This document shows, in pieces, positions 1 to 64,000 of a stretch of 64,000 nucleotides of DNA. This DNA is from Caenorhabditis elegans (taxonomy: Eukaryota > Nematoda > Chromadorea > Rhabditida > Rhabditidae): NCBI RefSeq assembly GCF_000002985.6, contig NC_003279.8, positions 9,424,001-9,488,000 of the forward strand. Reading direction: 5' to 3'. The position numbers and the translations under genes were made by a program. A model generated the notes under the pieces. The model was not told the DNA's origin. It ran no database searches and saw nothing but the letters and a program-made list of their open reading frames with translations. Numbering within the stretch: the stretch's first letter is position 1; each line of letters opens with the position of its first letter.

Positions 1-123
1 AAACGGGGGTAAAAGAAGAGGCGGAAAACGCCCGTTTTCCAAGGATTTCGTCGGATAATCGACGGCCGCACCATTGCTGGCAGAAGGGCTCTGTTGTGTA
101 TGTCCTTGAGTATTTCTCTCCAT
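1..123 (-). CDS. 5' fragment of an unidentified minus-strand gene (41 codons, runs off the left edge)
   Basis: Read on the minus strand, an ATG at 123-121 in a good worm start context (AAAATGG) opens a frame that stays open for 41 codons to the window edge. The peptide begins MERNTQGHTQQSPS and ends in a proline/leucine-rich stretch (FPPLLLPPF). I recognise no domain. T-rich non-coding DNA follows on the upstream side, as expected for a promoter. A plus-strand frame is also open over the same bases, so coding status is inferred from the start context and composition only. It could be the first exon of a gene divergent from the YL1 exons at 5.8 kb. Confidence 0.45.
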   Translation of the reverse strand, partial: MERNTQGHTQQSPSASNGAAVDYPTKSLENGRFPPLLLPPF

Positions 124-1176
124 TTTCGCCACTTCTCAACATTTTGGAAGTTCTTAAAAAATTTAGACTTTAAAATAGTATTTATCATTGAGATTATTTC
201 TAAATAACCTCCCTTTTCAAATTTCTTATGACAATATTTTTGAAATGTTCAGTGGCAAGTAGATACTGCGCTTCGTATGTTTATCTGATTCTATGGCATT
301 ATTTTTTTCTTTGGATGCATCTTCTCTGTCCCAACTTTTTCACTCGCCACTAGCCTCGTCAAAATTGCATCTCATTTTGGCAGAGAGTACTCGCTTTAGG
401 AAAAACGAAAAAGAAGCTAACTTTTTTCATTGCCAAAAAAAGAAGACGAAATTCCAACCAATATGTTCCACGAGTTTTGGGTTGGTTGTGTCACACAGTG
501 AAGAAGAAGAAGAGAGAAGATGCTAGTCAACGACGACAACTCTACCAGTCAACGTCTCTCGACTATGGCTCCTGGAGCACGGCGCCGCGCACACAACGAA
601 GTCGGGAGCTGCTGGTGCTCTCCCCTTACTGCTTTCACCAATAGTAGTAGGCAGTTGGGGTTGGCTGTGTGTGTGTTATGCCACTGGTTGTTCTGCTGCT
701 GCTTCTTCTTCTTCTTTTCCTTCTTTTTTCTAAACGAAATGCTCTGCCCTCCAAGCAGGCCGTGCTCTGTCTATTATCCGCGGACCTCTTTCTCCTGTTT
801 CTCGTCTTTCCCCTGAATGCCTACTCTCGCCGCCGCTGCCATCATCGTCGCCTAGTCTGGGTCCAATGTCTCTGCCACTTTCACCGCGGCATTTTGCACT
901 TCCTCTCTATAATCTTCCGTTATCTGCGTTTCTTCTCAATTCCTTACACGACTAAATGGAGAGTCTACAAGAGTTCTCTCATCCCATTTCCTCCAGAACA
1001 ACCTTCTTCATATACATTCCAATATGAGAGCTTTAAAAATGGAATTTCGTAATTGATTCGTTGAAGTGACGCTTTTCAAAAATCATCCACCCGCTTCTGC
1101 TCACCTCAGGCTCCCCCTTTCGTTATTTGTCTGTGTCTCTAGACAATTTGAAGGATCCAAGCGATTTCCGCTCTTG

Positions 1177-1184
1177 TGACGTCA
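1177..1184. promoter_or_regulatory. Perfect CRE palindrome TGACGTCA
   Basis: An exact TGACGTCA, the full cAMP response element bound by CREB/ATF bZIP factors (CRH-1 and ATF-type proteins in worms). It lies in non-coding DNA about 1 kb upstream of the minus-strand start at 123. Function is inferred from the motif alone. Confidence 0.35.
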
Positions 1185-4158
1185 TCAGCAGAAGGGTTCT
1201 TTTTGCATGAATTCATTGAAGCGAACTTATATTAAAGAGTTGTGAAATTCTGCGCGACAGGAAGCCGTTAGAAACGCCTTCACCTCTGCTCGGTTTTCAC
1301 AAACATATTCCACTTAAAGAGGACTTTTAAATGCTGAAACGCGTGAAGTACTCGGTCAAAAGTCGGCGTTGGTGTTTTTTTTTGTGAAATGGACTTTTAG
1401 TCGCAAAAAAACACTATCCGACAAAATGTTGAAATATCTTCATTAAAAATTTTTTCAATGTAAAACAACAAAAATCAGTTTTATTGGTTTTTAAGCACCA
1501 GGATGATTTTTTCAAAGAAAATCACAAATTTTGATTTAAAAAAAAACACTCCCCGTTGCAGCCTAAAGTGTTAATAACCATTGGTCGTAATAAAAGATGG
1601 TTGACTACAGTTAGCTGACAATGTTTGCTATTGTTACTGCTGTTGCGAGAGGCGATTAGTGTATTCGGGAGGTCCACGCCGGTAGTTTGTTATGCTTGCT
1701 TGACTATATTCACCGTTTCTTTACAATTAACCTATGGTTTAAAAAATTCCGGTTCACTTTTTATTAAACTATCTTGGTTCGTTCACCACAATCGTCTGAA
1801 ATTTTCCGGAGCACATATCGTTATTTTTTAACTGATTTAAATGAAATTCCTGTGGGGCTGTATCAAAACAAAAAATTAAGTATTTTTTTACAATGATCAT
1901 AATATCACCTGTCTACAGTATGCTTGTAAAGCATTCTCCAGAGGTGTTCTATAAATTAATGTTTTAAAACCCCCATAATTAACCCTATTTATTTGCTTGA
2001 AACAATACAGTTTCCCTCTAAATCTGAAAAACTACTATCATCAAACTTTCTAATTTTAAGAATAATTTGTGAATATTGACTAATGTGAAACCTGCAAAAA
2101 AAAAAGAAATGTTTCTCTTTTTCTTTGAATCATCTCAGCTGCAACCTTTTTGGGGCGAAGGCGGCGTGAAAGTTGTCAAACTGGGAGTAGAGGGAACAAA
2201 GTGTATATTTTGGAGTGAGAGAGACCACTCGTATGTAAAGAGAGAGAGAAAGCCCAATGCTCCCACAACACGACTTCATCTTCTTTTTCTTCGCTTTTTC
2301 CATCTTGTCGCCTAGTCCTCCTCCCCTTTCTTCTTTTTCTAGTCCTCCGCCGCCTTCTTTTTCCTTTTTCATTGCTTCTACTTCGTTTTTTTCTTCACAA
2401 CCCCCAAGCCATCCTCGAGTTAAAAAATGCATTGACACACATACAACTCCGTCTACTTTGACTTTTTTTTCTGCTCATCACCCTCTCGCTTCTCCCAAAA
2501 TTCATTACGAAGTGGTATTGTATTATTCCTTTTTTTTTAAATTCCGACTTCGTTTACTTTTGGTTAGTGTTGCACACCAATTGTTAGAATAAAATGAATA
2601 CTGCAGAAGCTGAAGAAGCGCACACCGCCCGTGTGTGTGTGTGTAACTGACTGACTGCGGGTCGTTACTTCTCGAATTTCACGTGTTTGACCATTTTGCC
2701 GTCCCGTGTGCTTTTCTTTCACCCAGAGATGTTGCTCGACTTTTCAAAATGGTGGTTCTCACCCTCGTTTTCCCCCGTTAAGCCATGTGTAGTTTGGAAG
2801 TAGTTCGGTTTTGAAAAAAAAACCATTGTCTTCGTTTCACGGAGGTTTTTAAAAGCAAATGCTCAATCGTTGTTAAGAATGTGTGTGAGGTTAAAGGTCA
2901 CACAATTTCCCTGATTTTTTCATCTATCTCTTTCTCCCCCACAGCAATGACCATATGGAATTAATTTTCATGCTCAGATAAAATTAATCTTTGTTGTCTC
3001 TGTTTCACCAAAAATACCAAAAATCATTGCAATTCTTCCGATTCAATAGATTTGAAATTTTACCCGTAGACCAGACTACCCACTCGGACCTCAAAAACTT
3101 TCGCTTTCAGTCGTCCAATTTCATGTTTTTTGAGAAGGACTTGTCTCGTTCTCCACTGTTTACCATTGTATTTCTCTTGTTCTCTTCTCAACTTGTGTTT
3201 TTGGTTGGTTTCCATTTCCGCCATCCGCTGCTACCCTGTATTCTTTTTTTGCCTCATTTTTCCAAATTGTGAAGGTAATATTAGAGCGAACAATTTGTGA
3301 TGGGAACTATTTTTTTTGTTTCATTGGAAATATTAGCATCATTAAATTTTATTTCATCAAAAACCAAGACTATTAAAATTTAATATTTAACATCTGACTG
3401 GCTGGAAGTCATTTGTTCTATTCTTTCAACAATTTTACAAACTTAAGCACCACCTGCACATTTTCATGAATCGGATCGAAGTTTCAAGGTATTTAGGCAT
3501 TCTTGAGAAAAATTTTTTTTTGACTTTTCTAGAAGATCTAGGAAAATTTAGAAAAAGACTGCCAAGAAAATCAAAAATTCTATACTTTAAATTCTGAAAA
3601 TTCCTTATCGAACTGTTCCCTGCCAATTCCATGTTTGGGAAGTTTATTAAAAATCTTTCAATTGCACTTTAATGGCTAATTTGTTTGTTGATTATCAGTC
3701 TCTTTCTCATTCTCGTGTCACCGCAGACTCTCTCACCCCATTCCTTCTTTCTTCTGGCATGTTATCTCTAGCTTTTTATCAAATTAGATATTAGACGGGC
3801 GGTCTGCTCATTCTGCTTTTTCTAATGTTTCCGGCCACAGAAAGTAGTATTCAAAGTTATAATAAGTTGTTTTTACTGAGAATCCCTACTAAAATGATTT
3901 TCAGAACTAATGCAAACAAAATTATTTAGTTGATCAAATAAGTACCTGACTAATAGCTTTTTTCATATGGAAGATGTGAGCAGCTAAAAGGAGCATAAAA
4001 TTATTCAAAATTTAATAAAATGTATCACATTTAAGTTATTCCCCTTGAAAGTGTTTTGTTTAGATGCCGTCATGAATTAATTCGTTGTTATAGGTGATAT
4101 CAATGCGTCTCTGAGAAATCTATTGATAAATCAGAAACATGAAATCTATTTTTAGTTC

Positions 4159-4373
4159 TGACGTCATAATGATTTGTTCTCTTGCTTCCGGTGCACTACT
4201 CATCATCTCTCGAAATTATTTGTACCAATCATCATGTTTCCGCTGGGCTAATTTCTCCTCATACTGTCGAGGTTGCTTCTGCGTTATTCAATGTTCGCAC
4301 TCTCTCATCTCCGCCCCTTTTTCTGTATATTTGTTTTTTCGAAAGATCAATGCAATGTCCCGCACTGACGTCA
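4159..4373. promoter_or_regulatory. Two perfect CRE palindromes 207 bp apart
   Basis: TGACGTCA occurs at 4159-4166 and again at 4366-4373. With the copy at 1177 these are the only perfect copies I found in the window, and all sit in the same non-coding block. The pair could serve a promoter or enhancer for either flanking gene; no direct evidence of binding can be read from sequence. Confidence 0.35.
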
Positions 4374-5792
4374 CTTGTCCACAAATCAAAATGTGCGGAA
4401 GCTATGTAGATGCCGCTGGCGAGCTCTTATTTCTTAACGTGCCTGGGTCTCCATAATCTTGTCTGATTTCATTGAGTTCAAATTTGATTTGGTATATCAT
4501 TTCAGTTCTAGATTTTTATCTAAATGTTTGAAAATAATTCCCTACATAACTTCTAAAGCTCATATTGTTTTTCTTTTTTTACTATCTCAGTTCTCACCAA
4601 GTAAATAGATGATAGTCTGAGGTTTCCATTTTTCACATTATATTAATCTTATTGGTAGAATGTGACAAAAGTTATTAGCACTTATTTATTTTCTGTTGGT
4701 TAGATTATAACCAATCAGAACCTAGAAAAATAAACAACATAAGGTTTTATGTGTGAATAGTTTTAAATTTTAAAACAGCTCTTTTGCTTTAATTATCACT
4801 CCTTTCACTATTGACGTTTATTATGATCGCCCATGTTTGCATGTGTGCATCGTTATCATCGTTATCATTCGAACCGTAAAATTCATTTCACTTCTGCCAT
4901 AATTGTCGTCATTGTTTCGTGTCAGGTTTCTATAACCGATCAGTGATTTCTTTCTTATTCTACGACCATTCACATTCTCGGTCGTGTTTTGATTTTATAT
5001 TCCTGTTTCCGGTGCCTCAACTCCATTAAATCAATTGATTGCATTCCCCTTGAATCTCAGAAAAATAGTTTCAGTTGATAGTTTTGTTTTCACTGTGAAT
5101 CTAAAGCCTTCTTCCATTTACTTTTCCCCCAGCTCGCACATTTTTGTGTTCTCTATCAATATTTTAGTGTAAAAGGTGGCATTCTCAACATTTTTTTGTC
5201 GTCGTCGGCTTCTCCTGTACGATCAGCATCATCTTCCGGGTCGCTTGATATTTAAAAATGTATTCCCTTGACTGTTTGGTCTACGGTTTTTGATCTACAT
5301 ATTCTTGTGACAAATTGGAATTGAATTTGAGCTCAAGTTTTAATGTTCAGAAACAATAAGTAAACAACCATTTTCCAAAATAGTTTCCCATTTCAATTCT
5401 TCTTTCCCAACTGAATCACTTACTTTAAAATGTATCAGTAGTTGAGTGCTGTTTCTATCTCTGTCAAACTCTTCTCTCTCTCTGTCGCCATTGGATGGTT
5501 TTGCATCTATCTCGGGGCTCCCCAGACACCCTCTATTTTCCCTTTGCACCCTCAACCTCCGTGCTCTTTACTCCAGCCGCTGACCACTGCTCGCCACCAA
5601 TATCAAACGACGCTGGGAAACAGATGGACAGACACTCTAGCAAACACCCTCTTTTCGTTATCACCTGGTCTCTCATATAATTTATTCATTTTGAAATGAG
5701 TGTCAACTCGCGCACCTCTGGATTTATTGGAAATTTTTTAAATTATATTCTCTATTTGCTAGAAAACAATACACTATATATTTCATTTTCAG

Positions 5793-6586
5793 ACTTTCAA
5801 ATGCGAGCGTCCACGAGAACGAAATTTGTGTGCAGTAACCGGACGTCCAGCTCGATATCTCGATCCAGTGACACGACTACCATATTCAACGGCATATGCA
5901 TTCAAAGTGATTCGGGATAGATATCACAAACATCTTCGAAGTATTCGTGGAAATGATGAGGTAAGTAAACTTTCAAAAAATTAAAAATTTCTATAATTTT
6001 CTCGCAATCAAAAAAACCAAAAATCGTATTTACTTGTTCTCGATGTCTATCATAAAAATCACACCTGAATTAAAAAAAAAACGAGATCAAATGATCATTA
6101 AAATTGTGTAAGATGTCTATCCATTTTTTCACTGTACAATTGTTATACTGTACACGATCAATTTTCCCAGCCATGGTTTTTATGATTTTAATCGTTTCAT
6201 TCGAAAGGACAGGCGAGAGCCCCTCATTGTAAATATGAAGTTTCCTATTTAAAAATTGAATATTCCACATTCGGAACGCTTCACGAATTTGCTTATCAGC
6301 CTTTCGCTCAACGGTTCTCTTGAAATTCTAGATTTCATCTAAAAATAAACTTCTGTCATGATTAAAAGCTGAGAAACATGCTCCACAACCATGACTATAT
6401 CTATATCTTTTACAGGTGACGACCTACCTGAAAAGCCTGAAGGCTCTACCATCTCCACAGATTTCTCCAAGAGTTCCCTTATTGACAACTGGACCGATCA
6501 CATCTGGACCACTTGTTGCTTCTTCAGCCGGTCTAACGGTTATGGCAACATCAACGTCTTCTGCTCCGAAGACAACAACACATTGA
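5793..6586 (+). CDS. YL1/Vps72-type chromatin protein, last two exons only
   Basis: Exons 5793-5960 and 6416-6586 (stop TGA 6584-6586) join in phase 0 to give 112 C-terminal residues. The first exon encodes a clear YL1 C-terminal domain: CAVTG, PARYLDPVTRLPYST and AFKVIRDRYHK, matching the family pattern C-xVTxxPAxYxDPxTxxPYxxAxAFKxIRExY. YL1/Vps72 is a subunit of SWR1/SRCAP-type remodelling complexes that handle histone H2A.Z. The tail after the domain is Thr/Ser/Pro-rich and ends KTTTH. The first exon begins exactly after a TTTTCAG acceptor in phase 0, so upstream exons must exist, but none of the acidic, lysine-rich N-terminal part of YL1 was found between 124 and 5792. The 5' end is therefore either left of the window across a long intron, or lost. 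Confidence 0.8.
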
Positions 6587-7248
6587 ATGAAAGAAGTTCG
6601 AAGCGCCCGTCTTCTTCTTTTTCTTTTCATCCGCATTGTTTGTTCTTGTACATATCGGCTCCTCTCCCGGCCGTCTTCTTTAGCTTCTTCGTCTCTCGCT
6701 GCTCATCCCACTTGGCAGCTCATTTCTCTATCTCTGTCTCCTTTTCCTTTTTTCATTTACTTGTCGTCCTCTCTTTTTATTTTCTCTCCTCTCTATGTCT
6801 GCATCTTCTTTCATTTTTCTCCACTGCCGCCGCCGCCACCACCACCAACATCACCGCCGCGTCGCTTCGAAATTCGTCTAAAATTTGCCCTCCTTCCATC
6901 CTCGGCGCAGCATATACCATCAGCACTGCCCGCCGAGACAGTAGTGTGGCTCCATTTTATTTGTAGATCTCTTGCAAACTTCCCCCTCTTCCTCTCGTCT
7001 CCGCCCTGATCTGATAACCCTCACTTTTTATCCAACCTACACGATTTTTTCTCAGTTGAAGAGGCTGTTGAGCTTTTTGTTTTATATGATTACTATTTTT
7101 TAAAAAATCAATTTTTTTTGATTACTTATGATACTTTTGATTCTTAAATCGGTTATGTGAACTCAACCGTGACAATATCTGCAACATTGCAATTTTCTTA
7201 TCTTTTCTCTGATAATTTAATATTCCACTTTTAACCACATATTTGCAG
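6587..7248 (+). other. 3' end of YL1 gene and upstream region of nkb-1
   Basis: No coding sequence supported. The stretch is pyrimidine-rich with a short CCG/CCA-rich tract near 6825-6865, and ends in a good acceptor (TTTGCAG, 7242-7248). It should hold the YL1 3' UTR and the nkb-1 promoter. Confidence 0.5.
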
Positions 7249-7304
7249 TTCTGTTACTGGGCGCTGCTGTCGAGTGTGTCTTCCGAACTCGAACCGAATC
7301 ATCA
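7249..7304 (+). other. Probable non-coding 5' UTR exon of nkb-1
   Basis: A 56-nt segment bounded by TTTGCAG upstream and GTAAGT (7305) downstream, then a 48-nt intron to the acceptor AG at 7351-7352, two bases before the nkb-1 start codon. Such leader exons are common in worm genes. Inferred from splice signals only. Confidence 0.45.
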
Positions 7305-7354
7305 GTAAGTATATTGTACGAGAATAATTATCACTAATCTAATCATTATAAGAA

Positions 7355-8748
7355 ATGGAGAAAAAGGTCGACGAGAATGCCACCCTTATGAACGGGGTGG
7401 AAACCACTGGACCGGCCCGTGATGATGTGCCGGAAACGTTCAGAGAATTTCTCTACAACAAGAAAAATGGAACCGTTATGGGTAGAACCGGAAAGTCTTG
7501 GTTCCAGGTAATATTTTCAAACTCTAAATTTAATTTACTCAAAAAATATTTTTTAAACTATTTTTGAAATTTCAGATCATCGTCTTCTACATCATCTTCT
7601 ACGCATTCTTGGCCGCCTTCTGGTTGACATGCTTGACCATCTTCATGAAGACACTTGATCCAAAAGTACCAAGATTCTATGGAAAAGGAACCATCATTGG
7701 AGTGAATCCAGGAGTCGGATATCAGCCATGGTTGAAGGAACGGCCAGATTCGACACTGATAAAATACAATCTCCGTGATCAAAAATCATACAAAGCATAT
7801 TTGGAACAGATGAAGACGTATTTGACGAAATACGATTCAAATGCCACTGAGACTCGTGAGTGTGGAGCCGGAGATAGCAATGATGATCTTGAGAAAAATC
7901 CAGTAAGTTTCAAATTTTTTGACTTTCGTTTCACTCTGAGTATTATTCAATTCTATGATTGATTTTTCAGGATGCTCTTCCTTGCCGTTTCGATCTCTCA
8001 GTTTTCGATAAAGGTTGTAGTGAGAAATCCGATTTCGGATACAAGTCTGGAAAGCCATGCGTCATTATTTCTTTGAATCGTCTCATCGGATGGCGTCCAA
8101 CTGATTATCAAGAGAATTCCGTGCCAGAAGAAGTAAAAGACCGTTACAAGGCTGGATCGATTGCTATAAATTGCCGAGGAGCTACAAATGTCGATCAGGA
8201 ACACATTGGAAAAGTTACCTACATGCCATCAAATGGAATTGACGGACGCTATTATCCATACGTTTTCACCAAGGTTTGTTCAGTTTTCATTGGAAATATT
8301 TTTATTTTTTAAATATAAACTGTTTCTTCTTTAGTTTCACAAAAGGGAAGCCAGAAAGTACCGAAAAAATTTAGAAAATGAAAACATTGTTAGATGAAAA
8401 ATAAAGTTGCATGTTAATTTTTAGCTTTGAAAAGAAAACCTTTTATTAAATGTTCCAAAAACAATGTTATGATTTTTTTTCCGATTTCGCGCAGCAAAAG
8501 GTTTCAAATAAAAAACCAAATTTTAAACATAATAATTGTCATTTCCGATGATAATTTTGATATTTCAGGGATACCAACAACCAATCGCAATGGTCAAATT
8601 CGACACAATTCCACGAAATAAGCTGGTGATTGTTGAATGCCGTGCATATGCTCTCAACATCGAACACGACATCTCCTCTCGACTCGGAATGGTGTACTTT
8701 GAAGTGATGGTTGAAGACAAGCCAGTTGAAGAGAAGAAAGAGTTGTAG
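7355..8748 (+). CDS. nkb-1: Na+/K+-ATPase beta subunit (320 aa)
   Basis: Exons 7355-7507, 7576-7902, 7971-8273, 8569-8748; all junctions are phase 0 and the product is 320 aa. The beta subunit is a type II glycoprotein that chaperones and modulates the catalytic alpha subunit of the sodium pump at the plasma membrane. Visible features: a cytoplasmic N-terminus of about 50 residues including the family motif FREFLYN, one membrane span at roughly 52-75 ([17 protein letters not shown]), then an extracellular domain with six cysteines (contexts RECG, LPCR, KGCS, KPCV, INCR, VECR) matching the three conserved disulfides, the GWRP motif, and YYPYVFTK near the C-terminal third. Start chosen at the ATG two bases after an acceptor. 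The family is unambiguous; the symbol follows from its neighbourhood with mec-8/skr-1 on chromosome I. Confidence 0.93.
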
Positions 8749-11401
8749 AGTTATTGTCAGAGCAGTGTACAATCGCTAGGATCTAAGTGCATCTATCTCA
8801 ATTACTTTCCAATTATCTCGTAGAAGTTATTAGCTACTGTAGTTTGAACGATATCTGAAACCAACACCCCTCAGCAACAGCTTCAATTTTAAATCTTTAA
8901 TTTTTGCAGGAATGCTCATTTTTTGTTTTTCTTTACATCCTCAGTTCTTTTAGTATTGAATCATGTTTTTATATTCAGAAATAATCTAGTACTATAATCG
9001 CCTTAAGGATATGATTTGATAATAATATGTGAAATTTGCAATCAATTTTTGCTTAATAATCACAATTTCCTTTTCAACTTAGTTCCACTGTCTTTTCGTT
9101 GAGCACTCTTTTCAGCTGCTCAGCGAATTTCTTCTTCTCTCCGACGAGGCAGGTCTCTTCTCATTTTGTCTTACTTTCTTTGTTTCCCATTGCATAGGTT
9201 TTCGGTGTGGATGAGATTGGCGTGGAGATTGGTATCCATTTTTCGGAGACCACGCCTCTCTCCACGATCGTTTTATATTATCCCTTATAATTTTTTAATT
9301 GTTTTATTTCCATTTTTGTTCAGTTCAAACTTTAATTTTTGCCACATGGAATATTAAATATTTTTCAAAAGATTTTGAAAAAAATCATTATTCCATTTGC
9401 CAAATTTTAAAGTTTAACTTCAATGCTCACAGTATCAGTTTTCAGCATTTTTCCTTTTGAAACATGCGTTTTACTGTGGGCTCTTCTCGAATTTTTCTCG
9501 AGAATTCTTTCCCACCATCATATTATCTCCTCTTCTCTCTTCCCCGCTGAAAAAAGATTTCCATCCCCTCTTCCCATTCTTTCTAGGATAAAACAAATCA
9601 TTCGAATGATTTATGAACATTTTCTTTTTCTTATCCCTCGCATATTGCTTTCAAATTTCCTATTTTCTCTTCGATTTTTGTCATCTACCTAAATTGTCAA
9701 AAACCAGTACCCCCATCACCATCGCCACTTTCCCCCACCCAACTCGATTTTTATCGCATTTTTTTTCGTTCCCATCCCCCACTCACCCCGATTTTTGTGT
9801 CTTCGAATAAAATAAATCTTAAAACGTCAATGAAATGTGTTCGAAAAGGAACATAGAATGTGGATGACTCATTAACGAATATCTCGGTCCAAATTACTTT
9901 CATTGCTTCCTACGTAATGTGGCTAACATTTGCTGGCATGAAAGTTTTGATGTGAAATACGGTCCCAGGTCTCGGCACGACTGAAATATTTTGGAAATGA
10001 AGGTCGCGAAAAGGGTTGTGCGCCGTTAATGAGTACTGTAGTTCGATTTTCTCGCGTTTCTCTCCACGATTTTAATAGTTTTTTTTTTCTGTTTTCAAGT
10101 GTTTTCCTTTAAAAATAAGAGAAAGCGAGAAGTAAAATAATGAAAAATCGAAGAAAATGTGTAGTAAAACGAGCAGAAAGGCGATACTGTACTCTTTAAA
10201 GGTGCATGGTTTTTCCGCGTCCAATATTTGAAAGATGTCGATCGTGTCGAGACCTGGCAACCAATTTTATCTTAAAAATCGCAAAATTTAGCGAAAAATA
10301 GTATCACATCAGTATCATGCAATTTTTTCGAAATTTGATCCGCCGTTAAAAACAATCTGAAAATTTTCCTTACGATATTCGTTCATCTGATTGTGAGCAC
10401 ATTTTATGTCTATAAAACAGTAAACGTAGAACCAACTCATCCTTCAAAAACGAGCACAAAATTTCGATGAAAATTTCCTGAAAATATTTACTACCACTTA
10501 ACTTCATTATTATTTAGTATTTGGGTCTATTCGTGTCTTTCAGGTTTATTCATCCAACCTGTTCGTTCACAATGTACATAAAGTATATACTTCAGACATT
10601 GCCTCGAGAAGAATATCATTGAAAGGGAAATTATAACGGTCTTATGTACAGGTTATTGCTTTTGAAGCATTGCAAATTTTTGCAGTGGTATTTTTTCTTG
10701 TTAACATCGATAAAATTATACTAATATATTCAGTAATTCTGTGGAAAAAAGTTGAGTGTTCATTCAGTTACTCGGGCGTTCGCTCCCACTTTTCTCCAAA
10801 TTACGCTCAGTTTTAATTAGGTTCATCATTCTGGGTGTGATCACGAGAAGATATTCATTATAACATTAATCTCGATTATTTCCCCGTTTAATCTCGGTTA
10901 TCATGTCTCACATATTATTCCCATGATATAATTAATATTTTGGCGAGGTAGCTTGAATTCCAGTTTAAAAAAAAACTAATTTTAAATAATTTGTTCACTT
11001 TTACTTTAGAGTCATTCAGAGTCATTTAGAGATCACAAAATTTCGCGTCTGGGTGATAATTTTTTGAGTATACAGCTGTTTTTTAAATATTATTTCTCAT
11101 AAATTTATCGAAAAAAAATTAGATTAGGAGATTCTTTGACACGGTCCTGGTAGAATTGATGTCCAATATATAAATATCTTATGACTCAGTCACTCACACA
11201 TGACTCGTCTTCTATGCGTCTCCTATTTTTCGACACTATTTTCCATCTCACATTGTTCTACCAATTCCCCCCTTGTTTCCTTCCTCACTCTCTTTCCGTC
11301 CGTTTGTCCGTCCGGTGTTAGCCCGCCGCTGCTCTTTTGTCTCACCTTTGGAGCCAGAAGCCACCGCCAGTTTTTCGCCTTTTCAATTTTTTTTGTTTCA
11401 G
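8749..11401. other. 2.65-kb intergenic region
   Basis: No gene supported. Holds the nkb-1 3' UTR, a degenerate inverted-repeat element (9961-10262), and T-rich upstream sequence of the coiled-coil gene with a TATATAAATA box near 11168, about 300 bases before its presumed start codon. Confidence 0.5.
9961..10262. repeat. Inverted-repeat MITE-like element with TACTGTA core
   Basis: The left arm begins CAGGTCTCGGCACGA (9966) and runs through GAGTACTGTAG (10031). The right arm reads GATACTGTACTCTTTAAAGG (10183 on) and ends GTGTCGAGACCTG (10244-10256), the reverse complement of the left end with mismatches. Similar TACTGTA/CTTTAAAG cores recur at 13345, 15317, 50390 and 61561, so this is a dispersed family. 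Confidence 0.65.
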
Positions 11402-11464
11402 AAAATCGTGCCGTCGTCATTGGGTCACACGAAGTTCCCAACATCTTCGGAACTTCCGACGGAG

Positions 11465-14400
11465 ATGACTGCGTTGCGTGAAGCACGTGGGGATTCTTCA
11501 TCGGCTGATCCAATTAATGGAACACGTGGAAAAGCAAATATCAATGAAAGGAAATTTGCATTTCTGAATCAGGTAAATAGCCAAATTTGATAAAAGTTAC
11601 AAAGATAGAGATGGATTCCTTATCGAAAAAATTTATAAAAAATAAATTTGTTTATCTCAGAAGAAGTATTTCAAGTTCAAATACATTCAACTATATTAAC
11701 TTTAATAAAAATAGGAAACAAAAAAATCGTAATTTAGGATTTTTAAAAGATATTTGATATTTTTCTAATGCTTTTCTCACCCAATTAATAATTTGATGGT
11801 AATTTCAAAAAAATCAGATATGAGAAAATTATGAAGTGTCTATTTTTTAAGGAAAATCTCCAAGTATCATATTAAAACTTTTCGAAAAAAAAAATTTCAT
11901 TTAGAGTCAAAAGTGATAAAATTGAGTTTTTACCTATCATAATTTTAGAAGTCGATCAAAAAGGTTCTTACAATTTTTAAAAAAATAGTGTTTCAAATGT
12001 TTTTATTTAAAAAATCGAGTTTTCGAACCTACGTCAATACTCGAAATTACCCAAAAAGTTGACATTTTTCGTAAATTTAACAATTCCCAAATTGTTGGCT
12101 TAAAAACCGAAAAAATTCGGAAAATCTAAATGTTCTCTTCCTTTTATGACTTAAATAAGTTTATTTTGAAATTAGTTTCGAAACATGATTTTTAAAAACC
12201 TCGTTTTTTTTTTATAAAAAAAATTTCAAATCAGTTTTTCTATTCAGGTAACTCGTCCAGACTACCGTAGTCTACCAACATCTGCTGCCACGTCACAATC
12301 ATCAGTTCCATCTACACCAGTCTCTGTTCCAATGAGAATCAATGGAAATGTAGATCAAATCATGTTCCGAGAGTTTGGAGCTCCAATTGCTACACCAGAA
12401 GACGAAGAACAATTGCTCGATGATCTGGAAATGTGAGTCAATTCTTCTTTTTTTCTCTTGAATATTTTATGAGTTTCAGTAAATCTGCGCCACTGCTTTC
12501 ACCGCGACGTACATTCGCAGATTTTGAAGATCGAAGCTCAGAGGAGAAAGAGAATCGGAGAATTGAGGAAGATGATGATACAGAAGCTGATACGACGATT
12601 CGGGAAGAATTTGATTATGAAAAAGAAGAAGAAGTATTGAAAGAAGAAAAAATCATTGATAAACCGAATGTAGAAACTGTTGAAGAACACAAGGAAAATA
12701 AAAACGAATCTCCTGATTTCATTCGTATGGTGGAAAGTGCTCCAGAATTGACAACATCATTTGATGAAAAAGAAGAAACAAATTACAATAAATCACCGGA
12801 ACAAGAAATTGAAGCTGAAGAGATTCGAAAAATGACAGAATCATTTGGAGAACCACGGAAAGCAGTTCTTGAGCGGGTTACTGTAGAAGAAACTGACGAT
12901 GAAGAGACTGAAACTGAAACAGAGACAGAAAATGAGGAAATGGATGAAAAAGATGTTTATGATGATGTTCGAAGACAGGTGAGCTAATTTATTTTCAGAA
13001 AATATTCAAATTTGAATATTATATATATACTAAATATATACTTCGAGGAAAAAATAATTTTTAAAAAATCAACTCAACTCCTCTTTTCTTAAACTTTAGC
13101 AATAAAAAATTCAACAAAAAAAAATTAAAAATTGAATCTTGAAGTCGCGGAGAAGAAAATGCATAAGATTGGGTTCGAATTTCTACTTCAGGCATCTCAT
13201 TTCCCATCTGAATTCCATCTGAAATTTGATATAAAATCCTTCTTTTTCGAGCATTTGCTTCGAGACGACGACGGTTTCAAACTATTTTTTAAACAAAATT
13301 CTTGCAACAAAAAAAATCACGACAATTTTTTGTTAACTACAAAAGGGTGTGTGCCTTTAAAGAGTACTGTAATTTCAAATTATCGGAGTTGTTAAGTATG
13401 TATAGATTATTCATATTTTTCACGATTTTGAGTTTTTAAATACACAGGATTTTTTTTTGAACTAAAAAGTACAAATTCAATGAAAGTCCCGCAGCAAAAA
13501 GAGGTTGAAATTACAGTAGCCTTTCAAGGCGCATCGTGTCAAAATCGGTTACCTTATCTTTTGTGTTGAAATTTGCAAAAAAAAACGTTTTTCTAATGAA
13601 AATATCATTCAGTCAAAAATAGTTTTGTCTCAATTTGAATTGGTAATTTATCATTAAATTAGCTTTCTGAAATCATATAACTAATTCTATAATTTAGCGA
13701 GGGATTCCTTAGTTAGTTAAGATTCAAGTAGATCTTTGTTTATGTGTCTTCTGAAAACCCATTCCTCATAAAAAAGTTTTTACTTTCAAAAAATGTTTAT
13801 TTTCATAAACATGTCTTTTCAAATAACACTTCAAACATCAACAAAAAATATTTCTCTCAAAAACTTAAAATCCTCACACTTCACACAGAAGTCCTCTTCT
13901 ACCAACAACAGCTATTTCATAGTTTCTCTTAGTTTCTTCTCTTTGTTTCTGTTTTATTGTATGACAAGAGGGGGAAGAGTAAAACACATGATAGATGGGA
14001 CCCCATATACAGCTGAGCTTCTTCTCCATCCTCTCGCCTCTTGTGAGTTTATCTCGTGCCCCGAATCTCGTGATTTCTCCGGATTTCACTGGACATTCTC
14101 ACAATTTCTTCCCTTTTGCTCACTTCCAGTTTTTTGCGTTGAAAAGTGACCCCAAAGCCAATTAAATCGTCCAATGGTGCGTTTATGTGTGGTCCGTAAA
14201 AAGAAGGAGAAGTCTATAGTAGTACGTTGAGCTTTCTCTATAGAGTTACACATTTTTAGTTTTGTCAGGTTTCTCAAAAGTGAAGGAAGTGTGTTTCTCT
14301 AATAATAAGACTTTGAAACAAGACATATTTTTGAGGTAAATACTTTGAATAGGCTAATTTAAAAATTTGAGAAATTTCCATCTGGAATTTTTCAGTTCAT

Positions 14401-16765
14401 TTTTTACACTAAATTTTTGGTCAGTATAATTTTTCAAAAATAAACGGGTTTTTTCATGAACTACTTGAAATATGCTACATTTCAAATTATTTAACTTTCA
14501 GATCGCTGCAGTTTCCGACAATCCGATGGTTTTCGGCTGGAATGCTAAATCAAATAAGGAGCAACTGGAGAAACCGACAAGTCTCCCACTTCATTATGAG
14601 CTTGAGGCCGATTGTTCAACACCTCGAAGAGCAGAGTGAGCCGATTCTAAAAAATGTTTATGAAAGAAATCTTGTATATTATAGGTTTTCTATGAATCCT
14701 GAAGACGATTACGAAAATCAATCAGAAGATGCCACGCCTGCCACGTCATCAGGCGAAGAAGGTGTTCTTCAACAATCCCTTCTTCAACTTCAAAAACAAC
14801 TTCGAAAAACCGACGTTCGTTGTTCTCGTCTCGAGAAGATTTGTGAATTTCAACAGGTACTTGGTCTTGGCCCCTTTGAACTCACTTTTCTCTGTCAGTT
14901 ACTCATATTGTTGGGCTAAAGTGGCCCGTGACCTGAACAATTGAAAATAGGTGGTAGGCAGGGAAAGGGGGACAAAAAACTTCGGAAGAAGTAGAGGATT
15001 TACAATAGGTGGCAATATAAGTTTGCACGCACATACAAACAGAAATACCTCTTTGACTGCCGTCTAATTACACCTCGGATGACCTAGAAAAATAGTAAAA
15101 GAGGGTAAAGATGAGAGGAAAATGTTTGAAAAACGAACGGAACGTCAGTTTTTTTGAAAGCTTTAAGTATTCAACGGGAAAGTATTTCAAGTGCGCTTTT
15201 TCAAAATTGGTTAACGAGATAGATCATGGAAATCTTTGTTTTTTCCTAGAAGTATACATCTTATCCAGACGCGATATTTTTCGATTTTTAAGCTAAAAAT
15301 ACGGTTGATTACAAAAAAGGTGTGCGTCTTTAAAAGGTACTGTAATTTAGAAACATTGAAAAATTAATGAAAATTAGGCAGCAACAAAAGCTTGAAGTTA
15401 CAGTACCCTTTAAAGGTGTACACCTTTATGCATTTGAAAAAAAATTTGTCGATTCGATACCGTATCTTTAGCGCAAAATTTCTCGTCTGGGTAATATTAT
15501 GGGCTTTAAGACCCCATGAAAAAAAGAATGACCGTGAAAGCTCCAACCCGGCTCTGTGTCGATTTACGCAGCTCGTGTACTTCTCACACTTCTCCTCGAG
15601 TAGTACACAAGCTGCGTAAATCGACACATGGTCGTGTTGGAAGTTTCACTACTATTCTTCTATTTCAAATCAAACCCCTGATTTCGAAATTTCTTTCTAC
15701 AAAATCTGTATGATTGTCAAAATTGGGGAATGTCCGTGTGTAACCCGTGTTCTCCGTCTCTTTCTAGTATTGCGTGAAGTGGATGAGCCAACAATGTCAA
15801 TCGTATGAGCACAAGGTACTTGGTACCTAATGATCTTTCTTCTCTTTCAATCACTCACTCAGACTCCTTCTCTGTTCCACCCGTGTCAATTGAATACACG
15901 GACAATACTCGGCGATTTTCGATTCCTTTATGCTCAACAATTCACAAATATGTCGAGAGAGCGTAGTAGTTTTTATTGTAAATCAAGAAGGAAAGGAAAG
16001 AGAGAAAAAGAGTGGATAATTTTTGGTTTATTACACAACTTTCATGTTCATGTCTTCGAAGGACGGCGCCAACTAGGTTAATAACACAGACATGTCAAGT
16101 TTGAGCTACAGTAACCAAGTATTTTGAAGTGGCATCTATGTAGAATGTGGAACATAGTAATATACATTTCAGTGGCTTAAAAAATTTAATCATTTGATAG
16201 TTTTTGTTCAATCCCAAAAGTTCCGTCTACCTAATTTCCTAATTACCGAACCATTTTAGAAAGAAAATTTTGAAAAAAAAATGAATGCATTAGTTCCTCA
16301 AAAAAAAAATCCCCGGAATCATCACACTAGTAGTTTCCTTTTTTCTTGAAATATCGTTGACACGAAACTTCCTGTCCGATTATGGTATGGTTCATTGAAA
16401 CGAAAAAGACCTCAACATCCCTTGACTGCTGCCACCTTCTCCTCGATTCTCCATCCAAAGTCATGCACACAAATAAGACCTTCTCAACACTCTCAATGCA
16501 TTTCCGGAGTGTGTGGTGGTGGAGGGGGATCGAGGATTATTTGCATATATACATACTTGGACACTTCCTTCTTGCGCGCCGACTCGCACCGCCAGTTTTT
16601 AAAAGTTGATTTTTACAGCGTGACATTGACAGCCTTCGGTTCGAGGTCGACTGGAAGGACAAACGGATCGAATTTTTGCAGAAGACGCTACAGGAAATAG
16701 AGACATCAACATCTCAGTCAGATGCTCCAAATACATCAAGATCTACTACAACATCCACATCATAA
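11465..16765 (+). CDS. Acidic coiled-coil protein of unknown function (about 430 aa)
   Basis: Exons 11465-11572, 12248-12432, 12480-12978, 14502-14635, 14685-14856, 15768-15815, 16619-16765 give 430 aa. The frame is also open upstream to the acceptor at 11401 (AAAATC...), so an extra 5' coding exon is possible; the ATG at 11465 is the first in that exon. Features: a Ser/Thr/Pro-rich N-terminus; a conserved-looking segment IMFREFGAPIATPEDEEQLL; a very acidic, Glu/Lys-rich middle (about residues 100-265) with a run of ET pairs; then a heptad-rich coiled coil at the C-terminus (LLQLQKQLRKTDVRCSRLEK, then RDIDSLRFEVDWKDKRIEFL) and a Ser/Thr tail. I do not recognise the family. The coiled coil suggests dimerisation or a scaffold role. 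Convergent with mec-8; AATAAA at 17007-17012. Confidence 0.8.
13345..13536. repeat. Inverted repeat of the TACTGTA family in an intron
   Basis: Left arm 13345-13380 (GTGTGCCTTTAAAGAGTACT...) and right arm 13505-13536 (TTGAAATTACAGTAGCCTTT...) are imperfect reverse complements separated by about 125 bp. It lies within the 1.5-kb intron of the coiled-coil gene. Confidence 0.6.
15317..15428. repeat. Inverted repeat of the TACTGTA family, second intronic copy
   Basis: Left arm AAGGTGTGCGTCTTTAAAAG then GTACTGTAAT (from 15317); right arm TTACAGTACCCTTTAAAGG then TGTACACCTT (to 15428). Reverse complements with few mismatches, 40-odd bp loop. Lies in the 911-bp intron between coiled-coil exons. Confidence 0.65.
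15530..15652. repeat. Palindromic element with TGTGTCGATTTACG core
   Basis: The core arms are 15555-15580 and 15602-15628: TGTGTCGATTTACGCAGC on the left and GCTGCGTAAATCGACACA on the right match exactly, followed inward by near-complementary GTGTACT/AGTACAC. The outer flanks (GAAAGCTCCAAC against GTTGGAAGTTTC) are also imperfectly complementary, so the whole element is about 120 bp. A worm-type palindromic MITE. Confidence 0.7.
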
Positions 16766-17971
16766 TAATTATTCATTCATATAGGTGCTTTTGTCATCCC
16801 ATGATTCCTATGATTGTTGTAATCTCTCAATCAAGTCTTTGTTTTATCACATTTTGCCATTATTGCATATTTTCTTTGAAATCTGTAACATATTTCCCGA
16901 GCTTTCCAAATTCCAAAACTTCCTACTTCATTCCATTCACCAACTCGCTTTTTTCTCACTTGCTTACGGCTTATTGAAATCACAACAATTCACAACGAAA
17001 CCAACCAATAAAGTGTATAAATTTATTACAAAAGCTTTTTCAAATTACAACAGAAGAGAGACTGGAATGCATGATGATTGGTGGTAAAAGGGGAAAAAGG
17101 ATCTTATGAAAAATTAGAACAAATCACAGAAAATTTCAGGTTCGGACAGACAGACAGGTGGATAAGCTCTCGTGATATATATTTACAGAGAGTAAATCAG
17201 AAATAGAAAAGATATGATGCAAAGGAGCTCTACGGTCAAGACAATAGAAGTTCCTGTAGGGTGCTTACAAACACTTCGAATTTTGTAAAAATTAAGAGAA
17301 AGGAAAATAAAATGCGAATAAAAAGAGATCCGAAAGGATTTTTGGTGATTTTTTGGGAGAGTAAAATGAAAAAAGGACGAAAATGCACTAAGTGTAATGA
17401 GAGCGGGTGTACGTTGGTGGAGGTGGTGGTGGTTGTGCACAGGAAGAAGAAGAAGAAGTAGAAGTAGTAGTTGCTGAGTGATGATTGTGCATTTGGTGAT
17501 GGTGGTGCGCTTCCCAAACTGAAATTGTAAGGATTTGTCTCTGACCCGTTTGATTTTAAAATGAGAGTGGATTGTCGGAGGGGCAGTTGAAAGGCTTTCG
17601 GGTATTATTATTATTATTAATAGTTATTATTATTTTTGTCAAGCATTTTATAATTTAATTATGCAGGCGTTGAATTATCACATTTCTGTTTTGGCATCAC
17701 AGTTGGGTTACTCGTTTTAAAAACTCATTATCACAGTGTTTGAGCTAATCCCTTTCTCTGTGTGATGATAACTACAGTAATCTAGAAGGATACCTGTTAG
17801 GTGTGCGCGTACGTGTTAAGTGTCACATACACAAGGATACATAGCAAGTGTGTGAGGGGGATGAATTTTACAAGTTTGGGTGCTAAAAAAGATAAAGAGA
17901 GAAAAAGGAAATGGTTGTTCAAAAGAGATATACAACATACACAAAACTGCAAAGAATTCTTGCTTCTCTTC
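16766..17971. other. Convergent 3' region between the coiled-coil gene and mec-8
   Basis: No coding sequence supported. A canonical AATAAA for the plus-strand gene is at 17007-17012. An ATT microsatellite lies at about 17603-17632. The right part is the presumed mec-8 3' UTR and is rich in purines and GTG/GAA runs. Confidence 0.5.
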
Positions 17972-20195
17972 TTATCCATTCACATCAGCCATCTTGTTCC
18001 GAGCATATTCAATACGAAGACCACCTCGATCGTTGGCTGTTATCTGGAATCCTTGTAGTGATATCATCGCTTGAGTTGCTTTCTGAAGATCCGAATATTC
18101 AACAAACGCCACACATGATCCATTCTTGTTGTGCAGTCGTAGACGTGTGAAACCAGAGAATGCTTTGAATACACCCCGAAGAGTATCTTCATTCACTTCA
18201 GCCGATAGATTGGCGACGAAAAGAGTGGAGCACGCAGAGGTGGAAGCTTGAGATGCTTGTTGAGAATGTTGGAGGCTGGCTGAAAATTCTCTTGGCTCTA
18301 ATTTAAATAGCTATGTCATAGGAGGTCTGGAAATTTTTAAAAAGAGAGAAACAGCTAACGGGGTTGAAGTTGCGAGGATTATGTTCTAGATTGCTCCAAA
18401 TTACTAAAATAAATAAAGAATACAAAACTATTTGGTTAAGCTGGAGAAACTTTGAGGTAAACCGGCAGCCATAAATTGGAAGAGCTTATTTTAAAAAATA
18501 AAGCCGTAGAGATATGAATTCCGGAAAAAATATCGTCACAACTTTTCTTTAATATTTCTCAAATGAGTTTAATGGTTATAAAACGAATTTCCTTCTACGC
18601 GGTTAAATTTTCCATATCGAATTTTCTTGAACTTTTCCTATTTTTTTCTAAGAAGTTTTTAAGAAATATTTTGGAATTATTTGGTGATATTTAAAACAAA
18701 ATCCCGACATATGACAGTAAGTTTTTTTTCTCAAACATACAGTAACCCCGTTAGCTGAGAGACTCTATTTTGAAACTAATGGGATACAGAAGGACTACGA
18801 GACAGTTCAGAATAGTGTGATGTGTGATGGTGAGAGTTTCAGTGAGTGGATAGCGTGTACACAGTGATTTGATAGTTGTGAATGTGTGGAACATAGTGAT
18901 TGTGCGGTGGCTATAGTTTAACCATCGTGATCACTAATTGTGTATTAAGGAATTAGTTTGTGGGAGACTTGTGGGAAATAAAATAATTATAAATTATTTT
19001 CTGGAATTTCCAGAAAATGTGATTAGTATTTCTTACCTGCTGCAGCGGCTGCTGGGTGCATTTGAGCAGCTGCAAACAATTGATTCTGACTGTATTGTTG
19101 TAGAGCAGAAGCTGGCATATAGGCTGCTTGAAGTGCCTGTGCAGCATGTAAATGTGGAAGTGAAAGAGCCAATAGTTGTTGCTCATTGAAAAGAGCTGCT
19201 GATTGAGGATCTAGTAGAAGATCGTGTTGCATTGGTGCCAAAAACTGCGGGACTCCGGCTGCAGCGGCTGATAGTGCCGCATGTTGTGGTGGTGGTGGAG
19301 ATTGTTTAGGTCGAGCTACTTTTGTGTTCGATTTTGCAAGTTCTAGTCGAAGTACCTGTGCACATTCCGGATCGAATCGGACACCTGAAAATTTGAAGAA
19401 TTTCGTTGTCGTATGTGTGTGTGTGGGAACAATGTTGATTGGTTTTTTAATTGGCAAAAAAGAAAATGACAAGAAATGCCTACTGTGGTGTGAAATCTTT
19501 TGGTTGGAAAGCTGTCAACAGGTCTACCTGGAAAGGAAACAGGTGAAAATCTAGCTAGAATCTTACAAATAAATATTTCAAAACAAAAAAGGCACCTTAC
19601 AATTAGAGGAATTTGTGTCATATTCTCACTAATCTTATTTAGATTGGTTTTTTTGAAATATCAACAACTTCTCAATCACAATGCCAATGCATTTTTGATT
19701 AACTCAAAGTTAAACGAGATATAAGCTGCCAAATTCTAGTAACATGGGAGCAATGCCAATTCGAAAAAAAGCGCAAATTCTAGCGCAAGTCTCTGCTGAA
19801 CGTTAATTTTGTTACACGAAAGTTGGAGATTTGAGCTAGAAAGATGGCAGAAACTGCTGAAATGTATGTATATCGAACATTTTTCGACAACACGTAAAGA
19901 AAACAAATTTACCTTGCAACATTTTTCTGGCGTCCTGCGCATCTTGTTGCGAAAGAAAGGTGACAAATCCGACTGGAGACGTTGGTTTTCCATTCTTCGA
20001 TGTCATTTTCAAAAGAGCTCCCTCATAACCACGACATCCACGGAACAGAAGATAAAGCTCACGCGGCTTAGCATCCATTGGAAGACCCGAAACAAACAAG
20101 GTGCGGACCTGTGATGGATTCGTTGCTTCAGAAGAAACACTGTTCAACGACTCCATCGAAGCGGCCGACGCCAGGTTCGGCTTCGGGCCGTCCAT
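17972..20195 (-). CDS. mec-8: MEC-8, two-RRM RNA-binding splicing regulator (312 aa)
   Basis: Minus-strand exons 20195-19913, 19384-19037 and 18279-17972 give exactly 312 aa, the length I know for MEC-8. MEC-8 is a nuclear RNA-binding protein of the RBPMS/couch potato type that controls alternative splicing (for example of unc-52) and is needed for touch neurons and muscle attachment. RRM1 lies at about residues 32-105 with RNP2 LFVSGL and RNP1 GFVTFL; it runs into the family signature GVRFDPE...[12 protein letters not shown] long Ala/Gln/Pro-rich linker follows, then RRM2 at about 229-305 with RNP2 LFVANL and RNP1 CVAFVEY. The start ATG lies 32 bases inside an exon that begins at a TTGCAG acceptor (20228-20229), which excludes the in-frame ATG further upstream at 20297. 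Confidence 0.95.
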
Positions 20196-23100
20196 CTTCC
20201 GTTTGCGGCTGTTTTCAATCGTTATGGCTGCAACAAAATGTGATTGGAAATGGTGGGGAAACTTGTGAAAAGGGGCGACAAAGAAATAGGAATACATTTA
20301 AAAAGGAAGGAGGTGCTAAAGAAGTGGAGTCATATACACGAGAATCATCGTCCGTCGTCATGATGATGGGATGGATGGATGACTATGAAAAACGATGGAA
20401 AAAAGGCAAAAAGATGGGAGGAGCGAAGAGGCGATGTCGAATGTTGTGTCGGAGGAGGCACATAAATTGAGCGGAAGATGTAGGGAAGGTAGGAAATAAG
20501 AGAGAAAGTAGAGAAATGGTGCCTAGCAACCAAGACGTCGTGTGCCGAGAGCCAACTACAAGGAGCCAATCGGGTTGGCGGGAGAACCAAAAGGAGATTG
20601 AGATGGGACATGACATTCTCCTTATACATGTATTTCGTCATAATTAATCATTAAACCAGGCTGTTACAAGGGAAGCTTATTATAGGATTAGAAAATATAT
20701 AGGAGAGTGGATTTGGTTTATAAAATACAATATTTTAAGAAATTTTTAATATGTAAAAAATCGTGATCTGAGCTTTTGAGCTTTTGGGTAAATTCTAGAT
20801 ATTCTAGCAGGTTGAGACGTGATGGGTTTTTCTCAATCGCCTCTTAACCATCCTACCAGCTATATAATTTTGGGCCTTGCTTTAACGCCTAGTTAGTTTT
20901 CAAAGAAGTAGAAAGCAAAATATGTTGATGAAAATCAGTAAGGGGGTGTGAAACATATCCTTTACTACCAGACGATAATGAGATGAAACTGCTCGGAAAA
21001 AATAGGGCTACTGTCGCATGCATACAAGTTGGAAAGAACAATGTAATTAAAATTAATAGAAACTCTTCACAAAGAGTTAAACAAAAGAAGGGAAACGGTT
21101 TGTCAATTTGAATTGCCGTACCATGAAGCCTTTTTGGAATAACGAAATAGGCCAAAGGATCTTACAGTTTCTTTGCATTTTTATTTTAATTTTAACAGAG
21201 CATAACCATACAGTTGAGCTTTCAAGCCACTTAAAGTACAAGAAATTTTCTGAAAATTTTAAAAATTGAATCACTTTGCCATAAAACCAATAGTTATTAA
21301 TTTAAATAGCGTGATTACAAAAAATATTGAACTAGAGAAACCGTTCGCAGTTCATTTCAAAATTACACACTCACAAACAAATAACTACTGACAAAAAGTA
21401 TTTTCCCTCGATACAAGACAAGATGACACGACCACCAACACTCCCTTAATAGGAAGGAAAAAACAACTAGACAAGGAGGGTACTGGGGGTGGAATGATTG
21501 GGGGATGGGACACTGATAAGAAAAGCATTATTTGAAAGAAAAAAAAAATGGATGGGGGAACTTATTGACAAGATAATGATAATGAGAAAATGTGAAAAAA
21601 GGAGAAAAGATGCCACCTGTTGGTGGGGTAAAGTGATGGGAAAATGGGGAAAAAAGAGAAAATTAAAAGTGACCTTCGTATGAGAAATACAAACTGGGAG
21701 AGGGAGGTATATAGATAGAGGAACAAGAATTTGGCAGTCAGAAACTAGAAGCTTTTTTGCTTCATTGATGGGTTTTTAGCTTATGCGTGTACTACCTTTA
21801 AACTCTCACCTATGGCCTAGAAATTATTCTAGGCCAGTTGAGAGGAAATAAAAAAAGAGCACACGGAGCATCGCCGTGCTCCGGAGAACCCAGGAGAGGG
21901 GTGGCAAATGTCATAAATAGAGTGAGAGAGACGCGAGAGAAAATGAGAAGAGGAGCAGAAGGAGTAAGGAATTACATTTCCCTAGTTTTTTGCCTTTCGA
22001 AATTTGAGCTTTTTTTCCTTTTGCATAATGGAACTTTATAGCTGATGAAAACTATAGAAAGTATTCAAAAAGCATAAACTTATCAATGTTTGTTTTAAAA
22101 GTGAGAATATTTTTTTGCGATAGAGATTGCTGATAAGAAAATTTCAAAGTTTTTGCACATGGTATTTAAATTCTAAAAGTTTTCTGTTTACAAAATTAAT
22201 TGTATATACTTTCACAAAGAAGGAGAAATTCAATTAATTGCTTCATTGAATTTTAAGTGGGTACGTCATTCAGTTTTAGTCATTAAAGAGTTTCATATAG
22301 GAATAATGACCAAGGAAAACGTTTTTGAGTTTTGAAAAGTTGAGTATCATTTCTAGAGGATAAAAAAGGATATAGAAAATTAATTTTTGGAGTGATTTGT
22401 CGAATTTGGTAAGTTTGAAAGGGAATTTTGAGTATAATTGGTTAAAATACAAACTTGGCAATTTCAAATTTAGTAAAATGTTCAAATTGAATACTAGTTG
22501 AACTAAGAACTAAACTATTTGTACATACACTTATAACATCAAAACCAATGCAAAAAAAGAAATCCAAATCACCGCAAAAAAAGTGCTACCGTCCTTTTTT
22601 GGTTCAGTTGACTGGAACTAATTAGACAATGTCTTCTGTCGTTACAATTACCACTACCACCACCACAACGATCTTCCCTTTTGTTGCGAATTGAATCTAT
22701 GGGAATGTGTATGGACTTGTCATGTTTGTATGGCTGGAGACGACAATACAATACAATAAATCAATTGCAAGAAAGAACGCGTTTGGCAAATGCAAACAAC
22801 TACAGGAACAATTTCAGGAAAAGAGAATAGTAATCATAACATTTTATACTTCGGTTCATAGTATTGATTAATAAATAAAAAGCTGTAGAGAGCGAGAAAT
22901 AAAAAATGTTTTGTTTATTGAATAACTTTTGGTAAAACAAATTTTAGCAATTAGGATTATTCTAGTCGCGGAAAGTGATCTTATAAACTTGAAGAATTTC
23001 TGTAATATTTTGTAAATTTAAACTCAATGCGGAACTAAAGGAAAAGGTTAAAAATATCAAATTTTTGAAAATACAGTCCGACTCTAGAATGAATGTTCAT

Positions 23101-26100
23101 GACGATAACAAAGGGATTTGGAATTTGAGATTTCAACTTCATCTGGACACCGATTTTTTTTTAAATAATAAAAACAAAGTAGGCTGAACGTTCATTTTTT
23201 AAATGATCATCCATAATCCGGTCAATACAAAAAAACCAGGTAATGCGATAGAGGTAAAGAGAGAGAGACAGAGAGATGAATACGAGGAGAGGATTGTCGA
23301 GTAGAATGATGATGAGGGAACCTGGGGCGGGTTGGGCTAAATGTATGTCTCGGTCTCTCCGCCTCCATCTATTCTCCATCTGACGACGTCCCGTCCCGTC
23401 AGGTAGAATTTAGAGGAGAAAAGAGTCATAGTTGCGCGGGGGGCCAAAGACGGTGGAAAAGGACATGAAGACTGTATCGGTCCAAGGTTGTTCTGCCATT
23501 CGTAGAAAATGAGACGACGACGAGAAGATATGCATCCGATATATTATGGATGTATGATAATATCGAATAGTACAGTCGCGCAGGTGAGTCTGGTCCTCCT
23601 AGTATGGACAGAAATAATTATTCAGGTAGCTCTTAAATTATGATTTGGGTACTTTTGCACCGCCACATGCTCGAGCATAACTTAAATATTTCGAAGAGAA
23701 GCTTCAAGTTCAGCTTGAAGTGTCCTATAGTTATAAAATAATCAAATCTCCCAGTGAAACTTTTCCAAATATCTCCTCTGAGAAATACAATTATATTATG
23801 GAAACTCATTTATTTACAATGAAACGAGAGAAGTTCAAAATGATAATTAAAAAAAAAAACTTGCTTGGTAAATTAGTTTTAGAATAAGACATATTGTCTA
23901 AAAATTTCAGATCACATGAAATGAATATACTTATATAAGTTCTTTGAAAGTTGTGGTCATTTAAAAAAGACACACATACATACACAAATGAGAACTATAA
24001 GTTACAACAATACCGAAAGACCGGAAATACGAAGGGGGCAATACTTGTTCACATTCATCTCTCAAAGGTACACATTACGTGAGCGCACATTTCTTACCAA
24101 ATCATACACAGGCTGAGACAGTCTTACTTCTCTTGTTCTCTCACTATCTCACACTACAGGCACCGCCCTTCTAGGATCCGACAGTACCTACACGCGCACT
24201 CTGGCGCCTCCATCACTTTAGTTATGCGTGAAGAATGCCTACACCGGTGGTATTTCTCGAGTGTGGCGTCGGCAATGAGAATGAGAATAAGAAGAAGGCC
24301 GCCCGGTTTTATGTGTCTATTTGTATGTTTCTTTTGAACACACGCATAGGTAGTGTCGAATTATGAAGATGATGTTGAAAGAGAGAAAGGGCAAGATGAT
24401 TTAGATTCATGACAATCGGAAGGAGATATCACGAGGGCTTCGGGATTTACGGTGTTAGCACAGAAGCATCAACAAACTAATTTAACGAGATGTACATAAA
24501 AACCTTGTGACAGTTCCTGTGTTGAAAATTTTGAGAATATTCTATCACCCGCTCTCCAAGGGCGACGGGGAGTGTTGAGCGTTTTCATTGCATCCATGGA
24601 CCTTATTAAAGTGTTAGATTTCAGCCATCATGTTCCAACAAAACAAATCTCTGTTGCGGAACTTTCAAATTTGTAACCAATTTTCATCACCGTAGCTGCA
24701 CTTTCAAAAATGCGTAAAACATTTTTGTTGCACAGACGCGTGATCAAAACCCATAAACCTATTAGATTCACACATAGTTCGGAGATGTTTGATCTACAGC
24801 CGACCACTCCCTTCTTTGCGCGGGATCCCGGAATAATATAAAAAGGGGATGAAGGGCCTTCAAACCAAAATGCAACAACAGTTTATGCAAACTAGGAGGC
24901 AATTTTCTTATAGTCGGATGGTCTTTTGATACAGTAATTGATCCATCTTAGGCAAAAAGGGATTTAATTTTATGCCTCAAATAGTTTGTAATCTAGAATA
25001 ACAATCTGGTCAAGGTTAGTTAAATCCATGGAAAATGAGAGTTTTGAAATTAGGCCCAGATTGGGGTCAGAAGAAACTTTGGCAAACAAGTTGAACAGAA
25101 AAGTATGCGGTATAAATACATATAAGCTGCGGTAAACTTTGATGAAATTGAATACTTTTTTCACATTTCTATTTACGTTAGAAAAAACAAAAGCAAAACC
25201 GAATGAAATTTCCAATTGACCAAGTGACCTATACTCACCGCCATAAAACAATCGTTATACATCATGTAATAAGGTAAGAAAAACGAGGATGGTAATCTAA
25301 AATCTAATCTGATTTTCTTGCTCAAAGTCACCAGCAAAAGACAGAGGAAGATTTTTGGGAGCTAAGAGAGATACACGAAATACACGAAAAGATAACAAGA
25401 TAAACTTGAGTGCGCGCACTTACTTCACACTCTTTCTATCACTTGAAAACCGGACTAGAGAGTGAGAAAACCGAAGAGAGTACGAGAGAAGAAGAATGGA
25501 AACACCAAGGTTAAGCTGATCACTTTGAAGATGACTGAAATTCCCGTAGTTTAGCGCCTTTAATTAAAATTTCAGGTGTTTCCTAATTTACAATTTAATA
25601 TTTGAAAACATCTATAAAAAATAAATTTCTTCGATATTTTTCAAAAATCTTATCAAAACTATTTTGTCATTCTATACCCGCCCGGAAAACGCCTTCAATA
25701 AATGAGAAAAATATACGGTGCAAGGGCATCGACCGGTGGAATGTGTAATCATAACTGCTTGAACTTCATCATACGGATAAACATTTCAGTTTTAACACAT
25801 AAAGTCATTTTTCATAGATACATTGATCACAATATGAACCTATATGGAAAACCAATAGAAAACTATTAAAAACTTCCATAAAAGTTTTCATCTCCTTTTT
25901 CAAAGTTCTTTTCTCTTTTTCTCGTCCAACCATCCGTTCACACTCAAATATTTACCAAAAAGGTACCCCAAGTGGAAAACGAGAAGACCAACGTTTTCTT
26001 GCCCCACCACAAAATTTTGCATGAAAAGAGTGAGAACTTGTCTACTGGAGAAAGGTTTTGTGTTCCGGAAGAACACTTTTGCTGGATAGGTATAGAGAAA

Positions 26101-28924
26101 AAGGTACACACATAAACAACTAGACATACGCTCACAACCACCACCACCACCACAACCACTACCTCCACTTCACAATTGAGGTGTGAACAATGTGTGTGAG
26201 AGGGGGAGAAGGCAAGAGCAAGATGCTCACGGAGCTCAAAGGTAAAATGAAAATTGTGAAAGGAAATGAGGAGACGCAGGTACGTTGAGACCCCGACAAA
26301 AAAGTGATGGGAGAGGAAGACGGATTATAGTCGAAAGTTTCATGGCTTTTCCTTCTGGCATTTAGGTAAGCGGTTATTAAAGTGACAACTTTTAGTACCA
26401 ATTGATTAGAACTAAAATATTTTATTTATGCTCTAAATTTACCTATTAAAAGATCAGGAAATAAAAAAAATGTGCAAAATAAATCCAACAGAAAATAAGA
26501 TTTAAAAAAAACTTGGAAAAAATGCGAAGGAATATCGAGAGGATTTTATGAAAAATTCAAACTTTCAGAACAAAATCAGAACAAAATGTCGTAATGGGAA
26601 ATTTTGTAGTAAGGCTGAAAACCGTTGCCAACAATCAATATTTTTGAAAACTTACATTATTGGACTGGAAGATTTAAATTTCAAGGTTTCTCTCTTGAAT
26701 TAGTTGTTAGTTTTTCCTTTTACCATTTGTGCAGGATGTTGCTATTGGAAACGAAAGCTTCTATATTTTACGTGCATCTCATTATTAAACAAGTGCTTTT
26801 CAATGTTTCCATACAGACTGAGAAGTGAAATATACGAAGATGGATTGAGACCTCGAAAAATGGAGAATGACAAATTGAGGAGACATAAAACATTGAAGAA
26901 GTTTGTCTTATGAATCATGAGAGGTTCTCACTACCTGGTACCTCAATGGGTCAAGAAATTGAAAGTGGTCGAGAAGTGTAGAAGGTTGAAATTAGTTACG
27001 GAAAGAAAATGAGTGATGGTGTTCTGTTTTTAGTTATTTATGGTAATTTATTAACCAAAAGAAGTTACAGGTAGAGATGGGGGTTTAGTCTAAAATTACT
27101 CATAATATGTCAACGTCGAACTTTTGGCGAACTGCCAAATTATTCAGATAAACGTACTTTTTGAAAAATTTGAAGTATTGCGGCAGGTTAGAAGTTCAAC
27201 ATTGTAACACTATTGGAGCTGTTTTAACAATTTTCCATTTGACATACGGTTGTACGGCAAACCGTCTCGTTCTAACACATTTCGGTTTTTAATCCAACTT
27301 TTGAAATAAAAAATGAATGTAGAAGTGTTTAAAAAATTAACTTTAGAAATTTCAAAATAATCGTTTTTTCTATCATCATAACTTGTGCACTCTAAATGAG
27401 ATTTTACAATATTAGAAAAGTACTGGAGAAAATGTTTTGAAGATCAAGTTTTCCACAAGCGCCAATACAGAGAAACGAGAATTTAAACCGTTTCCAAAAC
27501 TCCAATTAGTCCATCAGTCCACTTCTCCACCCATCTCAACTTTTTATATTCTGTCACAATAAATCATATTTTAACAAGTCTGAAATCCGGATAGATTCTT
27601 CTTTTTCTTGACTTAGAAAATTCAAGTTGATTCAAAGTGACACATGGGAAAGCAGTAATTTAAATTTATAATTTTTTTTGACAAAACGGATATTATCCGG
27701 TTTGCTTTGTTTTGAAGTTTCATTGAATTACAGATAGTTTTTTTGAAAAAAAAGGAAAACTTTTGGGAATCAAAACCTTTAAAAAATGATAATAGGAAAA
27801 TAGAAAAAGATTCAAAGAATAAGAAACTCAAAAATGTTTTGCTCTGCCCGGCTGCCCAGTTTCTTCTCTAATAATACTCAATTTTACGATGTTTTCAGTG
27901 GTGTTCCTCATCACTGAGAAGAAGTGTTTGTAAGTTTGTAACATCCAGTTTCAGTGTTCAAATTTTATTTTGGCATTTTATGATTCAAAATGAAAACACT
28001 CAAATTAGCCTTCTTGAGTGTTTTCCATTAGTGGCTAGCAATTAGACAACTTTTTTGAATTTTGAATTTGAAATAAAATTGAAACACAATTTTCAATGGG
28101 GGACTGTTTTATTGTGCCTCTTACTAGGGAATGACCAGAATAAGTGGAGCGATATTCAAAAAAAAAATATTGTATCGGAAAGCTGACATTTTCTACTATA
28201 AGATTATGACTGAAATTTTTGCCCATTCGGGCTGGAAACTTTTCAGAAATTTTTATTACCAAATCGATATTGGAAAAACACCTTGTCTTTGAGACTCCAT
28301 ATCTCTGCAGGAAAAAATCGCACTAAAAAGTGATCAACTGAAAACTTGTTAAACACAATGTGATCTAAAACTTTTCAGTTGAACACTTTCTTGTAAATAA
28401 TTTGGTTGCCAAGATATAGACCTTTAACTATTTAGAATATTCAAAAATAATGAAGCTCAAATCAATTGGTCCCAACTCGGCAACCAAATTTTTTAAAAGA
28501 AAGTGTTTTACTGAAAAGTTTCAGATCACATTATGTTTAACAAGTTTCTAGTTGATCACTTTTTAGTGCGATTTTTTCCTGCAGAGATATGGAGTCTCAA
28601 AGACAAGGTGTTTTTCCAATATCGATTTGGTAAAACGTCTTGATACGGCATCAGAATCAGTGATTCGGTCATTGAAAACAATGAAAAATAAGTTATTTGT
28701 GACACTCTACATTATTTCATACATTTTTGAAAAAATTTCAAAAAAAATTTTTGGATCAAATTTTCTCATGGGTTTGGTGGAGAAAAAAGTGGCAATTTTC
28801 GAAAAAATAAAAATTTCTGAAAAGTTTCCAGCCCGAATGGGCAAAAATTTCAGTCATATTCTTATAGTAGAGAATGTCAGCTTTCCGATACAATATTTTT
28901 TTTTTCAATATCGCTCCACTTATT

Positions 28925-29834
28925 TTTGAATTTGAATTTGAGTTTATTCAACTTAAAAAAGAGAAATAAACAGATAAAACGAGACGAACCCTAAAAGAGT
29001 TCAACTCGAGTAAAAGTTAATTAAAAAAGAAAAAAAAAAGATAATACAAAACCGGTGAAAGGTAGAGAAAGAAAAAGTGAAAGTAGATGTGTAATTAGCA
29101 CCGGGGAATGTTGAGATCAATATAATCAGAGAACTGGTGAGGGGACAAGAAAACCGTAACATTATTGAATAAGTTGTTCCAAATGGGGATAATATGAGCA
29201 AAGAAATGGGTGGAGCATTTGTCCTTCCTAACTAGAATCATTGGATGTCTATTTGAACTAGAAAAAGTGACAAATTGATTGAGGTTAGAAAAATGAGAAG
29301 TACCTGTTAAAAGTCTATAGAGTAATTTCAATTGAGCTTTAATTCTATCGTGTCTGGTGGAGTGGAGATCCATAATACTTAGTCGGTTTTCATAACAGGA
29401 GAATTTGGTATTGCATCTTTGCAGAACGCGCTTGGTAAAGTGTCTTAGAGGTTGTTCAAGTTTAGCTGAGAGCAAAGATTTAGGTGGAGGGGAATAGATT
29501 TCGGAGCAGTAATTGAGAATAGGGGCCACGTAAGTCTTAAAGAGATGGGCATAAAACTTAGGTGTATTGGAGGAGAATGCCTTGAGAATTTGTTTTGCTC
29601 TGAGCAAGGCTAGGCAGCTAACTTTAGCAATGTGGGGATCAAACTTAAGTTTGCAATCAGTAATGAGACCTAAGTCACGAACAGTGGATGAAGGGGGAAT
29701 GGGGACACCGTCCACAGAATAAGAATGATTTTTGTTCCGAGTGCCAAGTGCTAGTAAAGCCGATTTAGTTGGTGCAAGAGGAAGTTTATTTTTCTTGGAC
29801 CACATAACTATGAAATCTATGGAATTTTGGATAG
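28925..29834 (-). mobile_element. 5'-truncated non-LTR retrotransposon (LINE), 910 bp
   Basis: This segment interrupts the right arm of the palindromic element and is flanked by a 5-bp direct repeat TTATT (28920-28924 and 29835-29839). Removing it and one TTATT restores the arm that the left arm predicts. It is in minus orientation: its 3' end carries a short AAATTC repeat tail (plus strand TGAATTTGAATTTG, 28927 on), typical of CR1-like worm LINEs, and its body encodes the C-terminal part of a reverse transcriptase. 5' truncation, a simple-repeat tail and short target duplication are hallmarks of target-primed reverse transcription. Confidence 0.85.
29095..29834 (-). pseudogene. Reverse transcriptase C-terminal fragment of the LINE
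   Basis: The frame is open for about 246 LINE-derived residues without a stop. The fragment carries the region downstream of the catalytic palm: WSKKNKLPLAPTKSALL, then VRDLGLITDCKLKFDPHI, then YVAPILNYCSEIYSP and RHFTKRVLQRC, which fits the thumb/connection region of CR1/Jockey-type ORF2 proteins. The catalytic YxDD motif and the endonuclease are absent, so it cannot be active. The apparent start (Met-Thr-Arg) is encoded by the host palindrome, not the LINE. The intact frame suggests a fairly recent insertion. Confidence 0.85.
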
Positions 29835-32800
29835 TTATTCTGGTCATTCCCTAGTTAGAATAGAGAATTGAATCTCTGATTATAGAATTTATTGAAAATC
29901 TTACTTTTAGATTTGAAAAATTGGAAAATTATTGCAGAAGGGGTTTTGAGGATTTTTGCAAACTTACAAAACTGAAGAAACATTCTAAAAGACTTGGATT
30001 TTCATTCAGTCCTTTACACAAAAAACCGATTTTTTCTACTTTTTAATACTAATGTAATTAAAAGTTTACAAAACAAAAATTTTGATGTTAGTTCATAGAA
30101 ATCAATATTATTAGAGAATTTGAGCTGAAAATGTTTCAGTTGGAATTATCGGATTCAAAACATAACATTTATCATAAAAGCGGCCCGTTAAACGCTTAAA
30201 TGGTTAGATCAAAATTTCTGGAACTGAAAAAAGTTTTTTTTCGGTCGAAAAGAAAAAGTCAGTAAAGAAGTGGAAGAAAAAGAAGAAAAAGTCGAGGAAA
30301 GAGCACATCAAGTATGTATGAGAAGACGTCCTACTTTATTATTTATAATAATCGCTCTTGTTCATACATTTTTGAACGTTTTGACGTGAAGAATTGGGGA
30401 GCACCAAATAGGAAAATATATCGAAATAAAGATGGAGAGAATGTGAAAATGAAGTAGAGGACCACGAATATAAGATTCTTGATCAATTGAATATGAGGGA
30501 ATATCGTCTGGACTACTAATTGAAACTTGAAATTCCTCAAAATTTTTTGAATTGTTTTTGGCAGAGGGATTCCAAGAACTTGGATTATAAATTAAAAAAA
30601 TTGTCGTTTTTGTTTAATAATTGTTTTCTCACCTTTGAAAAATAACTGTTGATATACTGAAAATCTAAACAATATTTCAGAATATTCGAATGAAGAAAAA
30701 TCAGCGCTCTCCCTGCCAGTCCCTTCGAAGCATTTTCAAGAAAATGTTTTTAATGAAAAATCGAAAACGGCTAGTTCTTATTCAAAAATGATAACGGAAC
30801 TGATTTTTCTAAAAATTCTAATTTTTGAGCTATAACCAATTGCAAAACCAGTGTTCTTGTAAGTGGAGAATGAAGAAACATAATTTCCCAATTCCGGAAA
30901 CTTACATCTTTTTGTGGCTACTCAATCCGGTTCCATTTAAAACTAGCCAAAAGAATACATTACCGTATATATGAGAAAAGTGAAACATTGAATACTATAA
31001 GAAAATGATATGAAGGCGTCACTCTCCTGTTGTGAAGAACGGGATTTAAGACACAAGAGAGATGAGACACGTTGCAATCCAATTACGGATACTATGCGAT
31101 TTCGAAACGGGGACATTTGGGAAAAAAGTGGAAGAATTCGATGGTTTGAAACATGAAACGAAAATGAATTGGAAGATTGCTGAGGTTTTGTGACGGTTCA
31201 GATAAGGGATGTAAACTCCTCTGAAATTGGAATATTGGTGTCACAATTATTCGCTTTTTTTGTATTCAGAAATTTTTTGAAAGGTTTAAAAGAGAAAAGA
31301 TTACGGTAGCACCATATATATATTCTTCTGCTCCTTTTTTTTAGATTTTTGTTAAGATTATCAGTACTCAATTCTAACTTATGAGAAAAACAATGCAATT
31401 TTCTGCAATATTCAGAGAGATCAGAGAGAATTAGAAATAAATCATAGTTGGGTTGGACTAATTTTCTTTTATTCTAGCTAGATGCCATCTGGAAAGAACT
31501 GCTCGTAGATTATCTTGACTAAAAAACAACATGTGAGGTGGAACTCTGGAGGTAGGTCCCAATTATCGCAGAAACCTTCAGGTGTAAACTTTAGAAAAAA
31601 CGTCTACCACTTGCTCATCAATGTGCCCTCCATCAATTGGATCAAATGAGAAAATGGCGAGAGATGAAGAGGTTGATGAGAAAAGAAGTGTTCTTAATAC
31701 TACTAATACTAGTAGTTGCAAGACGCTCACTTTCTATTATCAAGATCTCAGATGACCGGGAGAATTCATTAATCTCATCCTTTTATCTTTTGCCATTTCA
31801 ATTAACAATAGGAAATGATCAGAAGGGGATTCTGGATGGGAGAACAATTGAAAAAGGATGAGAAGTTATGAGAATTTGGCGGTGTCGAATTAATAACTTT
31901 ATTTCGAAAGGTGGTGTAGAACTGGGGAGACTGCTACTCATTTAGTGCTAACAAGACCGTAATATAAGCAAACTTTAAAAAAATGCCAGGAAATGTTTAA
32001 TTCAAGTTTCAAATTAAATCAAAAATGTTTCAGTACATGTTTCTTTTAATAAACTGATTTTAATTTTAAAAAATTGGACACTACAGAAATTTAAACAGAA
32101 ACCATACAACTCTAAAGCACTAAAATTGTTTTAATTTCAGACACCGCAGTATTTATTAAAAATATCTGAAACTTCGTAACTTTCTTTTCTAGGACACAAT
32201 TTCTTATTCAAATAACTGTTCATAACTACAAATTTTCTGAAAGTGAAGCTGCAAACTTTGAAAGAAAAGAAGAAAACTTCCAAAATCAAGATGCCATTCT
32301 CCATATTTTAGGAGATAATTATTCTTGGAGAATAGTGAGAGACAATAGACTTTGGGAAAATATATTGGAAGAAAATGAGAATGATGACGAAAAAGGGAGG
32401 AAAAGCATGGAAGAAGGGGCTGGAAGATGGTGAGACATAGAAAGAAAAGGAAAACAATTTTCAGAAAACACAACAAATAGAGTCGTACTGGCACAACGGA
32501 AAAAGGCCATAAGCCCAAAAACTAACAATAAAAGTCGGGCATCAGTCAACGGTTGGAAAGAAGGAAATGGGAGGAGAACATACTTTTCGTGGCCTTTTAC
32601 GGATCATATTTCCGTCGTGTCCGTGCAAAGGAACTTGGATAACAGTTTGTAATTTTCAAATTAATCTTTTCAGGGAAAGTTTCTAAAAATTTCAATTTGG
32701 CACCCCGTTTATGTCATAAACTCCAAAGAATATCTTGCAAATTGAAAAATTTTCTACAAAACAAGTTAGTAGTGGTGTTGGACAAACTGAACCGGATTGT

Positions 32801-33896
32801 TATAACGAAGCCTAGACCCACATAAATATATTGAAGGTGCGCTTTCCTATAGGACCATCAGCATCTTCTCGAATAAGCCTAGTAATCATTGAACATATCC
32901 AACACCAGAAGGTGTTAAATAGTTTTTATGTCGATACAATAAAAATTGAAGCTGAAGCTACCTTCTTCTGAACCTTCAGAAGGAAGACGGTTAGCAGAAA
33001 GAAAATTATTCGACTTTTTTAGAACCCAACATCGAGAAATTTCCAATCTGGTAAATTCTAGATATGCCGATCATCAGATAAATTTTTATAGACATATTCA
33101 ATTTTTATATAATTTTATTATTTGAAAAAATTATAAGTCGGGATGAATTAAAAGTTATGTTTTCTGTTGAATACTTATTTGTTTAGTAGGTGGGAATTGA
33201 AATAGAATGATTCATAAGCATATAAGATGTCAATTGATAAGAGTGAAAGGTTTTAGAGGTTTGAAAAGAAAAGGTTAACAGAAGAATTTAAGATGTTTTA
33301 AATGTCTCATTTTCATGCAAAATTTTCAAGTCGGAATGTAATCAAATATGTCATGAATGTTTAAACTTTTCTGAAAACCGACTGTGGCGTCCACGAGAAA
33401 CTGAAATGAAATAAAGCAAGTGACTAGAAAGTTATACTAATGTCTTTTGTGCTTGCATGATGCCGTAATAACTGTGGAAAAAATCAGATTAACAACGTCA
33501 TGTGTTTAAAATATTATTCAACCTAAAAATCGACAGAATTTATCATTTATCATATTTATCAATCGAATTTCTAAAAGGTATTTTTGGAGAATTAGGCTAT
33601 TTTGAACATTTACCAAAAATTAGTGCCGTCTCCCCTTTGGAAGATTTCAGAATTTTTTACTAAGATTAATAAATAAAGCTCAAAATATTACATGTCATAC
33701 TTCATAGTGGACTCCAGATCCTTAAAATATTCTACAAAAATATCTGTAAACTTGATTTTATTCGTGAACTTTCCTATTTTACCGATTATTTGTTTGTTAT
33801 TGTTGTTTTGAATTAGTCGTGGATTGTTGTTGTTGTTTGTTTTGTCTAGATCTGCATGTCAGTTTTTATCTCACCTATTCCCGATTTCGATCAACC

Positions 33897-34805
33897 ATGG
33901 GTTTGGACAAAGGAAAGCAACAAACTGCCAAGAAACGTAAGTTTAATTTTTGTTTTTCAATAGTTTCTCTTAGAGATTTCATCTGAATATACGCTAGTGC
34001 AGGAGTCTTGGGCGAGATGAGGCGGGCGGGAGCCGCACCCCTTAGAGTTGAGCTTTTTTTAACGGTTTCTTAATATTTATTAGTCTATATTTCTAATGTG
34101 TGATGTTTTTCAGCTGGTTTCAACTGCAAACCGTTTGAGTTCGAAATCTCTTCAACGAAATTTCAAATTCCCAACGACAAGCCATTGAAGTACACTTTGA
34201 AATGCACTGCTGATGAGAAACAGGATGTTATCATTCAAGTTCATTCGGTTTTCTTCGAAATTGTTGGTGCAAGACGCAAGCATGGAGTCACTTCTCAAGA
34301 GTTTCATGTTCTTGGAAAAAACGAAGAAATGACTTTTGAGATTGGTCTGAAGGATTTGACCGTAAGTAGCAACTGAAAAAGGCAGTCAAAGATAAATAAT
34401 TTTCAGAATGTTTCGTACGATAATTTCGAGCATGCGCAACTTGCGTCTGCCGCTGGTTTTATCACGTTCACACACTACAAGTCTTCTAGAGATGATGATT
34501 CCGATGCTTCATGGGGTCCCAACAAGAACTTGCTCATCGTCATCACTGACGGAATGGAAGAAGTTGGATTCTGGAAGAAGAAATTGTCGGTTGAAACTGA
34601 AACCGATGAGATGAAGAAGGTGAAAGAAGAGTTTGGTGTGAAACTTGAAGGAGAAAAGAAATATGAAGAGATTGATAAAATGGAAATGGATAGAATGAGG
34701 AAGGAAATTGGGAAGAATCAATCGGCACGTGATGATGGATTTGCACCAATCAAGGACATGCATAAGAAGTATTTGAAAGAGAAATATGAATGTGTTATTT
34801 CGTAA
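33897..34805 (+). CDS. Divergent MSP-like domain protein with C-terminal CaaX box (228 aa)
   Basis: Exons 33897-33936, 34114-34361, 34407-34805 give 228 aa. The first ~115 residues form a beta-rich domain whose order of features resembles the major sperm protein fold (FEFEISSTKFQIPNDKPLKY ... IIQVHSVFFEIVGAR ... HGVTSQEFHVLGKNEEMTF ... ITFTHYKS); the assignment to MSP is inferred, as similarity is weak. The remaining ~100 residues are a Lys/Glu-rich, probably helical tail. The protein ends CVIS, a canonical CaaX box predicting farnesylation and membrane anchoring. The paralogue downstream (35303-36518) has the same exon phases and also ends in CaaX. AATAAA at 34822-34827. Possible alternative: an Ig-like or nematode-specific domain. 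Confidence 0.82.
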
Positions 34806-35302
34806 TTCATTCGGTTTATTTAATAAAGTTTGCTAAGTATTGGTTAAAAAGCTATTGTTCGAATTAGACGTCCAGCTAACAAGGAAACGTTTTCGGCTTA
34901 ACTCCGCAATCTTGAATGAAAACTATGGCTTACTTTAAAAAATAATTCTATAGTACACAGATAGAGCAGTGAAAATTGATTGGTAGTTTGAGGATTTCGT
35001 TTTGAAAACAAATCTGATTTTTCTTCTGAAACGTACAAATGTATTGATAATGATTCTCTAGTCGAAAGTCCATCGCCGCAGCTACATATTGTGTAGAAAG
35101 CTATGTCGAGGGGCTAAAAACCTTTTATTGTAAGTCTGGAATACAGTAAAGATACTTTTGTATTATATATTTCACATTGTCACACATTTACTGTAAACTC
35201 AGAAAATCAAGAATAAAACTTTTTTCAAGCGCACACGTGAACTAAATTTAGTTGATTTCACTGACCATTGTCATCAAAAATAGTTTATTATCCAAAAACG
35301 AC
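34806..35302 (+). other. Spacer between the two MSP-like paralogues
   Basis: About 500 bp without coding signal, beginning with the AATAAA of the first paralogue. The gap is longer than the usual ~100 bp of worm operons, so the second gene probably has its own promoter. Confidence 0.45.
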
Positions 35303-36518
35303 ATGGATATCGCTCGACCCTCATGCTATGAGACAGTCCGAAATGACGATGATAAGAAGTCATCCGACGCTGATATTTACAATACGTCAGTTAAATGTAA
35401 GTTACATGAAGTGTCACTATTCTAGTGCAGAACGCAGCTAACACGCATTTCGTTTTTTCTGGATCTTGTCCGATTTTTCTTGGGAAAGTAGGGGATCGGG
35501 GATAGGAAGATGACGGAAACTTTCGAGTATCAAACAGGATAATTTTGAAATGACAGCTTGTTTAACACAAACAGTTTTTCGAGTTGCTTTCAAGCTTTCC
35601 GGTTAAATAAATGTTTATAAAATAATCAATTACAGTGGAAGACCCTTCTGCTCCTAGTCATGATGAGCAATGGACATACAATTTCTTTATTACACCGCTT
35701 AATCTTAACATCTCGCCAACGGATTTCAAAATTCCCAATGACAAATCGGTGAAGTATACTGTGAAGTGTGAGGCAAAGATAAAACAAGATTTGATAGTTC
35801 AAGTTCACTCACTTTTCTTCGAAATTGTTGGTGCAAGATGCAAGCGTGGAGTCACTTCTCAAGAATTTCATATTCTTTCTGAAAATGAGACAATGACTTT
35901 TGAAGTTGGTATGAAGGATTTGAATGTGAGTTTGTATTTTGTGCTTCTTTTGGTTCTGGAGCAAACGTTTTCATATTACCAGCCTGTAACATACATACAG
36001 TGTTGACCATAAATGAAAAATTACAAACATCTGAAACCATTTAACAAATTTCAAATGTAATTTCTTTCCAGAACGTGTCATACGAAAACTATCAAGCTGC
36101 GAATCTCTTGTCACCTGCCGGTTTTATCACTTTCACACATTTCAAATCGCTTCGAAAGGATGATGCATCATGGGGTGTTAAGGATCCGAAGAAACTGATG
36201 AAAGTTGTCACAAAAGGTGATGGTGGACGTTATAACTTGGAGAAACTTCTTGTGGAAACCGAAACCGATTCGATTAAAAAGATTTCAGAGGATTTTGCAA
36301 TGATCTTGCAGCAGGGAATGGATGATAAACGTACAAAGGAACAGGAGATGAAAATGGGTAATATGGAAATGTTTGCAACTGAAGAATATGTTGAAAAATG
36401 GAAGAAAGATAAGAAAGCGATTGAAATTGCTCAGAAGAATCAAAGAGAGTGGAATGATAAAAAATTGGAGAAACCAGGCATGCAGAAGAAGAAGGAGAAG
36501 AAGTGCAATATTATGTAA
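35303..36518 (+). CDS. Divergent MSP-like domain protein with C-terminal CaaX box, paralogue 2 (276 aa)
   Basis: Exons 35303-35396, 35636-35925, 36072-36518 give 276 aa. The core repeats its neighbour closely (FKIPNDKSVKYTVKCEAKIK, LFFEIVGARCKRGVTSQEFH, then NVSYENYQAA and GFITFTHFKS), with the same two intron positions within the domain. The N-terminus is longer (about 45 extra residues, acidic). The C-terminal half is a long Lys/Glu/Met-rich, probably helical tail with EWNDKKLEKPGMQ before the end. The last residues KKCNIM form a CaaX box (Met at X favours farnesyl transferase) after a polybasic KKKEKK stretch, the classic plasma-membrane targeting pair. AATAAA at 36533-36538. Function unknown. 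Confidence 0.83.
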
Positions 36519-38422
36519 TACCTCTGTTTCCAAATAAATTCATGTTTGAATTACTGAATCATTTTCCCCTGACCTCGATATCTAGGTTACAGTTGATAAG
36601 TTTTTCTATTACATTATAGAGGACAATGTTAATAAACATTGATTTTAGGATTTGAACTCAGTATCTTTCTTTATTTAGTTTTTCTGTAGTTATGTTTCAT
36701 AATATCATTTTTCATCCAATGAAAATCTCATATACGCCCCAAGTTTCCCAAGTACACGTTCACATGAAAAGAAGAAGAAGCTCTCAAAATATGTGTCCCA
36801 ATTGGTCGCCCCGATGCTTCTCTACTCAGTTTTCTCACACATCCGTCGTCGTAAAAATAAGAAGCAACAAACTTGAGCCCATTGAGCATACACAGAGCAG
36901 TTGACCCAAAAAAGAGCAAAGAAGAAGAAATTAGAAAGTGATTCAGTTGAAAAGCGGAGGAGACGGAAGAGTATGGGAAACTGAGCAAAGAGAGAACTTG
37001 TTGTAAAAAGAAGGAGCATACATTTCTTGGATGATTGCCAAGAAAAATTGTGAAGATGTACTGATTTTTGTGCACTTTGTCATGTTGTTCGATGCTTCAA
37101 GAGTGCAAGAATCATGTTCTATGTTTATTTCTCAGAATCCTTGGCCGTGGCTTCAAGAATCTTCTGAGCATTAACAGTATCTATGCAACTTTGTGTTCTG
37201 TAAACTCAGTAACTCATGATTCTGGTTTCAATTCCATCGTTTTTTATGTTTTTCGGTCTTCGAAAAGTCTCAAGGGTACCAGTCCGATATCATTTTTCTA
37301 CATATTATTGGACATTTCCTCTCCTTTCTTCACCACAAGAAAAAACAGCCGTTCTTCTTCTTCTTCGTTTTCTTCTTCCGTTATTCTTATCTTCTTCCTT
37401 CAATTTTTAAACTTCTTTTACTATTTTATAGATCAACTTCAAAGATATTCTTCCAAAGTTCCTAATTTTGTTCTTGCGACACCAGAAACCTGAGCAGATA
37501 TTTTTATTTTATGAAATTTTCCGTTTTAATTTCACAGGCTCACAATTAAAAAAAACACATACCGAAGAGGTATTCCAAACAAAATAATGCTCAAAATTGC
37601 TTGTTTTAAAAATGTATATTAAATAAACATTTTATCATTTAGCTTTTCATTTCAGGGAAACTATTTTTCTCTCCCACTATTTTCTGTTTATTTTAAAAAA
37701 CATTTCGAAGGTCCTCTGATTTTTCGTCTATGGTTCGTGTTTCTGTTTAATCCCATGTTGAACAATTTTCCATACAAAGAGCCAGAGAAATGTCTCACTA
37801 TGCCACGTCATCTGAGCAGGTCTGAAATTTGAAATTTTAACGTCTAGGTTCAATTACCGTAGCAAAAATGAGTTTTCGAGTGGATATGGAGTTGAAAGAT
37901 TGGTACCTTTCTTTCCTTCTTCCGTTTCAATAAACAAATTTGAGAACTTCAAAAGACTAGCTATGTGTGCCCATTGTTTCATGTGTGAATTAGTGATAAA
38001 GAAAAAGTACATTTTTTCAAGGATCATCAAAAAGTTTCTCTCTTTTAAAATCTTCAAAAGCTCACTAAATAATTCTTTGTTTCCAATGAAGATGTCCTTT
38101 ATATGAGGAACCCCATCTTCAACATGTTTTTTTTTTGTTTTTTTGTGCTCTATGTTTTCATTGCTTCCATTTTGGAATGTTCCTTGTTTTTAACTGATGT
38201 CTGACCTCATTTCTCTCCGATTTCTGGTGGTTCTCTCCGCCCAATTCAATTTCCACATGTTTGTTTAAAGACAAAGCTTAAATAACTTGTCTCTTAAATT
38301 GAAACAATCACGGTTTCGTTAAAATTTTGGCAATTGAAAACAACATGTTGTCATAGGTATATCATGTGGAATATGTATATCTCAATGTCGTAAATTCGTT
38401 AATTAATTTTTTAAATGTAATT

Positions 38423-38452
38423 TTAGGCTTAGGCTTAGGATCAGGCTTAGGC
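38423..38452 (+). repeat. Interstitial telomeric repeat, five TTAGGC units
   Basis: Five consecutive hexamers, TTAGGC TTAGGC TTAGGA TCAGGC TTAGGC; three are exact copies of the nematode telomere repeat and two have one change. Short internal TTAGGC arrays are known in C. elegans and are usually attributed to telomerase-mediated break repair or old fusions. Confidence 0.85.
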
Positions 38453-40084
38453 TTCCCTGTTTTCCCCTGTTCCTCTGTTTTTATTGTAACTTTCCGACAA
38501 ACACCGTCTAGCCATTTCTGTTATCTGCTTGTTATATCTCGCATTTCGTGGAGATTTAAACCAAAATGATAACAAGTTCAAAAAGACAACTTGGAAATAT
38601 TTTCTAAGTGGTCTTTTCAAGAAAGAAGAGTTCATTGCAGGAACTGTTTTTCCGCTTACAAAGAATGTATTTCAGAAATTCTCAGATTTTTTGAAAAATG
38701 ACATTTTCTAAAATTCTTACAAAACATTCGAAGTCATGAAAAGTGTGAAAAATCCACATTCGAAGCATTTTTACGGCCCCAATAAAGTAGTGAAAAACTT
38801 TCAGATCCACTTTTTTCTAGTTCAAAGTGCTCATCTGTCGCTGTAAAGACCAACATTAAAGGTCATATCTCAAATGACACAAGTTTCAATGGAAAGTCTA
38901 ATTGGGATCTGAAATACTTTCCTTTTCAAAAAACGTATTTCTAAAACATTCTTTGACATTTATGTTAGGGAACATGCTATTTCCTTGACATTTTTGCAAA
39001 CGTTTACCCAGTTTTCCCAACCAATTACCAATTACTTAGCACCCTGCAGAGTTTCGAATTTCTCGTCAATTCTCTTCAAATTCTTTTCATTTCTTTCCTA
39101 TTTTCTTCTCCTTTTCGAAATCCAACAAATCATCGCACTTTTCGTCGTGTCATCCAGCTCCAGCTCATCCTTTTTCTTCTTTCCCTTTTTCAATAAAATA
39201 TAATCAAAAATTGTGAAACGCAGAGAAAGTTTGAATCTGATTTGATGGTAGTTAATGGCGCCTGGGGTCCCCCCTCTCATGAACGCATGTCTATTCGGAG
39301 GATAGAACATTTTTCATTCGTTTTTCTTGTTCAGCCAACATATCCTTTTTTGGAAAATTTGAAGAGTATTAACCAAGTTTGGTCACATGCATTATCTTCA
39401 TTAGACATTTGACATGGGTGTCACACTCACCTTTCTCGTCTATCTTTTCAGAAAATTGTATCCATGTCCATAAATGTTCCTGATTTTCTCTCAAATTAAA
39501 ATATAGTTTTAAACTTTTTTTTCATAAATTAGCCCTCCATGACCCATATTTTTATTTTTTCATAAAATGTTTCTCATATTCCATGACGTAGTCTCTTGGG
39601 ACCCATCACTAGAGGTTTTGGCTTGCAGAGCTCGTGAATCATACGCCAAAAGTCACTGCATTTGTATCTAAAGATGCTTCCGCATTTGTTTTTTGTTTTC
39701 TTTAGCTCATTCGACTTTTGAATAATTTTTTTGGAAAACATCTAACTGGAAAGTTTCAGATAAAGACAGAAAGAAAAAAATGTCGGAAAGATTCTGAAAA
39801 ATCAACAACTATCAAACTGGCTTCAAGGACTGTTGCTCCACCGTTCAGAATGTCGCTTCTCCTGTTCTTCGGGCTTGGACGGGTTTGTTTTGATTTTGTT
39901 TTAAATTTTATATGTTTAGTTGAATAGGGATTTTTCTTTAAAGTATTAAAAAATAATCTGAAAAAATCCTTTGTTCCACAAAGACAAGCGAAACAAATCG
40001 CGAACGATTGAGCAACTCAATAAGTAAAAATGGGACTTTTGTAAGATTTTCTAATCTTCTCGTCTGAATTTCCACCAAAAAAGA

Positions 40085-40175
40085 AGCCATGTCCACGCTC
40101 CAACCAATCAACATTTCCGAACTCCGTCTCATTGGTTGAGAAGTAGGCGCGGCTAATCACTGATTGGTCTTGTAG
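40085..40175. repeat. Dispersed GATTGGTC repeat, copy 1
   Basis: Contains CACGCTCCAACCAATCA, then CATTGGTTGAGAAGTAGGCG and CTGATTGGTCTTGTAGG. The last words recur at 41590-41670 (intron of the channel gene) and in part at about 60333-60383 (intron of the glycosyltransferase gene), pointing to a small dispersed element with ATTGGT-rich inverted arms. Confidence 0.45.
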
Positions 40176-40878
40176 GTATCTTTTTGGATGAAATTCAGAC
40201 AGACGATTAGTCAAAGTTTTATGTGTTTAGTGCTTATACTTGATTTTCATCCCTTCCCGATCGATTTTTTGTTCTTCCTTTGTGGTATATCTGAATTTTA
40301 GTTATATATTTCACAACAAAATCTTCATTTTCTATTCCATCTTGAGGGATTAATTAATAAAAAATGTATTCGAAAAAAAAATTAGATTTAAAAACTTAAC
40401 GTTGTCTAATACGTTCAAGATTATATGCCAAGTTGCCACTAAAATATAATTCCTACTGAACGATAGCACCTGCTCTCGGATGGTGAGTTGAATTTCAATG
40501 TCTGAGTTAGCTTGGTAATTTTTGTAAGCAAAGTTTGATGAGACGGAAGAAAATATTCACATTGTGCAATGACTCATGAAACACCACGTGGAATCTTCTC
40601 TGCTCTCCAAAAACGTCATCAGTCAGTCCATCAAATTGTCCGAAATCTGGTTGAATCTATCTCCAATCCGAAATGTATCCGCTCGAAGTGATTTTTGCAT
40701 GACGACTCGGACAGACTTGTCACTCCTTTCTCCGCCTCTTTCTCTTTCCGAGACATCTCTTTCACTTGTATACAAATTCATTTTCCCTCTCTCTTTCTTT
40801 CTTCCCAAGGACTCTAGTTTTGCTCCTTTGCACCCTAAATATTATGGGCCGACGGTAGAATACCACGAACATCGAATC

Positions 40879-43800
40879 ATGAGATTGGACGAAGACGATG
40901 ATGATTTAAAGAAATGTAATGGTGTAAATGAAGAAGATATATTGAAAGCTTTTTTAGAAGAAGACTTTAATTCTCAACATTATGATTCCATATGGGAGGT
41001 ATTTGTTTTTAAAATTTTCAATTTACCAGTATTCCATAAATGTTCAATAAGATTAAAATCTACTCGATATGAATACTTTCAGTGCCTTCAACACAATCGA
41101 AGAGCAATAGCCGTCAATGGATTCATTATAGTCTTTCTGATAATTTACACAACAATTGGAGGATTCATATTTTTAAATTTTGAGTTTGAATACCAGCAAT
41201 ATATGAAACAAAATGCGACACTGGAAAAACGATTGTGTATTGAATCCTTGTTAAATCGGGACAATCGATTACGTCTTACACGGGCTTCTGATGTTGCTGC
41301 TGCAATTGCAGAGAGGTGTCTGACAGAAAATGTAAGTTGGATTTTTGTTTTCAAATAAGATAATATAGGCCAGTGAAACACAGTCAAAAAGTCTGAAATA
41401 TGTAAACTTACAGTACACTTTTCCCATTTGTTAGTAGTTTCAATGGGGAATTTACTCCAACATTCTGAAATATTAGGCAAAAAAAACCAATAATCCAATT
41501 TTAAGAACTATAATTCTCTACTCTGATTATAAATCTGAATTTTTACAAAATGAGAACTCCACGACTAATCAGAATTCAACTTAGCCCACAACTGGACCAA
41601 TCGAATGAAATGGGCAAAATACCTGATTGGTTTGAACGTGGGCGGAGCAAATTGCTGATTGGTCTTGCAGTTCTCATATTGGAGGAATTTAAAACAAGGG
41701 TTTTAATAGTTCTATTTTTTTCATAATCCTCATTCACGAAAACGCTGTGAAAAATCAAGTTCCCGTTAAGAAGGATTTTCTAGAAACTTTCAATTTTTTA
41801 AAGATGTCGTCGTTGTTGCGGTATGTGCCTGTCAATATTAGTTTAAATTGTTCTGGAGATCACTTTTTTTAGAAATTTGTTTGCAGGTCAAAGACGATCG
41901 TATGCAATGGTCATTCAAATCTGCAGCTCTCTACTCTCTTGGAATTTTGACAACTTTGGGTTAGTTTTTGAGTTGAGAAAAGATTCAAATGGGAGTTGAA
42001 AGGAAGCGGTCACACACTCGCCAACTGAGTGATGACTTGGACAAATGGATCCTCCTGAGGGATTGAAAAGGCCAAAAAGACAAGACAAAAATGCAAATGT
42101 ACTTGAGACAAAAGCCTTTTTTCCAGTATTTTGCGGGTAAAAATTTGCTTCTCTGAAAAGGAATATTGAGGGGAAAAGGGAATTAAGTTTTGAGACATTT
42201 GTCAAAACAAAACTTTTTTTTCGAAAATTTCAAAATCTGGTTGGAGACACATAATCCACTTCAACTCAATTGTATATAAACATGACTGGGCAAAAAAAAG
42301 AACAAATGAGCAGAATCTGAACAATCATAAAGAAAACTGAACTATAGTTTCTTAAAGGACAGGGATGATATAGAAATTTGGCTCTTTCCTGCAAATATCA
42401 AGACATTTCTAATCTGAGGGTTTTGGGATTATATTTTTGTTTTCACGCTAATATGTTTCCTATTTTCTACAAAAATCTGGAAAAAGTTGGAGTTGCTCTC
42501 ATCTATCTTCTTGGAATGTCTGTAAACAAAAACCAAGAAAAGAAAACCCATTACTTTTGTCTGACAATATATTATAGATCAGCAAAAAGTTTTGTTTTAA
42601 ATAATTTGATCGTCTTTTCCAGATAATAATAATGTGGTTTCATCTACTTTTTTAAATAAAAACAGTTTAATTTCAGGGTATGGAAAAATAGAGCCTCAAA
42701 CAATCAATGGACGTATTTCAACAGTGATCTACGGATTTTTTGGAATCCCTCTAACTGTCATTCTCTTGACAAATTTTGGAAGATATTTAGAGGCAATGGC
42801 AACAAGGTTTAGAAGACTTATTTCATGTAGAAGACGTCGGGAAGATGAAGATGAAAATGTATCTGGAAGTACATTATTTTTTATTGTACTCGTTTATCTT
42901 ATACTTGGTGCAACAATGATTCCATTGATGAGTGGACAATTTGACTTTTTCAATGGAATTTATTATGCGTTCATTTGCTTGACAGCTATCGAATATGGAG
43001 ATATTATTCCTCAAAAGTGGGTGTTTTATACAAGAATTATATACTGAAATTTAAATTTGTCTCGTACAAACACTCCACTGCCACAACTTATATTTCTGTC
43101 CATTTAACATTTTTCTGATATTTTTTAAAGTTAAAAACAAAATTATAGTAGAAGAACTAATTAAAATTTTATCAGTTGATAAATTTTTGATGGACCTAAA
43201 GACAACCGATATATTGGTTACCAAAAAGTGCTATGAGTGTGCAAGACTAATAAAGCTATTATGATACACAACCTTCAGTCGAGAACTACAAACATTTCAA
43301 AATTTGAAATTTTTTGCAGCAATTGGTTCTTACCTATCAGTGTTTTCTACATGTGCACGGGACTTGCCATATCAACTATTGCTTTAGGTAAGTCATCAAT
43401 AAACACCGACCTTCTAATGGTGGAACTTTCAGCTATTTTTCGGTACTAGAAATGCATCTACAGGCCATATAGAGTCTAGAGTACATTTGAATTGAAAAAT
43501 AATTCGCGGATAGTGGCATAACTTTGCAAAAAACAATTCAGAAACAACTTCAAAAAAGCCCCCAGTTGTCTCACTAAGCAACCAATTTTAGTTTCATATG
43601 GCCTTTCTCAGTCAAGAGCGAGTCACGGCAACCTGGTCCAAAACCATTCCCAATTAGTAAATCATAACTAAATAGCTTAATATCATTGCTAATTAGCCTC
43701 TTTTTGCTAATTAACGATGTTTTTTTGCTAGTTAGCAATGATTTTGAGCTATTTAGTTATGTTTACTAATTAGGAATGGTTTTGGACCAGGTTGCCGTGA

Positions 43801-44852
43801 CTCGCTCTTGACTGAGTTGAGAAATTTTTGTTGAAAAACATTTCTATAATACAATACTTTATCAAAAGTTAAAAACACATTTTGTTATACGAAGCTCATG
43901 AAATAATTCAGACTTAACTTGAAGTCCTTTTAGTAAATTGATTTTTCGCCTTTTTTCTGGAGCATGTTTACATGGTATTCCCGTGGGGACCATTTAATCA
44001 TATCCAAATATTACAAACAAGAATTTTTTCAGATATTGGATCAATTTATGTTCGAAAGCTACATTTTATTGGCAAAAAAATAAAAAACATTGCCAACATT
44101 CGGATTTGGTTCGGTGCCAGGAAGTGGGTTTGGCAAAGGAGACGTAAATTGTTTCATTTGGTTCTAAAACTTTTAGCTACGATTTGTTTCTATAACAACG
44201 TTCTCTATTTTTGTCAAAAAGCTTTTAATTAAAGAAAATAATTGTATCGCTAATATTTTTAGTTTGGAAGTACGAGAACTCATCACAGCAGTTGGACAGA
44301 ATATTGGAATTGATCAGAATGTGATAGCAGACATAGATATTGATACATTGGTTAAAACAGCAATTCAAGTGAAATTGGGAAGACTTTCAAGAGTTCCTCA
44401 AACACATATGATTGTTGAGGGAATATGGCCTCCAGAACTTGTTCCTCTTTTTATGAAAGTGAGATATTTGAAACTTTATAGTATTCGAAGAAAATAATGT
44501 TTCAGGATGGTCAATTCCCACTTTTTGTCGATTCGGAAGATGATCTCACTGATATGAGGCCTAAGAAATTTTCAGTTCATTTTGAAGATGAACCAATGAT
44601 GTCTGAAATAGAGGATACATCTGATTCTGAAACAGCTGCTGATAAATCACAAACCACATCGTCCCGATTGTCTCCAATTCCACGCCGAAGAGCAATGCAA
44701 GCCAAATTGAATGGTTCAACTGGTATGTTATCTAGAATTGAAGTGAATGGGAATTTTTAACGAAATCAATTTCAGACTCAGATCAAGCTTGCCACGACGG
44801 CGTTATGAATGTTTCAACAACTATCACCTCTGATCTTTCTACAGATGCATAG
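40879..44852 (+). CDS. Two-pore-domain potassium channel, TWK family (476 aa)
   Basis: Exons 40879-40998, 41083-41331, 41887-41959, 42677-43016, 43320-43387, 44033-44123, 44263-44458, 44506-44722, 44776-44852 give 476 aa. K2P channels carry background potassium current at the plasma membrane. Order: acidic N-terminus; M1 (NGFIIVFLIIYTTIGGFIFL); a long extracellular loop; pore 1 with filter TTLGYG; M2 (TVIYGFFGIPLTVILLTNFG); a basic linker FRRLISCRRRRED; M3 (LFFIVLVYLILGATMIPLM); pore 2 with filter TAIEYG (usually GFG or GYG in this family); M4; and a ~150-residue cytoplasmic tail. Two junctions use unusual GTGGGT donors (43017, 44124); the latter was chosen because it alone keeps frame. The first intron (40999-41082) is in frame and without stops. 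AATAAA at 44885-44890. Start could lie further upstream in the same frame. This is the twk gene next to skr-2, but I am not sure of its number. Confidence 0.9.
41590..41690. repeat. Dispersed GATTGGTC repeat, copy 2
   Basis: GGACCAATCGAATGAAATGG, CTGATTGGTTTGAACGTGG and CTGATTGGTCTTGCAG within the intron between channel exons 2 and 3; related to the copy at 40085-40175 just upstream of the gene. Confidence 0.45.
43607..43816. repeat. 210-bp palindromic element in an intron of the channel gene
   Basis: The left arm CTCAGTCAAGAGCGAGTCAC (43607 on, continuing GGCAACCTGGTCCAAAACC) is matched exactly by the right arm ending GTGACTCGCTCTTGACTGAG (43816). Complementarity continues inward (ATTCC...CTAATTAG) over about 95 bp per arm with few mismatches. 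A foldback MITE without coding capacity; no clear target duplication seen. Confidence 0.8.
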
Positions 44853-45703
44853 CATTTTGTTTTTTCTTCTTTTCTTAAATCTCAAATAAATACTTTTTAA
44901 AAATTTCTTTAAAAAAATAGACATAAACAAAACATATATAACTTTTCCCAGCTACATTATTACATTTTACAGCATTATTATTTTTGTGAAGTCGGTAGAT
45001 CGAATATTTAAAATTGATAATACAATTTTATTATATAAAACTCAATTTTATTTACTATCTCTCGAAGAAACTGCGCCCGCAGAAGGAATTCAATTTCTTT
45101 AAAGTTTTCAAAAAGTTACGGTAAACTATTCCGTAAACACCGCGACATAAAAATGCACACTTTCTCTTTCCTAATTTTATATAAAATTTATAATTTTAGT
45201 TTTCTTCGAGAAAGAAACAAACAATCGTCACTTGCTTTTCGAAGAGTTGTTCATTCAACGACTTTCTTTTTTGTCTTCAAATATTTTTTGTTGCGATTTC
45301 TATTTCTTGTGAATCGTCTCAATGTATAGATGGATGATTGAAGCTTGAGTATTTAAATTATCCAGAATTGAAATGTTTTCACATACAGGTGTGCTTGATT
45401 GTTTTGTAGTTTGAGCATCAACCAAATTCGAAATATATTCAAATACAATTTTTCTGGCTAAAATTTTTCGATGACTACCAATAAGTAGCAGATTTTTATT
45501 GACGTTGAGAATTCATTCCAGTATCTTTTTCCTGTATTCTCAATCATTCTTCTTATTATTTTAGTTATAGTTTTTCTATTTTGCAGATATTCTGATAGAA
45601 TTCCAACGAAACCATTGCTTTGTTTTTTCCGCGTGGTTTTTGTACACTTCTCTCGTTAGTGACCCTGTCACAACTAATTTTAATTCCAGTCAACTACAAC
45701 ACG
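44853..45703. other. Intergenic region before skr-2
   Basis: AT-rich, no coding sequence. Contains the channel poly(A) signal at its left end and, at the right, a good acceptor (TTAATTCCAG, ending 45689) 14 bases before the skr-2 ATG, so skr-2 probably has a trans-spliced or cis-spliced leader. Confidence 0.5.
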
Positions 45704-46454
45704 ATGGCTGACCAAAAGGAAGCATCCGAAGCAGCAAAGAACCGCGAAATCAAGATCTCGTCTTCGGATGATGAAATCTTCTTGGTAAGCTGAAATTCGT
45801 TTGTTATTGTCATTTTTATCTGAAAAACTAGGCTTCGGGTCGATAAGACGCTTTCGCAGTTCTTATAGAAAATGTTTAGTAGCCTAGTTGATTTTTAATA
45901 AATCAACAAAAAAAGCGGCACTGTACGCTAGATGGCATGGGAAAAATTGCAATCTGAACTTCCAGGTCCCACGCAATGTGATCCGTCTCTCAAACACTCT
46001 CAACACTCTTCTTGTGGACCTCGGGCTCGACGACGATGAAGGAACCAACGCTGAGCCAATTCCAGTGCAAAACGTCACTGCCTCGATTTTGAAGAAGGTT
46101 ATCAACTGGTGCACCAAACACCAGTCCGACCCAATTCCAACTGAAGACAGTGAGAAGAAAACGGATGGTTCCATCCAAGACTGGGACAAAAAATTTCTCG
46201 ATATTGACCAAGGAACCCTTTTCGAGCTCATTTTGGTAACTTGTTATTTTAGTTGCAATATTTTAAATTCCTATTTTCAGGCTGCCAACTATTTGGACAT
46301 CAAAGGACTTCTTGATGTCGCCTGCCAGTCTGTCGCCAACATGATCAAGGGAAAATCTCCAGATGAAATTCGTCGTGCTTTCAACATCAAGGACGACTTC
46401 ACTGCAGAGGAGAGAGAGCAAATCCGTAAGGAAAACGCCTGGTGCGATGATTAA
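45704..46454 (+). CDS. skr-2: SKR-2, Skp1-related SCF ubiquitin-ligase subunit (174 aa)
   Basis: Exons 45704-45784, 45966-46235, 46281-46454, all phase 0, give 174 aa. Skp1 proteins link the cullin CUL-1 to F-box proteins in SCF ubiquitin ligases. The N-terminal half is the BTB/POZ-like Skp1 domain ([20 protein letters not shown]), followed by the acidic loop ([20 protein letters not shown]) and the C-terminal Skp1 helices that contact F-boxes ([16 protein letters not shown] ... [13 protein letters not shown] ... ENAWCDD). It is about 80% identical to the next gene at 47564, with introns at the same codons, and the pair sits beside mec-8 as skr-2/skr-1 do; length 174 aa versus 176 aa assigns this one as skr-2. 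AATAAA at 46613-46618. Confidence 0.93.
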
Positions 46455-47563
46455 ATCTCCATCTTTTCCCCTGTTAAACTTTCAATTACCTTGTTTTCTA
46501 AATGTTTCACATCATCCACCATATCTTTCCCCTTATTAAACGCACTTTTTAATTGTTAACAAATTTCTTCACTGCCAGCTGACACAACTGTGTACAGTTC
46601 TGTTTTTCATTCAATAAAGTTGATGTGAACATGAAAATTGCAAACAATGCAATTGGTTTTAAAGCCACAGCAATAGTATTTTTTAGTCTGAACAGGACTA
46701 TAGATCCTTCACTTTTGAAATGGAAGATGACGAGATGTGAAATTCTAGGCCAAAGTTGCTTCGTTTTCCGCGCGCGTAGATTTCGAAATAAATAAAAAAA
46801 CAATACTTTTCTCAGTTTTAAAAGCTACGGATCGTGTGAATGAAAATTACTTTCTGTGATTAATTGCGAATGGGGTTATTCAAGTAATGTATTTACATGA
46901 CTTTATCGCATATTGCGCCTGACGCTGCTAAATCCCCGCATTTAACTGAAAGTTGCGATATCTTTAAAACGAGATCTATTTTTTCCATTTCTTTCATTTT
47001 TTTTTTCCTGATATTCTCCTTTTTCTATCTATCAAAAATCGAGTGCCGATATTCGCTGAAAAGACTATATTATGTACGCCGTCCGCTCTCTTTTTAATTT
47101 TATATAATTAAAAAACATTATCTCTGAATATCTGCAACTCGAAATTTAGTAAATATACCGTTCCTCCATTATCTTTCTAGTATTTTTTTAAAGACTTTGT
47201 CCATCCAATAAATTGTCATATTTGTCAATTCGTTCCCGCATTGCGTTCTATAACGATCGATAACTCTGCGTCTCTTCCTTTGTGTGTACACTGTTTCCTC
47301 GCTTCTCTACACTGTTTCCTCGCTTCTCTCGCATCATACGACACACTCACATTCTATTCGCTCATTTCTCAACGTTCTCATTCTATTTTTCGTTGTTTTT
47401 CTTTGTTTTGCAGGTATTTTGCGTTGGAAAATTTAAAACTTTTAATTTTTCTCGATGGAAATACTCTTAATCGTTCTTTTTTTTTTCTACCTGTTCTTCT
47501 TTATTATTTGTATGTAATCGTTCTTTTCACAATAATTTCTCAATTTCAATCGATTTCAACGCG
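46455..47563. other. Spacer between skr-2 and skr-1
   Basis: 1.1 kb without coding signal: skr-2 3' UTR on the left, skr-1 promoter on the right. Contains an exact 21-bp tandem duplication (47287-47328). The size argues for separate promoters and not an operon. Confidence 0.5.
47287..47328 (+). repeat. Exact 21-bp tandem duplication in the skr-1 upstream region
   Basis: The 21-mer beginning TACACTGTTTCCTCGC (47287-47307) is immediately repeated at 47308-47328 with no mismatch. It lies about 240-280 bp upstream of the skr-1 start codon. Absence of mismatches suggests a recent slippage event. Confidence 0.85.
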
Positions 47564-48323
47564 ATGGCTGATCAAAAGAAAGTATCCGAGGCGGCAAAGG
47601 AACGCGAAATCAAGATATCGTCTTCGGATAACGAAATCTTCTTGGTAAGATTCAAATTATTCCTTCGTTTTCGTTATTTTTGTCTAAAAAAACTAAATCG
47701 ATAAGCCGTGCTGCATGCATGCGCGCGTAGAGTTTTGCTTCTTGGTATCCTAGGTGATCTGACTTATAGAAAAATAGACAATGTTAAATGTTCCACTATA
47801 TTTGAAAATTCACAAACTAAACTTCCAGGTCCCACGCAATGTGATCCGTCTCTCAAACACTATCAACACTCTCCTGATGGATCTTGGACTCGACGACGAA
47901 GAAGGAACCAACGCTGAGCCAATTCCAGTTCAAAACGTCACTGCCTCGATTCTGAAGAAGGTCATTAGTTGGTGCAACCATCATCACTCCGATCCTATCT
48001 CGACTGAAGATTCCGATAACCGCGAGAAAAGAACTGACGACATAGGCAGCTGGGACGTCGAGTTTCTTAAGGTTGACCAAGGAACCCTTTTCGAGCTCAT
48101 CTTGGTAACTTGTTATTTTAGTTCCAATATTTGAAATTCATATTTTTAGGCTGCCAACTATTTGGACATCAAGGGACTTCTTGATGTTACCTGCAAGACT
48201 GTTGCTAACATGATCAAGGGAAAATCTCCAGAAGAGATTCGTCGCACTTTCAACATCAAGAACGACTTCACCCCGGAAGAGGAAGAGCAAATCCGCAAAG
48301 AGAATGCCTGGTGCGAGGATTAA
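47564..48323 (+). CDS. skr-1: SKR-1, Skp1-related SCF ubiquitin-ligase subunit (176 aa)
   Basis: Exons 47564-47644, 47829-48104, 48150-48323, all phase 0, give 176 aa, the length known for SKR-1. Same architecture as its neighbour: N-terminal Skp1/POZ fold ([18 protein letters not shown]), acidic linker ([17 protein letters not shown]), C-terminal helices ([38 protein letters not shown]). SKR-1 is the main worm Skp1, binding CUL-1 and many F-box proteins and required for cell-cycle exit and embryogenesis. Intron positions and even intron 2 length (45 nt) match skr-2, showing tandem duplication. AATAAA at 48621-48626. Convergent with calm-1. Confidence 0.95.
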
Positions 48324-48696
48324 ATTACCCTTCAGTTTGCCTATTTCTCTATTACATTTCTAAACGACATGTCGCTTCCTTCCCCTTCACACTTCACACA
48401 TTGTCCTGATATGGTCTCTGTCTATTTTTTACATCATCTCTGGCAGCCCAAAAACTTCTTCCTTTTTTCACCTAATTAAAATGCATCTTTTGAATTTTAA
48501 CCGCCATTCTATATTTATACCTATAAATCACCGACCGGCAAAAATTATGCAGTGTGAGATTCTCACACATTTCCTCCAATGAACATCAGTGTGTCCTTTA
48601 CGTGATTGTACATGCCTAAAAATAAAGTTGATGAGACGATACAAAAAACAAACGATTTATGTAAAACATTGAAAAAAATATAACCCGTGAATGTAT

Positions 48697-50779
48697 TTAA
48701 ATTCTGATATGAAAAGTTCTAATGAAGTCAGGTGATCGAGAGACAACGTGTTCAAATTCTGCGAAGTTTATACTCGAGTCTCCATCCAAATCAGCTTCTT
48801 CAATAATTCGTTCAATTATAAATTCAACTTCTACATCACTCAGCTCATCTCTTGTTAAACTTCGAATCATTTTACTCAAATCATCATGTCCAAGAAGTTC
48901 ATCTCCATCGTAATCTAAAACAATATTTTGATACTAAATTAAATATTATTACGCAGACCTCTAAGGACCGCTATTGCAATATAATTTTATCAGATATAAA
49001 TGCAAAATTTATGTCATGATTGTTAAAATAACAATATGATATAATACAATTTATTTACGCGAGTTACAGTAACCCGTTGCCGGAATGGCGAGACGTTGCG
49101 CGTAAATTGTGGTGAAAATTCGCAACTATGGACGTCTACGTAATAAGAACCATATAACTTTTATGGATTGTTAATATCAAATGATTTTATGTCTAATCTC
49201 TTCCTTACCATAAATTCTGAAAGCATATTTCAGTTTTAACTGGAGTGGTGCCATTTCCGAAAACACTGAGAACATGTCCAAAAAATCGTCGAATGATAAA
49301 TTTCCGCGTCCGTCTTCGGAGAAAACTTCACAGATTCGTCGTTTGAATGGATTTTCCTGAAAGTTTGTTATTGTATCACATCAAGTTGATGTGGCCGATA
49401 TATAGATTTTTGATATTTCCCCCGAAGAGTACTATGGTACCCGCTCTCGTCACGAACAAAATATTTTCAAATCGCGAAAAAACAGTGTAAGCCTATAATA
49501 CAGTGATACAGTAACCAATTATGCATTTTTGTATATTTGCCAGCGTTTTCTTCTGTCAAAAACATTATTCTCTTGAAAAAAAAACTTATTTAAAATTTAA
49601 ATAATTGCAAATTCTATGTAAGTGAGAGAAAAAGCGCGGGAAACATGAAGAAAAATGCGAAATAACGGATAGTTGACTACGGTAATTAGAGGCGCACATT
49701 CATTTGCGCGTGCAAAATTATTTGGCCAGAGTCGGTACCGTACTTTCAGAATAAAAACGCAATAATCTGTAACTTGAGGAAAACATTATTGATAGCCACG
49801 GTAGGATTACTGCATTTTCCCAATTTTATTACGATAAAGACACTTTCACTTTTTTGTAAATAAAAGTTGCAAACTTAGCAATAGAAGTTCAAATTGAAAA
49901 TCAAGAATATGTTTCAACAAAAAAGTCGTACCTTTAATTCTGGCATTTTCTCAACTTCTTCAAAAGTCAGCGTTGTAATTGCAGGCCGATTTCCTTGCAT
50001 ATTTGTTGGAACTTTATGTGGATTCAATGCATAAAACCTTTTGTATAGTCGAATTATGTCCTTTCTCGTGAAAAATGTGCAATCCTGAAAAGAGATATTC
50101 TACAAACTCTCATTTTGATTTATGGATGGCTGCCACTTTGTACACTTCTTTTTGAGAAAATGGACGTGCTCCGAGGAATTCAAAGAAATGAGCGTTTTGA
50201 ACGAGATTCTTCGTAGCAAGATGACTTTTTTTCAACTAATAAAATTATTAATCAAACAAATAAATATTTTCATTTAAATGTGAGTGATCGAAAATCTGCT
50301 AGAGGAAGCTCCTGAAAGTGCGAGGTGGAGCTCATTAGCGAAATTATGAGTATTTTGAGCCGACATTAGGGATGCGGAATATGTTATGCATCTTTAAGTA
50401 GTACTGTAGTTCTTACTCTTTATCAATTTTCATCAGATCTTCCAGTCTTTTCGAGACCTGCAACTATGTTTTTGCCAAAAATTCAAAAATTCAGCGAATA
50501 AGTTAAAAGGCATTATTATTTATTGTAGACAAGAAATGATGTTTTCCTTGAAGATTACTAGTATAGTTTGAAAATTTTCAGGAATTTTGATAGTTTTTGA
50601 GGTAAATGGCAAAATAATGTAATGCAAGTACCATTTTATAATTACAATTTTAATTTGAGATGTAAATTTTTAAAATAAAAATAAAAACATACTTGATATT
50701 CATCTAATTGTTCTCTTGTAAAGACTCCTCCTTTTGAAAAAAGGTTTAGTTCTGACAATGAACTTGCATTGTTTCCCAT
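48697..50779 (-). CDS. calm-1: CALM-1, calmyrin/CIB-type EF-hand protein (201 aa)
   Basis: Minus-strand exons 50779-50693, 50084-49932, 49356-49209, 48914-48697 give 201 aa. CIB proteins are small calcium-binding adaptors; in worms CALM-1 is an auxiliary subunit of the TMC-1 mechanotransduction channel. The N-terminus MGNNAS is an N-myristoylation signal. Family motifs in order: [18 protein letters not shown] (degenerate first EF region), [44 protein letters not shown] (EF3, D-Y-D-G-D loop with Asp at position 12), [16 protein letters not shown] (EF4, canonical loop), and the C-terminal [15 protein letters not shown] typical of CIB1. Introns carry TACTGTA/CGCG-type repeat fragments (49060-49760 and 50380-50465). 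Confidence 0.92.
50377..50465. repeat. Partial copy of the TACTGTA repeat family in a calm-1 intron
   Basis: Contains GCATCTTTAAGTAGTACTGT, then AGTTCTTACTC, and ends near CTTTTCGAGACCTGCAAC, matching the core and one end of the element at 9961-10262. Confidence 0.45.
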
Positions 50780-52630
50780 CTGGTCACCTGATCTGAAATG
50801 ATTACTTTTAGTTCAAAAGTTGTCTGAAAGTATTTGAAAAAAAAGTAGACACTGCCTATTGTTAAAAATAAAGTTTTGTTCGGTGAGCCCCCTGGCCCCA
50901 CGGAAATCGAGGAGGAAATGAGAATGGGTTTGGGGTGGCAGACAAACCAGAAAATAGTATACAAATTGTGGAGGTTTAGAGTCAGAAAATGGTGTAACAT
51001 TAGACGGGAGGCCACGGGGGGAGAAGGCGAAGAAGAAGATGCAGAAAGAGCAGGAAGAAGGCACGGAGGGACCGGGTCTATGGGAGAGAAGAAATGGGAG
51101 ATGGGGGCCCCCATAGAGACTAAACGATGACACATAAAAATTAGAGACGCAGATGAGTTGGGAATACATATGTGGATAGGTGATGATTCTCAAGATGATC
51201 ATGGGAATGTCCAACTCAGTTATTTTTCTTCTGTGGTTTAAAAATTAAATTCTCTGATTGTTAAATCTATTAAAATTCAACATAAGAAAATTATCAATTT
51301 TTGTTTTTCACGCCTTCAGGATCACGAGGAAGTTTATTTTTGAAAAATGGATTAACACTGCTGGAGCAAATACTACAGCATACTCAAAATAGACCAAAAA
51401 GTTTATATCTCAATTAAATAATTTGGAATGTTTTAGGTTTCCAAAATTTCCAATCAAATTTTTGTTTTTAGTACATTGCCAAATTATCAAAAAAGTTAGG
51501 ACTTAAAAAATATTTATGCAAGTAAGTGGTATATACTGCAACATCTCGATGAAAAATGTATCGATTTGTTCAATTTAGAGCTTTTAAGTATTAGGATAAT
51601 TAATTCAAAATTTAAAATACTTTAACTTGGAGCGTAGGAACATATAGTTCACTAACTCAAAAATGAAATTCGAAGAAGTATATTCCTAGATATTGACTTT
51701 TTGTAAATCTGAAAGAATTGGCACGGCAAATTAGGTTGATGGAAGTAGCAGAGCGTGTTTCATTCCGCATGAATACTCTCGTTTCAACCAAATTAAATTG
51801 AAACCTTTTCGAATTCTATAGCTTTTGGAGATTCATGCTCTTTTAGTGGTCATTGTGAAGTCATTCAGAACACATTTTCCTTTCACGAAATTTTAGTATA
51901 AGGCTTTCCTAGTAGACACTAAAAAGATTGCAATAAATGTGACCACCTTGTAACCTACAAAAAACATGTGAACAGATCTTTCGACAAAATAATTGAAGCC
52001 AACACTATGCAAACAAAGAACACCAGAGTTCAAATAAAAATTCAGAAGAAAAACGGACAGAAAAACAGGATGCATTCATTCATCAGGCAAGCATTTAGTT
52101 TAGAAGATACATTATCTAACACAAAAGAGCAAGCCGAGTCTCGTCCGTCTTCCTGATTTTTATACCTAAGCGCTCGCAATCGCAAAATGAATTGGAGAAT
52201 GTGAATCGATTGAACCGCATCATTTTACTTATATAATTTTTTGAATGGCTAATAAAAATTATGTTGTCGAATTTTACAGCTGAAAATTCCTAATTAAGCA
52301 TTATATTTATTTGGATTTTCAAGTAAAAAGATTCTCGTTCAAAAATTTCGATGTCATCTTCAGATAGTCTTCCACAAAATGCTCAAGAAGTAAGGCTTCA
52401 AACGCCTATTTGGAAGCCCGAAACCCCGAAGATTTTGATTATCAATTCGAAACGTGTTGGCAATTCTGTAAACACCTAATGTGGAAATTTTCAAATTGTT
52501 ATACAAATATTTTGTAAAGTATTCTAAAGGAAATGTGAATCATAAAACATTCTTTTCAAAATTATTTCTATAAAATTATATAAATGGAATTTAAAAATAT
52601 CATCATACCACAAGTTATTTTCAAAAAAAA
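50780..52630. other. 1.85-kb intergenic region between calm-1 and the saposin cluster
   Basis: No gene supported. A purine-rich tract at about 50900-51130 (many GGAGG/GAAGA words) yields open frames on both strands that look like composition artefacts. The right end should hold the promoter of the first saposin-like gene, including a GATA site at 52439-52444. Confidence 0.5.
52439..52444 (-). promoter_or_regulatory. GATA element TGATAA upstream of first saposin-like gene
   Basis: TGATAA on the minus strand, 187 bp upstream of the start codon at 52631. Worm saposin-like genes are often intestinal and driven by the GATA factor ELT-2 through TGATAA; all three genes here have one close upstream (see 53191 and 55239). 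Inference from motif and family. Confidence 0.35.
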
Positions 52631-52983
52631 ATGAAACCGATCATACCCTGCTTGTTCATTCTCTCTCTATTCAATCCGGTAAGAAATTTGTTGAATTTTT
52701 GAGAAATATGAAAGTAATTGATATTCAGATCTTTGCGCAAACAGCATATTCGCAAGTATGTAAATTCTGCACAGGAGAATTAGAAGTTCCAACAGTTTGG
52801 AATCAGTTTCAAGTTCTGCTCAGAAGTGTGTGCAGATGGCTTACAATTGGAAAAGTGGAGTGTAAAGCAATTGTTGATACAGCTGAAATGGATGAATCTT
52901 CGTATAAAAATGTGTATCCCTATCTTGTGGAAATGAAGAACATGGCCTGTAACAAATATAAAAAGGAGTATTGTTCACTATAA
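52631..52983 (+). CDS. Saposin-like secreted protein (100 aa)
   Basis: Exons 52631-52678 and 52729-52983 give 100 aa. The first exon encodes a hydrophobic signal peptide (MKPIIPCLFILSLFNP). The second encodes one saposin B-type domain with the six-cysteine pattern: C-K-F-C, then RSVC, VEC, MAC and YC near the C-terminus. Worm SPP proteins of this size are secreted, membrane-perturbing or lipid-binding proteins, mostly of the gut, related to amoebapores and used against ingested bacteria. Paralogous to the genes at 53478 and 54503 (shared pattern C-x2-C...VP..W...A/Q.LL and YP..L/I..K.MAC). AATAAA at 53006-53011. Function here is inferred from the family. Confidence 0.85.
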
Positions 52984-53477
52984 TTGAACTTGTGACATAT
53001 TTCAGAATAAATTTGGGGTCGGTTAGTCAAATTTGCCGATAATTTAAAAAAACGCTGATTTGTCTATTTACCGATTTGCCAGAAATTAAAATTTTCGGGA
53101 AACAGGAAAACAGGAAAACAGAAAGGAGTACAGTTGTAAATTTTTTGAAATTTTCGCGTTTTTGAAACGCTTTAATTTATTAGTAAGTTATGATAACATA
53201 AGAAACATTTATGTATATTGCTCGATATTCCAGTGTAAAACTTCCAACGAAAATTGTCGAAGCAAAATTTTTATTAAATTGGCGACTTGCCAAAAATCCA
53301 AGAATTTGTATTTTTCCTAGCGTCTGTTCAGCAAGATCACAAGAGAACCAAAACTATGTTTCCCATATCGGTTTCTTGAAAGAAGGGAACTGATTTCGGT
53401 TCTCATGGTGTCTCGAAATAAAAGAGAAAAAGTCTGCTCAAATTGTATTCTTCCAAACGGTTTCCTTCGAAAAAACA
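52984..53477 (+). other. Spacer between first and second saposin-like genes
   Basis: About 490 bp, AT-rich, with a short tandem GGAAAACA repeat near 53100-53120. Contains a GATA site at 53191-53196. No coding sequence supported. Confidence 0.4.
53191..53196 (+). promoter_or_regulatory. GATA element TGATAA upstream of second saposin-like gene
   Basis: Exact TGATAA, 282 bp upstream of the start at 53478; candidate ELT-2 site by the same reasoning as for the neighbouring saposin-like genes. Confidence 0.35.
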
Positions 53478-54098
53478 ATGAAGCTTCTTTTCGTTTTCCT
53501 CTTCATCTCCGCTCTTGTGGTAAGTCATTTTAAAATTTCAAGAACTGTCTAAATTTGAATATAAGAGTGATGTAATTGTTGGAAATCTATCCTATAATAC
53601 AACTTATCAACATTTTGTTGAATTTTTCACCCATAGTCAAAAAGGATAAATCTCTCAGTTTTCATCTATCATAATTTTGAATATTTACGAAAAAACAACA
53701 AATTTCTATTAACTTTACACCTGTATTTTATTTGAAATATTTTTGCTTTAATCTTGTAGTGTTCAAAAATGCGGATTTGCTCTAAATTTCTCAAAAAAAC
53801 ATGCAATTTTCCAATTCAAAAATTTGGCAGTGTACCGAAATTTTCAAAAATCTAATGCTTTCAGATTGGTTCTGACGCCCAACTTGGCAATCTTTGTATG
53901 TTTTGCAGTGGACTCATTCAAGTTCCAGACAACTGGAATGATGCTCAATCACTTCTTAGAACGGGATGTGCGCAAAGTGGAGACGCAGCATCTGCATGTA
54001 TAGGGCTTGTAAACGCAGCCGATTTGACTTCATCGTACCCAAAAATGTATCCATTCATTATGGACATAAAGAAAATGGCATGCTTCAAATTCTGTTAA
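53478..54098 (+). CDS. Saposin-like secreted protein, second copy (91 aa)
   Basis: Exons 53478-53519 and 53865-54098 give 91 aa. The short first exon is a textbook signal peptide core (MKLLFVFLFISALV). The second exon carries one saposin B-type domain: cysteines in LCMFC, TGC, ASAC, MAC and the final FKFC, spaced as in the family. It keeps the conserved intron just after the signal peptide, as in both neighbours. More acidic and glycine-rich than the first copy. AATAAA at 54128-54133. Probably secreted; convergent with the third copy on the minus strand. Confidence 0.87.
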
Positions 54099-54502
54099 TT
54101 TCTTGGTTTCGGAAATTTTATTTTTCTAATAAAGTTCTCATATTGATTTAATCGTGTTTCCGCCAAACATATTACCCAAACCTTGTCCAAAAAATAAAAG
54201 TTGGCAACACTTGTAGGGTGAGGGAGTTTGTTGGAGAATTATTGAAGTTGGGTAAAAATTGGATAAGCTCTGTATAAGAAATAGGCAAGAGTTGGGTGAG
54301 AAGCTGAAAATATCCAAACTTGGAGAAGAAGTTGCCGGGAAATGTCGAGATATTGGACATGGAAACTGGATGATCAGATTCGGAGAATCTGCTATTTTTC
54401 AAAATAAGTTCACTTCAATAAACATCCCGTCCCCGTGAGCCTATCTGATATCTGATTGCATTCTTTGTTGAGAAACCGGACTTTATTAATTTGTGAAACA
54501 TC
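54099..54502. other. Convergent 3' spacer between saposin-like genes 2 and 3
   Basis: Holds AATAAA of gene 2 (54128-54133) and, on the minus strand, AATAAA of gene 3 (TTTATT at 54482-54487). A repetitive GTTGG/GGAGAAG-type stretch lies at 54200-54320. No coding sequence supported. Confidence 0.5.
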
Positions 54503-55073
54503 TTATTGCTCTTTACAATACTTTTTACAAGCCAAATCCTTTAACTGAACATTATGAGGTAACATATTAGGAAATGATTCTGTTAAATTTGCATTATTAA
54601 CAATTCCATTGCAAGCTTTTTTTGCTCCTCCAAGGTTTGAGCATCCGGCAAGGTTGAGGGCGTTTTGAGCCTTCTCCCAGGTTTGTGGCATATTGAATAA
54701 TTTATTACAGAAGACACATGCTATATGTTGTTGAGCCAAAGTTTCCTGGAATTAGATGTTTAAAATAAATGTCATTGATAAATAATGTCTCATAGTCAGA
54801 AACATTAACAAAAAACGCTGGCGATTCGGTGTCAATAAATCCACCCATATGCTCCCATATGCGCTCTAGCTCTAGTAACAATGTACCTAACAAGTTGCAT
54901 AAGGCTTTCCTAAAAGTTGCCGCCATCTTAAGGGCTCAAATGTCAATTGCATACCTAGGCGTTCCTGCATTTTCGCATGACAGGAAGTAGGAATTTTTGT
55001 GCGTTCAAGACTTTATGAAATAACTTACATGGAAAAATACCGTAAACAAAAATATGTAAAGAAGAATTCGCAT
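54503..55073 (-). CDS. Saposin-like secreted protein, third copy, minus strand (95 aa)
   Basis: Minus-strand exons 55073-55029 and 54745-54503 give 95 aa. Exon 1 is a 15-codon signal peptide (MRILLYIFLFTVFFH) ending at a GTAAGT donor; exon 2 begins after ATTCCAG and encodes ETLAQQ then the saposin domain with cysteines IACVFC, AGC, KAC, LAC and KKYC. The intron position after the signal peptide is shared with the two plus-strand copies, so all three come from duplication with one inversion. The 283-nt intron holds an unrelated open stretch (54750-54926) that may be a repeat fragment. Minus-strand AATAAA at 54487-54482. Confidence 0.83.
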
Positions 55074-55238
55074 TGTTATGTAAAATGTATTAAACACAAC
55101 GCTTTCATAAATATTTATATAGAATTGAGGACAATAGAAAAAATGGGCAGTTGTCTTCTGATTCATATTAAATGCGAACTATGCGAGGTACAGAAAACTT
55201 TTTCAGAAAAACAACATTTTAAAATTAAAATTTACTAA

Positions 55239-55244
55239 TTATCA
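55239..55244 (-). promoter_or_regulatory. GATA element TGATAA upstream of third saposin-like gene
   Basis: TGATAA on the minus strand (TTATCA on plus), 166 bp upstream of the start at 55073. Third member of the pattern of one GATA site per saposin-like gene. Confidence 0.35.
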
Positions 55245-55331
55245 GATCAATAGATTGAGAAGATTAGGTCATTATTATGTCAACTGAAAATAATTAAAAA
55301 CTATTATTATTACTGAAATTTCGAGGAAATA

Positions 55332-56645
55332 TTACTGTCCCATTCTCTCCCACGGATCAAAATCTGGGCCACGATTTTGAGAAGAGGAAGAGCTGAAATT
55401 GAGTTAATTAAAATAAAAATAATTTTTAGAACGTTTTGCTTACCCGTAAGCATAAGTCTTGATTGGATTCAGACCAATTGAAGTTGGACTTGCATGAGCT
55501 CTAGCATGTTGCTTATTAACACGAGCTGTTCCATCAAATGAGATAACTTTTGGTTTATAAGCACCGACATGTCTCTTTGAACTTCTTCTTCCGATCTTCG
55601 CTAATTGCAAGGTTTTCTGGAAGTTTTGAATCATTTTCATCTTGAAAAAGAAATCCAAAATTACCTTTGGAATATTGTCACTTTTCAGCAAATCGTCAAG
55701 AAGTCTATCTAATTCGGCTTCTTCGGGAACCGAGAGTTGACTTTGTTTTGATTTTTGGAATTCTTGCTTTTGCTGATTGACTTTCTGAAAAAAAATTGAG
55801 AAACTGGAAGATGTTTGGTAATAATTACCTTTTCAATGAGAATTTTAGGCGCAGTAGTGCTTGTTGTGATCATTGGGAGTCTAGTTGGAGAACGTTCTTC
55901 TACAGAATTGTACTTTTCAAATGATGATGGTGATTTCTGAAAGTTTTTTTTTTTTCAAATAAGAAAGTACGCATGGTCTAGAGATGTTAATGTATATGTT
56001 TTTTTATACAAAACTTTATACAAAACTTTGATTCAATTTATACAAAACTTTGGTTCTAGGGTGTGCGATATTCCGGCACATTATACCAATTTTCATAGTT
56101 AGAAATTAATGTTGGTAAAACGCTTGACTCGCTGGAACATAATGGCAGTTTTTATAGAGAAGTTGAAAAACAACAAATACATTCTAGAAGTTGCAATTTG
56201 CCAACAGACCTATCAAGTATTTTTGAAGGATTATTTTTCACCTAAAAAGGTATTCGAGATTATTTTTGAACTTTTGACCAAAAATTTACAATTTTTGAAC
56301 GTGAAGATTTGGACCAGCACCAGCAATATTTCAGATTTATAGCACACTACCGATAACTATGTTAAACTAGAAGAAAAAACTTACACCGTGACGTGGAATA
56401 TTTTGCACCGAAACTTCTACCTCGGCAGTTGTTTCTTGTTGGAACTCCTGAGCAATTGGTTTAATCCGATTCAAATAAATGACTCCAGAATCCGGAAGAT
56501 CTCTGACTTTTCCACGCATAAATTGTTGATTTGGATACATACTTGATGGATGAAGTTGAGGATTTGTTGGGAACATATACAACATGGGCTCAGCTAATAA
56601 TGCGGCAGGTGCCATGAGAATCAACACCGATAGAAGCATCATCAT
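55332..56645 (-). CDS. Unrecognised secreted protein (240 aa)
   Basis: Minus-strand exons 56645-56385, 55936-55829, 55784-55665, 55616-55444, 55392-55332 give 240 aa. The N-terminus is a clear signal peptide (MMMLLSVLILMAPAALLAEP). The mature part is hydrophilic, rich in Gln, Pro, Ser and Lys, without cysteine-rich or transmembrane segments: PTNPQLHPSSMYPNQQF, a Ser/Thr stretch, a probably helical acidic piece (PEEAELDRLLDDLLKSD), a basic piece with dibasic sites (GRRSSKRHVGAYKPK), and the end RGPDFDPWERMGQ. I recognise no domain. The dibasic sites could allow proprotein cleavage, which is inference. All splice junctions keep frame. It starts about 600 bp from an hAT-type MITE. Confidence 0.8.
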
Positions 56646-57554
56646 TCAATGATAAAACTGACGAAATAATCTGAGAACTAACAGATGATGTCGTTATAGG
56701 GAAAGTGGGAGCGGCGGTGTCTTGTCGAAAACCGATCCAGGCGCTGATGAAACGAGAAATCCCAGATTCTTATCAAAGTTTACGTCCTTCTCTCGACTCG
56801 TTGTCGCAATCTCTCGGCTAACGATAAGCTAATTCTATCCGTTTTTTCTTCATTTCGTCAGAACAGGATGGGTGGATTGTGGCAAATTTTATTTATTTCG
56901 TACATGCAATCTGTGCGGCAATATATGAACAAAAAGGATAAGAACAAAAGAGTCATTAGAAAGATATTTTAGATGTAGATGCACCTCTGAAAATTGAAGA
57001 ATAGTAGTGTTGAAGGGACATATACATATCATTGGCAACATTAGAAGAGCAGGCATGTGCGGCATCCATGCATTACATTATTAAGATCAATTGACATTTT
57101 CTGCGAGTTTTATAGTAGAACGAGGTTCAATGCCGGCTAGAATGTCAATTATGGGCTCTAGTCTGACTATAAGATCAGAAACACAGCGAAAAAAATTGAA
57201 ACCGGGTTTTAGTCATACCAGTTGTTAGGGCTGTTATGGGGGACAATGAGGGATTTCGATTTTTGAGAGCTTTTTCCGGCGTCCCTTTTGTAGAAAACTG
57301 GATCCCCAAATTGAAATAGGATTAAACTGATGGGTGTTACTTCGATTTGATATTGGGGCTTCTGTTTTCTACAGAAGGGACGCCGGAAAAAGCTTTCAAA
57401 AATCGAGGGGGACGTCCTCCTTCGACCCTCATAACAGCCCTACCAGTTGTACATTATGCAAATTAAACAATTTTTAAATGGGTTTGTAGTTTAGAAAAAT
57501 TATTATTTTGTAAATGTAAATTTAAATTTAATTATAAAACACGTAGAAACTTCT
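56646..57554. other. Divergent intergenic region
   Basis: Shared upstream region of the minus-strand secreted protein gene and the plus-strand membrane protein gene. Contains the 217-bp hAT-type MITE at 57226-57442; otherwise no gene supported. Confidence 0.5.
57226..57442. mobile_element. 217-bp hAT-type MITE with perfect 8-bp target duplication
   Basis: The left end TAGGGCTGTTATG (57226 on) is the exact reverse complement of the right end CATAACAGCCCTA (to 57442). The element is flanked by identical 8-mers CCAGTTGT at 57218-57225 and 57443-57450. Eight-base duplications and termini starting TAGGG are the signature of hAT transposases. Inner arms are also complementary (TTTTCCGGCGTCCCTT against AAGGGACGCCGGAAAA). 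No coding capacity, so it was moved by an hAT element elsewhere. Confidence 0.9.
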
Positions 57555-58235
57555 ATGTTTTGTTTTGAATCCGCGTAGAATATTTCAAAATGTTTTATTT
57601 TTGTTAACAGTTCTTTTCACCATTGCAATCTTCTTCGGAAGTTTATTTCTACTATTTCTACGAAAGTGTCACAAAAAGTTCCGATTGATTGAAGAAAAGG
57701 ATTTCACAATGAAAGTAAGTTCGAAAATAATGTAATGTTTAAAGAGTTAATCTATTTTCAGTGTGAAGCATTGTCAGAAAACTTTCTCAATTTAATCCTT
57801 CAAACCATAAACATCGTCTTCATTTCCATCGCCTTGTTTGTATCGTGTGGCAAAAAAGGAGCAAAATCAAAATCTACAAAAAGTACTGCTTCAAAAGGAT
57901 CAGTTTCTTCTCCAGCTGCACCTGCTTCAACAATTTCAACGGCACCAGGCGATGTATCGAAGGAAAAGGATAAGGGAAATGAGGAGAAGAAGGAAGAGAA
58001 AAAGGATGAAAAGGAAGAAGAAAAGAAGGATGAAAAAAAGGAAACTTCAAAAAAATCGAAAAAGGCGTCGAAGAAGTCTGTCAAGAAGTCGTCCAAGTCG
58101 AAGAAAAATGAAGGGGTATGATTTGAATTCCGGATAGTTTTCTGTGAATTAATACAAATTCAGGACGATGGTGAATACGAGAACGTGAAGGATATGACTG
58201 CAAGTGAGCTTCTGAAGATTGCAGAAACTGCATAA
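57555..58235 (+). CDS. Small membrane protein with Lys/Glu-rich tail, unknown function (about 178 aa)
   Basis: Exons 57611-57714, 57762-58115, 58164-58235 are well supported. The first exon is doubtful: ATGTTTT at 57555-57561 joined over a 49-nt intron to 57611 keeps the frame and gives 178 aa, but the donor GTTTTG is weak and a different 5' exon is possible. N-terminal hydrophobic segment LFTIAIFFGSLFLLFL followed by basic RKCHKKFR, a second hydrophobic segment (LNLILQTINIVFISIALFVS), a Ser/Ala/Pro linker, then a long Lys/Glu-rich low-complexity tail (KEEKKDEKEEEKKD ...) switching to Lys/Ser, and a final acidic piece DDGEYENVKDM. No family recognised. AATAAA at 58259-58264. Confidence 0.65.
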
Positions 58236-58784
58236 ACTCGTTTTCTAAATACTATTGAAATAAATTTTTGTGTTGAAACATGTTTTCCTTTTCATTTGTT
58301 CTAGGCATGGCAAACCGAACTTGACCGGATTTCCAGGTTATTATTTTTAGATTATGCACATCAGCAGATATGTTGAGTATCATGGTACGTAGGATGAAAG
58401 GTACCCATACAAGAGGCACGTATAAGGCTGTTAACACCTATCACGTAATGCCTAACTGCATACGCGCCTATACGTACGTCTGAAACACGCCTATAAGATG
58501 TGCTAAGAATACTAGTAAAACAGTTTTTTCTTTGTGAAAAATACAATTTTTATTACACTTCTCTAAAAAAAATTAGAAAATGGGACATCCAGTTTTCAAT
58601 TTGTCCAGTCTACAGATCCCAGATCATTCTGCAATTGGCGAGATTGTACCTGCATCTATTTGTGCCATAAATCTATAATACAACTATGACACCTTTCTCA
58701 ATGAACGCCGCCAGTTGTCATCACCTTCTCTCCTCATTGCACGTTGGTTCAAATGTATTGATTCCCGCATTCATTCCATTCAAA
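58236..58784 (+). other. Intergenic region between two small membrane-protein genes
   Basis: Contains the poly(A) signal of the upstream gene. The frame of the next gene is open back to an ATG at 58686, so its start may lie there. Nothing else recognised. Confidence 0.4.
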
Positions 58785-59517
58785 ATGTCACCAACTCACC
58801 TATTACTAGCATTTTTCTATAAATTTTCATCACTTATTACTAATCTAATTATTCTATTCATCGCATTTTTCATTTTCCTTTACTTTTTAATTTTCGATGG
58901 GGAAAATCAGAAAATTGAAGTGAATAGAAGAAGAATCCTGTGCAATGTTAATGGATACCAATACATCGGGTTAGTTTGAAACTAGATTTTAGAAACAATT
59001 CAAGAATATCAATTCTCTCAAATCCTTTTGAACATGTTATACCTAATCTAATAATTCGGAGTTTTTTCTGACTACACAATTAATAATATTTGTTGAATAG
59101 TTTTAAGTGATTTCAGATATTGGAAGTTTTATTATTTGAATATTAAATTTTAAAAGTAATAAAGTTCATCAAGTTTCTTCACATTGTCTGAGAACTTAAA
59201 ATTGTTTTTTTTTAATTTTCAGGAGCAATCCTATCACAATCAATGGGACAATTCAATATCTGAAAATCAATTTCATTGAATTTTCCATTCAGTTATCTAC
59301 GTGGTCTTCAAATGTGCAATTGAATAATTGGAGAGATTTTATGAATTTGAAGTATGTGAAACCCAGGGATAATTCAACTGACGAATCGAAGACCAAGATG
59401 ACAATTTCACCAGTTAATTCTCCAAAAAAGAAGCCAATGTATTCAATGCTGCACTCATTACAGGAGAACCTCTTGATTAATAGAACTTTCCAAAATTATA
59501 ACTTAAGTTATAATTGA
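58785..59517 (+). CDS. Single-pass membrane protein of unknown function (about 159 aa)
   Basis: Exons 58785-58969 and 59223-59517 give 159 aa; an in-frame ATG at 58686 would add 33 residues. I prefer 58785 for its AAAATG context and because the segment before it looks unlike coding sequence. One strong hydrophobic span at about residues 17-37 (LITNLIILFIAFFIFLYFLIF) follows a short N-terminus. The remainder is a soluble segment with several N-glycosylation sequons (NGT, NST, NRT, NLS) and a basic SPKKKPMYS stretch. The sequons would fit a lumenal or extracellular C-terminus (type II). No domain recognised. AATAAA at 59572-59577. Confidence 0.68.
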
Positions 59518-60071
59518 ATTATAATTTTAAAAATTGTCAAGATTTAATATTGTAAGTATTTATTTGTGTACAATAAATGTTTGGAATATTTTTATTATTT
59601 TAAGACATACGTCCTCTAAAAGTAGACATCTCACCCTTCTACCACCGATATATTCCCGGTGGCCCTTCTTCAAGAGCCCTTCACGCGCCTTAGAATTTTT
59701 TAAAGTTTTTCCGAGGCTTTTTCTGCTGAGCAGCAGGTATCAGTGTCCCGCCCGTGAAGAGAACTGGATGTAGTAATAAATAATAAATAAATATGAGTAT
59801 AGGCTACACATGTACTTGATGTACAGCAGCGTATCCTCAAAAGTCAAAGCTTTTTATACATTTATTGTGTGAAGCTTTTTATGAAAAAAAAATACAATTG
59901 CAAAACGCAAGCATTCAGAACTGAACTGAGGACACTTTCAAATTTTAATAGTTAGTTTTATTTGAATTTCAATGCAAAAGAATGGTTCATTATACTAGGC
60001 TTAGTGATGTAGGTTTTAAAATTTTTTGAGCGATCAAGCTTTTCGCATGTTGAAAATGCATTTCTTTCCAG
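59518..60071 (+). other. Region upstream of the glycosyltransferase exons
   Basis: Should contain the first coding exon of the glycosyltransferase gene (the exon at 60072 starts in phase 0 without an ATG), but I found no short ATG exon ending in phase 0 before a convincing donor. Otherwise AT-rich, no gene recognised. Confidence 0.35.
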
Positions 60072-62540
60072 AATACGGACGAATCTCTGAAGAAGTTTCA
60101 GGAGCCAAAATGGTCAATTCGAATATTTATTTTTATAGCTCTTTTAATTTCTTTTTCAATTTTACTAACAGTTTCCTACAAATCAATGATGGTAAGTAAA
60201 ATAAATAAATAAAACTTGGAAAAATCAGAACTTTTCGATATTTTCCAAAATAAACTTCACTAAAACGTAGGCTGAAAATCAGAAAAAATATCTGAAAAAT
60301 AATAAAAAATTTTGAAATTAAAGTTCTTGTGTCCACCAATTAGCAATGTTAGCCACGCCCCGCGAACCACTGATTGACCGATTTCTTTCTCATAATTTCA
60401 TAAATTTCAGATTCCGAACAAATTTATCGTGAGATTATCTGGAAAAGAGCGCGCTCCTCTGAAGCATATAACAAGAAGCATCACGAAATTCGCAGATTAT
60501 TATTTTACAGAGTATGCAAAACCTACTTATGTTTTGAAATTAAAAAAAAAACTATTCAGATCTGAAAGTCGATATTTAAATTGTGCTAGACTAATCGACG
60601 GAGATGTGGAGTCCATTGACACATATGTTAATAATGGAAGAATGAAGTTAGATGAAGAGAAATTATTTCAACTTTCAATGGATTGTGATTCAATTCAAAA
60701 TCGTATTTTTCGAGATATGCCTCCATTTGAAAAATTGAAAAGACCTATTGCATTTGTTCGAAATATCTATGGAATATATGAATTACAAGAGGTTTTTCTA
60801 TCCATTTCATATCACCCGGATAACTATTTCTGTTATGCAATGGATTCAAAAAGTAGTGAAAAATTGAAGAAATCTATGAGAATAATGGCTGATTGCTTTG
60901 AAAATGTGATTGTGTTGGATAAAGAATATGATATGGATAGAGCTGGTCATAAACAAGATGCTGCACATTTTGATTGTTTAAAACAAATTCTTGATGAACA
61001 TTGGAGTCATGCCATTACATTACAGGTAAAAAAATATTTTCTTGAAATTCTGAATTGTTCTTCTTTTCAGTTTTCTTTCTTTAAAAATATTATTTTCAGA
61101 ACTTCGACTTGATAATCAAATCTCCTAAACAACTATCTGATCTCAGTGAAATTCTAAATTACACCAGTATCATGGGTTTTGACTATGGATTTACAAGTAG
61201 ATATCGAACATTTGAAGATTGGACTCCAGCTGGAATGAAACTTTTCAAAAATGGTTTTCCTTTTTTCATGTGGGCTTATAATTTTGATAGACTACATTTA
61301 TTCATATAGAGAATAGTACAAAATAGAGATGAGAAAACATTTCCTAAAAGTACCAAAACTTCTTTGAGCCGACTGAATTATTTCTTAAAAATAAAAAAAT
61401 AAATTTTAAAAAACCATTCCAAAGGCTGATGCCGCCTAGACTTTTATGCTTTTTTTCTTTTTGCACATTACTTAAATTTTAGGATTTATAGTGCAAAACG
61501 TCTTTAATTAAACCAGTCTCACAAAAAGTACAAAATATTTTCTAATCGAACAGCACGAACAGGTTTGCGTCTTTAAGGTCCTGTAGACTTGAGATGCTAC
61601 AGTACTCCTTGCTTGGAGGCCTTTGAGACGAGGTGCCGCATTCTTATATCGAAAAATTACATGACAGAGTAACATAATTTTATTTTCAGAACAAAGTGTA
61701 CCTCTGGAAATACTCCACAAAAAACTAAAAATTCGAAAAAGTTTAAACGAAGTAATCCTTTCGAAGGTATTTGTCAAGTCTTTATTTGATAAAGTGAATC
61801 TGCAAAATGTAATCAAAAGATTTGATGATAGAACGGTAATGTTCTACTCTTGAAAACGAGAATAATATTCAATTTCAGCTTTTTGGGGTTGACGAAATGA
61901 TGGTTATGACACTTTTTGAAAACTATTTGGGATTAGATGGGCAAATGGAATCTAATTGTACCGTGGCAAAGGAAGATATATTAACACGGTTTGTATAGGA
62001 TAGGCATGCCTTCATTTGTTTGTGCCTGCCTACCTCATGTCTGCATGTCACCTATTTTTTTGCTCTTTATTTGACTCTCTTGAAAATTCTAATGATAATA
62101 ATTTCCAAGTGTACCAAGTGCAGAATCAGGCTCGTGTAGGTCACCTTGAAGGCAGGCTTACATTGCAAATAGAAAACTGAAAATTACAGTCAAACTCATT
62201 GGCATCTTGAACAATCCGACGGACTATATCAAGATTGTAAATCCAAGTGGTTAAGGCATTCAATATGTGTAATTGGAGTCGAATTTCTACAAGAACTTTC
62301 AAAAAGTCCGATGGTTATTGGTGATTTTTGAACATTCATGTTTATAAATAAATTGATTTTTCAGCAAACAAAGTGACCGCCAACTTCGATTTTGGAACGA
62401 TAATTTGCGTTCGTGAAATGATAAAAACCAATAAAACAGGAAATAATCCAGATTCTCAATGGCTTTCCTACTTTCCACAGTTTCGTGAGATGTTGTTGAA
62501 AGCTAATGGAACTTATTACAAGAATAGTTTTCAATGTTGA
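60072..62540 (+). CDS. Core-2/I-branching-type glycosyltransferase (GT14 family), first exon unresolved
   Basis: Exons 60072-60191, 60411-61025, 61100-61253, 61690-61835, 61879-61988, 62190-62320, 62365-62540 join in frame to 483 residues plus an unseen start. Type II Golgi enzymes of this family add branching N-acetylglucosamine (or related sugars) to glycans; the worm family is large. Seen: short cytoplasmic part, membrane anchor at about 14-36 (WSIRIFIFIALLISFSILLTV), stem, then catalytic-domain motifs in order: FVRNIYGIYELQEVFL, YHPDNYFCYAMDS, QDAAHFDCLKQIL, NFDLIIKSPKQLSDL, NYTSIMGFDYGF, DWTPAGMKLFKN, GVDEMMVMTLFENYLGLDG, and a final Cys-rich part (SICVIG, IICVRE, FQC). Three donors are atypical (GTTTTC, GTTTGT, GTGATT) but keep frame and similarity. 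Convergent with stl-1. Confidence 0.85.
61561..61625. repeat. Short copy of the TACTGTA repeat family in a glycosyltransferase intron
   Basis: TTTGCGTCTTTAAGGTCCTG followed after a short loop by CTACAGTACTCCTTGCTTGG; imperfect hairpin matching the cores at 13345 and 15317. Confidence 0.45.
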
Positions 62541-62815
62541 TCAAGTTTTTTAAAGAAAATTTTGTTTATTATTTTCAAATTTTTCACTAAACAGTTTTCC
62601 TCTGAAAATCATGTTATCTGCATTTTAAATTGAATTCAAATGAAAATTCAACTAATTCATCTGCTGAAAATTTAGAATAACGAACAATCAAGAGATTTTT
62701 GAAAAGATGATGTAAAATTACATTCAAATACCAGTAAACCAAAATTTAGAAACAGGGAAATATGAAAATGGAGAAACGGAAACTACGCTTGCACATAAAC
62801 TCAAACAAAACATTT
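62541..62815. other. Convergent 3' spacer between the glycosyltransferase and stl-1
   Basis: 275 bp, AT-rich, presumably both 3' UTRs; no canonical AATAAA identified for either gene. Confidence 0.45.
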
Positions 62816-64000
62816 TCACTTTTTCTTATTGCTCAATGAGTCGTAAACAGCAAGTGCTTGAGAAACCATACTTCCTGGATCACTGAGATTTGCCGGAAGA
62901 ACAACAGTATTTGATTCCTTGGCAAGATTTCCAAAAGCTCCAACATATTGCTCTGCAACGGTCAATCCAGCAGCATTTGCACCTCCATCTTTCTCAAGAG
63001 CCAATGCAATACGTTCAATAGCTTTGGCACGAGATTCGGCTTTAAGGATTACTGCTTCTGCTTCTCCCTTTGCTACATTGATACGTTCGGCTTGAACAGC
63101 CTCAGACGCCAAAATAGCTGATTTCTTGTCTCCTTCGGCCCTGGAAATGTTTAAATTTAGAATATTTTTACAACTCTCACGATGTTACTGAATGAAATGT
63201 GTAATTGGAAAAATATTATACCTATTAATGGCAGCTTCTCTGATTCCTTCTGATTCCAAAATCGCGGCTCTTTTCTTTCTCTCAGCTTCAACTTGCATTT
63301 GCATAGCTTCTTGAATTTTTGATGGCATCTGCATATCTCTGATTTCGTATCGCATACATTGAATTCCCCAAGGTGCTGATGCTTTGTTGATTGCAAATAC
63401 AATATTTTCATTGAGCAATTCCCTCTCCTTGAATACTGTATCCAAATTGATTTTTCCAACTTCACTTCTCATCGTTGTCTGCGCTAATTGAGTTACTGCG
63501 AATTCTGGGTCATCGACTCCGTACGATGCCTGCAATTTACAAAGAAGTGTTATTTTTCAATTACAGGCGAATCAAAAAACAGGCGTCACATGCCTTGTAG
63601 GGATCGAAAACACGCAAATAAAGAACTCCGTCGAGCCTGAGTTGTACATTGTCAATTGTAATGGCTCCTTGCTCAGGAATCTCAATTGCAATTTCACGAA
63701 GATTTTGAACGAATTTGATTTTATCAATGATAGGCAATAAGAAGTTGAGTCCCTGAAAAAGTTGGTTTATTAATTACCTTTTAGGAAATGTTACCGGTTC
63801 AAGAATCTTGTAGAACTTTCCCATTCTTTCTACAACCCACGCTTCTTGCTGTGGAACAAAATTGATGACAGTATTATGTGCAGCATGGGCCTGTCGTGAT
63901 GATGTCACAGCTAATGGGAGCGTTGAACTTCTAAATAATATAATTGCCCCCCTCACAATAATTTAATTTATCGGCCTACCTTAGAAGAGCTGACGAATTC
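62816..64000 (-). CDS. stl-1: STL-1, mitochondrial stomatin-like protein 2 (5' end outside window)
   Basis: Minus-strand exons 64000-63980 (partial), 63930-63795, 63752-63594, 63529-63222, 63140-62816 give 316 residues without the start. SLP-2 proteins sit on the inner mitochondrial membrane and organise cardiolipin/prohibitin domains. The N-terminal part is a presequence (LLRSSTLPLAVTSSRQAHA). The SPFH/band 7 domain follows: NFVPQQEAWVVERMGKFY, LNFLLPIIDKI, DGVLYLRVFDPYKASYGVDD, LAQTTMRSEVGKI, GIQCMRYEIRDMQMP. Then the coiled coil (MQVEAERKKRAAILESEG ... GEAEAVILKAE) and the SLP-2 C-terminus LTVAEQYVGAFGNLAKESNT. The intron between 63594 and 63529 appears to use a GC donor (AAG|GCATGT). Similarity to human STOML2 is strong. 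Confidence 0.93.

Follow-up and report, generated by a model that had tools for sequence, protein, structure and literature searches.

Two neighbouring genes on chromosome I of Caenorhabditis elegans raise the question of whether a domain resembling the major sperm protein (MSP) can be fastened to membranes by a lipid. An earlier note on this DNA proposed that both genes join such a domain, divergent but rich in beta structure, to a long charged helical tail ending in a CaaX prenylation box. The proposal has separable parts (the paralogy, the C-terminal signal and the nature of the domain), which fare differently. I will refer to the genes as A and B and to the whole stretch of DNA analysed, 64,000 nucleotides at 9,424,001-9,488,000 of contig 1, as the window; positions are those of the window unless a chromosome or locus is named.

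The tandem pair and its relatives

Genes A (33897-34805) and B (35303-36518) adjoin on the forward strand and consist of three exons each (Table 1), encoding proteins of 228 and 276 amino acids. Position 33897 is the ATG of gene A, and position 36518 is the last base of the stop codon of gene B. All four introns have the form GT...AG, and in both genes the first lies in phase 1 and the second in phase 0. In an alignment of the four proteins of the family described below, A and B agree at 5 of 18 positions at the N-terminus (A residues 1-18), 70 of 104 (67%) in the domain (A 19-122), 19 of 40 in the segment that follows (A 123-165) and 21 of 56 (38%) in the tail (A 166-224). In the region encoded by exon 2 of gene A, residues 16-99 of A are 66% identical to gene B. 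Adjacency, common intron phases and the conserved domain bear out the description of A and B as tandem paralogues, and the coordinates given for them were exact.

Table 1. Exons and C-terminal motifs of the gene pair, and location of the two relatives found elsewhere in the genome
Feature	Position	Strand	Description
Gene A exon 1	33897..33936	+	13 codons plus one base; ATG, GTAAGT donor, phase 1
Gene A exon 2	34114..34361	+	Starts conserved domain, A residues 14-96; splice sites
Gene A exon 3	34407..34805	+	Remaining domain with the LSVETETD signature; charged tail with CVIS before the stop
CaaX box CVIS of gene A	34791..34802	+	TGT GTT ATT TCG, read from sequence
Gene B exon 1	35303..35396	+	ATG, GTAAGT donor, phase 1
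Gene B exon 2	35636..35925	+	Starts conserved domain
Gene B exon 3	36072..36518	+	Remaining domain with the LLVETETD signature; charged tail, longer than in A, with KKKEKK and CNIM before the stop
CaaX box CNIM of gene B	36504..36515	+	TGC AAT ATT ATG, KKKEKK just before
Relative C	I:12,929,398-12,931,069		286 aa, ends KKKKKILGCC; exons at 2398-2425, 2474-2796 and 3560-4069 of locus L016
Relative D	I:6,246,575-6,245,943 (L017 3440-4075)	-	Single exon, 211 aa, ends CDCCIII (CIII box)

Other open frames in the window match Skp1, RRM and ion channel families in Pfam, which would agree with the presence of skr-1, mec-8 and a twk channel on cosmid F46A9. On the reverse strand, a frame of 251 amino acids (29095-29850) resembles, by eye, the C-terminal region of a reverse transcriptase protein of the LINE type; it has no Pfam match at an E-value of 0.01 or better.

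The genome (100,286,401 bases in seven contigs) was searched with each of the four whole proteins. Besides A and B, the search gives two relatives, both matched through the domain: C at 12.93 Mb and D at 6.246 Mb of chromosome I, the latter presumably on cosmid C48E7. As tandem duplicates, A and B belong to an orphan family of which four genes were found in this genome. The second intron of C is in phase 0, as in A and B. Its first, in phase 1 in the model used, is putative, since its 48 bases are in frame and free of stops. D is about 26% identical to A and is found from A at an E-value of 5.1e-5 (over A residues 12-172), from C at 4.4e-4 and from B at 0.0016. Its membership is the weakest link in the family, because D as query retrieves C only at 0.05 and the pair A and B at 2.9 and 3.8, respectively. 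Two further places, on contig 3 (query D, E 0.635) and on contig 5 (E 3.19), were taken as chance matches. Among the columns invariant across all four proteins are those of S-x-x-F-x-I, of L-x(4)-ET and of the cysteine at the C-terminus, and the signature L-x-[VL]-[ED]-x-E-T-[DE], which is short and conserved, marks the family.

The surroundings of D deserve separate mention. On the opposite strand, a frame to one side of it matches Cadherin_3 clearly (L017 4685-5302, E 1.3e-15) and one to the other side matches Cadherin_3 weakly, below the cut-off (L017 2189-2578, E 0.02), and for this reason D appears to be nested in another gene and antisense to it. With a single exon, as against the two introns of A and B, D is perhaps a retroposed copy.

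A search of the literature found no description of the function of these genes, nor the name F46A9.2. F46A9.1, a protein of the right size, turned up in a single paper. The available excerpt of PMC1950093 lists in its Table 2 a C. elegans protein F46A9.1 (NP_492509) of 228 amino acids, entered there without predicted signal peptide, transmembrane segment (TMHMM "no"), InterPro domain or PDB alignment; a stable fragment of the recombinant protein, residues 1-189, was defined by limited proteolysis and spontaneous degradation. F46A9.1 is probably gene A, since both length and locus agree, and the stable fragment fits a folded core followed by a labile tail.

The C-terminal cysteines

The ends claimed for the pair were confirmed from the sequence: A ends in KEKYE-CVIS and B in KKKEKK-CNIM. 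A cysteine at position -4 followed by acceptable residues is found in A (CVIS), B (CNIM) and D (CIII), but not in C, which ends in GCC, a di-cysteine of the Rab type. Within one family, then, a di-cysteine stands in place of the CaaX box (L016 3560-4069). In C a run of five lysines lies three residues ahead of the di-cysteine, and in D the sequence CDC lies ahead of CIII.

With Cx[ILVM]x at the end of three of the four members and -GCC at the end of the other, the feature most likely to be common to the family is a lipidated C-terminus. As a background that can only be rough, because most of the frames are not real genes, Cx[ILVM]x closes 11 of the window's 1259 stop-to-stop frames of at least 30 amino acids. 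The probability that three or more of four proteins of the family's composition would have this ending is 1.6e-7 if the members were independent, which they are not: A and B share descent, and so their boxes do not count as two. The ends of C and D are a better test of the motif than the pair, and these additional relatives are informative about the cysteine because they were retrieved through another part of the protein, the domain. The retention of the cysteine in a diverged tail and its recurrence in these paralogues, used here instead of orthologues, form the chief positive result of the analysis.

The pair itself retains the cysteine at -4 although identity in the tail is down to 38%, so that the contrast drawn in the earlier note, of tails that diverged greatly with a CaaX box kept in both, holds when tail (21/56) is set against domain (70/104). 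Rates of substitution between A and B do not single out the tail, as dS rises along with dN (dN/dS terms of 0.55/1.81 in the tail and 0.28/1.01 in the domain, near saturation).

As a general rule, a CaaX box with S or M as its last residue suggests farnesyltransferase, and one with I suggests geranylgeranyltransferase I. The -GCC end of C resembles Rab C-termini, but prenylation of a Rab-type -CC normally requires a Rab plus its escort protein, and C may for that reason be only palmitoylated or else unmodified. Bacteria do not prenylate.

It might be argued that the C-terminal cysteines are merely inherited, with no lipid attached and the proteins soluble. The boxes of A and B are, after all, those of paralogues, C lacks a CaaX box, and the excerpt of PMC1950093 presents F46A9.1 as a manageable recombinant protein, with expression in Escherichia coli implied. 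I consider this unlikely, however, in view of the persistence of the cysteine at -4 as the tails fell to 38% identity and the presence in the distant D of CIII plus more cysteines. The lipid anchoring proposed in the earlier note thus gains support, as a prediction, from a cysteine motif that persists in the divergent D (CIII) and C (GCC).

A milder reading is that the family is lineage-specific and made up of ordinary prenylated peripheral proteins, neither domain nor anchor being new in kind. CaaX and CC are both among the C-terminal signals over-represented in seven eukaryotic proteomes, C. elegans included, in a study that counts CC as a signal for prenylation (PMC1929074, in the excerpt available). 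The domain sits less easily with such ordinariness: it has no relative above the Pfam cut-off, nor at an E-value of 0.1 or better in NCBIfam (prokaryotes only) or among PDB sequences. I regard this reading as somewhat probable, and it overlaps with the explanation favoured below.

The identity of the domain

The resemblance to MSP is the part of the original proposal that was not borne out. No Pfam family exceeds its cut-off for any of the four proteins, and PF00635, the MSP family, is unlisted for all four up to an E-value of 10, a limit to be read with the knowledge that filtering by the program removes most weak matches. Over the genome PF00635 has 125 matches at an E-value of 0.001 or better, none of them inside the window. 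Comparison by hhalign of the family profile with 24 of those 125 MSP domains gives a probability of 1.2% and a score of 15.1 over 13 aligned columns, and single members give 1.1-2.6% each. Against an unfiltered MSP HMM, A scores 0.9 bits, B 1.9 and C 0.6, well within the range of their own shuffled sequences (as high in 70, 69 and 95 of 500, respectively). D, at 5.8 bits, is equalled by 2 of 500 shuffles, with an E-value of 1.7, and 9 of 2132 decoys score higher. D may be called the sole hint of MSP likeness, near the edge of what shuffling produces. When the search was run in the other direction, the best true MSP was outscored by 8 of 1200 shuffled MSPs.

Other collections gave nothing closer. 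NCBIfam, which covers prokaryotes only, has no match to any of the four at an E-value of 0.1 or better, and the PDB sequences contain no relative at that threshold; the best matches there (E 0.56 with A alone, 0.34 with a profile of A to D) were taken as chance. Nor did Pfam match any member to a GTPase or lamin domain. A literature search on CaaX boxes with MSP, judged by titles and the opening of abstracts, produced nothing on these genes or on a prenylated MSP protein.

The MSP domain folds as a beta sandwich of seven strands, like that of immunoglobulins. AlphaFold was run twice, on alignments of three rows drawn from window DNA only, and both models include 15 residues from intron 2 of gene A. 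The mean pLDDT was 38.7 and 43.9, and both models are too poor for a conclusion about the fold. In these low-confidence models a helix appears at about A 46-66, where the MSP reading wants strands, and the first run places tail helices at model residues 164-199 and 210-224. A Foldseek search of the PDB with the second model (pLDDT 43.9) gave no match at an E-value of 0.001 or better, the best being 0.48. Judged by the periodicity of hydrophobic residues, strands are the better reading at A 21-32, 38-44 and 85-93, and A 49-65 and 113-120 are undecided. The same measure applied to the tail stretch A 163-176 gives 0.28 for helix and 0.36 for beta, in a test that leans to beta because five beta angles are compared with one helix angle. 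Heptad patterns in the tails are no stronger than in shuffled sequences for A, B and D (250, 241 and 450 of 500 shuffles as high) and marginal for C (32 of 500). Of the "long charged helical tail", then, the charge stands, but the helix is seen only in a low-confidence model, and periodicity in the one stretch examined does not favour it.

For comparison, 40 MSP-domain loci were examined out of the 125 matches. None has an open frame with a cysteine at -4, with the caution that the end of the frame may differ from that of the protein if an intron follows, and 16 end in PIEYNP. AGATCT is a sperm promoter element; a literature search on it in that role found nothing. It occurs within 300 bases upstream of 10 of the 40 loci, in seven of them 91-97 bases before the nearest in-frame ATG (L052, L054, L055, L056, L061, L062 and L064). 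As these seven are similar msp copies, their common spacing may only mirror descent. The element also lies 49 bases upstream of A, but it is absent from the 300 bases before B, C and D, and with 13 copies in the window the one before A is not evidence.

One might still read the domain as a highly diverged beta sandwich of the MSP/PapD type, the proteins being prenyl-anchored MSP scaffolds analogous to VAP with a lipid substituting for the transmembrane tail, perhaps in sperm. The beta periodicity of A at three places speaks for it, D outdoes most of its shuffles on the MSP HMM, only 5 of 200 column-shuffled alignments score as high as the family profile in hhalign, and by eye the strand spacing of D seems MSP-like. 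Set against this are the failure of PF00635 to appear for any member, the low hhalign probabilities over so few columns, the scores of A, B and C, which fall within the range of their shuffled sequences, the shuffled MSPs that beat the best true one, the helix that low-confidence models put across expected strands and the lack of a cysteine at -4 in the MSP loci; as for sperm, the AGATCT of A is at a different distance and the other three genes have none. I find this reading doubtful. More doubtful still is its fuller form, in which a far-diverged MSP/PapD-like nematode domain tethered by prenylation would serve as a lipid-anchored counterpart of VAP or as a membrane-bound organiser of MSP filaments.

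A proposed explanation and known systems

The explanation I favour, and think quite likely, is that A to D make up an orphan family whose proteins carry a C-terminal prenyl group and sit at membranes as peripheral proteins. Each protein probably has a beta-rich globular domain of about 105 residues. I infer the lipidation, the membrane location and the role as adaptor from the sequences, as follows. In the cytosol an isoprenoid would be put on the cysteine, most likely by farnesyltransferase where the box is CVIS or CNIM and by geranylgeranyltransferase I where it is CIII, after which the last three residues would be cut off and the cysteine methylated. A second signal, either a stretch of lysines (B and C) or additional cysteines open to palmitoylation (C and D), would keep the protein at the cytosolic face of a membrane. 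There the domain would be displayed on a flexible stalk, and the protein would act as a peripheral membrane adaptor.

What this offers is a specific prediction for genes for which no function was found: their location at a membrane should depend on one cysteine. It also defines four genes as an orphan family, outside any Pfam family at the cut-off, with a C-terminal cysteine signal in common. If the domain were MSP-like after all, the family would represent a new way of anchoring that domain.

Three known systems invite comparison. VAP and Scs2 consist of an N-terminal MSP domain, a coiled coil and a C-terminal transmembrane tail anchor. The tail anchor is also mentioned in the abstract of PMC9213790. 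If the domain of A to D were MSP-like, the order of parts would be the same: domain, charged stalk and an anchor on the cytosolic side of the membrane. The family differs in having no detected MSP homology, in a predicted anchor that is a prenyl group rather than a transmembrane helix (the C-termini are charged and carry cysteine motifs), and in tails that, in A, B and D, give no heptad signal above shuffles.

The classical MSPs of C. elegans (PF00635) belong to the same genome, and part of the domain of A has beta periodicity. In contrast to them, A to D do not match PF00635 and have 52-104 residues between the ETD/ETE motif and the end of the protein, and the endings found among MSP loci (PIEYNP in 16 of 40, a cysteine at -4 in none) are unlike theirs.

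Ras and the nuclear lamins are farnesylated CaaX proteins. A and B resemble them in CaaX boxes of the farnesyltransferase type, with S or M as the last residue, and B also in its polybasic stretch. The family is set apart from both by a domain that matches neither GTPases nor lamins in Pfam and is itself unclassified.
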